Shown here piece after piece: positions 1-64,000 of a stretch of DNA of 64,000 nucleotides (within the stretch, counting starts at the first letter, position 1; the number at the start of each line of letters is the position of its first letter). A program made the position numbers and the translations under genes. The notes below the pieces were generated by a model. That model searched no databases and was not told the DNA's origin. It saw only the letters and a list, made by a program, of their open reading frames with translations. The stretch is from Posidonia oceanica. Lineage: Eukaryota; Streptophyta; Magnoliopsida; Alismatales; Posidoniaceae. The stretch is taken from contig JAZBRS010000054.1 in assembly GCA_037176725.1 (NCBI GenBank), positions 10,744,001 through 10,808,000 on the forward strand, given 5' to 3'.

Positions 1-2166
1 TAATGGCTCTCCTAGAGGTTTCTTTGGGACTTCAAATGGATTGAGGCAAGGGGATCCACTCTCTCCTCTTTTATTCATAGTTGCAATTAATATCCTTAAT
101 AGAATGCTGGCTTTAGGGATATTAAGTAATCTTCTTCATGGAATACAATTTCCCCATAGAGGACCTCAAGTGCTGAATCTCCAATATACGGATGATACTC
201 TTATTTTCTTGTCCCCTGATGAGAAGGAGATCATTAATCTTAAAAGAATCCTAGATTGTTTTCAGGCATGCTCCGGACTTAAAATAAATTTCAGTAAGTC
301 TTCCCTCACAGGCATTAAGATGCATGATGAGCAGGTGACAAGATTCAGTTCTATCCTTGGTTGTAGTGTTTCAAAGTTGCCTATTGTATACTTGGGCTTG
401 CCTCTACATTTCAAAAAAGCTTCATTTAAGAACTGGACTCCAGTTTTAGATAAGGTGACCGCTAAGCTGGACTCTTGGAAGGCAAATCTCCTGTCGATGG
501 GAGGTAGACTTACACTTATTAACTTAGTCCTTACTGCTATTCCAACATACTATTTGTCTATGCTTCATTTATCTAAGAGGGTGGAGGGAGAAATTGATCG
601 TATCCGTAGACGATTCTTATGGAAAAATCGATCCTCTTCAAATTCTGGATATTGTTTGGCCAAATGGGGGAATATTTGTCGCAGTAAATCTCAGGATGGT
701 TTAGGGATTATTAATCTGAGTAATTTTAGTATAGCATTGAAATGTAAACTTTTATGGAATCTCATGGGGACTGCTCAAAAACTTAAGTGGTCCAGTTTAA
801 CCATTAATAGATACTGTGCTAGGAATAGTCTTGGGGCCCTTCTTAATAGGGCGCTAAATGGCACCTCCCCAATGTGGAAGGAGCTCAAAAAGTGTTTCCC
901 TATTGTTAATTTGCTTTTCTCATTTTCTTTAAGGAATGGTAAAACTATTATCTTCTGGGAGAATAAGTGGTTTGGGGATCTAACTTTGAAAAATGTTTGG
1001 CCATTTTTATATTCATTAGCTAGAAAAAAGAAATGTTCAATTGAAACAATGATGCAGTTTTATACTGATAGACAATTAGATATTTTCTCTATTAACAATG
1101 ACCATTTAAACTTTTTCCATTCTTCGTGGGAGTTGCATGATTTTATTATGACAATGGACTCAGTTCGACTGCTGCAGGGTCTGATATTATAGAATGAGCC
1201 CTTACTTCAAACAGGAAATTTACTGTTAAGAGTTGTTATGGGTTCCTTAATGATGAACGACACCGATCAAAGTATCTGGGTAATATCTGGAAGGCTACTG
1301 TCCCTATTAAGGTTAAAGTGTTTGCTTAGTTGGCAACCCATAATAAGACACTATCTAAAGAAAGGTTAGGCAGGCGAGGGTGGTTGGGTTCCCAGATTTA
1401 TGATATCTGTGGGTCGCATGTAGAGTCCAATAATCATATTTTTTTACATTACTCCTTTGTTATTAGCGTCTAGGATTTCTTCCTGTCTAATAGGGGATGT
1501 TTATTGGAGACTCACATTTTAGATGTCTTTTCTTTATTCTAATTCTCTAAATTCAATATTTCAAGACAATGTTGGTGTATTTTAGTGTTATCTATCCTTT
1601 GGTCGGTTTGGCTTAATAGAGATGCTGTGATTTTCAGAAACAAGGCAAGCAACTTAGCATCAATTTTTTTTCAAATCTTTCACTTTACTACTATATGAGC
1701 AAAAACTAATCTAACAGGGCGTACTTCTACGGCTTCATCGGTGTCTCATGCAATCCATCAATTCCATTAGGACTAGGATTTTTCCCATGGAGGGCAATTG
1801 TTGAATGCTGAGGTAAATGCTGTTGAGACTGCGTTGGCTGCTGCTCGTGAGGCTGATTTGGATCTCCTGGTCCTTGATCCGTCGATCGTTGAATCGGGCA
1901 ATTAGTTATTTTACTCTATGAAACTGAATTTTTTTGGTGGACTGTATTAATTTTTTGGCCATATTCTCCTTGACTGTGGACATACTTACCTTCTGATTGT
2001 TGGCTTTTGCTGATGGGTGTATGTTTCTCCACCAATGGGTTTGTTTGGGGTGCCTTTTCCCCAGTGGTTTGGGACTCTGAAACTTTGTATTTTTTTGATT
2101 GCTTGGCAGTGGTACACATAGCCAAGTATAAATATAATAGATAATCCTACTATTCTAAAAAAAAAA
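1..2166 (+). mobile_element. LINE A (L1-type), 3' part, decayed
   Basis: The window opens inside a non-LTR retrotransposon on the plus strand. The reverse transcriptase is readable to about 1190, followed by a broken zf-RVT-like region, then a C-terminal tail ending in V-E-S-G-N and TAG at 1903-1905. About 250 nt of 3' UTR follow, ending in a ten-A run at 2157-2166, taken as the poly(A) tail. The tail motif and the UTR length match LINE B and LINE C in this window, so all three are related. The 5' end and any target-site duplication lie outside or are unrecognised. Confidence 0.85.
2..1905 (+). pseudogene. LINE A ORF2: reverse transcriptase C-terminal half plus degraded zf-RVT region
   Basis: The frame is open from base 2 to 1192 and shows RT motifs: R-Q-G-D-P-L-S-P-L-L (template-binding block), Q-Y-T-D-D (catalytic box, T instead of the usual A or V), then G-L-K-I-N-F-x-K-S and Y-L-G-L-P-L. 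After the stop at 1190-1192 the reading continues only in pieces: F-T-V-K-S-C-Y-G-F-L-N-D near 1215, K-V-K-V-F near 1312, and a C-terminal tail at 1812-1905. The multiple stops and shifts show it is dead. In an active element this protein would prime reverse transcription at a nicked target site in the nucleus. The upstream endonuclease domain is outside the window. Confidence 0.85.
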
Positions 2167-3097
2167 CCATGAAGACATTCGCAATCATAGTTCAATTTGA
2201 AGAAACAACATGATAACACGAGAATTGATTTGCTGAGTAACAAAATCTAAAGTCAAGCAGCTTCACAGGGCAAAGATATAAAGGTTACATAAAAAATTGC
2301 AAGATCCTGCATCAGAAAAAAAAAAATCACAACAATCATACGGTTTCACAGGATGAACATAGATATTAAAAATTAAACTAAAGCAAACAAAGAGAATTGG
2401 TTAAGGTAAGCAGAGAATGATCGCTGACATGAGAATGGAGTTGCCCACCATTTCCCATCCCTCTCCTTGCTACTTAAGTAGCCATTCTAACCACTTTCTC
2501 TTACAGGTCCTCTAAAATTTTGGATAGATTGGACTGTATTCAAACGTATCATTCTTTTCTACATATTCACGAATAGCTGACCTGCGACACCAAAAAACAA
2601 CAACAAAGAGTACAACTCAACACTTCAGAGAACATACCAGATTACCATTACCATAACCTCTCTGCTTTGTATAAATGCAAGAACTATTGCTGCCCTCGAG
2701 TAACTTCCAAGTTGCGGAACTCCAAAAGCAACATTCTTCCAGAACACCGGCGGTGAGAAGACAATGGGGTAATGGACTGCCAAACATATGGACCAATACG
2801 ATACTTCAGCAAAGTAACATATTATACACACTAGTCTAGGAAAAAAGTCTTTTGCATATGTACCTCTGTAAATATTCAAATTTGTAGGTATGCTCCTTTA
2901 AACAATATAAATTATTACATACTCTTGTACATGCATCTATGGTTCTATACCGTTCTCTCGAGGGCAAGAGGAAAAAAAAAAGGAAGAAAAAAACCCGGGA
3001 AGTGTGAGACACTCAAGATTCCTCCCTCTCGGGTCTCTAATCTAGCTTCTACAAACGAGGCCAAAGTCTCCGTCAAAAGAGAGGTTTTTCCCGTCCT
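2167..3097. other. Intergenic spacer and probable promoter/5' UTR of the DUF167 gene
   Basis: About 930 bp lie between the LINE A tail and the DUF167 start. The right end (about 2940-3097) becomes less AT-rich and is the likely promoter and leader. A minus-strand reading frame at 2625-2879 has hydrophobic stretches but no family I recognise and no splice context. No TATA box is clear enough to call. Confidence 0.4.
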
Positions 3098-6000
3098 ATG
3101 GCGCCTCCAAAACGAAGCAAGGGGAAGAAGGACGCCGCCCCTCCCGCCGCCGCCTCCACGAAATTCCCCACTTGCATCCGCCTGGTACCGCCGTCCACTG
3201 TCGCCATAAGCATCCACGCCAAACCGGGCTCGAAGGTCGCGACCATCACAGGTCCTCCCACACCGTCTCCCACTTTCTGAATTTTCTTTTTTGGAGTTCT
3301 TCTTCTTTGTCTTATATCAGTCGTTGGTTTCGGCGGTGGCAGACTTCGGGGATGAGGCAGTGGGAGTCCAGATTGATGCGCCCGCAAGAGACGGTGAAGC
3401 CAATGCCGCCCTTCTCGAATACATAAGCTCGGTAAGATTATGAACTTGAGACTTGCTAGAGTAGCAGAATTGTTGATCTTTAGCCTCGAAGGGAGGGTTT
3501 TTTTAGATGGTATAAGCTATATTTGGAGAATCATACCATTGCCAAGGAATTTGGAATATTTGTGCTAGTTTTCGTATTCTTTTGTTGTAGAGGAATTGGT
3601 GAGTCACTATAGTTGCACCTTTTTTCGAAAGGCATGTATTAATACCCTCAAGGAGGTCTACTACAAGCATTGATATGTTTCAGTTTTCAGCGAGAGCAAT
3701 TCCGTCGATGTGTTTTCCTCGTTGAGTTCTATCCATGGTTGAGAGACAACAGAGATAGATGTGTTTTGTTTCATAAGGAAAACGTCAAAGGTAGACGATA
3801 TTTTGAGAGCACTGGCAGGCCAGCAATGCGTGATCTGAATATCCATGGCACGATATTTTGATGTGATGATGAAAGGCGGATTCTAGAATTTCAAGATATG
3901 TACAGACATAATAAAACTATAAAAGAGAGACAAAAGTTGGGCACTTATATTACGGATGGCATGTGAGTCCACAAAGTCCATTCCTTTCCCTGTTGAGGAT
4001 CGTTCTGTCAGCGATTCCATTTCCAGCTAAAGCTTTCGTTGTCTCTATCTCCAGGTACTAGGAGTTAAAAAAGGCAATCCTGTGTTGACTTTGGTTCAAA
4101 AACAAGGGATAAGATTGTTCTTTGGACGAAATGTCTTAAAGTGTCTTTGATGTTGCAAGGATCGTTAGTGTGGAGACATGTTGGTTTGAGCATGGATTCT
4201 TTTCATTCCATCGTTCTAACACGATTAATTTAGCACTGACAATCTTATCTTCCATTTGCCTCTGTAAATCACCATGTCCTCCTCTCTCTAGTCATGGAGA
4301 GGCTCAGAATTGGGAAGCTCTTAAGGAATTGCTCAAAGGGTTCAATGCTGGAAAGGGGCATTCAGCTCCATGGAGCATTGGTCAAGATGGGTTTCGATCC
4401 TGACATTATGATTAGCAATGACCTCATAGATATGTATGGAAAATGTGGAAAACTAGATATGGCAAGTGAATTGTTCGAGCAAATGCCTGAACGGAATGTG
4501 GTTTCTTGGACGATGCTTATTGGTGCCCATCTGCAACATGGACATCCAAAGAAAGCATTGAACATTTTCTGTCAAATGTGCTCTTCGGAAGTCAGACCAA
4601 ATGAGTTCACGCTTTCAACTGCTGTTAAAGCTTGCAGCATTGTTGGTGTGGTGGAGAATGGAATGCAGATCCATGGACTATGTGTTAAGACTGGATACGA
4701 GGGATATCCTGTAGTAGGCAACTCTTTGGTTTACATGTACTCTAGAAGCGAACTGACCAAAGATGCAAGGCAGATATTTGACAGAATGCCAGTTAGGAAT
4801 CTCATAAGCTGGAATGCCATGATTGCTGGGTATTCCATGGGAGGACAAGGGAGTGATGCCCTTTTTCTGTTCCGAGAAATGCAGAAAGTAGGTGAGATTC
4901 CTGACGAGTTCTCGTTTGCAAGTGTGCTGAAAGCATGCAGTTGTCTTGGGGTGATTCATGAAGGGACACAAGTTCATGCATTGTTGATCACCAATGGCTC
5001 CATTGCCTTTGCTAATGAGATATTATTTGGCGCTCTTGTTGATTTTTATGTAAAAAGTAGAAGCTTGAGGGAAGCAAGGAAAGTATTTGACATGACTTCG
5101 CAGAAGAATGTGATCACGTGGACAACACTAATCATGGGCTATGTACAAGAGGGGCTTCTGAGGGAATCCATGGATCTCTTCAACATTTTGTGGAGGTCTG
5201 GAGCTCAAATGGATGGATTTGTTCTTTCGAGCATCATTGGTGTGTTTGCTGATTTTGCTATGATTGAACAAGGAAAACAAATGCACTCATATGCCATGAA
5301 AGTCCCATGTGGAGATGTTTCAGTGGGAAATTCAATTATCGACATGTACATCAAGTGTGGATTGACAGAGGAAGCAGAGCGAAAATTTAGGGAAATGCCA
5401 AAGAGAAATGTGGTTTCCTGGACGGTGATGATCAATGGCTATGGAAAGCACGGCAATGGTTATGACGCTATACGCTTGTTCAAGGAAATGCGGCAGGAAG
5501 GATTGCAACCAGATGATGTTACCTATCTGGCTGTGCTCTCTGCGTGCAGCCATGCAGGACTCATTAAAGAATGTTGGGATTACTTCTCAATTATGCAGCA
5601 AGAGAACCAAAAATGCCTGAGGGTAGAGCATTATGCCTGCATGGTTGATCTTCTGGGAAGGGCCGGGCAGTTGAAGGAAGCCATAAGTTTCATAGAGAAG
5701 ATGCCACTAAAGCCTAATGTTGGTATATGGCAGACACTAATTAGTGCTTGCAGAGTACACAAAGATGTGCACATGGGCAGAGAGGTGGGAGGGATTCTTT
5801 TGAATTTAGATGGTGAGAACCCTGTGAACTATGTGATGCTATCCAACATCCATGTAGATGCCGGAGAATGGAAAGAGTGTGAGGAGCTAAGGAAGCTGAT
5901 GAAGAGGAAAGGGCTCAAGAAACAGGGAGGTTTTAGCTGGATAGAGATTGAAAAACAAGCACACTTCTTCTATGGAGGCGATTATTCACATCCTTTAATG

Positions 6001-8509
6001 GAGAGAATCCAAGGGATGCTGATGGAGGTGGAGAGGAGAATGAAGGAAGAGTTCGGGTACAATTTTGACGTGAGGTTCGCCATGCATGATGTGGAGGAGG
6101 AATCAAAGGAGGATAGTTTGCGATTGCATAGTGAGAAGCTGGCTGTTGGGTTGGGGCTATCATGCAGTGGCTTGGGGAGTGGAGATGTGATCAGGGTATA
6201 CAAGAACCTAAGGGTTTGTGGTGATTGCCATGAGTTCATGAAAGGTGTATCCAAGGTAGTCAATAGGGTGCTGGTGATCAGAGATGCCAACAGGTTCCAT
6301 AGGTTTGAGGCTGGGGCTTGCTCTTGTGGTGATTACTGGTAATTTTTTTCATTAGGAAGGTTAAATTAGTTTTCGGTGTTTTGGTGGAGGGTGGGATTCA
6401 TAGACAAGGCATTTGGGAGTTCAGATTGTTGTACCTGCAAGAGATGGTGAAATCAATGTGGCGTTTCTCGATTACATAAGCCTAGAGGTGCCAAATTTGA
6501 TGAAAATTGTGGAATACTTGGTATCAGATTTGAATTAAGGCCATGCTAGAATAACATTGTAGAGCTATTGCCTCAAAGGGAGATTTTAGTCTAATGCGTA
6601 AAATGAAGAACAGAGGAATGATAGAATATGTTTTCTTTTATATTATCGTTGCGTAATCAGGAGAATTCATGCTACTTTTCATAATTCACTGCTATGAAAG
6701 AATTGGTGACAACGATGAGTATGACAAGCTGATATAAGATGCTATATCTACTATGTGAAAATTTGCATTCAGGTACTGAGTTATGTTTTATAATTAGGAT
6801 CATGCAACGCAATAGAAGAATAGCATGGTATTTTAGCTTGCCTATCTGCACTGCTAATAATGGAGCAATTTCCATCGCATGTCAAGTAGAACTGAGGATT
6901 AGAAATGGTGGTTTTATTGGTGTATTTTGACTTGCTGAGTTGCTGCATGGCACCTGAGAATCTCTGAAATTGAAGAAACAAAAGAAACATACTGAGAAAA
7001 TATTTCTTTTCATGGTTCTCTTACGTTTGAGAGGCTAATATAAGATGCTATATCTACTATGTGAAAAATTGCTTTCAGATACTGAGTTATATTTTATAAT
7101 TAGGATCATGCAACGCAATAGAAGATAGCATAGTATTTTAGCTTGCCTATCTGCACTACTAATAGTGGAGCAATTTCCATCGCATGTCAAGTAGAACTGA
7201 CGATTTAGTAATGGTGGTTTTATTGGTGTAGTTTGATTTGCTGAGTTGCTGCATGGCACCTGAGAATCTCTGAAATTGAAGAACAAAAGAAACATACTGA
7301 GCAATATATTTCTTTTCATGGTTCTCTTAAGTTTGTTGAGGGTGGGCAAGAAAGTTCTTGTTATTAACGTGGTGTGCTGCTTCTCACGGTTGTCTTTGTT
7401 GCTTTAAAATTGAAAATTAATTGTGTGCTGTTCTTATTGCAAAATTTATGGATCTTTGCTTTCACTAAGAGCATTGTTTTGCACAAAACAAATCTTTCAG
7501 ACAAGCATCATAAGCCAACTGTCAAGGTCCCATTTAACCTTGTATTGGAGCATTAAAAATAAATCCTAGACTTCATCATTCTGGCTTGAAACTTGGGAAT
7601 AATGCAAAGCTTGCATTTTTTATTGTCTCACATGATATTTGTAAGATCACTGTGTAATTCTGTCTCTTTTATTCCGTATGTATGCATCTGGATTTCCTAG
7701 AATCTGTCTTTGCATATTGTTTCAGTGCATGACATTGGATCATGTGCTTCTGGTCTGCCGCTACAATTATCATCACTTTTTATGTATTGCTTATGAAAAA
7801 AACCACACCTAACTTCATGATGCGACAAAGGCATTGAACTTGGATGGTCCCAATGGAAAACAAAAGGTTTATGTTGCCAACACTGCAAGGTGGGACCTGG
7901 GCATTGTTGTTGAAAAACAGGTATTAATGCTTGGAACTTAACTCGTTGAGGATGTTTGTATGTGCTTTGGAAATTGAAAAAAAAGGTACAACTGATCGTC
8001 ATTGAAGATTTGAAGCTCTGCATGCATGCCATGGACTGCAGTCTAAACTAACCTTCAGCTTTATTTACATAAGAATTATAACAAACTATCAGTTGCAATA
8101 GTTTTCCTTCTTTATTTTTGTTTCATACCTTTTTGTTTATGCATCATCCATATCTATATTTGCAATAATTTTTAATAGTGAGGTGTCTATTATTGGATTC
8201 ATGTTCATAGGATATGACTCAAGTCTTATGGCTGCTTGTCAACCTAATGCAACCCTCCTTAGCGTGGGCCTTGGGACTGGCTGTGTGATTTATGAACCAA
8301 TTATTTTCAGTGTTTTCATCCCCTTCCTTTCTTTTTGAGGATCGTCCAGCTAAATTTTGCATTATCTATTTCATCAGGTGCTAGGAGTCAAAAAAAGGCA
8401 ACTATCTATTGGTTCCGGTTCAAAATCAAGAGAGAAGGTTGTGCTTGTGGAGGAAATGTCTCTTCAAAGCGTCTTTGATGCTTTAGATAAGGCTTGCAAA
8501 GATCAATAG
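3098..8509 (+). CDS. UPF0235/DUF167 (YggU-like) family protein, 3 exons, 124 aa
   Basis: The exons read as 3098-3251, 3343-3431 and 8378-8509. The phases fit exactly: exon 1 ends on one base of a codon, exon 2 completes it ([11 protein letters not shown]), and exon 3 starts in phase 0 (V-L-G-V-K-K-R-Q). Total 375 nt including TAG. Family signatures are [26 protein letters not shown] and G-S-G-S-K-S-R-E-K. The length fits plant members. The N-terminus ([11 protein letters not shown]) is basic. The biochemical role of DUF167 is not established. The exon 1 donor (GTCCTC) is weak; the exon 2 donor (GTAAGA) is good. Intron 2 is 4.9 kb and contains a whole PPR gene plus decayed copies of exons 2 and 3. 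The start is the ATG opening the conserved N-terminus. Confidence 0.85.
4055..4150 (+). pseudogene. Decayed duplicate of DUF167 exon 3 (possible alternative last exon)
   Basis: The segment aligns with true exon 3 at 8378, starting V-L-G-V-K-K after an intact acceptor (CTATCTCCAG, ending 4054). Similarity extends upstream into the intron (GAGGATCGTxC and CAGCTAAA shared) and downstream into the 3' UTR (GGAGACAT shared). The conserved G-S-G-S-K-S core is lost and the frame reaches TGA at 4148-4150. Read from exon 2 it stays in phase, giving 31 codons and a 112-aa isoform. It is most likely a relic. Use as an alternative terminal exon is inference and would need transcripts. Confidence 0.7.
4294..6342 (+). 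CDS. DYW-class pentatricopeptide repeat protein, intronless, nested in a DUF167 intron
   Basis: A single 682-residue frame. It has tandem PLS-type PPR units from about residue 5 to 500, with repeated [14 protein letters not shown] and L-x-A-C-S-H-A-G motifs, then E/E+ motifs ([28 protein letters not shown]) and a full DYW domain ending exactly in D-Y-W. The deaminase-like centre is intact: H612-S-E614, C642-x-x-C645, H669, C676 and C678. Such proteins bind organellar RNA and the DYW domain performs C-to-U editing. The overall sequence recalls Arabidopsis At3g15130 from memory, including the shared I-I-G-V-F-A-D-F-A. The start is the first ATG after an in-frame TAG at 4231. The N-terminus is short and shows no clear transit peptide. 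Same strand as the host gene. Confidence 0.93.
6392..6483 (+). pseudogene. Decayed duplicate of DUF167 exon 2
   Basis: This aligns with true exon 2 (3343-3431). Both contain the string for P-A-R-D-G-E and end in ACATAAGC. The copy has one extra T after GCA, a one-base frameshift, and its donor is destroyed: CCTAGA stands where the true exon has GGTAAGA. Similarity continues into the intron (CTAGA and GCCTCxAAGGGAG shared). It cannot serve as a coding exon. With the exon 3 relic at 4055 it marks a partial tandem duplication of this locus. Confidence 0.75.
6732..7337 (+). repeat. 306-bp tandem duplication in DUF167 intron 2
   Basis: Two adjacent copies (6732-7037 and 7038-about 7337) share ATATAAGATGCTATATCTAC at the left and CATGGTTCTCTTA at the right, with scattered substitutions and small indels. 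It is non-coding. It lies within the second-copy intron, so it arose after or independently of the exon duplication. Confidence 0.85.
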
Positions 8510-9775
8510 CGGAGACATCACACAAACTTGTTACAAACTGATGCTTTGAACCACAACTTTTTAAACCTGTTCTATTGTTGAATGGTTGACAAAAAGTTGT
8601 ACTGGTGTCTCTGGGGCGGGCTCTATCAATGTCTTTCCAAGCGTCATTTTCATCGTTGCTTGGGAAGTCATGGACGATATGACAGACAACCTTATAGCAA
8701 GAGTCCAGTGGTAGCCATGATTGTGCGTGTAAGATTGATGTTTCCTACTGAAGCTTGAGTTGTAGGTTTATGAGATAAGTATCCTAAGATTGCTTTTTGC
8801 ATGGGGTGTTTTTCTCTATTATCGATTGTGATACCAATAATATGTTGGATATGGTGCGAAGCCAATTTACTGACGAAGTTCTAATATTGCACATTTTATT
8901 TTGCATGTGGAAATAAAAGTAGTGTATGAACCCCTGCTAGGGTCTTGTTGAGGTTTATGAGGCAATGCTGCTGTTATGGTTGTGTTAATGACTACGTTTA
9001 GCAATGAAGTCTTAAAAAAAATACTGTTTGCCAAGATTCAATAGAATAGAGTTAGAATTCTACATTATCCTTTTATTGTGTGGAAAATTTAGAGTTCAAA
9101 CTTTTACTAGGTGCTTGATGGTGGAGGTTTCTACCAATTTAGCCTTCTTTGAAAATAATAATAATTTTAGAAAATTGAGTTGCTACCAAGACGGAAAGGT
9201 GAAAGCAATTCTACCCGGCAACCATGTGATATAATAATGGATGTGTCTATGATATCTACAAAGATATCAAAAAATTTAGTGGATATCGGAACTTTTTAAT
9301 CTTGATCATTCATTTAAACATATGGATAATGAGATTTATAATTGTAAATAAGCAATTGTAATTATCTATTGGTAGCTACAGTTGTGTAAGACAAAATCAT
9401 AGGTATCATAGAATCTTCTTATAATAATTCATATAAGATCAAATGAAGTAAAATCAAGACCTAATTAAGCAACTTGACTATTGTCATGAAGAAGCCAAAT
9501 AAAGAAAGAAACTAAGAAAAAAAAAAGGAAGAAAGAAAATTGCATTTGTCAAAGTGCTCAAAAAGGTAATTACACATATACATGGTAATGATTTGTTAAC
9601 ATTAAGAAATAAAAAAATCACTCTCCTACCTCTTGACTCCTATTTCTTTTTTGTGCATTATGATCAAAGTTTCTGGCCTTCTGCTGACAAGGCAGAACGG
9701 CCAGCTTGAAATCTGTTATGTTCAATTTGTTGGCTTCACGCTGACCCCTTGGAATAGTTTCAAAACTAAATACAA
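8510..9775. other. 3' UTR and convergent intergenic spacer
   Basis: The DUF167 gene and the TTL gene converge here. The first few hundred bases are probably DUF167 3' UTR. The rest is AT-rich with A-runs near 9520 and shows no reading frame, RNA gene or repeat that I can support. Confidence 0.4.
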
Positions 9776-12700
9776 TCACACTGCTCTCTTTTCCTGATAG
9801 CTATTTAAACTCTTGATGCATTGTTCCAACGTGTCCCAATCAGATCCATCAATGTCTTTAAATGTTGAACCATCTTTGTAAATCCTGAATGATGGTATAG
9901 TGCTCACTTCATCGGATTCTGCTAAGTCGGCGCTATCTTCTATGTCCACCTGTGCATTGAATAATAAAACTAGAGTAAGAATTAACACAAACTGGATCGT
10001 TTTAAACTAAGTTTTACCATAACATTCCTCTAACTTCGAACCTGTATAGAATTGATTCAATATGTTAATGGTAAATTGGCAACATTTCAATGTTGTGCTT
10101 TTAGTGGCTAGAGAATGCACAGTGAGCATTCAGTCAGTAGGGCTTTATCCTGCATTATAGCATGTTCTATTGGAGGATTCCTTGTACATTTGATGCCACT
10201 TTTGGAACCCTTCAAAAGTTGTACTGAAGGGATTATTACCAAGTATTATTACGAATTGCTTCCTTTGATTCGAGGAATCTATGACTGGCTCTTTGTTGTT
10301 ACCTAAGGTGGCATTTGGAACTGCATCTTTTCCCGAAATTTTTCCCAAAGCATTTCTGTCACTACACCTCATTTACTCCATGAAGTAAGTGACTTCTTAC
10401 CCACTTTCTTTGGAAGCTAAACTGGGATTTTTGCTTCCATGTTTCGAAGGGGTACACTCCAAGTGCTTCCTTAATCAGTATTGTCGAACTAACTCTTTTG
10501 TTAAAAGTAACACGAACAATTAGAAAAGAGAAGGCAATCACAAACCTTGGCAAATTTAACGGATGGATATTTCCGATGTAGCTGCTCCATGAAAGGTGTC
10601 ATCTGCTTAGCCTCACTTGATTTGTCATAGAAAAGTACAATAGATGCTCCTGTCACCAATTAGGAATGAATGGGGAATGGAAATCAGGAGAGTTAGGATA
10701 ACAGGAATTATGAAGTTCTTATAGTGAACCAGCTCATAGTTCGATGTTTTATATATTGGGTCATTAGCAACCAAGAACAAAAATATCTTTCCCAAGTGAT
10801 TCAAACTGGATCCTATAGTTAGGCAATCACAAAATTTGGCAATTTCAAACTTGTTGTTGACTTCAGTTTGTGGATATAATACCACTTCTTTTTTCTTTTT
10901 GCCTCATATATTTTGTTAAATGCAGGCATTAATTTTGACTAGATAAGTGGAAATACCAGTGGACTCGACTATGTGGGTGAATTGGTCGTCAGTTGTGATA
11001 ATAGAAACACCATCCTCGAGCTTTGCATCATCTACATCTTCACCTCTCTCCTTCTTGAGTTGGATCTGAACCTCGGCAAGGGCCTTCTGAACTTCCTGGT
11101 CCCCTGGCATATCTTGGATCAATACCTCATAATCTTGTAGCGCGGCTTCCCATTTCTCCAACTATTACCAGACCAAAATGTGTAAGCCAAAATGATTTTC
11201 AACATTAAGTCTTTACCTATTGGAAGTATAAAAGACAACTAGTCACCTTTGTACAGCAGTCAGCTCTCCTTAGACGAGCTTTGCTATATGAAGGGCGTAC
11301 ATTCAGAGCCTTGGTACAGTCTTCAATTGCCCTTTCCCATAGCCCAAGTTTTGTCTTACAAGCAGCTCGGTTGCATAAAAGAACAGAATTGTGTGAATCA
11401 TGATCTAGGCCCTCCCCATACGCCATACTTGCCTCCGAAAACCTCGATGCTTTGAAAAGTTCGTTGCCTTTTGATCTAGCAGACGCAACAACTCGAATTT
11501 TTCGCATCACAGCTGCTGCCTCTTTGCTGCTTGGGTCAACGCGAGTAGCCTTCTGAGCAATAGATACTGCCCGATCAAACCTTTTGAACCAAATGAAACT
11601 AGCATCTAATCAGTTTTGTATTGGTCCAACATAAGCTGCCGTAGTTAATCAAACATCAATGCTACATAGTTAACATGTAATCGTGCCATTTATAAACAAA
11701 AAGTAGAATGGACACTCTTGTTGTGATTATTGTGGTGAACTTTGTTAAATCGGTATAAATTCTTACCTCCCAACTGACATGTCGATCTGTGCTCGAACAG
11801 TGAGGATGTATGCATTGCCAGGAGCGCCAAAAAACTTAGTAGATTCATCAATCTCAAAGGTGGGAGAATCAATTAGAACCATGTCCGCTTCTTGATGCCT
11901 TTGGAGCTTTAGAAGCGCCTCTGCTTGTGCAGCAAAGACCTTTCAACACACAAAAGTGCAGGCAGCAATATGAGATTGTGAAGTAATATCATCAGGTAAG
12001 TCCTAATGATCATTAATAACCCACTCCATTTTCTCATCATTGACAACAACCATTCAGTTTGTAACTTAGAGATTTTCTGCCTTTCTATGTATTTTAGCAT
12101 AACAATAAGTTATGATTTTTAAATTAAAGGTATACTATAACCATTTTGCACGATAAGTTACAATTATAGACTTCAGTGATATCAATGGAATACAACTTTT
12201 ACATAAATTATCTCTATACAGGAGTGTAAAACAAACACAAGCCATTTCTCTGATTATAGAACTTCAAGAGTAACAATTGTGTCATCCAACCAGGTGTAAT
12301 ATAACCAGTGTGATTTAGCTACCAGAAACAAAAAGGATGCATAAACAAAAATGACTTGAGCAATTATCCACTAGATTCTACATTTGTGTTTGTACAGACA
12401 AGTTGTCGGAGGACGATAATATCTTGCTTGTGCTTTTAGTGAAAGCTATTGTAGAATGAGGTGCGAAGTCTGCCTACCTGAGGAGCAGAATCAGCACCAG
12501 AAGACATGGTTGTCTCTGCTTCTTTCAGCACAGTGTGCCAGTTCTTCAACCTGCGTGCTTCGTTGCATTTGCTAATGTGCATTTGAAGATTCTGTGCTTG
12601 TGCCATATCCTTGGAACTGGCTTCATTTCCTGCTAGTTTGTAATGATATACAGCTTTCTCAGCTTCTCCCAGTCTGAAAATGTTTGTGCTACTAATGTCA

Positions 12701-15700
12701 GAGTGAAGTTTTTTTAACTGAAATGCTTAGAGCCATCTTTCTAATTCTAATGTCATACTATTGATAGGAACCAAAAAGAGATCTGTGGCTTGATTGTACT
12801 AATAGGTGAGATTGATAGGCATTTCTTTAGTTTCATACTGAATAGGGTAAATGTAAGTCAAAGAACAATGGAGGAATACAACACCTCAATTTATTGATTC
12901 CCTTTTTGTGTATATATAGAGAAGTACAAATCTTTTAGGAAAAGTTGTTACAGTTATTACAAGCAATTATACAGATCTAAAAGGCTTAATTTGAGGGTTT
13001 GTTACTACTGTAAATACTCCCTCGCAAGCGAATGGGATTGAAACGAACCATAAGCTTGAACATGAGAGAACTAAATCTTGAAAAGACAGTCCTTTTGCAA
13101 AGATATCAGCAATTTGATCAATGGAGGAGACGAAGCGCACTTGGAGCTGCTTGCGACTAACCCGTTCGCATACAAAGTGAAAGTCGATTTTGATGTGCTT
13201 TGTACGGGCATGGAAGACAGAATTAGCAATGAGATAGATAGTAGATAAGTTGTCGCACCATAGTGTAGGAGCCACGAGAAGATGCAACCCCAGTTCAGAC
13301 AGTAGACTCTGGATCCAAATCAATTTACTTGTGGCATTTGCCAATCCTTTATTTTCAGACTCAATGCTTGAGCAAGCAACAATCCATTGCTTTTTAAAGC
13401 TCCAGGAGATCAAATTGGGATCAAGAAAGATGACGATTGACAGAGCAACCAGCCCAATCAACGTTTGAATATGCATGGAGAGCGTCAAGAGGTGCTTTAG
13501 TGAAAAGAAGGCCGTGGGAAATGGTGCGTTTGAGGTAGCGAAGAATGCACTTGACATAAGTCCAATAACCGTTTGTTGGTTGATGCATGTATTGACAAGC
13601 TTGGTTGATTGCAAAGGCAATGTCAAGCAACATAAGTGTAAGGTACTGGAGTGCACCTATGATGCTACGATTGAGCGTGGGATCCTCAAATGGTTTGCTT
13701 TCACAAGGGGCTGGTCGAAGGCCAACAACGACAGGGAAAGTCACCGGTTTGGCATCCACCATGTTGCTTTTTTGAAAAAGAAAGGTTATATAGCCAGTTT
13801 GTGCTAGAAGTATGGAAGATGAAGTGACGATTGCCTCAATACCAAGAAAGGAGCAAAGATTACCCAGATGTTTCATTGCAAATTTCTATTGAAGAGAAAG
13901 ATTCATGTCTCCTAATGGTGCTCCAGGAGAGCTAGTAAGGATGTCATCAACGTACACAAGCATAAATATTGTGAAGTGATCTGTGTGCTTAGCGAACAAG
14001 GAGGGGTCAACCTTTGATCCGACGAATCCAAGATGTTGTAGATGGAAACTAAGACGATGGAACCATGCATGTGGAGCCTGTTTAAGCCCATATACTGAAC
14101 GACGCAAACGACAGACAACAGATGGTTGAGGTGGATCAACGAAGTTGGGAGGTTGTTTCATAGAGATAACTTCGTTAAGATAATTGTGAAGGAACACATT
14201 CTTCACATCTAGTTGTTGAATTTCCCATCCTCCAGACACTGCAATACTTAGAACTGTGTGGATGGTAACTTGTTTTACAACTAGATTGAGTGTGTCATGG
14301 TAGGCGACACCCTTGCATTGGTTGAAGCCCTTGGCAATAAGCCGAGCTTTGTAACGATCGATGCTGCTGTTAGAGTGACGTTTGATCTTAAACACCCATT
14401 TGCAGCCAATGATATGGCGATGTGGAGGGGAGGGTTTCAAGGTCCAAGTGCCGTTACTGATCAAGCCATGATATTCATCGGCCATTGTTTCACGCCATCG
14501 AACATCAGAGGAAGCTTCAGAAAAACACATAGGCTCATGACCAGTGGCACAAGCAGTTAGGGCGAGAGGGTGTTTAGTCTTGATCACTTGGTGAGGACGG
14601 AGAGTACCATCCCTAGATCAAGTCATCATGTGGTGGCCAGACATAGAGTTCGTGGGTTATGGTGGAGCTCGATCAGGTGTTGAGGAGGCTGACGGAGGTG
14701 AAAGGATGGCTACTTGATTTGAATGGCCAGTAGCAACTAGTATAGAAGGGTCACCGGAAGGGGTGATGACGATTGGATGATGGCGACGACGCTCGTAGGC
14801 CATGGATGGGGCGCAGAGTGGTGCAAAAGCGGAGGGCTTCAAAGAGACAACAACAACAGCAGGGATGGGAGGATGTTCGAGTGGCATCAAAATGCTTGGT
14901 GGCAGAGTTCGTAGAGGATCTCGAGCAGCGGAGGAAAGAGGTCATGATGGGTTGCTATCCAACTCATTAGCAAGGCCTATAAAAGAAGAAATACTCGCAA
15001 AAGTAGTGTTATAAGAGGCAATGGGATTAAGGGGAAATTGATGTTCCGCAAAGAGCACCTGACGAGAGATATACATACGACCAGTAGTGGGATCAAGACA
15101 ACGTTAGCTAATATAAACAGGAGGGTAGTCAAGAAAGACTTAAGGTACAGACAAAGTTTTTTTTAGATGTAAAATAAGAAAAATAGTAATAAATAAAAAG
15201 TAATATTGGTATTCTGATAGTATTGCTATTTTATTTGGAAATGATTTTCTTTTAAAAATAAATAAATATGTATAAAGAGATATTCTCGTTTGGATAAAAA
15301 GTTGAATAAATATCAAAATAAGTATTGGAATAAATAGAAAACATGTAGATTAAAATATATATACATCATATTATATATATATTAATTTTTAAACAAAAAA
15401 TAAACACATCGTATATATACATTTATCATATTAATTTAGCGGAATAACTTTATTCTACCTTTCCAACAGAATAGTTATTCTAGAATAAGTAAATCAGAAT
15501 AAGAATTACTATTCCACTTTTATTCCACTTTTTGACTTACCAAATGGAATTGTAATTCCAATTCTAATTTTATTCTACTCTTTATTCCGATGCCAAAGAA
15601 AAGCTAAGGGTATAACTTGTGCTGTTTGTGGGAGCATAGATATGGAAAACACCAACACCCAAAGGTACGAAGAAAGGAGTAGTCCAAGATTTTTTTAAAG

Positions 15701-18700
15701 AGAATTTCCCACGATGATTTCCAACAGAGAGATTTGGTGGAGAGGCAATTAATGAGATAGACGTTAGTTTCAAAAGCGAAGGGCCAATAGGACATGGACA
15801 CAGTTGACTGGAGGAGAAGAGCTAGACCAATTTCAACAATGTGGTGATGTTTTCGTTCCACAACACCATTTTGTTGAGAAGTATGTAGACACAAGATACG
15901 ATGACCAATACCATTGTCGAGAAGAATGGTTTGAAAATTGCGAGACAAGAACTCACTTGCTCTGTTTGTTTGAAGAAATTTTACTTTAGTATCCGAAGCA
16001 TTCTCGACATGCTTGAGAAATCGGAGAAAGATCTCACAAATGTTTGATCGTAAAGTAAAAGGATAAAACCAAGAGAATTTAGAAAATTCATCCAAAAATA
16101 AATATAATTACGAAAACCATATTTGCATGTAGTAGGACAAAGTCCCCAAATATCAGTGTGAATTAATTCCAAAGATTTAGAAGAAACAAACATTGAAGAT
16201 TGAAACGGCAATTTATGACATTTACTCAAAACACACAAGTTACAAAAATTGTCATCATTATTGGAAAAAGAAATGAAACAATTATTGAGAGTCTTGTGCA
16301 CAATATCGAAAGTCACATGTCCCAAACAACGATGTCGTGTAGAAAATGAAGGAGATGGAGAGGACGACGCCAAAAGGGACACAGGAGAAGGACCATTGGA
16401 AGAAAGACAATAGAAACCATTTTAAAACTTACCCCGCATAAGGATAGGCCCCGAGAACCTATCCTTCACAAGACAATACAAAGGATGAAATTCAAAGTAA
16501 CAATTGTTATCATGCATAAAGCAAGCAACAGAAAGGAAATTAGCAGAAATAGATGGGACATGTAAAACACGATAAAGATGAAATGTGTGATTATTAACAA
16601 GAACGGAAGATGTGTCCAAGTGAGATATGAGTAAACTTGACCCATCACCAATTTGTAGTTGATCTAGACTTGTGTACTTAGACTGGTGAGACAGAATGGA
16701 AAGGTCAAATGTGACATGATGAGTAGCACGGAAGTTTGGATGCCAAACATTCCCAAACTTTGGTGCTGGAGAAATAGCTTGGGCTACATGGGGTTGAGTA
16801 AGTGCTTTCTTGGTTAAATGAGCCTGATCAGGTTGAAAGGCTTCATTGAAACGATTGTAGCATTGAAGTGCACTATGCCCAAACTTAGTGCACACTTGAC
16901 AACGAAGTCGTCCATTGCCCCCATTCCCTTTGTCATAAGGTTTAAAGAAAGAAGAGTGAGATGAACGGCAAGAGGCTTTAGTCGTCATGGAGGAGTTTGT
17001 GGCCAAAGCTCGAGCTACATGTGCCATCGGGGATGCAACGGAGACATCTGCAAAAATGGGTTGGTCAAGCACGAGGGCAGCTTCTTGCATGAGAAGGACG
17101 CCATGGAGAGACTTGACGGTGTGGGTGGTCCCAGTAGTCGTGAGAGTAGCTTGGAACTGGGCGTACTCTGGACCGAGGCCAATCAGGAGGCGCGAAGTAA
17201 CCTCATCATCGAAGATAAGTTGTCCAATGGAAGAAAGGCTATCAACGAGAATCTTCGCACGATTGAGATAGTCAGTCATGGAACGACCACCCTTTTTGCA
17301 ACTAATGCAGCTGAGTGTGAAGCTACATCACACGTGCTTGGTTTTGTTGAAAGAAGTTGCGTTCAAGCGTGGTCTTTACCTCATGGGAATGGTCGATTCC
17401 GATGAGTTGAGGGATGATAGTGTCGTCGACGACATTGAGGATCCAGTCAAGGGCGAGTTGATCGCGGAGAAGGCAAGATTGATAAGCAGGATTCGAAGTC
17501 GATGATGTTGCATCAGAGTTTGTTTTATCAAGCGTAGGGGAAGGAGATGTAGCTGTAATTTCCACCATATCGAGGAGTTGGCAGACACGAAGTAAATGTT
17601 TAAATTGGATCTTCCATAATAAATAGTTGGAGTTATCCTACTAATGCCGATGTTGGGGAGGGAGGTTGGAAAAGAAGGAGAAGAGGAGGAGGTGGAAGAA
17701 GCAGAAGCCATAAGAAACAGTCGTTTGACAAATAACTCTTGATACCATGTAAGTTAAAGAACAATGGTTGAATACAACACCTCAATTTATTGATTCTATT
17801 GATTTCCATTTTGTGTATATATAAAGACGTGCAGATTTTTTAAGAAAGATTGCTACAGTTACATAAGCTATAATTAGAACAATTACAATCAATTATACAG
17901 ATCTGAAAGACTTAATTTGAGGATCTGTTACTACTACTGTCAATAGTAAATAATATATGTTGTGTACAAGATAAAAACTTATCTCCTGAAAGTTTCTCAA
18001 GAAGAGAGCAATTCAACAATATTTAAACTACCAACAGACGAAAAAAAAAACAATGTTTAAATAAGTTTTCAAGAACTTGACACGCCCGTCTTATTTTCTT
18101 ACGTTGATATCATTGACAACTTAGCATCAATTGTCTGAAGATCACATTTATAACATGAAACCTGAAGTGCCAATAGAATAATAGCATGTAAAATCTCAAC
18201 CTATACATCAAAAATTTCTTACCTGAGATAAAGACCGGCCAGCCGATGGTGCGCTCTTCCGTAGGAAGGATCGATCTTAACAGCCTCCCTGCACTCAGCC
18301 ACGGCCTCGAGGAACCGACCGAGACCCATAAGCGCAGCAGCCTTGTTGCTCCAATACGACGCCTTCTTCGGATCAATTGCAATAGCCCGATCGTAGTACA
18401 CCAATGCCTCCACGAACCTCCCGTTTTTGTACTCCTCGTTGCCCATTTCCTTCAGCTCTTCCGGCTCCATCCTCTTCGAAAGAGCACGACAAAGCGAAGG
18501 CGCTGGGGGTGGTGGCAGCGCTGGGGGTGGTGGCTCTCTGCCATTGCCCTTTCCACCCCGACCATTCGCTTGCCTCGCGTTGGGCACTTCTTTCGCGGTG
18601 GGCGGGAGGAAATCGAGCACATTCATATTGGGAGAATTCGCATCGGCATTGCCAGCCCGGAGATTGCCCAAATCACCAAACAGCATGACATTGCTGGAGG

Positions 18701-19097
18701 ACGCTCTGACCAACGTGCTGTTCACTTTTGCACGCTGGCGGTCGTACATCATGCTCTCGAGCTCCCCCGATAATCCTGTCCCGGGTCCGACCACCTTCTT
18801 CTGCCCGTTCCCGCCATTGGGCTTCTGGTAACTGGGGGTCGGGGGCTTGGATTGGACAATGGGTCTCACTGGCACAACTGGTAGCTGCTTTTGGGGCTCG
18901 GCGACGGGAGAGGACACGACGAGGGCCGTCTCGTCGGACCGACAGCGTTTGGAGTTAGCGGCGGCGGTGCCGGCAGTACTGGAAATGGACCCAGCGGAGG
19001 AGGAGCGACGCGGGGTGCAGCTGCTTGTGCGGCGGAAGAGGCCGTTGTAGAGGACCATGAGGCCGCAACGTGACTGCTTCCTCTCCTCTTCCGCCAT
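9776..19097 (-). CDS. TTL: TTL-type TPR-repeat protein with inactive C-terminal thioredoxin domain, 7 exons, 686 aa
   Basis: Exons on the minus strand: 19097-18223, 12673-12478, 11939-11767, 11580-11247, 11161-10957, 10649-10546, 9949-9776. All have GT-AG borders and the phases join in frame (2061 nt with TGA). The order is a low-complexity Ser/Pro-rich N-terminus (about 1-200), a TPR pair ([16 protein letters not shown], about 215-290), a linker, a second TPR block ([21 protein letters not shown]), and a thioredoxin fold at the C-terminus ([25 protein letters not shown]). The thioredoxin CxxC is absent, as in known TTL proteins, which are reported in plants as scaffolds in osmotic-stress and brassinosteroid signalling. 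The start is the first in-frame ATG. Intron 1 is 5.5 kb and holds a copia element in sense orientation. Confidence 0.93.
12852..13016 (-). repeat. Copia 3' LTR
   Basis: 165 bp, similar throughout to 17748-17945 (shared ACACCTCAATTTATTGATTC and ACAGATCT). A purine-rich tract (GCGAGGGAG on the minus strand) abuts it and fits a polypurine tract. The terminal bases are not the canonical TG on one side, so the outer end is uncertain by about 3 bp. Confidence 0.8.
12967..14587 (-). pseudogene. Copia reverse transcriptase and RNase H relic
   Basis: RT motifs include [35 protein letters not shown] and the catalytic Y-V-D-D. RNase H motifs include D-W-A-G-C and A-D-I-F-A-K-G-L. Frameshifts occur near 13880 and 13420-13660. 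In a live element these domains copy RNA to cDNA. Confidence 0.85.
15150..15603. mobile_element. AT-rich MITE-like insertion inside copia pol
   Basis: About 450 bp of very AT-rich sequence interrupts copia pol between H-K-L-Y-P and the next readable block (F-L-D-Y-P-P-V-Y). It contains many ATTCC/GGAAT-type motifs in both orientations and CCATTTGGTAAGT, reminiscent of PIF/Harbinger MITEs. I could not fix terminal inverted repeats or a target duplication, so the class is a guess. Confidence 0.5.
15604..16382 (-). pseudogene. Copia GAG-pre-integrase and integrase core relic
   Basis: Pieces show R-H-R-C-L-G-H (pre-integrase), I-H-T-D-I-W-G (first catalytic Asp region), [13 protein letters not shown], and N-G-V-V-E-R-K-H (Glu region). 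They are split by at least one frameshift near 16000-16090. The frame then runs into an AT-rich insertion after H-K-L-Y-P. Confidence 0.8.
16422..17711 (-). pseudogene. Copia gag and protease relic
   Basis: Gag fragments lie in more than one frame and end with a zinc knuckle, [14 protein letters not shown]. The following block would be the aspartic protease. Copia elements have D-T/S-G-A followed by T/S-H-H-V-T; here it reads N-F-R-A-T-H-H-V-T, so the catalytic Asp is lost. This is a direct sign of inactivity. Confidence 0.8.
17736..17747 (-). other. Copia primer binding site
   Basis: On the minus strand, TGGTATCAAGAG directly follows the 5' LTR. It matches the usual initiator-methionine tRNA site (TGGTATCAGAGC) apart from an extra A. 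Confidence 0.75.
17748..17945 (-). repeat. Copia 5' LTR
   Basis: 198 bp. It is longer than the 3' LTR because of small insertions, including a short repeat of TTGATT and about 20 bp near 17865. The two LTRs are clearly diverged, indicating an old insertion. Confidence 0.8.
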
Positions 19098-19607
19098 GGT
19101 GATCGTAAGATAAGAAGTATCAGACGAAGAATGTGGTGGCGGTGGCGGTGGTGGGCGGTGGGAATTGGGTGGAAGAAGACATTTGTGGTGGTGGGGATTG
19201 GAGTGGAGAGTTGGGGTCACGTCGTAGATTGGTCGTTGGCACGATCAAAATGGTGGAAACGAAGGAGAAGAGAAACGTTTTTTTCTTTTTTTAAGAGAAA
19301 AAGAGGAAGGAAGAAGAAAAGAGAGAGAGGAGGAGGATGGAGGATTGTGGTGTTTTGTTGGGGGAGGGGTTGGTGAGGGAGACGGAAGAGTCGGACGCGG
19401 GAGAGATTTGGGTCTTTGAAAAATAGCCGGGTGGGAAGGGATGAGTTGGTTTTTTCTGTCGGGTGGTTGTCAGGAGACAGACAGCACTTGTCCCGTGCAT
19501 AACACGTGCCTGCCTTTGGGAAAAGGAGGAATATGCTTCCTGCCACATAATCTTACACATAAGGATACGCAATTCATCTCAACCCACCAAAGTGAAGACT
19601 ACGGTAG
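19098..19607 (-). promoter_or_regulatory. TTL 5' UTR and proximal promoter, cut off by LINE B
   Basis: About 510 bp separate the TTL ATG from the LINE B poly(A) end. The leader side is rich in CT on the transcribed strand (19265-19345), a common plant 5' UTR composition. No convincing TATA box is seen. An ACACGTGCC (G-box-like) occurs near 19502. Confidence 0.45.
19591..19607. repeat. LINE B target-site duplication, 3' side
   Basis: AGTGAAGACTACGGTAG lies directly before the T-run. It matches AGTGAAAACTACGATG at 27309-27324 with two substitutions and a one-base gap. This fixes both ends of LINE B. Confidence 0.75.
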
Positions 19608-19856
19608 TTTTTTTTTTTTTTTTCCACAAACGGTAGTTAAATATATTATATATGAATTTGACTATAAGTATCATTGTCAAGTTAAATAAAAATAACAAGT
19701 AAGATAATTACAGAATCTAAAGAAAAATGAGCCAATCTAGCTAGTTAGAGTCCCAAAAGATAAATATTACAGACTAATGTTCAACCCGAGTCAAAAATGA
19801 GAAATTATTTGTATTCCCAAAATAACAAAATAAAGATATCAAACTCCAGTAATAAA

Positions 19857-22800
19857 TTAATTGCCGGAACCAGCAGTCGCCAGAGCCAAAGGGTCTGAAG
19901 CGATTTCAACAGCCTGAGCAGAGACATTGGAGGCATCAGGCATGGGAGTGGGAATGCTCATAATTCCAATAGAAGAAGCAATATTTTGGGCAGCTTGATC
20001 CCATTCTTGCTGCGTATGGTGAATAGCTTGAGAAAGGACCGTAAAGTCTTACCCTGTAAGGAGAGAGTCTGCCCAAGAGGTTAGCAGAAAGATAATCTGA
20101 AAGATCAACGATATAGAATTTCAACTATTGTTCTTAAAAATCTTGTAAATTCCGATTAAGCCAACGACACCATATGATTACCAAGACCAATATATTCCAA
20201 AAGTGCATACATAGATTAAATTTAGTCCAAGAGAACAAAGTAAAAATATGACCAATATGCATATTATCCAAGCCAAAGGAATTTTGCAAAAAGAAAGTCC
20301 ACACCCCCTTAGCAACGTTACAATGAAGGAAAATATGCCTAGATGATTCTACTGCATACCTACAAAGGACACAGCCAATAGAGCCCATCTAACCTTTTTT
20401 AACTAAGTTCTCTCTAGACAAATCTTGTCATGAATAACTAGCCATGTAAAAACTTTTATCTTAAGAGGGGCCTTACATTTCCAAATATCCCTTACATGTA
20501 GTGCCCTAAGTCCACCATCATTCAATAAAGCATAACATGATTTAACATAATATAGCTTATCTAAAGAAACTGACCAAGAAATAAAATCATTTTCTGGGTT
20601 CAGCACAAGGGATTCCAATATGGCATTGAAATTCAGCAATTGATGAGAAATTTTATGTGCTAATGGGGAATTGGGATCAAAAGGCTTTAATAGACTTAGG
20701 TCATTCCTTCTGAATTTTGAGAAGACTCTAGCCACTGTAAATTTCTTACCCACAGCTAAGTCATAGATCCGGCAGAGAGTATTTTAGGGCCATGCCATCT
20801 GTCCATTTGTTTTCCTAGAAAATAGCAAACTCCCCATTCTTAATACTGAAACTTGAGAATGCACAGAAAACAGGAAAGCAACTTCTAAGCTTCTGCCACA
20901 GGGGAGAGCTATTGCATGAAGATACATTAAACAATGCGCCAGACTGAAATTTTGAAAAATATTTGCTTCTAATTAAATCAGGCAATTTAAGGTGAGAATT
21001 TTGATCAAATAATTGCCAAAGCAGCTTGCATTTCATTGTTGTATTAAAATTCCTCAAATTGATTATGCCCAGACCATCCTGTTTTTTGTCCCTACATATG
21101 TTTTTCCATTTAGCTAGGCAATAACCTTTAGAAGGACCAGATTTGGATTTTCACAAGAACCTGCGCCTAATTTTATCCAATTCCTGCTCAACCTTGGCAA
21201 GGAAGTGTAGAACAGAGAGATAATAAGTAGGTATGGCATTAAGGACAGAATTGACTAGGATAAGCCTACCACCTAGAGATAGAAGATTTGCCTTCCAGTG
21301 TCCAATTTTGAGGTGAACTTATCCATAACAGGTGTCCAATCCTTAAAGAATGCTTTTTTGAAATACAAAGGCAATCCTAGATATTTGATAGGGAGAGGCT
21401 GAGAAATGCAACTCAAAATGTCACAGATGTGCAGGAGTAAGTCCTCAGGCACACCCAATCCTAAGATAGAAAATTTGTCAAATTTTATTTTCAGACCAGA
21501 GCATGCTTGAAAGTAGCATAGAACCCTTTTGAGGTTTGCCACCCTTTCAATAAAAGGGATAAGAAAAATTACTGTGTCATCTGCATATTAGATGTTAATG
21601 ACAGAAGATCTTGAATGAGGATATTGGATTCCACTAAAAAGATGATTCTCTGCCCCTAACGCAAGCATTCTATTTAAAATGTGAGTAGCAACAATAAATA
21701 ACAATGGGGACAGGAGGTCACCCTGTCTAAGCTCATTGGAGGAGCTGAAAAAACATTTAGGGGATCCATTTACCAACACAGAGAACTTAGCTGTAGAAAT
21801 GCACATATTAATCCATTGTATCCATTTTTTCCCACAGCCAAGACCTTTGAGAGTGGAGGTAAGAAAATCTCAATTGACATTATCAAATGCCTTCTCAAAA
21901 TCAAGCTTCAGGAGCAAACCAGGAATTCTAGAGGAATGCATAAAATTAAGTGTCTCCTGAGCAACCAAAAAACAGTTGCTAATACTACGCCTAGGTAGGA
22001 AAGCACACTGAGATGCATCCAAGATGGAGTTCAGAATAGGACTAAACCGAGTTGCTAGACAGTTAGAAAATATTTTGTAGCTACTATTTAGAAGGTTAAT
22101 AGGCCTGAAATCTTGGATCCTCTTAGCATTTGATTTTTTGGGGATCAAGGTGATGAATGTTTGATTGATACTTCTGAGAATAGAGCAATCCTCAGAAATG
22201 AATAAATGATCAAACATCTAGAGAATATCTCCTTTGACATCTTCCCAGAAATATTGAAAGAAACATAAGGGAAAACTATCTGGTCCAGGAAACTTTTCAC
22301 CTGGAAGAGAGAAGACACTCTTTCTAACCTCATCTATCGAAAAAGATAATTCCAAAACAGATGGATTTAGAATCTTCAATGGAAGAAGGCAATCCCAGTC
22401 AAAATTCACTGAAGGATACTTTGGTTTGTTGAACAGTGAAAAGAAAAACTGTTCTAAGGATCTATGGATAACCACAGGAGATTCAGTGTGGATGCCATTA
22501 ATAAGAAGAGAGGAGATGGAGTTAAACCTTCTCCTACCGTTAGCAATTTTGTCGAAAAAAAAAAGTATTGAAGTCTCCTTCTTTGAGCCATTGGATTCTA
22601 GATCTTTACTTCCAATAAATTTCCTATTCAATGAGGATATTATGATGCTGCCTCCTCAAATCTTGCTTTCTATGCCATAAATCTAAGGGTATAGGACAAT
22701 ATTCAGCTTGGATGTCAATTCCAAGAATCGAAGTTTCTATTTCCTGAAGTCTAATGTTCCAATTCCTAGTTCTATCAGGAATCCATGCCTTAATTGATTT

Positions 22801-23636
22801 TTTCATCTCTTTCAGCATATATGTCAGCTTATCAATGGGGTTGGCAGATGAGATACAATTTTTTATAAAAATATCAAAACCATCCAAAAGAAACCAAGAT
22901 ATATAAATTTTGAAAGGGAAAGGCCCCCATCCTGGCAGAATAGTATTAAGACAGATGAGAATATGGTCTAAGATTGCTCTAAACTTCTTAGAACAAATAG
23001 ATTTAGGATATTTGGTCTCCCAACTTGGTGAGACGAGGAATCGATCGAGCTTGACCATAATGACAGATTTCTGAAAATTTGATCAAGTGTATTTACAGTT
23101 ATTATGGGAGAAATCAATGAGCCCAGCAGAGGCAATGAAGTCATTAAAGTTTGCCATGCTAGGAGAAATCTCCGCTCTGCTAGAATGCTCTTGGGAAAAC
23201 CTAGTAATATTGAAGTCTCTACCAATCACCCAATTGCCTTCCATCTGATTAATAAGTTGTCTAAGCTCATCAATAAAAGCCGACTTAAGATTTGAGGTAC
23301 ATGGACCATAAACCCCAGTCAGCCACCATTCAAAATTATTTAGAGTGTTTTTGAGCTTAATAGATAGGGAGAAAGATCCCACATGAGAAGCCAAAAGGGA
23401 TACTGTATTATCATCCCAACCAATTAGAATGCCCCCCAAGGCCCCGTGAGAAGGTAAAATCTCCCACTGCGAGAGCCTACCTCTCCCAATATTACGAAGG
23501 AGGGAGCGAGAGCAAAGTTCAACTTTGGTCTCGCACAGAATTAAAAAATCAACTTTACAAATCCTAACAATATTTCTAACCTCTCTACGCTTAATGCCAC
23601 TGCCCAGACCCTAATATTCCAAGAGAGAATGAGCAT
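19857..23636 (-). pseudogene. LINE B ORF2: APE endonuclease, reverse transcriptase, zf-RVT
   Basis: The order is S-W-N-I-R at the start; endonuclease-like G-G-I-L-I-G-W and G-V-Y-G-P; RT with F-I-T-L-I-P-K-K, R-P-I-N-L-L, Q-C-A-F-L-P, L-D-F-E-K-A-F-D-N-V-N, Q-G-D-L-L-S-P-L and Y-A-D-D; then zf-RVT (Y-Y-V-K-S-C-Y-A-L-L-N; K-I-K-V-F-T-W-L; S-S-R-H-I-F-L-H-C); and a tail ending G-S-G-N and TAA. Many stops, including a TAA immediately before Y-A-D-D where related copies have Gln, prove it is dead. Confidence 0.88.
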
Positions 23637-26600
23637 TAAAATTTTGGGGGAAAACTAAGAGCCCTAAAGAGCTCAATACATGCAGACATATCCCCCAGAT
23701 TAACTGGAGGCAAAGATTGCTGGGAACGAATTGTATTTAAAAAACTTTCAGCCTCCAGTCTAGAATTAAAAGATAAACCAATTTTAGAGCAAAAATTATA
23801 GAATTCTTCGTAAGAGTCTCAAGTAAGTATCGAGTTTGCCAAATTTAGAGCATCCGAAATAGAATCTGTCTCCGAGGAAGATGGGGACAGAGAGATGTTC
23901 TGCCTGGAGGGCCTCTTAGAGAGATTAATCGAAGATCCCGATAAAGTAGAGGGTAAATGATTCACCGTACCTGTGTTTGTCTACAGGGATGGAACATGCA
24001 TCGATGTAGGGATTGACCCCACCTCTCCCAGTTCATCCTCTTCTATACTGTTCATAACTGCCAAGACTGCTTTGAGCTTTTCCTTGTTAGATTTCCTCGC
24101 TTTGATCTCCGCAGTCACAAACTGAGTCATGGCATCAGACAAGGCAGTATCCCCAGAGTTAGAAGGGTCCGGAGTGGGGAGAGTGATAAAGGATGGGACC
24201 GGGAAGTGAGTAACAGAGGCACAGGGTTCCACCACCGCAATCGTGTTCATAACAACCGGGGCCTCCATCAACCCCGAAGAGCCAGTGGTGGCCCTCCGAG
24301 AGACAGACGAAGGCGGAACCCCGAGAGAGGGATCAACCTGAGAGACCGGCTTATGTAAAAGCCCCTCGGATTTTGACACCGTTGGCCAAGGTGGAAAGGA
24401 TTGTTTCCCAGAGTTCATAGAGGAACCTGACGTTTGTTTCCCAAATCCACGACCTTGCCCAAAGGACTGATTCCATACTAGCTTTCCTGAGTTAGAGGCC
24501 CTATGGACATTACCACCCTTCCAGTTTTTTTGACTTTTGTAAACCCTCCCCGGATGTTTGCAGGTTCCTTTGTGAGAGGAACTGCCCATAGAAAAAGGGG
24601 GCCACTCCAAGCAAAGGAGGAGGAAGGGCACAAATCCCAACTACTGCAAAAGTGGATAGGGTAAACTTGTCTAGAAAAAACGAAATACTTGATCTCCGAT
24701 AGGTCCTTCCCCAAGTGTAGTCGGATCTTCAGCCTAGCAAAACCTAAAAATTTGACATTCTCCAGGCTAAGATTAACTTTCAGCAGGTCCGCGAACTCCT
24801 CCAACATCCTATGAAAAGAGTCCACATTCCAGAGATGGTGTGGGATACCTTCTAGACGAATCCAGAAACCCTCATCCCTGAGGGTAAAGACAGAGTTGGA
24901 GTTGGGAGACCACGGCATAAATGACGCCGGTAAAGACACCAAGGAAGACCCAAAAGACTTGAGAGTCTCATCCCTAATATGTGGTGAAGGAAACTTAAGA
25001 AGAAATTTACCCTTGACAAAGTCAAGGATTTCCCAATCCAAGGTATCGGGCCAAGAGGAAGAGATATGGGCGCCTAAGTCATCCTTAGTAATGTACGACG
25101 CTAATGGAGTAACTATAGCACAACGGGAATAAAATAGGAACAAGTCACAAGACCCATTAGTGGGGGGGAGAATGATAGGATGATGTGGAGCTTGACCAGC
25201 CATTACTGAGGTGCAGGGAGTCGGAGAGAAGAACTTGCAAACCGCTACAGTAAGGTTAGGAGATTTACAACGAAAACAGAAGCTATTAAATTTGCAATGG
25301 GATTTGAGATGGCCCCGAAGGCCACACTTAAAGCACCTACCCGAGTTGGTGCAATGCTGCAATAAAGGAGCCTTCTCTCGCTTTCGTGAAACCATCTGCC
25401 ACCCCTCGATGTCAGGAAGACTCACACAAGGAAGATGAAAGTATTTCACTCTTCCAGCAAGTCTCGAAGGGGAAGGGGAAGGGAAAGGATTAGATGGAGA
25501 AGCTAATACTGAGAATCTAGAGCCAAAGGACCGATCAATGTTTAGTAATAAACCCTTAGTAGGAGAATAGTGGGATGGCAAATGATAAGGGCGAAGGCGG
25601 TCAAGAGGCAATCCTTCCCGAATCGGCTCATTAAATGACTGACAGCGCCTGCCTAACAGGTCAGACCTCGGGCCACACAAAAATTTCGCAGGAGAAGAAA
25701 ACCCTGACTTCGCCATAAATGCAGGAGATACGTCCGCACGATAATCACGATTCGCTACAGTACACGACCCGCCACCGCCTGATGATATCTCACAACCCTC
25801 CTCAAACAACGGATAATTCCCGAGATAACGATTCAATAGACAAAAGTTAAAATCAGAATGGTGGGAAGGAGAAGAAGAGACTGTCTTTGCATTAAATGCA
25901 GGAAATCCATCCACACAATTTACACGGTTGACACGATTCTCTATAGCACACGAACCGCCACCGCCTAATGGTAACTTGAAAACCCCCTCAGGCATCGAAT
26001 AATCCCGAAGATTACGATGCAAAATTCCAAGGCTAAAATCAGAATAATGGAATGTGTTAATGCAGTGGGACCCAAGGATATTTGAACCGACTGGTGGCGA
26101 GATACAGTCAGCACTGTCAGAGATCCTCTGAAGGCTAAGCCCAGATCGGTCCGGCGACACCACCGTTACCGGCCTACCGATCGGCGAAAGAGCCATAGAG
26201 CAAACGGGTCGCCAGCCCGGTGAGAAGCGAATGCCAGGGGAAAAACAAGGGCCATCCGGGCTCATGGCTGAAAACTCCTATCGCCCACAAAAATCTCGAA
26301 GATCTGCCACCCCCAATATATTCCACCGCTCATCCTTCCGGCCAGGCGAACAGTTGCCGACCCTGGAGAGGAAACATCTTCAAAAGACATCAAAGGCACC
26401 TCACGATGGTCGTTCTGCACAGTTTCAAAGCAAGAACAACGATCCTTTAGAGGGAACCATCGATCCTCGGCAAACCCCCCTGCCGACAAGCCACTCCGAC
26501 ATAGGGTCTCCGGTGGAGAAATATCTACTATATTCGCTTGGAAGGAGGAGAGTAAAGGATCCTTCCAAGATGCCCAAGACGATTCAGCCCCCAACTGATC

Positions 26601-27092
26601 CACCCTCCTGAACTCCAAGGGATCAAGGTCCAACGGAGGAAGACCCCATACGAGAGTCCTCCTCAACAAAGATTGCATTTGCTCAATGGATCGAGGAGCC
26701 AGGTCGAAATCAAGAAGAGCAGCCTCCCAGCTACCCCCCACCTCTTGCATCGGAATAATCTGTGCAGGAGTCGAACAAAATTTCCCATTGGACAAACCTA
26801 GCTCTCCCAAAGATGCTGTCTTAAAACCCTCCAAATTACAACCACAAAGATCTTGAATGGGGGACAAAGATTCAATCCCCACGTCCACTACCGAAGCACT
26901 CATTTTTTCCGAGGGCAACAGGACATCTTCCTTCTCAAGGGAGCCCAAAAAGGATACAGGCGACCTCAAAAGAAACGAAGGATCCACCGAGCGCATAGGA
27001 GATTGAATCATAACCAGCGATCCCTTCTTCTGGTGACAGAGGCGCTGCCTCCAAAAATCCAGCAGTTTATCCATCAAAGCCAAAAAGAACAT
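23634..27092 (-). pseudogene. LINE B ORF1: RNA-binding protein with zinc knuckles
   Basis: Three overlapping frames (27092-26262, 26265-24478, 24640 to about 23636) together make a long ORF1 broken by frameshifts near 26264 and 24500. It has two zinc knuckles: C-F-K-C-G-L-R-G-H-L-K-S-H-C and C-F-R-C-K-S-P-N-x(4)-C. A downstream block (D-D-L-G-A-H-I-S, F-V-K-G-K-F-L-L-K-F) is shared with LINE C. The stop TAA overlaps the ORF2 ATG as TAATG (23638-23634). ORF1 proteins coat the LINE RNA. Confidence 0.8.
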
Positions 27093-27308
27093 AACAGAAA
27101 AGAAAAAACAGCACCACTAACCCTAGAAAGGGCCAAGGCAGCAGATGAGACTAACCTAAAAAAACACAATACACCACCGAAAGAGTAGAATGCAAACCTC
27201 CACTGAGAGAGCAAGACGTAGGATCCCTCCAAGAAGTAGGACCCCAGCAAGAGAAATTATTGATGTTGTTGTCCAGTGAAGCTTCCTATTAATGCTGTAA
27301 ATATTGAT

Positions 27309-27324
27309 AGTGAAAACTACGATG
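27309..27324. repeat. LINE B target-site duplication, 5' side
   Basis: Partner of 19591-19607; it marks the 5' end of LINE B. Confidence 0.7.
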
Positions 27325-28782
27325 TCAACTTCTTTTTTCTTGATGTCATCTGAAGGTTGAGATGAATCATGTATTCATATATGATTGTTTTTATACCAAA
27401 CTTTTTCCAAAGGAGAATGTGCTCGTCTTTTTCTCACATAAGTTTGGACTCTTCCGTGGTTTTGGTTTATAGAGAAGTGGATTCTCTTCTTCTGCTTCTG
27501 CTTCTCCCAAGTGATTTTGTTCAACTTTTAGTAGGAAAAATTGATTCTTATCGAAACTTTGTTTCCAAAAGTCAAACCAAATTAATTCTATTTTCTATGG
27601 AAACTAGTAGCTCACCTTGGAGATAGACCTTCGGTTGAGCACTCACGTGGATCCACAAACCAGTTTGATACCGGCCACAACTGGTTTTTTTTTTTTTTGC
27701 TGCATTAGGGAGTGGAAAGGAGAACAATGACATTAGTTGCACTTTTTATGTTTTAAACACACGTTATTTCGTTTTTAGACAAGTATAATTGGTATTTGTA
27801 TTTGTGAATTATATATCGTCAAATCGTTTAACAACTCTTATTATAGTTTGACTCGTTAGTTAAAGAACTTCAAAATCACATTTGCGACTTGATTCTTGAG
27901 AAAGAAGAAGAAATAAATTGATGAAAGTAACCAATTTAAGGCCATAAAATATATGAACTAGTAATTAATTATAAGATTTGATTACTGATGCCATCACATC
28001 AGTGTTCCCAACAAGAATCTCTCTAGAAGTTGTGACTTGTGAGGATGAAATGTTCCGCAAAGAAGTGGATAGGAAAACGTTTGCTGGTTGTGTCAAAATT
28101 ACCCATGATCTCTACACGTGTATCTTTCATTTTCATAGCAAGTAAAAAGAATAAGCACGCAGTTGAATCCTCGCATTTTTTTCATAGTCTACACTTTGCC
28201 CTTGTATATCAAGGATGTCCATTTATGTGCAATTCAAATGTAGTGTAGAATAGATGGCCAACGAGATTTGGTCAGATTTGATGTAGTTGGTTGTCGAGTT
28301 GTTCAACGAATGTAAACACACGAGAATTGGGAAGTGGTGCAACTCTTTTTACTTTTTATATTTACTAATTCTAAGAGAAAAGCTTTGGTGATACAAGGCG
28401 GTCCAACCTCACTGTCACAGCAAAGGTTACATCTTTGCACTCTTAACATAATTACAAACTTTGTGAATCTTATGGTGATGCCGTCGCCGTTAAGCTTCTG
28501 CAGTCTTCAATCAATGCTATTGACACATTGGTGATCCCAGAGGAAAAGTAATAAGAAATTTGGTTGTTTTACAAGTAAAAATCCTAATCAAAATCATTAT
28601 TTGAAAGTTATCATAGATAAAACCAAAAAAATAGTGTCGTGGAACCACGACAAATACAGACAGTGTGGATCCAAGAATCTTCCTTGGTAGGGTCCAATTT
28701 GATATAATATTACAAAAGAATAAAAATATAAAATTAAAGAACAATATTAATATTCTTAATAAATGAATAAACAATTAAAAAA
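27325..28782. other. Intergenic AT-rich spacer
   Basis: No supported gene. It contains a 14-base T-run near 27686, no recognised repeat family, and short frames without domain signatures. The stretch 28640-28720 (TGGATCC, GGGTCC) might be a hAT subterminal region belonging to the neighbouring pseudogene, but this is weak. Confidence 0.4.
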
Positions 28783-31234
28783 CTACAATACTCCATTTCT
28801 TGATTCTATTTTCGGAAATTGTTGCATGATGGTTCCATTGTCGATGGTGTTAAAGACATCTCTTTCGATGTAAGATACTGAATAATCATTCAATAGTTCA
28901 TCTCTCATTCGATTTCAATATTGCAGAAAATGCTCTCTCTACTGTAGCAGTAACAACAAGTAAGACTAATGACAATTTCACCAATAAGTACACAAGTGGT
29001 AAGCTATATGTTTCCTTGTGGCTACTAACTTCTCAATACGAGCACCAATATTTTCTACTTTACAAAAATTATTGTTTGACTGCACGTCAGAATTATATTT
29101 CTCAAGTTGGCCTCTAATCCCTATTAGATCTCTTGAAGAGAATTCAGACGGATAAAATTGAGCTAGACGATTCAATTTTTTTTTATCAGAAGTTGAAAAT
29201 GAATCCCTTAGATCAAGATATGCTATACATAGAAGCAACTCAGTGTTCACTTCATTAAAATGATTATTAAGCTCTTGAATATCATCTTGAGATTTCCAAG
29301 AGCATTTTCCAACACAACCTTCTTGATCTCTTCATTATTGTCAACAATAGAGGTACACACGGTTCAGTTAGAACTGGTTAATCGAATCCAATTGAATCAT
29401 TTTTTATGGTTCGGTTCAATTTAGATATGTTTAATGATTTAGTTTGGTTCTCAAATTTTGAAACCACTCTTAGTGGTTCGATTCTTGGTTCTGGGTATAG
29501 TTAACCGAACTCAATCAAGAACCGATACATATATTAATATATATATTTATATATAATATATATATAGTGTATGAATGGATTTGATGACTTTACATCTTCA
29601 CCTTTCATTTTATTCTATGTAATATAAAAATAAAGTCCAAAATCCTAATTTCCTATTCCCAAACACCCTACAGAATGCTATTTGAGTTATTTTTTAAGTC
29701 TCTAACTTTGTAGACTTTTATGTTTTATTTATCAGCCTAATATATAAATTAACTCTGCTGAGTTTGAAAATAGATTGTATTTAATTTTAAAAAATTGTAT
29801 TTTAGAACATGAAGTAGATAAATAGTACAATTTGATCATTTTATTTTCCGAATCCTTTTATTTTCTCAATCAAATAAAAAAAATAGTGTGTAGAGGAAAT
29901 GTAATTTGATCAACAATGGTAAATTTAGTAGTACCACTTCGTGACATGTTTTAATTTGATAAACAATAGTATAGTTAGGAGTCAAGTTTCATTACTTATC
30001 GGAAAATTATTAAAGCAGCATTTTTGAAAAAGCTAGTTTTCACAGTTTTTTATAATCAACGTATTTGAAAGTTTTTATGCACAAACAAAAAGCTGACGTA
30101 TTGAAATAATCTGGCGTAAAAAAAAGTATTTGGTTCGATTTTTCAGGAATAAGCGCATTTTTCATAAGCTGATTCTAATAATCGTTACCAAATGCACCCT
30201 AAGACTGGTAGCACAAGATTAGTACAATTAATTGTAGCTTAAACATCAAGATAAGTGCGGTTAATTTATAGCTTAGGCATCAAATATATTTAAAGCCTAT
30301 CATATGCCGTAGTCAATATAGAAATTTCTTAATCTCATGATTTGGTAATATATAGATGTTGCATGGCATCACTAATTATCAAAAAAATATATTGTGAAAT
30401 CATGTTTTTATAAAAAATTAGATTGAAAACTGAGAACTGAACTAAACTGACTGACTTTTGGATGGTTCGGTTTTAAGTAAATATATGGTTCAGTTCGGTT
30501 CAAACATAATTAGAACTGATATATACGATTCGATTCATAATTTTTGTCAGAATCGAACTGAATCGTGTACACCTCTAATCAACAAGGACTTTTAAAAGCT
30601 TACGAAAATTTCCTTGATTTAGAGAACTAGAAGATTCATCATGTCCTGGAAAAGTCAACCCTTGATTTAACAAAGGCAAACAACATATGCATTCAGATGA
30701 ATACAGTAATCGATTTGAGATTGCTTTTGGTTTATCGAGTTTTCACATGCCATCTCACATTTTTTATGATTACCATTATGCTTTCCAACATGCAAGCGCA
30801 GTCTATCCTTCTTCCAACCTGTAAATCCATACGTAACAAATGCATCACCACCTCTTTGATCGGCGTCATCAACTTTGAAGAGATAGCAAAATAAATAATA
30901 AGCAACATCCTTTTTAATACTATACTCTAACCTGTCATTATGCTCATCAAACCATGACGAAATAAATCTATGTTTTTGTCCTCCTTTCCTTAGAGGAAAT
31001 CTATGCCCACTTGGTTGAGTTGGTCCCTTCAGCAAATATGTTCTATGAACGTTGTTCCTAATATTGATATGGTAACTCGTAATGCTAGCTAGGACGTAGG
31101 TTGGGATCCATATGACGCTCATCTAAGTTAATCTCATCATAACAGATTTTTTATTCCTTGAAAGGCGGTTTATCAATTGAATATTTACTCGAGGATTTCT
31201 CCACTTTTGATTCTCTCTTATGGTATCTCTCCAT
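28783..31234 (-). pseudogene. TTF-zinc-finger / hAT-dimerisation protein (transposase-derived), broken
   Basis: The N-terminal part (31234 to about 30590) starts M-E-R-Y and shows the plant TTF-type signature: I-R-N-N-V-H-R-T-Y-L-L-K-G-P-T-Q-P, F-I-S-S-W-F-D-E, D-V-A-Y-Y-L-F-C-Y-L-F-K, F-V-T-Y-G-F-T-G-W-K-K. The C-terminal part (29339-28783) gives L-N-N-H-F-N-E-V-N-T-E-L-L and T-A-T-V-E-R-A-F-S-A, ending D-N-G-T-I-M-Q-Q-F. A 1230-bp hAT element splits it, several stops and frameshifts are present, and the central DUF4371-like region of a few hundred residues is missing. Confidence 0.8.
29348..30577. mobile_element. Non-autonomous hAT element, 1230 bp
   Basis: The ends are TAGAGGTACACACGGTTCAG on the left and, reversed, TAGAGGTGTACACGATTCAG on the right. 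An 8-bp target duplication flanks it (GTCAACAA 29340-29347; ATCAACAA 30578-30585), the size typical for hAT. GGTTCGGTTC-type subterminal repeats occur near both ends. No transposase frame is present. Inside, 29995-30200 may be another small element (ends near GTTACCAAATGCACCCTAAG). Confidence 0.85.
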
Positions 31235-33847
31235 ATTTGTGGAGATCAACAAAAAAAAACTAATATATTCATATTAAGATGATCTAAATTCTTAACATGT
31301 TACAAAGATGAATACGAAAAATACAATATTGGCCACGTATTCACATAAATAAGCAATATAAATTATGGAGCCAATACAATGAGAAGAAAGAATAAGAGTT
31401 ACTTGTTAATCCGTGGCAAAGTTAGGATTTTTTATGACACGGTGCACTATATAAAATATAGTTATATCGTAATTAATTTAAAAAATACGATGCATGTATA
31501 AAAAACATGAATTCAAAATATTTTCTATAAGATAAAGTTTCTACAATCAATTTAACAAATATTATAATAAAAATACATCACTCACCTCAAACAATACCTC
31601 ATCTAGCATGCTAAACATATGCTAAAAAACAAGAAACTGGAATGCTATTTGTTAAACAAAAAAATGTAATTACTAAACACAGTCATAAATGTATGCTAAA
31701 AAATAAGAAACATGAATGTTAATTGCTAAACACAGTTAACTAGTTAATTGCTAAAAAATGTTAATTACTAACCATAAAAAATGAAATTCATAAGCATAAA
31801 ACATAAACAAGAATACAAGTGGTTGAGTCGGGACGAGACCGACGGTGGGCCATCGGGCCGCTGGGAGATTGAAGAAGGCAGTGGGAGCGCTGGAGCGGGA
31901 CAGCAGGACTGGAAGCTAGGAAGGCAATGTGAGTGCTGAGTGCATGACTCCAGCAGAGGAGGCTGGAGGCAAGACCGCCTTGATTGCGGATGAGGAGTGT
32001 AGAGTGCCGATGTCATTTGGGGTTGGGGATGGGTGGACTGCGGAGCAACGGAGTGTCGAAATCGTTCAGGGTCGAGTCGTCGAGGATGGGCAGATCGACG
32101 GATGGCGGAGTGTGCATGATCATAGGGATGGATGTCGATGCACGCGTCGTGCGGTGCCCCATGTCTTAATCCTTATTCTTCTTAAAATTCCTTATAAATG
32201 TTTATGTGTTCGGATTTTTTTTTGTAAAATTCCACCCGAGACGGCTCCACTAATGTTGTTAACCATGATCGACCAACTTGAATTGGTTTTCCAACCTTCA
32301 ACTTCAAGGATGATAAAAAAATCCAGAGAACAAATATAATATGAAGAATTGGGAATTCAATCTACACAAGAACTTTAAAATTAAAATTATAGAAATGCAG
32401 ATATAACAAGAAGAACAAGAACAAGAACAAGGAGGAGGATGACGAAATTTAAGGAAACAAAAATAAGAAGAAAAGGATCTTACAGTTTTTGCTCGGGACT
32501 TGGGAGGGTTGCCGCCACATTCACGTTCCAGGCTTCCACGCGAATTGATTTAAAAATTAGAGATTAGGGATTTAAAAATTGGATATAATGCACGGTTGAG
32601 ATGTTATTCTTGATCTGTTTTTCTTTCTTAACAATTTAAAATGGGCTATTATATTCTGGGTCCAACTTAAGCCCATAAAATTAATATACCTACATATTGA
32701 TTTGTTTTGCAAGAAGTCAGTGGGGTCCGTGGCCTCTTGTGGACCCAACGTGGATCTGCCCTTGTATTCAGGGGGTTCAGGTGGTAGCAAGAGCTTGGTG
32801 TCTCTGGCTGAAGTTGTTGAAAGAATACCATTCACTTATTGAAATGATATTTCTACCTTTCAATATTGTTTTTATTTAATAATGTTTTTCTTTAAGTTTT
32901 ATTGATTGCATTCAACCCCATTGGTTTCTTCATTTAATTTCTAGTAAGATAAAAGATATGAAAGCAATCGCTAGTATAAAACACTTCTTAATTTTAGTTC
33001 ATTTTTTCGAGAATTACTGCTACTTCCAACAGAGGTTTGTCGATGGATCCACTTGAATGAGCTTTTGGGAGATTAATTTTTCGATTTTATGATTTTCTAG
33101 GTGAAATTATTAATATAAAATGTTAGAAGCTATAAATAGTGTAAAAATACGAAATAAGTTTATGGAATCTAACTTTTTTCATAAACGACAAAACAGTCTC
33201 AACTTTATGTTCTTACATAGAATAGATGGTCATCATAAGTTTCTGGAAGAAGTTCCTTTAACCTTACATTTTTAGTAAAAGTTGCATATATTCTAGTATA
33301 AAAAATAATATATAAAATTTAAAAATTTAAAATAGAAAAACTCTGACCTTATGCATTATACTGTGGAAGTGGTTCTAATAAAATGGAAGCTGGGAAGCAC
33401 CTTACATCATTAGAAGTGGAAGATTGGCGACATATACTTCTGTGCATAACGGCTTGAGTCTGCTTCCGTTAAACTTGGTTCCGTACGAATACTTATCATT
33501 GGTCTAACTGGTACTTGTTAGATCTCTACCGTATACAAACACATTTTGTCTTCGTTTGTTAGTAAATTCAATTAGAGCATTAATTGGAGCCTAGCAACGA
33601 CTGCCCAATAGTAAAGATTGAAGACAACCTTTTTAGAAGTTAAATGTGTTACTCTTCTTTTACTTAAAATATTAAGCTGGTCAATCTAGCTACTTAACTT
33701 CGTTACTGTCACTTCAATTGTGGAATTGTGGATTTGAATCCATCGAATATATATGTTAAAATAAAAATAATGAAGAAGAATATAAACATCATATGTACAA
33801 CACAACCATCGTAAGAATGCGTTACATGTGGTTTAAATCCAACATCA
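31235..33847. other. Intergenic spacer with a GC-rich island
   Basis: Mostly AT-rich and featureless, except 31830-32165, which is GC- and CpG-rich, and 32690-32770, where GGGTCC and GTGGATCTGCCC occur. These could be the 5' untranslated and terminal parts of the hAT transposon that gave rise to the pseudogene at 28783-31234. Frames in the GC island carry no recognised domain. Confidence 0.35.
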
Positions 33848-36779
33848 ATTAATCACTTTTTTCATTTTTTTTTGCAAACGGTAAGTAAATATATTAATAT
33901 ATTACTTGACTATGAGTACTACCACTAAGCAAACAAAATTTAACAAAGATATCATTTATACATGTTCATCAAAAAGATATCCTAGAAAAATGAGGATGCA
34001 ATCAAGCACTAGTGTAACCTTAAGTCATAAAGTCCAAAAAAATCAAAATAAGTTGATAAAGATAAAACCAGTCCAATATAGAAGTTTAATACAAATTATC
34101 AAATTCCACCAATAAGTCAATTGCCAAAACTATTGGAGGACGGAGCCATGGGGTCAAATACAGCCTCAACAGTTGGGTGAGAGACACCAGGTGCAGCATC
34201 GGGGATCACAGCAATGCCAATAGAGGTGGTAATGTAATGAGCAACTTGGCTAGCTTGGACTTGATCCCACTCATGCTGCATATGTTGAATTGTATGGAAG
34301 AAGACCTCAGATTCATGTCCTATCAAAAGATTATCTACCCAACTAGTCAATATAGTGATAATCTGAAATACCAGAGACTAGAAATTTCTACATCGATTTC
34401 TAAAGATCATGGAGTTTCTAATCAGCCAAATGCACCAGATAATGACTAGAACCAGCATATTCCAGCATTTTATATTTAAGTTAAACTTGGGCCAGAAAAC
34501 AAAGAGAAAATTCCTTCAATATGCAAGTTATTGATGTAATTAGAATTGTGCAGGAAAAAAACCCACACTGCCCCAACAACTTGACAATGCAGGAAAATAT
34601 GTGCAGTAGATTCTAACGCACATCCATAGAAAACACAGGCTGTTGAGCCAATCCATCATTTCTTAGCTAAATTTTCTCTAAAGAGAATTTTATTATGAGT
34701 AACTAGCCATGTGAAAACTTTAATCTTGAAGGGTGCACAGCATTTCCAGATATTGATTCTAAACTGGGATCTAAGTCCACCGTCATTTAACAATGCATAG
34801 CAGGTTTTAACAGAGAACAAGTTGTCTGTAGAAGGGGGCCAAAGAATAACATCATCATCTGAGTTTAAATAAAGTGGCTCCATAATGTTCATAAATTCAT
34901 GCATTTACTGATATATTTTATTGGCAACTGGAGAAGCCAAATCAATAAAGTTGAATAAATCCCTGTGATTTCTCCTAAACTTTGAAAGAGTTCTAGCTAC
35001 AGTAAGCTTTTTATATACAGATATCTGGTAAAGTTCTGGAAGAGCATATTTTAAAGCAATACTATCAACCCATCTATTTTCCTAGAAAATAGTTTACTCT
35101 CCATTGTTCACCCTAAAACTAGAGAATGCACTTAAAACTGGAAAATAAGACCTAAGCTCCTGCCATACGGGAGAACATTTGCCTATAGCCACATCTACCA
35201 GAGCACCAGACTGATACTTAGAAAAACACGTACTTCTAATTAGCTCTGGCCACTTGAGATGCGGGTTATTGGCAAACAATTGCTAAAGCAGTTTACATTT
35301 CAATGCCAAGCTAAAAGTCCTCAAATTTATGATGCCCAATTCATCCTGATCCTTGCTTCTACAAATGATTTCCCATTTTGCTAAGCAGTATCTTCTAGAA
35401 GTACATGAAGGGCATTTCCAAAGAAAACGGCATCGGATTTTATTTAGCTCATGTTCCACTTTGATAGGGAAGTGTAGTACAAATAAGTAATAGGTAGGGA
35501 TGGCTATCAAGACAGAATCGACCAGAGATAGTCTACCACCTAGAGATAGATAATTGGCCTTCCATGTATCTAGTTTAGAAGTAAGTTTATCTAGAAATGG
35601 TGTCCAATCATTAAAAGAAGCCCTCTTACTATGTAAAGGCAAACCCAAGTATTTAATTGGAAGAGGTGCGGTAGTACAGCCTAAGATATCACAAGATCGG
35701 TTGAGTAAGTCTTCAGAAACCCCAACTCCAATGATGGAAGACTTGTTGAAATTAATTTTTAGCCTCGAGAAAGTCTGAAAACAACAGCAATATCCTTTTG
35801 AGGTTGACAACACACTCTTCAGAATCTTCAGAAGGAGTCTGGAAGATTAGAGTGTCATCAACATATTGAATATTTGTGACAGAAGGTCCAGATCGTGGAT
35901 AATGGATGCCAGAAATGAGTCGATTTTCTATACCAAGTGCCAGCAGCCTATTTAACATATGAGTGGCTACTATGAATAGTAATGGAGATAGGGAGTCGCC
36001 CTGCCCAAGGCCATTGGATGTATCAAAATATTCCTTTGGGGATCCATTAACAAAAATCGAGAAGTTTGCAGTTGTTATACACATTGTAATCTACTAAATC
36101 CATTTAACCCTACAACCAAATCCTTTCAGTGTGCTAATGTTGACACCCCATTTTGACAGGCCGGATCGATTGGAACCTTCTGGTAGCTACTGGACCCAAA
36201 TCTAGACCCAAACCCACACCTTTCTCTTCCTCTTTTCCCTCAAAACAAGTCCAAACTCGACCTAAGACTACCCCCCTTTCCCGAACCTGAAAACTAACCA
36301 AAATCCATAGAAAAACTCACCCCTGATGACTTAGTAAACCCACCAAAAAGCCTGCAAAATTTCAAACCAGAACCCCTCCCAAAAATCCTTTTTCTACGCC
36401 TCAAAACCCCTCCAAAACTTTCTCAAAATCAAACCAAAACTTCAGAGCCAGCTCCTCAAACCCTAGACCCTACACCCGCCAAATTTCACCCCTTTTCGAA
36501 ACCCCTAAGCCCCCCTTTTGGCCAAATTATCGTTTTCTCTCTCCGGGGTTATCGTTTTCTCTCTCCTCTCTCTCTCTCCTGATTATCGTCTCTCTTTTCA
36601 TCCCCTTCTTGCCCTTTTTCTGGCTTGGCTGTGGGCCCCCTTTGTACGTCTATCCCTTCTCTATCTTATTCCTATTTTTATTTTATTTTTAGCATTTTCC
36701 CTGAAATTTAAAAATCATTTCCCTTAAACCTATCTCTTTTCCCTCTATTTCCCTCCTTTTCCCATTTCTTTCCTCCTCC

Positions 36780-37560
36780 TCTTTCCCTTTTCTCTCTTTT
36801 GCAAAAACCCATAAAAATCCCTAAAAATCTGTAAAACCCCAAAACATAAAAGAGACAAATCAGAGTTCTAAGAAAAACAACTAAAAAACATTAAACAAGC
36901 AATTAAAAACTTAAACTTAACTAAATCAAGATAAAAAGAAAATCAAGCATACAAACTAAAAAATGCAAAACAAACAAAAAAAAAACACTGAAAAATCGAG
37001 GAAAAAACTAAACCCACCAAAAGTAAAAAACCCCCATCAGAAGAACTAAAAAACAAACCCTAAAAAGAAGAATTAAAAAATAAACACTAAGATAAGTAAT
37101 TAAAGAAGCAAAAAGACTTAACCTAATAAACATAAGAAAAACAACATGAGGACATAATTAAAAAGGAAAAGAAAAACACGTTTAAAAGACTTAAAAAAAA
37201 ACCCCATCAAGCCAGGGAAATCCAACTAAAAATTTCAAGAAAAATTAACAAATAAAAAATCCAAACATAATTCAAAAAACTTAAGAAAAGAAAACCTTAA
37301 AAGATTAAAACTAAAAGCCAAAACCCACTCTAATTAATATAAAAATAAATCCTAAAAATCCTAATTAACATCCTAAAATACTTAACAAGAAAATACAATT
37401 TTAAAAAACAATTCAAAAGACTTAACAAACACTTAATCAAGTGGAAAACAAATTAAAAACAAAAGAAAGCCCTAAAACCCTAATCAAGCTCAAAACACAT
37501 AAATTAACCCCAAAACAGTCATTAAAAAATCTAATTAAAACCCTAACCCACAACACAACC
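36780..37560 (+). repeat. A-rich, G-poor block within the LTR
   Basis: About 780 bp made largely of A and C on the plus strand, with words such as AAAAAC, CTTAA and CCTAA recurring irregularly. There is no fixed period. The frames it leaves open are composition effects. Confidence 0.6.
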
Positions 37561-39089
37561 TTTCTGGTATATTTATTTATTTTTAATTTATTTTTTCTAA
37601 TTTTATTTCCTTTCTTTTCCCTCTCTTTCTTTCTTTCTTTCTTTTTATTTTCTTTTCTTCTTTATTGGGCCCATCAGCCTGTTTTCCTTTTTCCTTCTTT
37701 TTTTTCAAAATTCCAAGCCCGGCCCACGTCCACAGTCTTCTTCCTCCTTCCCTCCCTCCGCACAGTACCCACCTGCAGCAGCTGCGACCTCCGACAGCCG
37801 TCTGCCATTTTCAGTCCTCGCCAGGCCTGCGCTCGCACGCTTTCTGCCCAGGCCGGACCGGCGTGCGCCGACCTCCGTCCGTGCTCCTGCCATCACCCAT
37901 CCTTGGCAATTAATTGCCACAGTCCCGCAGACCTGCAAAAAAAAAGGGGAGATCAGTAGAGCCATAACAGGAGGAGAAGGAGGGGAAGGGAAAAAGAGAC
38001 CAGAAGCATCCCGGAGACGAGGACGACTCCTGTGTGTGATCCCCAGCCGGAGAGAGAAGGTAATTCCCCCCAGCTCCACTCACAGAAAACCAGTTTTTTT
38101 CGCCCTCTTCCCTTCACTGCAAACAGAGACCAGAACTCCTCCGAAGTCATTCGGAATTGGCCCCCGAATCTCACCCAAGCTTCCTGCAACACACCCCTCG
38201 ATTCCACACAAGAAACAACCCCACATTTCCCCGAATCACGCTGAAACTCACACAGAAACCCAACACCACCTTCCCAAAAATTTCCCGCACCACAGACCAT
38301 CTTTCTTCCCCAAACTTTGCCCCGTTACTCACTGAGACACCACCTCCCTAAGCCACCCCGCCATCAACCTCCTCTCCCACCACAGACCGAGAACAACACT
38401 ACAAACACCTAGCTTCACCTCTGCCCAGAAATCCACCCAAACTCCAAAACCCTTCCACGCTCTCCAGAAAGCCCTTCCAAGCATCCAGTTAGCTTCGCCA
38501 GCCTCCCAGCAACCCCCCGGAGGCCTCCGCTTCGCCGGACGAGCAGCGGACAAGGCCCCCCACCTCCGGCTGCCCACTGTCGACCCAAAAACCCCGAACT
38601 TCCGCTCGAGCTGCAGAAGCTTCACCTGATCGTCCAAGGAGCTCCGGAAGAACGTCCTGAAGAAGACCCAACCTCCGCGAGTCGCTGGAGGTCACCGCTG
38701 CGACCAGACGACGACCGCCAGCCACCTCCGACTCTGTCGAGGTCGGGGGCACACTCCGGACGCGAACGCAGGTAATTCCTTGCCTCCCCCGCTCCCTCTC
38801 CCTCCTCTGATGCTTTTCCGCCAACCAGAACCAGCTCTCCGGCTCTCCTACTCCGACTGCAACTCGCCGGACGATGCTTCTTCTCCGGCGCCGGTCTGCT
38901 ATCTTCTCGCTGCTCCCCAACAGAACATTTCTCCGACAGTCCCCAGAGCTCCGCACGAACGCCAGCAGTAGCCTCCGCCCTCCCGTGTCTCCTCAAGCCC
39001 CCTGTGCCGGCGGTGCTGAGGTCCGGTGGCTCACTGCTACAGTACCTCTCACCGCTGGCAGGTTACTGTTTAGTTATTTTTCCAGTAAT

Positions 39090-39760
39090 ATAGTTTCTGT
39101 GCTAATATTGCATTTCTGCCTTAAATTATCTCATTTTTGCGTTTTAGTCCTCTGTTCATTTAATCAGCTTAGTTTTTAATTAAATATCATGCTAAATTGC
39201 AGCTTTTATTTCTGTTTTTCAGTATTTACATTTCGGTCCTGTTACTGTGCTGTGTAGTTGTAATCTTTTGCATTTTAGCCCCTCTGCTTTCAATTTTTGC
39301 ACTTAGGTCCTGCTTTAAATCAGTTCATTTATTTGCATGTATTTTGCCATATTGCATTGCATTCTGGCCCCTTGCATGTTTCTGATTTTGCATTTAGGTC
39401 CATGCACTGTAGAAACTTAGGTTTTATTTTTGATTTTTGCATACTGTATTGCATGTTTTGCCTCCTGATTTTGCATTTTTGCATTTAGGTCCATTTTAAA
39501 TGGACAGTAACCATCCTGCATGCATTTTTGCTTATTGCATTACATTTTGGTCCTTGTTTTTTCCAAAAATTGCACATCAGTCCTGTCTTTTGGTTTTCAG
39601 AGCATATTTTGCATATAAAATTGCATATTTGACCTTTGCATGTTTTAAAAATGACACATAGGTCATTATATCCTTTTAAAGGCATGTAAAAAGACTGTTT
39701 TGCCCCTAAAATTGCATATTAGCTCCCATGCTTACAAAATTGCATGTAGACCCTCCACTT
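39090..39760 (+). repeat. Degenerate TTTTGCATTT-GGTCC repeats within the LTR
   Basis: The words TTTTGCAT, TTGCATTT and TTAGGTCC recur every 30-60 bp in diverged form, with T-rich fill. This looks like an aged array related in composition (TTTTGC) to the minisatellite that follows. Confidence 0.6.
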
Positions 39761-40433
39761 GCATTCCCAGACTCCCCGAAACCTCATTTTCTGGAAAATT
39801 TGCACTTTAGACTCCAGTTTTTTTCCAAAATTGCATTCTGATCTCCTTTTGTTTTCAAAACTTCTTCCAATGCATACCCTCTTTTCAAAATAGCATTCTG
39901 AGCTCAGTCTTCTGCAAAATAACCCTCTGCCCTCTCCTGTTTTCAAAACTCTCCCCTGAGGGCCCCGTCCTTTTCGAAAATTTGCGTTTAGCCCCCTCTT
40001 CTTTTCCAGAAATGCATTTGGATCTCTGCCTTTTCCAGATTTTCCCCCTTGTTTCTTCTTGCTTTTGCATGCATTCTGCATCCATTTAGCTTTGCATTTT
40101 AGCATCCTCTTGCACACACTAAGCACTTCTAGCTCCCCTTCACTTGGGAGGACCTTTCGCACAGTCCTAGGACCTCCCGAACACCTAGATCTGTTCTCCT
40201 CCCCTGTTCTGGCCCTTCTGCCATGAAGTTGCGATATCTTCCAATCCGACCGTTGGATCTCCCCAAATAAGCTGCCAGAGCGACCCCGGCGGAGTATTCT
40301 TCAGCGTGGGCCAATCGGATTTCAGATCAGGCTTCGGATGCCCAAGGTAAGTCCCTCGGAACTTCGGCAGTATTGTTTTGCATATCATTCGCATCGCATG
40401 GTTTTTGTGCACTCTTTTCGCTTTGTCTTACAC

Positions 40434-41345
40434 CGTTTTGCGTGCCGCCTCTTTGTCTCGCTTCGTTTTGCGTGCCCTTTGGTTTTCTTGCTCCGTTTTG
40501 CGTGCAGCTCCGTTTTCTTGCTCCGTTTTGCGTGCCCTTTGGTTTTCTTGCTCCGTTTTGCGTGCCGTTTGGTTTTCTTGCTCCGTTTTGCGCGTAGTTC
40601 CGTTTTCTCGCACCGTTTTGCGTGCCGCTCTTGTTTTCTCTCTCCGTTTTGCGTGCAGTTTCTTTTTCTCGCTCCGTTTTGCGTGCCCTTTGGTTTTCTT
40701 GCTCCGTTTTGCATGCCCTTTGGTTTTCTTGCTCCGTTTTGCGCGTAGTTCCGTTTTCTCGCACCATTTTGCGTGCCGTTTCTTTTTCTTGCACCGTTTT
40801 ACGTGCAGCTTCGTTTTCTCGCTCTGTTTTGCGTGCCCTTTGGTTTTCTTGCTCTGTTTTGCGTGCAGTCCTGTTTTCTTGCTCCGTTTTGCGTGCAGCT
40901 TCGTTTTCTCGCTCCGTTTTGCGTGTCCTTTGGTTTTCTTGCTCCGTTTTGCGTGCAGCTTCGTTTTCTCGCTCCGTTTTGCGTACCCTTTAGTTTTCTT
41001 GCTCCATTTTGCGTGCCCTTTGGTTTTCTTGCTCCGTTTTGCGCGTAGTTCTGTTTTCTCGCACCGTCTTGCGTGCCGTTTCTTTGTCTTGCACCGTTTT
41101 GCGTGCCCTTTGGTTTTCTTGCTCCGTTTTGCGTGCAGCTTCGCTTTCCCGCACCGTTTTGCGTGCCCTCTCGTTTTCTCGCTCCGTTTTGCGCGCCGCT
41201 TTGTTTTCTTGCTTTGTTTTGCGCCCCTTTTCGTTTTCCCGCACTGTTTCACGTTCTTGTTCTGTTCCTCGCATCGTTTCGCGTGTCGGCCTCGCTCCTT
41301 GCATTGTTTTGCGTTCTTGCTTCGTTTCTCGCACCGTTCCGCGTG
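40434..41345 (+). repeat. 30-bp minisatellite, about 30 units
   Basis: The unit is of the form CGTTTTGCGTGCCCTTTGG plus TTTTCTTGCTC (30 bp, one unit of 31). The TTTTGCG core is nearly invariant; the centre alternates among a few variants (CCCTTTGG, CAGCTTCG, TAGTTCCG), suggesting higher-order repetition. Because 30 is divisible by 3 and the unit lacks stops in most frames, long frames run through it on both strands (for example 40378-41436 plus and 40428-41369 minus). These are very unlikely to be genes. Confidence 0.93.
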
Positions 41346-43844
41346 TTTTGCGTTATTTCCCCTTTGCATGTCGCCCGCATTGCCTGTTTTCCCCGCTGTT
41401 TTGTTTTATCGCTCGCATTTGCATATAGGGCAGTGATGCTTACTACCTGGAGTTCTCACGAGCTAGGTTTCGCCCGGTTCGGAACACAGACAGCGTTGCT
41501 GAGCGCTTAGATTGCACGTTTACTTTCCTGCACTGCATTCCCTCACTTAGAGCACACCTTTGAGCATCTAGATAGGCATTCATTGGCACTTAGGCATCTA
41601 AAGTCTGCATTTCCCTGCGTATGCGAGCGTAAGCCTAGAAAGACCGATTCTCGGGCGTGTCGGGGGTGCCTAACACTTTCCCCGCGCGTAACAGAAGTCC
41701 TTGCCCTCTCTCTTGGCCCGTAATGACCATACCGTCCTTATCCTAGGCACGAGTCACATCATTTGCATCATTTGCATCTTATTTCTTCTGCATTGCCTTG
41801 CATTGCATCTTTTGCTTGGTTTTGCGTGATCATTCACGCATTTCCCCGGTTTTCCTTGTCTCCCAATTTAATAGACTTGGTGGCGACTCCGATTTTGTCT
41901 TATCTTCTTCTTTTCTTTCCCTTTTTCTCTCTTTTAAATGTTTTCGAGTTAGGTCTTCCTTCTCGGACATAGCCGCTAATAGTGAGCCTGATTCCGATCG
42001 GTGCACGCGAGCTTTGGCAACATGCATGGACGATCCAAATACTGGGATTACTACAGCTAATAATAAACTTCCAATTAACATTGTCGAAAGTTTTCTCAAA
42101 GTCAAGCTTAAGAAGAAGACCATGTATTTTAGAGGTGTGTATAAGGTGTAATGTCTCTTGCGCAACCAAATAACAGTTGCTAATGCTACGTCCCGGGAGG
42201 AAAGCACACTGGGAGTCATCCAATAATGAGTTAAGAATAGGGCTAAATCTAGTTACTAGACACTTGGAGACAATCTTATAGCTGTTATTCAGCAGACTAA
42301 TAGGTTTGTAATCTTGAATCCTTTCAGCAGTGGCCTTTTCAGGAATAAGAGCAATAAAAGTTTGATTAATGCTCCTTAAAGTATTAATGTCATTTGAATT
42401 GTTGAAGTGATCAACCATCTCAAAGACGTCCCTTTCGATATTTTCCCAAAAGTGCTGGTAGAAACATAAGGAGAACCCATTAGGCCCAGGTGACTTTTCT
42501 ATAGGAAGAGAGAAGACACTTCTCTTAATCTCTTCTTCGGAGAAGGAAGCTTCCAAGATAGAGGGATCAGAGATTTTCCTAGGTAAAAGGAGGTCCCAAT
42601 TAAAGTCCACCATAGTATATCGATGCTTGTTGAACAAGGAAAAGAAATATTGTTCAATAGCACTGTGAATAGTTGAGGGTGAATCAACGTGGACATCATT
42701 AATAAGGAGGGAGGAAATGGTATTAAACCTTCTCCGATCATTTGCCACTTTATGAAAAACAGTGGTATTTAAATCCCCCTCTTTAAGCCACTGAACTCTA
42801 GATCTCTGCTTCCAATATAGTTCTTGTTGAAGAAGAATTTTATGATGTTTCTTTCTAAGCTATTGCTTCCTATGCCATTGCTCTGTGGAGATTGGACTGG
42901 ATTCAGCTTGTAGGTCTATGTCCTGGATGGAGGACTCAATTTCCTGTAAACTAGAGCTCCAGTTGCTTGTTTTATCTGGGAGCCATGCCTTAATTGTTTT
43001 TTTAACCACTTTTAGCTTATAAGCTAATCTATCGATAAGATAGGTTGTGGAGGAAAAAGCCAGTATACAATTCTTAACTAGCACATCAAAGCCCTCTAAG
43101 AATAGCCAAGATTTGTAGTATTTAAAAGGAAAAGGTCCCCACCCTGGTGGAACTGTATCAAGGTAAATTAGAATGTGATCCGAGATAGTTCAGTATTTGC
43201 CTAGACAGATTGATCTAGGATACTGAATCTCCCAACTTGGGGAAATCAAAAACTGGTCAAGTTTTACCATAATGGCTTGTTCTTGAAAATTAGACCAAGT
43301 GTATAAACAATTATTTGAAGATAGATCTATAAGATCAGCAGTGGCAATAAAATCATTGAAGTTTGCCATGCTTGGCGAAATTCCAGACCTATTGGAATGC
43401 TCATGAGAGAATCTAGTAACATTGAAATCTCCTCCAATCACCCAGTTGCTACCTAAAGTGCAAAGAAGCTGTCGAAGCTCATCAAGGAATATAGGCTTAA
43501 GACTTGAGGGGCAGGGACCATATACCCCCGCGAGCCACCAGTCAAAGTTGTCTACATTGCTTCTGAACTTTAGGGATAAAGAAAATTATCCCATATAAGT
43601 ATCCACATAATTAAGAATTCTATCATTCCAACTAATTAAGATGTCACCAGAAGCCCCGTGAGAGCAAGGATTCTCACTTGGTAAGTCCCCCCCCTAATCT
43701 TGCGGAGAAGAGAGTGGGAAGGAGATTCTACTTTAGTTTTATAGAGAATTAAAATGTCACATTTAACCTCCTAACAATATTCCTGACTTCTCTACGCTTA
43801 TTACTACTACCAAGGCTCCTGATATTCCAAGATAAAATAATCAT

Positions 43845-46833
43845 CTAACCATTCGAAGCAAAACTTAGAGCCTTAAAGAGCTCTAAACACGCAGTACTGT
43901 CATCCAAATTCACTGGTGGCAATGACTGTTGGGACCAAACTAAGTTTAAAAAATTCCTAGCCTCCGCCAAAGAATTAAATGAAAGACCAATTTTAGAACA
44001 AAAATTACAGGAATCCTCATTAGAGTTCCAAGTAAGAACAGAGTTTGCTAAGTTCATTACATCCAAAGAAATATCAGGCCCAGGGAAGGAGTGCTGGGAG
44101 TCATTATTCGAGGAATAGCTCTTAGGAGAATTAAGCAATGAGCTAGAACGTAGTAACGAATTAGAATCAAAAGTACCTGAATTTGTTTGCGGGGAGGGCA
44201 ATTGAGAAGATTTGGGGACAGAACCCACCTCGCCCAACTCTTCATCATCCATGCTGTCAATGACCGTCAATACAGCCTTCAACTTTTCCTTGTTTGTTTT
44301 CCAAGCTTTCACCTCAGAAGCCACAAAATGGGACATAGCCATCGATAGAGAGTTGTCACCGGATGTGTATAGATTAATGTTAGAGAGGGGGAAGATAGTG
44401 GTACCGAAATAAGAGTGGCGCTGGCTCTAGGCACCACTGCCGCGGCAGTACTCATAACGACCGCCGATTCCCCAGGAGTAGTCAGACCCAAAGTACCAAA
44501 GGTAACCCCCCCCCCCCAGAAAATGACACCATAGAATGCGAAGGATTACTGTGCTGACCTGAGTTATTTAAGGTCCCATGACCCTGACTAGAAGATCGGG
44601 TCCAGACATTTTTCCCAGAGTTTGCAAACTGATGTGCGTTACCTCCCTTCCAATTTTCTGGGACTTATTAGACTTACCCGGAGGCTTACAAAAACCCTTG
44701 TGATAAGAAGATCCCATCGAGAAGGAAGGAGCACCCAAAGTATAGGAAGAGGAAGGACAGAGATCCCAACTCCTACAGAAGCGGATCAGATAAACTTGTC
44801 TAACAAAGGCAAAGTATTTAACCTCAAGGAGCTCCTTCCCCATATTTAACCTGACTTTTAATCTTGCGAAGCCTAAGAACTTAACATGATCCAAACTCAT
44901 ATCTACTTCCAGAAGTTCAGCAAAATAGGCTAACATTCTGTGAAAGGTATCTACAATCCATAAGTGGTGAGGAACTCCCTCCAAACGAATCCAAAAGCCT
45001 TCATCCCGGAGGGTGAAAACCGAGCTGGAATGAGACGACTAGGGCATGAAGGACGCCGGGAGAGAGACTAAAGAAGACCCAAATGTCTTAAGGGCATCGT
45101 CCCTGATTTTTTGGGAAGGGAACTTAACTAAGAATTTTCCTTTTACAAAGTCAAGAAGTTCCCACTCAAGGGTGTTGGGCCAGTTAGTAGAAATATGAGC
45201 CCCAAGGTCATCCCTTGTCACATGTGGTGAGAGAGGGGTAACAATAGCACAACAAGAAAAGAACGGAAGCTGATCACAGGATTCATTGGTTGGGGGAAGA
45301 GTAATAGGATAATGAGGGGACTGGCTCTCTATAAATGTGGATCGAGGAGGTTTGGAGAAAAATCTGCAAATCGTTACAGAGTGGTTAGGAGATTTGCAAT
45401 GAAAGCAAGCACCATTGAATCTACAACAAGATTTTAAATGGCCCCGCAGGCTGCACTTAAAGCACCTACCAGTTCTAGTGCAAAATCGCAATAAAGGTGA
45501 CTTAGGTTGCTTCCTTGAGACCAACTGCCACCCTTCCTTAGAAGGAGAAGGAGCCCCTTTGGAGTAGAGTGAAGACTTAAATCGCTCAGAGTCCCCTAAA
45601 GAGCGAGAAGGAGACAGAGATATGCTACAAGGAGAGGCTAAGACAAAATAACGAGAGCTAGAGTGCCAATAGGTTTTATTTGGCGGAGATGAGTTAATGT
45701 AAAGGAAGAAGATTCAAATGGTTCAAAGCAATGTTGGTAATCGATAAAAAATCTTTCTCGAATCGTCGTATTAAATGCGCTACAATGTGCATCTGACCTT
45801 TTGTGTCCGGTCCGGCCAAAAGTTTCAGCGGGAGAAGATAAAGTTTGGGTATTAAATGGCTGAATCGTGTCTGCACGATTTCCTGCAAGCTTGAAATCGC
45901 CAAAACCAATAGAATCAACAGTTTTACTCCCCGAATTAGTATTAATCACTAGGTTAGAACTAGAGCCCAAGACATCCTCTGCAAGATCACGATTATGCTG
46001 TGGAATACTACTATTGAATGTTGAGTAATTAAAAGTATTAAAGGTATGAGACGCAATTGAATGTGAAAGGACAGATGTAACGTTGCCGTCGGCATGACCA
46101 GCTTTGCCTCGGACTGCGCACCCCAGCCTTGCCGGTGAAGCCACCTTCACCGACCTTCCAATCGGCAAGGGAACCGTCGGCTTAGAGGACCGTCGATTAA
46201 TCGGAAAAATCACATCGGGTGAAAAGCTAGGTTCATCTGAACTCGCAGATATAGTGTTTTCCTCAAACATTGCAAGGTCACCCGAAGATTTGCAACCTTT
46301 CAGGTGAGACAAACTACCACCATGATTCAAAAGTACTGAATCAGAATCCCTAGAACAACCAGGAGTTGCAGGTAGTGCCGAAAGCAGAACCTCCCCGAAA
46401 AATGGTTCCAAGTTAGAAAATCGAGCATTTGATCCCCTAATATTATCATCGGCCACAATCACGAAATCAAGGCTTAAGGCTCACCATTTCCTAATGGTAT
46501 TTCTTTTGATTTCTAGATCCTTATTTTCTTTTTTTCCCAATGGAATAATCGGAGTAGCTGTTCGAAATTTTTTTCTGGCAGGAAAGGGAGAAGAAAGGGT
46601 AGAGTCCGATAGACCCTCAAAGTTTTTCCCGCTATCTTCCCCAAAAAGCTTGCTAGCCGCACAACAAGAGCCAAGAGGGTTGGCCAAACAGACTGTCCGG
46701 CAAAATCTAGTTTCACTCTATGAGGAATAAGTAGAAGAAGATGAAGAGCTCCTCTGGCAAAAGGAGATAAGGGAAGAAAGAAGAAATTTAAGATTGACCT
46801 TCTCGAGGGGCGACTGAACCATCCCCAACTCAC
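43845..46833 (-). pseudogene. LINE C ORF1 with zinc knuckles
   Basis: Fragments run in several frames from about 46833. The knuckles are C-F-K-C-S-L-R-G-H-L-K-S-C-C and C-F-H-C-K-S-P-N-H-S-V-T-I-C (45039-45524). The C-terminal part (44342-43845) ends at TAG, which is followed at once by the ORF2 ATG (TAGATG, 43847-43842). Frameshifts and stops show it is inactive. Confidence 0.8.
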
Positions 46834-47178
46834 TCTTATTCTTTTTTACCTTAAACCCTTGAAGCTAAAAGAGAATCGATTTTCCTCTCATGATCGAGAT
46901 CAGAACCTTCCCGCAGTCTTACGGGAACCAGGACCAAGATCTCCAAGATAAAGACCAAGAATGAAGTCCGACGTCAACAAAAAGGCCACAACTGGAGTAG
47001 AGGAGGAAGTTCAAAAACTTGGAAGAGAGAGAGGAAGAATGAAAAACTTTATTAATGATCTTTTTCATTGAAAAAGGTAAACTGCAACAGTTTTCTATTG
47101 GACACATGCGGGAAGAAATTTTCGTGTCATGAATGAAACGCAAAAATAAAGAGAAAAGAACTGTCAAAGAAGCATTGT

Positions 47179-47199
47179 TTTTGTTTGCAAACGATAAGC
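47179..47199 (-). mobile_element. Extremely truncated LINE insertion (21 bp)
   Basis: On the minus strand, GCTTATCGTTTGC plus a short A-rich tail matches the 3' end of LINE C (ACTTACCGTTTGC plus A). It is flanked by 16-bp direct repeats GTCAAAGAAGYATTGT (47163-47178 and 47200-47215) with one mismatch. Confidence 0.65.
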
Positions 47200-47215
47200 G
47201 TCAAAGAAGTATTGT

Positions 47216-48638
47216 GATGGCAGAGAGCTAGAGATCATAGGCCAGAGGTTGTTGCTACTTGACATTTTTAAAATAAAAAAAATCCCGCCACAGTAGGTTT
47301 CTCTTTTGCATTATTTGCACCATATCTCACTTCTGATTACTATAAACTCAAGGTAGACATCATGTTCCCCATGTTACAACAAGAGTATCATCATGTACTC
47401 GCATCCTTTCCCAAACCAACAAACTTCTGTCATATTATATTGTGTAAGATAATAAAATAAGTCATAATAAAAACAAAATGGTTGTGACAGAAGGAATGGG
47501 GTAAATTTAACTAAAATAAAATAGCCCAACCAAGATTAGCTGCAACTTAAGCATCGTATCGATGAGTAGGCGTTGACTATGAGCAGGTAATTTGAGAAGA
47601 TGAAAGTAAAAATTTCAAAAACCTTAGCAGTGGACATGCGATGTAGACAAGCATATATCACACATATCGAGTCATTCTTGGCACTAATTCATATATCATG
47701 TACACTAACTCTTTTATCTGCACGTAAGTGAGGACGTAAGTCACGTAATCTGGTACTTACAGGTGTTTGAGTTGTTGCGTAAGTAAATAAGTCACTTATG
47801 CGACTTATGAAAATACCTCACCTAGGTGAAAATTATTTACGTAACGAGGTAAATCACATAAGTGATTGTTGTTAGCTTCATCTATTTAATTAAAGGCGAC
47901 TTTATCCTCTACTTAAAATTGAACTTTACATCTCTTTTTATTGCCCAACCAGACATGTGGACTCGGGTATGTTACGTGTGGTGAATTACATGACTTACGT
48001 GTCATAACTTATGGTACTTGCATGCAAACAAAACTAACGATTCTCGGTAATCTCAACTGATAATTTAATTTAAATAAACCCTTATCACTAATGATGTTTT
48101 GTATTCTATTATTACCGTTTGTAAAAAAATATATAAGAGAAAATAACCTTCATTATCGTTTGCAAAAAAAACTAATGATGCTTTGCATGATGATTAGTAG
48201 AAACTCTCCAGTCCAGATCGCTCATGACCTCGGTTCCTACTCCCAAGCAGCAAGAATACGACAACTTTTGCTTTCCCTTGTCCTCCACTCCACATGTGAG
48301 TTTTTTGCAAACACCCACAGGCCACAGCACTCGTTTCCCAACAAGGAGAAGCGGTGACCACATCCCCACCCCATTTCTCACCTTTACCCTTTTTACCCTT
48401 TTGGTCAGAGCGGGGAAATTCATGTCTTCTTACAATCGTTTGACTCCCACGACCACCACCACCGCCTCCTGCTAGATTCCTCCTCTTCCCCTCCGATCAC
48501 CACCACCACCGCCGCTCCTCTCTTCGCCGGTGGGGGAGGTCTTGGTGCCTCTGCTGTTGTTGTCGTGGTGGTGGATCTGGGGATTGGAAGAGAGGGGTGA
48601 TTTCCGAGGTGGTGGAGAGGACATTGGAGTGGAGATTG
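47216..48638. other. Upstream region and 5' UTR of the PRAF gene
   Basis: Non-coding apart from the short LINE insertion at 48105. The stretch 47715-48010 is dense in ACTTAYG and CGTAAGT words in both orientations. From about 48230 the DNA becomes CT- and CCACC-rich, which is probably the core promoter and leader. A TSS cannot be placed. Confidence 0.45.
48105..48171 (+). mobile_element. Truncated LINE-end insertion (67 bp, two 3' ends)
   Basis: It contains ATTACCGTTTGTAAAAAAA and, 34 bp later, ATTATCGTTTGCAAAAAAAA, both like the LINE B/C 3' terminus with a poly(A) tail. It is flanked by 17-bp direct repeats CTAATGATGYTTTGYAT (48088-48104 and 48172-48188) with two mismatches. Confidence 0.65.
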
Positions 48639-48671
48639 ATGAGAATCCGGGGAAAGATCTGTTATCTATGA
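48639..48671 (+). promoter_or_regulatory. uORF 1 of the PRAF gene (10 codons)
   Basis: ATG at 48639 and TGA at 48669-48671. The stop overlaps the next uORF's ATG (ATGA). It matters only if transcription starts upstream of it. Confidence 0.5.
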
Positions 48672-48971
48672 CGACCGGAGCCCCGGCAGCACGATCGGTG
48701 CGGGCGGCGGTGTTCCGGAGTGGCTCTCACATGGAATGGCAGATCCACTTGGCTCTGGGAACTCCGACAGGGACACTGACAAGGTGAGTACGGGGTTGTG
48801 TGTTTGTGTGGCTTTCGGTTTGATTCTTCTTGCTTGTCGAGGTGGTGGTGGACTTCTGTTCTACTTCGCTGTGTAGGTATCTATTGGTTTGATTTTGATG
48901 TTTTTTTTTTGTCGTTGTTCTTCTTTTGGTTCGTGGATTTGGTTGTGTTTTGAAGGTGCTCGTTGCTTTGA
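48668..48971 (+). promoter_or_regulatory. uORF 2 of the PRAF gene, overlapping the main start
   Basis: ATG at 48668, a different frame from the main ATG at 48736. It runs through exon 1 (to 48783), crosses the first splice junction and stops at 48969-48971 in exon 2, giving 43 codons. A second ATG in this frame (48731) sits 5 bp before the main ATG. Confidence 0.55.
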
Positions 48972-51900
48972 AGAAGGGCGCTCAGCTGCTGAAGTATGGT
49001 CGGAAAGGGAAGCCCAAGTTTTGCCCTTTTCGGCTTTCGAATGTGAGTTTTGCTACTCTTCCTGTCTGCGATGTTGACTAATCTACATTTTAGTTCCATT
49101 TTTTCTTTCTTTTGCTTCTGTTCTGATGATTTAACTTTTCTTTGAGAAAGTCAAGCGATGAAAGAAAGATATGGTTTGAGTTTGCTGCTGTTGTGATCGT
49201 AACTAAAAGTCGTTAGATCTACAATATATGTGTTTTGTGAGCTTCCTTTTGTGCTCGAGTATCTTGTTGATGCTAACCTACGTTCAGTTTTTATTTCTCT
49301 CGTTAAAGTTGTGCAAAGCTATCCCCAGCTATTCTTCAGAGTTAGAACTGTTGGAGGTCTGAGCTAGCCATGAGCTGACAAATTTACTTTTAAGGTGTAA
49401 TGCTGATAATGGATGACAGATGCAGCATTAGGTTTCTTTCTTATACCAGATGTATGCTTCAAAACTTAAAAAATTAAGCAAAAGTTGTTGGCCAGATGCA
49501 ACTACATTGCAACCAATCTTGGCTAAAGTAGAATTAGCAAATGGAATGGTCTGTCAACTTATCTAGTGAGTAGTGACATGCTTATAAATTTCTTGTTTTT
49601 CTTCTGCTTTTGAATTTGGTCATACATATTAATGCTTGTTTAATTCATTGTGATTTTAAGCATTTAAGGAAAACCATGTAGCAGTAGGTGACCACAATTA
49701 TAAAGTTGCCTTTTGAAGCTGCTTCATTTAGTTGAAATGTTGTCTGTTGCAGCTACTAAGAATCTTTATATGCTTCTGGGTTATGTGAGAGTATATATTC
49801 TTCACCAGAAATACTTTACAGACTACAATCCAATTCATGGATACGGAATTTATCAAGTATTACTGTCACAATGCTCTTGAGTTCTGACATGAATGGCTAA
49901 GCTGGACTGTGACAAGTGTTGGCATTACACAACCTAAAATTAGCTGTATGCAACGAAATGATGAAAGCAAACTAATATTTGCATGGTCCTCCAAGGAAAA
50001 CTTGTGGTGCTCTTATGCCATCCTCAGCTCTTGGTAGCCAGAAATCATCAGCATTTGTTAGGAGTTTTCATGATATTAATTTAGTATATTGCAGTTAGTT
50101 TTGATACTGTAAATAGTGGTAATTCAGGAAAAGTTCAAGCACTTTGAATGGTTGTTCACATTTTCTTGTCACTCAGGATGAGTCTACGCTAATCTGGCTT
50201 TCAAGTGGTGGAGAAAAGGTACTAAAGCTAGCAACAGTTTCAAAGATCGTTCCTGGACAGAGAACTGTAAGTTCATCCTTCATGTCAATCCATGCTTTTC
50301 TGGTACACTGCTAATTGTTTTCAGTAAGACACACAGTTAAAGTTTTGAGATTCAATTTTTATATCAGTATCGCTGCTGATTTTTCCTATTTTTCTCTTCT
50401 TAGGCTGTTTTCCAAAGGTACTTGTGTCGTGAAAAAGAGTACTTGTCTTTCTCTCTCATTTATGACAGTGGGAAGAGGTCCCTTGATCTGGTTGGTGATC
50501 CTCTTTTGTATTTTCTTAAGATTTTAAGATCTGGATTTCATTTTACTATTTTGAATATATTGATATTTATCATATTCTTACTAGATATGCAAAGACAAAG
50601 TTGAAGCTGAAGTCTGGTTTGCTGGGTTAAAGGCATTGATTGCTTCTGGTCAATGTGGACGTTCAAAAATCGATGGATGGAGTGAGGAAGGAATTCATTT
50701 TGATGTAAATACTTTACTCAATTTGTTTATTTATACTTCTTTTACAGTATTCTGTTCAGGCAAGTATCAGCTCATTCCCTAATATTCTCTTCTTTTTTTT
50801 TGAAAAGCATTCCTAAATATTCTTACTTAAGATGTTTAGCGAAATTTGTTAAAATTTAGAATAACACCATCAAAGTGTGGATGGAGTTGAGCTTGGTTGA
50901 CTGTCTTGTCCTAATGTGCATGAATTAATTTAGTTGGTGACTTTTAATCTCATTCATTTATTCTTAGTTTAGATCCTGACCTTAAATTCGTAGATATGCC
51001 ATGTGTAATGAAGACCTGTGAGGCTGTGACTACATGTAGAAGGAAGGTCAAATTGAAAAAAAGTCAGGAAACATCATTGATGGCCTAAGATTGCATGGCT
51101 AGCATTGACCAGAAACAATTTAAACAGCATAAGGTGTTATTTTCATAATCCTCTATAAGAAATATCAGTATTGCAACGTCATATAGATCTATGGAAAGAA
51201 AGTGCTCATGTTGGTGACCTAGTTCTGTGATGGAGCAACTTTAGAAAGATTTATAAGAAAAGGTTATTTATTTCGAGCTCAGATAAAGAAGTGGAGTTTG
51301 ATATTTTGTGGTCTGCCTTTACTTGCAGGTTAATGTCGATAACCTTGTTGTTTTGTGATATCATTGGCATATTGATTCTTCCTTCCTTGTTCCTATAATA
51401 TTGTCTATGTTGATTCTTGTGAATGCTCTTAATCATCATTATCTCTTAAATTGTGCAATTGGAGTATTTGCAGGATAGCAGAGATTTGAGTTCCAACAGT
51501 TTCAGTGACAGTTCCATAAGTACCCCACGGGACATTAGCTCTCCAGAGAGCAGCCTTCACCTAAACAATTTACCCAAAAATAGTACTGAAAAATTGTCTG
51601 CTCTAGAAAGGTCAGATGCAACAAATATGCACGTGAAAGGAGCTTCTTCAGATGTTTTCCGAGTCAGCGTCTCTAGTGTGCCTAGTACATCCAGTCATGG
51701 TTCTGCACCGGATGACTGTGATTCTTTGGGGGATGTTTATCTATGGGGGGAGATCATAAATGACACTTCTGGCAAATTGAGTGATGATAAATGTGGTATT
51801 CCTTTCAGTCGAAGAGTTGATATTCTTTTACCTAGACCATTGGAGTCCAATACAGTTTTAGATGTGCAATACGTGGCATGTGGCGTAAGGCATGCTGCAT

Positions 51901-54900
51901 TGATAACAAGACAAGGAGAGGTTTTTACATGGGGTGAAGAATCTGGAGGACGCCTTGGCCATGGAGTTGGAACAAATGTTACTCAACCTCGTCTAGTTGA
52001 ATCTTTGGCTGCCACCACATCTGATTTTGTTGCTTGTGGGGAATTTCATACTTGTGCCATTAACTTCGCCGGTGAGCTCTATACATGGGGAGATGGCTCA
52101 TATCATGCTGGCCTTCTGGGTCATGGTAATGATGTCAGTCACTGCATACCTAGAAGAGTTTCAGGACCTCTGGATGGGCTTCAAGTTGCTTATGTGTCCT
52201 GTGGTGTTTGGCATACAGCCTTGATAACTTCAGCTGGTCAGCTTTTTACATTTGGTGATGGAACCTTTGGTGTCTTGGGCCATGGTAACAGAGAAAGTGC
52301 TGCATGTCCCAGGGAAGTAGAATCTTTGATGGGGTTGAAGACTGTTACTGTTGCATGTGGTGTATGGCATACAGCTGCTGCAGTAGAAGTTATTGCAACA
52401 CAGGCTAATAGTACTTTATCGTCTGGGAAGTTGTTCACTTGGGGAGATGGCGACAAGTATCGTCTTGGTCACGGTGACAAGGAGGCACGACTTAAACCCA
52501 CATGCGTGCCTTCTCTTATAGATTACAACTTCCACAGGTTAGCCTGTGGGCATAGCCTTACTGTTGGTCTGACCATATCAGGACGTGTTTTTACCATGGG
52601 AAGTTCTGTTTATGGTCAGCTTGGCAATCCCCATTCTGATGGAAAATCACCTTGTTCAGTGGAAGATAAGCTTGCTGGGGAGTGTGTTGGAGAAATTGCT
52701 TGTGGTTCTTACCATGTTGCAGTTTTAACAGCAAAGAATGAGGTTTACACTTGGGGGAAGGGAGCCAATGGAAGGTTAGGCCATGGCGACATTGAAGATC
52801 GGAAAACTCCGACTCTTGTTGAAGCCTTGAAGGACAGACCTGTTAAGCATATCATGTGCGGCTCAAATTTCACAGCTGCCATATGTCAACATAAGTGGGT
52901 TTCTGGTGCAGAACAGTCTCAATGCTCCTCTTGCAGACTAACATTTGGATTCACACGGAAAAGGCATAATTGCTACAATTGTGGACTTGTATTTTGCCAT
53001 TCGTGTAGCTCTAAGAAAGCCATGAGAGCTGCATTGTCTCCTAACCCTGCCAAGCCATATCGAGTTTGCGATTCTTGTTTTCTGAAATTGAACAAAGTTC
53101 TAGAATCTAGTGGTGTTAACAACAAGAAAGCTACTTCTCCATATTCATCAAGTGAAAATAAGGACAGGTATGAGAAGGCAGAGGCAAAGCCAATAAAGTC
53201 TCTAGGTCTCAGCAATCTGGACTTAATGATGTATCTTGACACCAAGGCAGCTAAATACGGGAGGAGAACCGAGTCACCAAATTTGGTTCCTGGCCCTCAA
53301 GTTTATTCATTGTTACAAGTGAAAGATGTTGGCTTCTCTAGTGGACCAGATATGCAGCGCATGGGTCTCAAAGCAGGTTTTTCATCAGCAACACCTTCTG
53401 TAAGCAATTCAAGGGCTGTGTCACCTTTCTCAAGAAAAGCTAGCCCTCAACGTTCTGCAACACCTTCCTCTACAACATTGGGCATTTCCTTTACTAAAAG
53501 TGCCGCTGATAATCTGAAGGAAGCAAATGACAATTTGAATATAGAAGTTCAGAAGTTGCGTGCCCAGGTAGAGTGCCTTGTTCTTTAGTTTTTCTTTTGT
53601 ACCTTGACTTTTCTTTTTGTATTTCTTATGTCTTGGTCTTTGAAAGGTTGAAAGTCTTAGGAAACAATGTGAACAACAAGAAGTTGAGATGCAGAAATCG
53701 GAATTGAAAGCTCAGGAAGCAATGGCACTTGCTACAGACGAGTCTGCAAAGTCTAAAGCTGCAAAAGAAGTTATGAAATCACTGACAGCACAGGTATACA
53801 TATTTGTGAGCTACAGACCTGTACTTGGACAGTTTATCTACCCAGGACTGCTCTATGAATATCATATCTGTGATGTCCCCTTAACGTAATATCATATCCT
53901 ATGATCAAATCAGAAGTATGGTTGTATGTCAAATCATTTCGTACAATTGAGCATCTAGGTCTCTTGTGCCGTAGAAAATTTAAAAATCAGTAAGAGTCAT
54001 ATTTGCTTGTATACAACCTATAAGTGGATTCAGCAAGTAATTGAAGATGGCATGATAATCACTTAATTGATGCATTTGTTTAGTTGAATATCGTGTGCTT
54101 CAACAAAAGTTATATGACACTCTCAACATCACGAGTCACGACAAATCATGGTAACTAGTTTCTTGATGTTCTTTGTGTTTATTTATTAAATATAATAAAC
54201 TCTTAAACAAATAAATCCTATCACTTTGTTTCAGTTCAAAAAATGATTTCCTAAATCATCTCACTTTGTTTTATTTCAAAATTTGAATTCTTATTAAATT
54301 TGTTCAGTGCGACCATGACTACCTCTGACACTGCTGCCATTACCACACCTTCCTCATTAGTAACCACTGATATTTACATTGTTAACACCAATTTTTTCTT
54401 TTTCTGCTGTCATAGCTAGTACCGTTATGACCTTCATTTTTTCTATCACTGCTTGCATTGCTGTCCCCAGTGCCATTTTCATCACTCTTGCCCCTTTAAC
54501 AGGCCCTTATCTCTGCAGCTACATAGTGTGTATGCCAGTAATACCATATGTTTTGGGTTAAGTATAATTTTTTTTGAAGCTATCCTATTGTATTTATATA
54601 ACTTCTGAACATCATAAGCACATCTTCATAATATTCTTATTGGAAAAGTCCTGTAATACACACATTGTGGTAAAATGACATTTGACCACCTTGCCTATTA
54701 AAGAATAGACATTTCTTTTGGATCATGAGATAAACTGATCGATGAGTATGGAATGCATGTATTATGGTAATTTAAAAATAGACTGCATATAGTAATTTGA
54801 ATTTTCTTTGCAAGGTGATACATTAATGTGCTAGGATGGTGTACTTATCATCAGTTGCCATTGCTCTTTCTAAATTTTGTGCAGCTCAAGGATATGGCTG

Positions 54901-56384
54901 AAAGGCTTCCATCTGGGGTTTATGATGGTGATGATAGTAGACCAGTATATGTGTCAAATGGCCCAAATGGGATCGACTCTCATATTATTCATCAATCCAA
55001 TTTAAATGGAAATACACAGTTAAGTGTAGATCCAAGAATTGGTTCACACATTCCTTCTCCTACAATGTCAAACCAAGTTGAAGTTTCTAGAGATACACTT
55101 GAAGCCAATGAAACAAGTGGACCCTTTCAAAAGCAGAGAACCATGAATTCTGATGGAAGGGAAGACAATGTAGCCACGTTATATCAGAACACTTATGGAA
55201 GATTGCCACCTGGAAGTAGAACTGAAACTGCTAATTTGAAGGGACTTGAAGGCTTTCCTAGTTCTGAAAATGGTTTGAAATCTGGAATTCTCACATCAGC
55301 TGCCAATCATCAAGTTGAGACAGAATGGCTGGAACAATATGAGCCTGGTGTATATATCACCCTTATGGTCCTTCGAGATGGGACTAGGGATCTCAAGCGT
55401 GTCCGATTCAGGTGATTCTCTTACTACATTTCTTTCTTACAATCATTTTGTTTTGACGGTATGCCGAATTTATCTCTGTTGCCTACCTTTATGCATCAAG
55501 GTGAATATTCTCTACAATGTGACAGTCAGCCTCTGATGTCAAAAGGTCTTTTTCAATGTTCCTCTTTTAGCTTCTAAAACAAAAAGTTTAACCACCAAAG
55601 GTCAACAGGTTAGGTACCATTAGATATGACATTTTCCATGGCGGCACATATTAGTACAGGATTAATGGATTATATTCACACCCATTCTGTTATCATAAAC
55701 TTTCTTTCCCGTCAAAAAGGAGAAAACATTTGAATAGGTGTTTGGGAGTAAGTTGCTTCCCATTCCTAACTGTAATAGTTCGTCTGACTTGGTAAGTTTT
55801 TCTTCTACTTTTTTTTTTCTTTTTTTTATGAGATTAGATAGTTAACTAGAAGAGTTCAGCTAACTCTGGTTGTTTTCTTTTCAACTTTTTGATGAGACTA
55901 CATACTATGAATAAGCAAAGCTGGTTATTCTCATTAGAATACCCACATGTAAGAGCCAGAATTAACCAGAATTTAGTTAGAATTATAAGATTTATCTCCA
56001 TATTAGGTTCATGGATATATGCTACTGAAAGTATGAGCTCCATTATTGGCTGTCATTCATCCACTTGTGGGGTCATAAACGTGAAGATGCAACGTGTCAG
56101 GTTTTGTTTCAAGAAATTTGATGCAGTGAAGTTAATTCTCTAATTGCAGTCCGTCTATGTTTTTTCCGTTTATGTTCCACTATTTTTCTATGTTTACAAT
56201 TTTCATTCTTCTCAATCAGAATTAGTAGAATTATTGTTGTAATTCTCAAAAAACATTTTGCAGTCGAAGAAAGTTTGGGGAGCATCAAGCTGAAACTTGG
56301 TGGTCGGAAAACCGTGAGAAGGTTTACAAAAAATACAATATTCGGCCATCTGATAAGTCCTCTGCAGAACCATTAACTGGTTGA
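48736..56384 (+). CDS. PRAF: PH, RCC1, FYVE and BRX domain protein (PRAF family), 9 exons, 1106 aa
   Basis: Exons: 48736-48783, 48956-49042, 50177-50266, 50404-50490, 50585-50704, 51474-53567, 53647-53793, 54885-55411, 56264-56384. The total is 3321 nt, in frame. Residues about 10-130 form the PH-like domain ([23 protein letters not shown]). About 230-610 are RCC1 repeats (Y-T-W-G-D-G; L-G-H-G). About 617-685 are FYVE with [10 protein letters not shown], a variant of the R(R/K)HHCR pocket. About 825-900 look like coiled coil, and about 1037-1095 are BRX ([21 protein letters not shown]). Such proteins bind phosphoinositide membranes. RCC1 repeats suggest exchange-factor activity on small GTPases. 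The main ATG matches the family N-terminus M-A-D-P. Confidence 0.95.
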
Positions 56385-56386
56385 TC

Positions 56387-56985
56387 TGCATCACTTAGAA
56401 CCTTACTGCGACATGTGAAAAGTTTGTTTTTTTTTTCCTTTTTCTTTTTTTCACATTAATTTTTCTCCTTGTTAATTTTGTCTTTCTGGGTCTGCCCTTG
56501 CCTTTTGTTTGGTAGTGTACATAATACCACGAATTATGAGAATAGTATATGTGGGCAGAACTTTCTTCCTGAGTTCCATACTGTTTTCTGTTTGGTTTGC
56601 ATGGTTTGGCTGTCTTCTAGGCTCAATTTTTTTTTTTTTTTTTTAAAACGGTCTTCTAGGCTCAATATGAGATCAGTACATGGGCATGGTGGCAGCAGAA
56701 CATTCTCTTTGTTAATTTGCATCACTTAGAACCTTACTGCGACAACAGGTGAAAAGTTTGTTTTTTTTTTCTTTTTTCCTTTTTCTTTTCCTTTATCTTT
56801 TTTTTCACATTAATTTTTCTCTTTGTTAATTTTGTCTTTCTGGGTCTGCCCTTGCCTTTTGTGTGGTAGTGTACATGATACCATGAATTATGAGAATAGT
56901 ATATGTGGGCAGAACTTTCTTCCTCAGTTCCATACTGTTTTCTGTTTGGTTTGCATGGTTTGGTTGTCTTCTAGGCTCAATGTTG
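56387..56985 (+). repeat. 331-bp tandem duplication in the PRAF 3' UTR region
   Basis: Copy 1 is 56387-56717 and copy 2 is 56718-about 56985. Both start TGCATCACTTAGAACCTTAC and contain the same T-rich tract and GGGTCTGCCCTTGCC. A shorter duplicated string (GTCTTCTAGGCTCAAT) flanks an 18-base T-run near 56630. Confidence 0.85.
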
Positions 56986-57139
56986 GCAAGGCAGCAGAAC
57001 ATTCTCTAGGAAGGACCGAAGGATCAATAAGAGATCAACATGGGGGCACGGGCACGGCAGCAGAACGTTCTCGGAGTTGCATTATTTCTGTTTGGTTTGG
57101 AATTATTACATATAGAATGTGCATTCTTATATTTTAATT

Positions 57140-59120
57140 TGCAGAAGTCCAAAAAAATCCCTACTTTCGGCTCATGCAATGGTTGTTGTGGGAAATGAGT
57201 TTTCGAATGGATTAGATCAAACAAAAACTAAACGAAGGAACAATCTCTTTCTCTCTCTTTGTCTCTGCGTGTACGACTGTACGTGTGTGTGAATATTCTC
57301 TGTGACTTTTTGATAGGATAAGGTAAAGATACATTGCTATTTCCATTTTCTATCATAGTTTCTTGGAAATCAAAACATAAATACCGACTCATTTTAGAAT
57401 GTCGTGTTTGGAAATAATACATCAGATTCAAATTCAGTACCAACAACTGATTCTCCAACCTTTTTCGGCTTGTGTTAGACTTGGTTGGTGCCTTAATTGT
57501 CTCTGTCTTGATATAATAAGATTTTGGATTAATACCAAATCCTTTTGTGGTTATTTTCTAAAAGAGAGGAGTAATTTACCATTAGTTCCCCGGTCCAAGG
57601 AGAATTACTAAAGCTAAGGTCTAATACATCTCAACTCCAAAAGCTACTTTTTCTTTAAAATATTACTTGCTACAACCAATAAATTTCTAGTATCTACCTA
57701 TTTGAAAGTCACGGTTAGAGACTGAACGGTGTCATACGTATTTCATGTTTTTCGCTTGCATACACGATATGTCTAGATGTATTTGTCGCCTATGTAATCA
57801 ATTAATACATAGAAAACATCACACAAGTTAGTTGAATAGTTTAATTTGTTATAAAAGTATTGTCGAAATAATATCCACACCTCACACCTCCATTCTCTTC
57901 ATGTATTCTACACGAGAAAATGGAATCAAGTTATGGTGCGACCTTGGATTAGAGTTTTGTATCCCTTGCGTATTCCTTGATAATTTGAATACATCATATT
58001 TCTCTTTCTAATTCTAGGAAGATTGTAGAATAGAAAAAGTTACCATTCCCTTTACATTTTCTCCTCCTCCATCAATTAGATTTTCGATCAGGGATTCTTT
58101 CCTTGGGCCTTTGAATAGGGTCGTTTTCTCCTTCTCCATCAATAAGGTCTTGAACTAAATTTAATAGTGAATTTGAATATAATCTAAGGTGGAGAATGAG
58201 TCTTAAAATTGGGTATTTAAATCCTGATCTCACGTCAACAGCTCAGGCCTGGATGCCTTGTTAACATTATTAAAGATCTGTCCAAATATATTTTAAAATT
58301 GAGCATATAAACATCTATATTTTTTTTAAATTTTATTCATTTACTTTTATTTTATAAACCATGATAGACTTTCCCTTATTTTTCTAATGGTGTCAACTCC
58401 GATCACGTCTCAAGTATAGAGATAAATATCTGTACTTTTTATTCAATAAAATTATGATGTTTGATGCGAAACAAGATTACAAGAGTAGTTTCAGTAAGAT
58501 ATCAAACTAAAACCTAAATCAAATTTAGGTTATGAAATAGAGGCTGGGGAGGCTACGTATGCAGTTGTATACACCTTATTTTTTATTTTGTTAGTTACTT
58601 TTAAAAGATTGCAACCATATAAATCACATCATTACAGCATAAAATACATATACGTAGAATTTTGTTGCAATCCAACTATCATAACTCTTTCATCTAAATG
58701 TTCAAAGTTTTTGGTAAATTTCAAATAAATCTCAGTTGTTAAAATTGTGTATATTATTCAATAGCAAACTCAACTCTAAAAATTATGAAATTTAAGTATG
58801 TTGTACAATATAAAGTGGATTAAGATGTAATGTATTTTGTTTTCCTTTGCCTATGAAATATACTTTTTATCTTCAAATTGGAATTAAAATATTTTATCTA
58901 TACATCATCAAGATTATAAAAAATACTTTTACTCTTCAAATTCGAATTAAGATATCCTTTTATCTACATATATTCCATCTTCAAATCCCTCCGGTCACGT
59001 TTCCAATAGATAGATAAAAAAAAAAAAAAATCTATAACCTTTATATTCTATAAATACAATGACCGATGGTTGCGATGATACTTTCCTATTTTTAACCGGA
59101 GTCCGCCACCCATCCCTTCT
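57140..59120. other. Intergenic AT-rich spacer
   Basis: No gene, RNA or element that I can support over about 2 kb. Low GC, A- and T-runs, and an A-run near 59017. Confidence 0.45.
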
Positions 59121-59126
59121 CTTCCA

Positions 59127-59150
59127 TATATATATATACATATATACCTG
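59127..59150 (+). promoter_or_regulatory. Probable TATA region of the WNK gene
   Basis: An alternating TA tract (TATATATATATACATATATA) lies about 200 bp before the first uORF and 350 bp before the CDS. The GC content rises just after it. It may equally be a microsatellite. Confidence 0.45.
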
Positions 59151-59347
59151 TCAATCAACCCGAATACAACTGAACGAGACACGGAGAGAAAATCACCATT
59201 GCCTTCCTCGGCTCTTTCTCGTCGCCAGAATCTCCTCCTTTTTCTAGGTTTTCGGTTGTTGCATCTTCGAGGGCGCCGATTATCTTAGGGTTTCCCTTCT
59301 CCCCTTTCTTCCTCCACGTCCGTTTCTCCTTGAGGGATTTTGATCCC

Positions 59348-59467
59348 ATGGAAGTCAGGTTAAGGCTCCTCCTCAGCGCCGTCTCGTCTCGTCTCGTCTG
59401 CGACCGCCTCCGAAGCTGCTGCGGCAAGTGCAGGTTCTTCGCATCGAAATCGTCGTACGCGCTCTAG
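59348..59467 (+). promoter_or_regulatory. uORF in the WNK leader (39 codons)
   Basis: ATG at 59348, TAG at 59465-59467, ending 32 bp before the main ATG at 59500. It covers a GTCTC repeat (59382-59398). No similarity is recognised. It would lie in the mRNA if transcription starts near the TATA tract. Confidence 0.5.
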
Positions 59468-59499
59468 TGCTGGTGGGGGGCCTTCCCTGTCGCCTCGGA

Positions 59500-62175
59500 A
59501 TGTCGACTGATGGGGAATGGGATGTCGACGTTGTCGAGATCGATCCAGAGAAGCGATACGTTCGGGTAAGTCTTCTTGCAACAAGAGAAAAAGAACGCAT
59601 CTTTTTTGTTTTATAAATGTGTTTTTTTTTTTTAAAATCTGTTATATTGGGTCGGAGGTTACACCGATCGGTAAATATGGTGGTTTCCTTGAACAGCATA
59701 GCGAAGTATTGGGGAGAGGCTCGTTCAAAACTGTGTACGTTGTTGTTTCTTTTCGTTGATTTGATTTTCATTATTCTGTTATTGTTGTTGTTGTTTGTTT
59801 GGATAAAATTTAGGGGTATCATGCACTGTATTGTTCTTATGGCTTGCGATTAATAGCTACAAGGCGTTCGATCAATTGGATGGGATAGAGGTTGCATGGA
59901 ACCAAGTTGAGGTTCATGCGCTGTTGGAGGGCCGTGCAACCTTGAAGAGCTTGCATTCGGAAATTCAGCTTCTAAGGTCTCTTAGACACGACAAGATTGT
60001 CAAGTTCTTCAAGTCGTGGGTCGACCCTCAAAAGAAGACTGTCAATATCATCACCGAGCTTTTCACGTCGGGCAGTCTGAGACAGTATGATTTGTCCATG
60101 TTTCGCCTTTGTCCTTGTTCGGTTTTATGTGTGGTAGGGTGATTAGTGACTTGGTGAATCTTGATGTAGGTATCGTGAGAAACATAAGAAGGTCGATATG
60201 AAGGCCTTGAAAGGATGGGCGAGGCAGATTTTGTTGGGATTGGATTATCTCCACAGCCTGAGCCCACCTATCATACATAGGGATCTAAAGTGTGATAACA
60301 TATTCATTAATGGTAACCATGGGGAGGTGAAGATCGGAGATCTTGGGTTGGCGACTATCATGCAACAGTCGAATAAACTAGGCGCATATGGTATCTTCTT
60401 CTCTGTTATTCGTATTTGTAATGCTTTGTAGGGATCTAATAAACTAAGAAAACGTTCTTAATGAGATGAGAAATGGGTTAGCATGCTTTTTGATCAATGC
60501 TGGATTACTTTAATTTGTGGAACTAGATTTTTCAGGTACTCTGGAGTTCATGGCACCAGAGATTTATAAGGAGGAGGATTATAATGAGTTGGTGGACATA
60601 TATTCTTTTGGCCTGTGTCTGCTAGAGATGGTGACCTTTGAGTATCCTTATAGCGAGTGCAAAAATCATGGCCAATTATATAGAAAGGTTTGCGCTGTAA
60701 GTGTCATCCACTCAATTAATAAAGGCTTTTCATCTGGTCAAATCTGTTGTTCAGTTATCAAACGTGTCCATGCTTATGTCCTTTTTAATGATTTTTCAGG
60801 GGAAAAAACCAGCAGGTCTGTCCAAGGTGAAAGATCCAGAAATGAAGGCTTTTATAGAAAAATGTCTTGTACCTGCTGCTGAACGTTTATCAGCAAAGGA
60901 ACTATTGAGGGACCCATTTCTTGGTGGTCCGGAAAGTGGGATTCGAGCAGCCATTCCCAATATTGAACAGATTAATAATCATTCTGCTCCTTCTGAAGGT
61001 CCTGGTTTCAATATTCGGAGATCACCCAGCTCCAGTGATATCGATGTTAATGTTGGCAATCCACCAATCATCTATGTGGTCAAGAACTCTGGTGATGATG
61101 GCTCCTACTCGTTCATCTTGGAAGTTCAAAAAAGGGTGAAAGATATTGAATTCAGATTGAAAGGGAGACTGAGAGATGAAAAGTCTGTTCTTCTGTTATT
61201 GCGGATTGCAGATGGACATGGTTTGTGAATTACTCCTCCTAGGCCTTGATTTTCATGTCAGAAAAACTATACATCAGTTGTAGGAATATATTATAAGCCA
61301 AATTTATATGATTTGAGACAGTGAGATACTAGTTCTTTGCAATTTTTTGTTGGATATACAGCTCTTCTGGAAACTTTTGAGTTTCCTTTCGATCTCAATA
61401 GTGACGCAGCGCTTTCAATTGCATATTCCTATTACAAGCCAAATTTATATGATTTTAGACAGTGAGATACTAATTCTTTGCAATTTTTGTTGGATATGCA
61501 GCTCTTCTGGAAACCTTTGAGTTTCCTTTTGATCTCAATAGTGACACGGCGCTTTCAATTGCAAGTGAAATGGCTGAACAGCAGCTTGAAATTGCTGCTC
61601 AGAATGTGGAGTTGATAAGTGAAATGATTGATTCATTGCTCGTTAACTTGGTTGATGGGTGGGAACCGTGTGTTTCCATGAATCGACTGGTTATTTTGGA
61701 CAAAAAGGCAACTTTTATTGGTAAAACCAAGGGCTTTCGAGCTGCTGAACAGGACACAAGCTCGGTGACATCTTTCCAGAACACCAGTTCATCTTCTGCT
61801 GACTCCATTGCAATGCATGTAGATAATGCTATGAAACATGAGGGTGCAGTCGTCATCAACACAAATGACAGCAAGTCTCATAGTGGGCGATCTTCATGTG
61901 CCAGTATGGATTGCAATGGGTATATTGCAAACAGTGCAACCAAGTGTTTTGCAGAACTTTATCATAGGAACATTCATGCAGGCCTTCAGGTTGATGGTGC
62001 TTGTCTGTCTTCCATCAATGTGAATGATGAGGATGACTCTGTGTTTAAGTGGGAGTTGGAAACAATAGAATTGCAATACCAGCAGGCGATGAAAGACATG
62101 TTTCAGAAAAGACAGAAGGCTATCTCGGAGGCCAGGCATAGAGCTGCACAGAGGAAGCTATTGGGTGTCCATTAA
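59500..62175 (+). CDS. WNK: WNK-family Ser/Thr protein kinase, 7 exons, 615 aa
   Basis: Exons: 59500-59565, 59658-59734, 59857-60084, 60170-60390, 60536-60696, 60800-61220, 61502-62175. The total is 1848 nt, in frame. The kinase domain is about residues 35-290. The glycine loop G-R-G-S-F-K46-T-V carries the catalytic Lys in the WNK position; V-A-W-N-Q-V replaces the usual Lys site. H-R-D162-L-K, K-I-G-D181-L-G and F-M-A-P-E follow. Y-S-E-C and [13 protein letters not shown] match plant WNKs. A regulatory region follows, with a C-terminal charged helix ([12 protein letters not shown]). WNK kinases act in ion balance, flowering time and stress signalling. Oddities: G-T-L-E-F instead of G-T-P-E-F, and an insertion (V-T-P-I-G-K) at the exon 1/2 join, where the acceptor choice is least certain. 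The subfamily (perhaps WNK8/10/11) is not resolved. Confidence 0.93.
61295..61563 (+). repeat. 141-bp tandem duplication spanning the last WNK splice acceptor
   Basis: Unit 1 is 61295-61435 and unit 2 starts at 61436; both begin AAGCCAAATTTATATGATTT. Each contains an acceptor (GGATATACAG ending 61361; GGATATGCAG ending 61501) and the first 60 or so bases of exon 7. Only use of the second gives the full-length protein. The first reads into the repeat and stops at TGA 61463-61465. Confidence 0.9.
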
Positions 62176-62880
62176 TATATTTTTACCCATCCAGCTCTCG
62201 TATTTATGTAGGAGCGTAGGAGATGATGATGATGTTGATAAATTCTTAGTTCGTTATTTTTCTTTTTAGTTGTTTTGAAATGGTGAGTAAGCTTCTGAAT
62301 AAATACTAACCTCCGCATGACTTATTTGTACATTGGCAGCAATGTTGTGCTTGTCCTTTTCTGATGAAATAATTTGCGGTTTGTGGCATTGAATAATTTT
62401 TGTCCTCGCGTTCTTTTTCTATTGGCATCAAGTGACGTTTGCATGCATTAATTTCATCGTTATGTAAAGAACCGTTGGGCATCACATATTTTTATTTATT
62501 GGTAGTTCGAATTGTCAATCCTGTTGTTCCTAAGTAGCTGAATTTTTACTCATGAACGGTTTGTGTGGATAGATTAATCTATTCTAGTAGAATTTAGTTC
62601 TCCTTGCAAAAATGTAACCAAACGGTATTGATAAACCGTGTAGCTGAATGTTCCCAAGTGGCTGAATGTTCTCCTTACATAATAGAAAAATTGCATAAGT
62701 GGTGTATAAAAACATATTTCAGCCTGTAGAACTTCACACTCCAAAATCATGGGATGTGGTATCTACACATCGGAAAATCTCAGTATCATCCATATATGGG
62801 AGGTTATCCCTTACTCTGATAGATTGAGATTTTTCTAGTTAGAAGGGAGGAACACTCTTCTAAATGCCTTTCATCTTATC
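62176..62880. other. WNK 3' UTR and spacer
   Basis: The WNK 3' UTR probably occupies the first 200-400 bp, including a GATGATGATGATG run at 62221. Nothing else is supported. Confidence 0.45.
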
Positions 62881-63080
62881 TGCCAGCCACCTTTGGATCC
62901 TTTGCCTCCCCAAGCTAGTGGAGGATAAAATTGAATCAATTAAAAAGAGTTTCATTTGGAAGGGTGTAAAACAATATTCTTGTGGTCATAACCTGAAGCA
63001 AAGATTAGGATGGACTTAGAATTATTAGTCTCAAATCCTTTGATGTTTCCATCAAATGGAAAATTATTTGCAACCCGTTG
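62881..63080 (+). mobile_element. LINE reverse transcriptase fragment
   Basis: Short shifted frames read E-D-K-I-E-S-I-K-K-S-F-I-W-K-G and, after a frameshift, I-I-S-L-K-S-F-D-V-S-I-K-W-K-I. This is the pattern of the RT C-terminal region of plant LINEs (I-R-R-R-F-L-W-K ... G-I-I-N-L-x-x-F-x-x-A-L-K-x-K). A dead scrap, apparently of a different subfamily from LINEs A-C. Confidence 0.6.
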
Positions 63081-64000
63081 AGTCAAATTACAATATTGTA
63101 AGTACAGTGTACGTTGAATTACCCAACAAGTACAGGTTGAATATACAAAGATCATATAATTTCGAAACTCTAATTATGATTTAATTAGGTTGGAAATAAA
63201 AACCAGAAGACTAGAACGAAGATTATGATAAGAAGAAAACTGTAAATATAAAAAAATACATCCAGAATTTTCCACTAACCATTGGAATCAAGTGATCAGC
63301 ACACATCTATATTATTTTTTGTTCTTCATTTTTTTCCATCCTTTTTTCGACATTAATAAGTTAACAGTATCATCATATGTACTATTTCCTAAGCTTCAAA
63401 TCTTCATCTATATAGTAAAACAAGAAGTCAATTGCAATCGAATCACATCACCAAGTGAAAAAAAACCTGAATTGTTTTGGTGGTAAAATTTACTTCAGTT
63501 GGGACTTTGGTGCAAATTGACCAGATTGTTGGCGGGAAATTTTTATTTTGAAGATAACCTTCTCGGCTCGTCCCACCCTTTCCGGTATTGTGCTCCCGCT
63601 CCTGAACAAGACGCCGCCTTCTCTAACTTCCACCCCCAAATCCTCCGTTCCCTCTTCGATCCCAAGAAAGTTCAAACTGTAGTTGCACGATATCTCGGGA
63701 TTAGTCCGATCAGGCACCTAATCCTCTATCTACTGATTCAGATTTGAGCTGTGATTTCCATTCTGTCATTGTGTTGTGGATTTACCCAGGAATTGGGTTG
63801 AAGACTAGGGATTCACTTTTGAAAGTTCTCCGTTGCGTTTGATGTTTGTCAATTTTCCCTTTCGGTTCCTTTTGCCCAAGAAACCGATCAAATCTGGGAA
63901 GTTGGGCAATCCAAACTGTTATTCTAGCTGGAACATTAGGACAGTCTGTGTGGAATTCCAACTGGGGATTATGGGATGGTGGATCTTGCAAGAATTGGGG
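63081..64000. other. Unassigned right end, possible gene start
   Basis: 63081-63480 is AT-rich and empty. From about 63530 to 64000 the composition is less AT-rich. A plus frame across 63499-63747 lacks an ATG and matches no family I know (it includes F-H-P-Q-I-L-R-S-L-F-D-P-K-K-V). It may be the 5' UTR or first exon of a gene continuing beyond the window. Confidence 0.3.

What the first reader, a model, noticed from the sequence alone, without database searches (positions are those of the whole stretch)
3343..8509. Reciprocally decayed tandem duplication: one DUF167 gene spliced across two copies, trapping a PPR gene in its intron
Exon 2 is intact at 3343 and decayed at 6392. Exon 3 is decayed at 4055 and intact at 8378. 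Flanking intron sequence also matches, so the exon2-intron-exon3 block was duplicated and each copy lost a different exon. The working gene must splice from the left copy's exon 2 to the right copy's exon 3, over 4.9 kb that include a complete DYW PPR gene on the same strand. This is a clear example of a nested gene made by duplication and complementary loss instead of insertion into an existing intron.
Basis: partly seen in the sequence, partly recalled or inferred. Interest (0 to 1): 0.78.

Follow-up and report, generated by a model that had tools for sequence, protein, structure and literature searches.

The report
Plant gene spliced across broken duplicates
In a plant, probably a monocot, a neighbouring pair of genes was apparently copied in tandem, each copy then lost different pieces, and the only complete version of one small conserved gene now has to be spliced from the left copy to the right copy across an intact PPR gene lying between them.

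Summary
The exon-2 and exon-3 blocks (3321-3428 ~ 6373-6481; 4022-4152 ~ 8345-8480) match beyond every one of 500 shuffles. Exon 2 is wrecked only on the right, exon 3 only on the left. Exons 3098-3251, 3343-3431 and 8378-8509 join in frame into a 124-aa UPF0235/DUF167 protein keeping 47 of 47 near-invariant family residues. At the divergence estimated for the right branch, with indels, 0 of 4000 simulated neutral copies of right exon 3 score as well as the weakest listed homologue, so it was selected while its own exon 2 decayed. Exon 1 exists only on the left, so splicing over the complete DYW-PPR gene is the simplest reading. No transcript was available to prove it.

Two corrections. (1) In Oryza and Colocasia gene models this same PPR lies directly upstream of DUF167, so the duplicated unit was probably the PPR-DUF167 pair, and left PPR and right exon 1 were lost too: four elements, each kept once. 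(2) The intron is collinear only near its ends; its middle is inverted between copies.

Main caution: the left exon-3 acceptor still looks strong, so a 112-aa truncated isoform may be made too.

The parts
3098..3251 (+). DUF167/UPF0235 exon 1 (start codon to donor), left copy; no counterpart found on the right
   Evidence: 17 of 17 near-invariant residues kept
3252..3342 (+). intron 1 (GT...AG, 91 nt); its 3' end is the left edge of the detectable duplication (about 3321)
3343..3431 (+). exon 2, left copy, intact, donor G|GTAAG
   Evidence: 16 of 16 near-invariant residues kept
3432..8377 (+). inferred composite intron 2 (4946 nt) of the functional DUF167 gene, holding the whole PPR gene
   Evidence: frame stays open when removed; splicing not observed
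3586..3975 (+). middle of left intron 2, homologous in inverted orientation to 7619-8022
4055..4179 (+). decayed exon 3, left copy: frameshifts, premature stop ending at 4150, 13-base deletion; acceptor AG retained
4294..6342 (+). complete single-exon DYW-class PPR gene, 682 aa, At3g15130 group; probably the right copy's ancestral upstream neighbour
6373..6484 (+). decayed exon 2 with end of intron 1, right copy: aligned acceptor AG lost, insertions, donor altered
6719..7335 (+). two 93%-identical tandem copies (6719-7029, 7025-7335) inside right intron 2
7619..8022 (+). right intron 2 segment homologous to 3586-3975 in inverted orientation
8378..8509 (+). exon 3, right copy, intact to stop codon; acceptor TTTCATCAG|G
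   Evidence: 14 of 14 near-invariant residues kept; profile score 139.8, upper quartile of 120 homologues 139.3

Best explanation
An ancestral pair, PPR gene then DUF167 gene on the same strand, was tandemly duplicated. Loss was complementary: the left unit lost its PPR and its exon 3, the right unit lost exon 1 and exon 2. The surviving DUF167 gene is transcribed from the left exon 1, runs through the intact PPR gene, and splices 3431 to 8378 to give the normal 124-aa protein. The PPR gene is thereby nested on the same strand in a 4.9-kb intron made of the two half-decayed copies. Shown by sequence: homology of the copies, lesions, intact frames, order in relatives' gene models, and (given the divergence estimate) selection on right exon 3. 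Inferred: that the whole pair was the duplicated unit, the order of losses, cis-splicing across the PPR, and independent PPR transcription.
For: Block homology beyond all 500 shuffles. The composite keeps 47 of 47 near-invariant residues, against 10 of 15 in the readable piece of right exon 2. Neutral simulation of exon 3 at K=0.2, the uncorrected estimate from right exon 2 (12 of 59 first and second codon positions), with 0.15 indels per substitution: 0 of 4000 copies score as well as the weakest of 120 homologues; 15 of 4000 without indels. Copy differences are fewer at codon positions 1+2 (23/135) than at position 3 (21/68, p=0.03), and position 3 resembles the intron flank (9/33, p=0.82): fits one constrained copy of each exon and no recent conversion. 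Models of relatives break or insert at these exon junctions (D. zingiberensis P0054, Colocasia P0133, Glycine soja P0244). Fusion models with PPR first and DUF167 second: O. punctata (2 members), O. nivara cluster (16 members), Colocasia (1). Adjacent tags E2562_025401/025402 and ACP70R_010661/010662.
Against: The left exon-3 acceptor is at least as pyrimidine-rich as the right one (13 of 16 against 11 of 16), so splicing to the decayed exon 3 should compete. Codon positions 1+2 do not differ significantly from the intron flank (p=0.22). At K=0.08 the simulation leaves 275 of 4000 (indels) or 1431 of 4000 (no indels) as good as the weakest homologue, so selection rests on the divergence estimate. 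No left PPR remnant was found, so the unit's extent is inferred. PPR-DUF167 linkage is not universal: of 26 species that I counted by eye as named in both capped lists, 6 show equal longest-contig lengths and 20 do not, including D. zingiberensis and Typha angustifolia. A transcript must pass the PPR's own termination region. No RNA data; no search of the rest of the genome (genome search did not complete).
Confidence: 0.7

Rival explanations
1. The left copy is the working gene and uses its own altered exon 3, giving a 112-aa protein with a frameshifted tail; right exon 3 survives by chance.
For: The left acceptor before 4055 is strong and closer; the 112-aa frame is open and still passes the Pfam cut-off (52.3 against 30.9 bits).
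Against: Its Pfam match stops at profile position 58 of 76, the composite's runs to 76. Simulated neutral copies of right exon 3 as good as the weakest homologue: 0 of 4000 at K=0.2 and 14 of 4000 at K=0.145, both with indels (15 and 198 without).
Confidence: 0.1
2. The composite gene worked until recently and the locus is now dying, or is a pseudogene backed by an intact DUF167 gene elsewhere; right exon 3 looks intact because its decay is recent.
For: The rest of the genome could not be searched, so another copy is not excluded.
Against: Exon 1, left exon 2 and right exon 3 together show no lesion and keep 47 of 47 near-invariant residues. Even if true, it implies that the composite functioned for most of the time since duplication.
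Confidence: 0.12
3. Left and right parts are joined by trans-splicing of separate transcripts rather than in one long cis pre-mRNA.
For: The PPR gene between could terminate transcripts; the DNA does not distinguish the two.
Against: Same strand, 4.9 kb apart, ordinary GT-AG signals; cis-splicing is simpler.
Confidence: 0.04
4. Assembly or haplotype artefact.
For: Assembly reads were not available.
Against: The copies differ at 9 of 33 intron-flank sites and 21 of 68 third codon positions, more than alleles would be expected to, and each has its own lesions; a mis-join would not produce complementary decay.
Confidence: 0.03

Closest known systems
Nested protein-coding genes (passages of PMC3933685 read)
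   Same: One complete gene lies inside another gene's intron.
   Different: The origin given there for nearly all is insertion into a pre-existing intron (retrotransposition for single-exon ones), with fusion of flanking genes, acquisition of new exons or de novo origin as alternatives. Here the host seems to close around its own ancestral neighbour through tandem duplication and complementary exon loss, on the same strand.
Duplication-degeneration gene fission (monkey king, Drosophila; Wang, Yu and Long 2004, seen only as a reference and a table row in PMC3395120; details recalled)
   Same: Duplicate copies lose complementary parts.
   Different: There the halves become separate genes (recalled); here the halves would have to be spliced back into one.
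Duplication-degeneration-complementation (Force et al. 1999, seen only in a reference list; content recalled)
   Same: Complementary degenerative loss preserves both copies.
   Different: The partition is between exons of one protein, so neither copy should work alone.
Host/nested transcriptional interference at H13/Mcts2 (PMC13309782, abstract read)
   Same: A nested gene that can force premature host polyadenylation.
   Different: Imprinted mammalian locus; here the host's last coding exon lies beyond the nested gene and nothing is known of its regulation.

Membership tests
UPF0235/DUF167 (PF02594) | Profile match over the whole domain above the curated cut-off | tested here: met
   composite 78.9 bits against cut-off 30.9, profile 2-76 of 76
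UPF0235/DUF167 (PF02594) | Plant family near-invariant residues | tested here: met
   47 of 47 columns, weighted from the 120 listed of 439 homologues
DYW-class PPR, At3g15130 group | PPR motifs, E motif, DYW deaminase domain to a C-terminal DYW | tested here: met
   PF01535/PF13041, PF20431, PF14432 positions 1-93 of 93, ends CSCGDYW; group name from names given to relatives
Nested gene | One complete gene wholly inside an intron of another functional gene | tested here: inconclusive
   DNA anatomy and conservation fit; splicing and expression not observed
Nested gene | Host transcript spliced across the nested gene | not testable with these tools
   no RNA reads for this organism
Duplication-degeneration gene fission | Complementary halves function as separate genes | tested here: inconclusive
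   right exon 3 has no exon 1 found and no usable exon 2, and the left-only product lacks the end of the domain, which speaks against; function of the halves not tested

The most novel reading that the evidence does not exclude
Complementary exon loss between tandem gene pairs is a route to nested genes: the host reassembles itself from two half-dead copies and closes around its ancestral neighbour, without any insertion. The downstream exon copy would first have been a neutral backup reached by read-through transcripts, then became indispensable when the proximal exon decayed (constructive neutral evolution).
Probability: 0.6. Interest if true: 0.75.

Novelty: new variant of a known kind. Interest (0 to 1): 0.62.

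Why it matters
Nested genes are mostly attributed to insertion into introns (stated in PMC3933685). This locus suggests a different route with its steps still legible, and because the order PPR-DUF167 survives in gene models of grasses and an aroid, the polarity can be read from relatives. It also asks how a short conserved gene can depend on transcription through a complete same-strand gene and on skipping a still attractive acceptor. An annotation pipeline could easily call such a locus a truncated gene or two fragments.

Tried and rejected
Second PPR copy. The window PPR against the rest of the window gave only chance hits (tblastn E 5.2; blastn E 0.43). Nine PPR homologues against 1-4293 and 6343-14000 gave no hit below E 0.05 except the DUF167 exons matched by the Colocasia fusion model. 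Duplicated exon 1 on the right: 117 of 500 shuffles reach the score. Homology beyond the exon-3 region (4180-4293 against 8500-9500): 82 of 500 shuffles reach it. Sequence upstream of exon 1 (2200-3060 against 6342-9500): 9 of 100.

Inverted intron segment as an inserted element: no inverted repeat of 10 nt or more at its ends. One 12-nt, 83% pair (3566-3577, 3908-3919) lies in the left intron but has no counterpart in the right; 7560-8060 shows only a 10-nt hairpin. No third copy in the window at E up to 0.01. A simple inversion is preferred; an unlisted repeat family is not excluded.

Upstream kinase neighbour, suggested by kinase-PPR fusion models from Oryza sativa and Macleaya: apart from the PPR start included in the Macleaya query, the best window hit is about 31% at 60171-60690 (E 5e-5), taken as an unrelated kinase; the Oryza piece gave only E 0.19. 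Recent gene conversion of exon 3: third-position divergence resembles the intron flank.

Literature: in nine searches no listed title or abstract start reported this locus or a nested gene formed by complementary exon loss; one search listed nothing. I looked further into five papers: passages of PMC9199173, PMC3488318, PMC3933685 and PMC3395120, and the outline with abstract of PMC13309782. The library is open-licence only, and PMC3380635 and PMC2747821 are not held. PMC9199173 (fusion genes in Oryza) has no hit for PPR, pentatricopeptide or DUF167 in its main text; its supplements were not read.

Full report
What is there. The window is plant DNA, judged by its relatives. One search shows a three-exon UPF0235/DUF167 gene starting at 3098. 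Exons 3098-3251 and 3343-3431 lie on the left; the matching third exon, 8378-8509, lies 4.9 kb downstream; joined they give an open 375-nt frame. The 124-aa product matches plant UPF0235 proteins end to end, best 80% identity over 100% of the query to Dioscorea rotundata, and passes Pfam DUF167 at 78.9 bits against a cut-off of 30.9. Between the parts lies a complete 682-aa DYW-class PPR gene, 4294-6342, of the At3g15130 group by the names given to its relatives.

The two copies. Blastn of left against right finds the exon-2 block at 72% (E=3e-14) and the exon-3 block at 76% (E=2e-22); none of 500 dinucleotide shuffles reaches either. Right exon 2 lacks the acceptor AG at the aligned place, has a 1-base insertion that shifts the frame and another near its 3' end, and its nearest GT reads GTGCC where the left has GTAAG. 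Left exon 3 has, relative to the right, 1-, 1-, 3- and 13-base deletions and an early stop, but keeps its acceptor. Exon 1 has no right-hand counterpart above shuffles: 117 of 500 reach its best score. Detectable homology runs from about 3321 in intron 1 to about 4179, just past the exon-3 stop.

3436-3602 matches 6527-6709 directly and 4022-4054 matches 8345-8377 directly, but 3586-3975 matches 8022-7619 in inverted orientation, 261 of 352 aligned bases; inverted z is 23.7, direct z is 0.4. There is no inverted repeat at the segment's ends, only one imperfect 12-nt pair elsewhere in the left intron, and no third copy in the window. An inversion inside one copy's intron is the simplest reading. 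The right intron also carries a 93% tandem repeat, 6719-7029 and 7025-7335.

Is the composite under selection? A weighted profile was made from the 120 listed of 439 homologues. Of 47 near-invariant columns the composite keeps 47 (17, 16 and 14 in exons 1, 2 and 3). The readable piece of right exon 2 keeps 10 of 15. Right exon 3 scores 139.8; the homologues' upper quartile is 139.3 and their lowest 97.6. The right branch's neutral divergence can be read from right exon 2, which differs from the left at 12 of 59 first and second codon positions. Simulating exon 3 at K=0.2 with 0.15 indels per substitution, 0 of 4000 copies reach the lowest homologue's score and 15 of 4000 without indels; at K=0.235 the numbers are 0 and 3, at K=0.145 14 and 198, at K=0.08 275 and 1431. 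The conclusion therefore rests on the divergence estimate. The indel ratio was chosen to resemble the gaps in the decayed exons. Pooled over both exons, copies differ at 23 of 135 positions 1+2 but 21 of 68 positions 3 (p=0.03); position 3 resembles the intron flank, 9 of 33 (p=0.82), while positions 1+2 against that small flank are not significant (p=0.22). This is what one constrained and one free copy would give, and it speaks against recent conversion. A right exon 3 with no exon 1 and no usable exon 2 of its own has no evident way to be selected as DUF167 except by being joined to the left exons.

The ancestral order. Two of the 120 PPR relatives listed carry PF02594: Colocasia P0133 and Oryza punctata P0229. 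Their sequences run PPR first, then a DUF167 protein. A third search, aimed at long proteins with DUF167, returned 8 proteins, 3 of them such fusions (O. punctata, 2 members; O. nivara cluster P0241, 16 members; Colocasia, 1), and all three sequences are PPR first. Of the other five I read two, P0242 and P0244; by domains none of the five is a PPR protein. I read the three as gene-model fusions of adjacent same-strand genes. Locus tags are adjacent in Oryza meyeriana (E2562_025401 PPR, 025402 DUF167) and Stipagrostis (ACP70R_010661 PPR, 010662 DUF167).

How general is the linkage? Of 26 species that I counted by eye as named in both capped lists show the same longest-contig length for the two clusters (Telopea, Spirodela intermedia, O. 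meyeriana, O. brachyantha, Stipagrostis, Zizania, the last with tags 210 apart) and 20 do not, among them D. zingiberensis, Typha angustifolia and Panicum virgatum. Equal length suggests the same chromosome and unequal length is only weak evidence against it. So PPR upstream of DUF167 is a probable old monocot state, kept in grasses and an aroid, not a universal one. In a 34-row PPR tree, unrooted, the window's gene lies with the 11 monocot rows chosen and one unnamed assembly (P0123, 70% identical), a set of 13 with 100/100 support. The organism itself was not identified.

History. From PPR-E1-E2-E3, tandem duplication gives PPR-E1-E2-E3-PPR'-E1'-E2'-E3'. The window keeps E1, E2, PPR', E3' and shows relics of E3 and E2'; no trace of PPR or E1' was found. 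Each functional element is then present exactly once. A copy of DUF167 alone inserted upstream of the PPR, or a PPR inserted between two DUF167 copies, would give the same end state. Duplication of the pair is preferred because a tandem copy of DUF167 alone would not put the PPR between the copies, and because the PPR is an old neighbour. Loss of E1' would have left the right exons reachable only from the left promoter; right exon 3 would have been a spare last exon and became necessary once left exon 3 broke. This order is inference.

Exon boundaries are ancestral. Models of relatives break or insert at these junctions: D. zingiberensis P0054 inserts residues at the E2/E3 junction, Glycine soja P0244 departs at the same place, and Colocasia P0133 has extra residues at the E1/E2 junction.

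What speaks against. The left exon-3 acceptor has 13 of 16 pyrimidines against 11 of 16 for the right one, so a 112-aa isoform lacking the end of the Pfam domain (profile 2-58 of 76) may well be made. Transcription must pass the PPR gene; at H13/Mcts2 active nested transcription promotes host intronic polyadenylation (abstract of PMC13309782). No RNA data were available, and the genome beyond the window could not be searched.

Known or new. [quoted passage not shown] Duplication-degeneration with separate halves is the mkg case (reference and table row in PMC3395120; details recalled). In the listings I saw no report of a nested gene formed by complementary exon loss. I rate it a new variant of a known kind.

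Noticed in passing
window 1-1192 and possibly on to about 2160: Decaying LINE-type reverse transcriptase (recognised by eye from the translation; no family scan) upstream of DUF167, where a left PPR copy would be expected; its insertion or a linked deletion may have removed that PPR.
   Followed up: no
window 3586-3975 and 7619-8022: Homologous intron segments in inverted orientation between the two copies, with collinear intron on both sides.
   Followed up: partly
window 6719-7335: Tandem repeat with a 306-bp offset, 93% identical, in the right copy's intron.
   Followed up: no
window 12967-14587, minus strand: Fragments that read like a Copia-type polyprotein (by eye; no family scan).
   Followed up: no
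P0225 and P0162: Kinase-PPR fusion models in Oryza sativa and Macleaya suggest a longer ancestral block kinase-PPR-DUF167; from memory, At1g49180 (kinase) and At1g49170 (DUF167) are neighbours in Arabidopsis.
   Followed up: partly
P0133, P0229, P0241: Database proteins fusing PPR and DUF167 in Oryza and Colocasia look like annotation read-through of adjacent genes; the O. punctata model changes only the last DYW residue before running on.
   Followed up: partly
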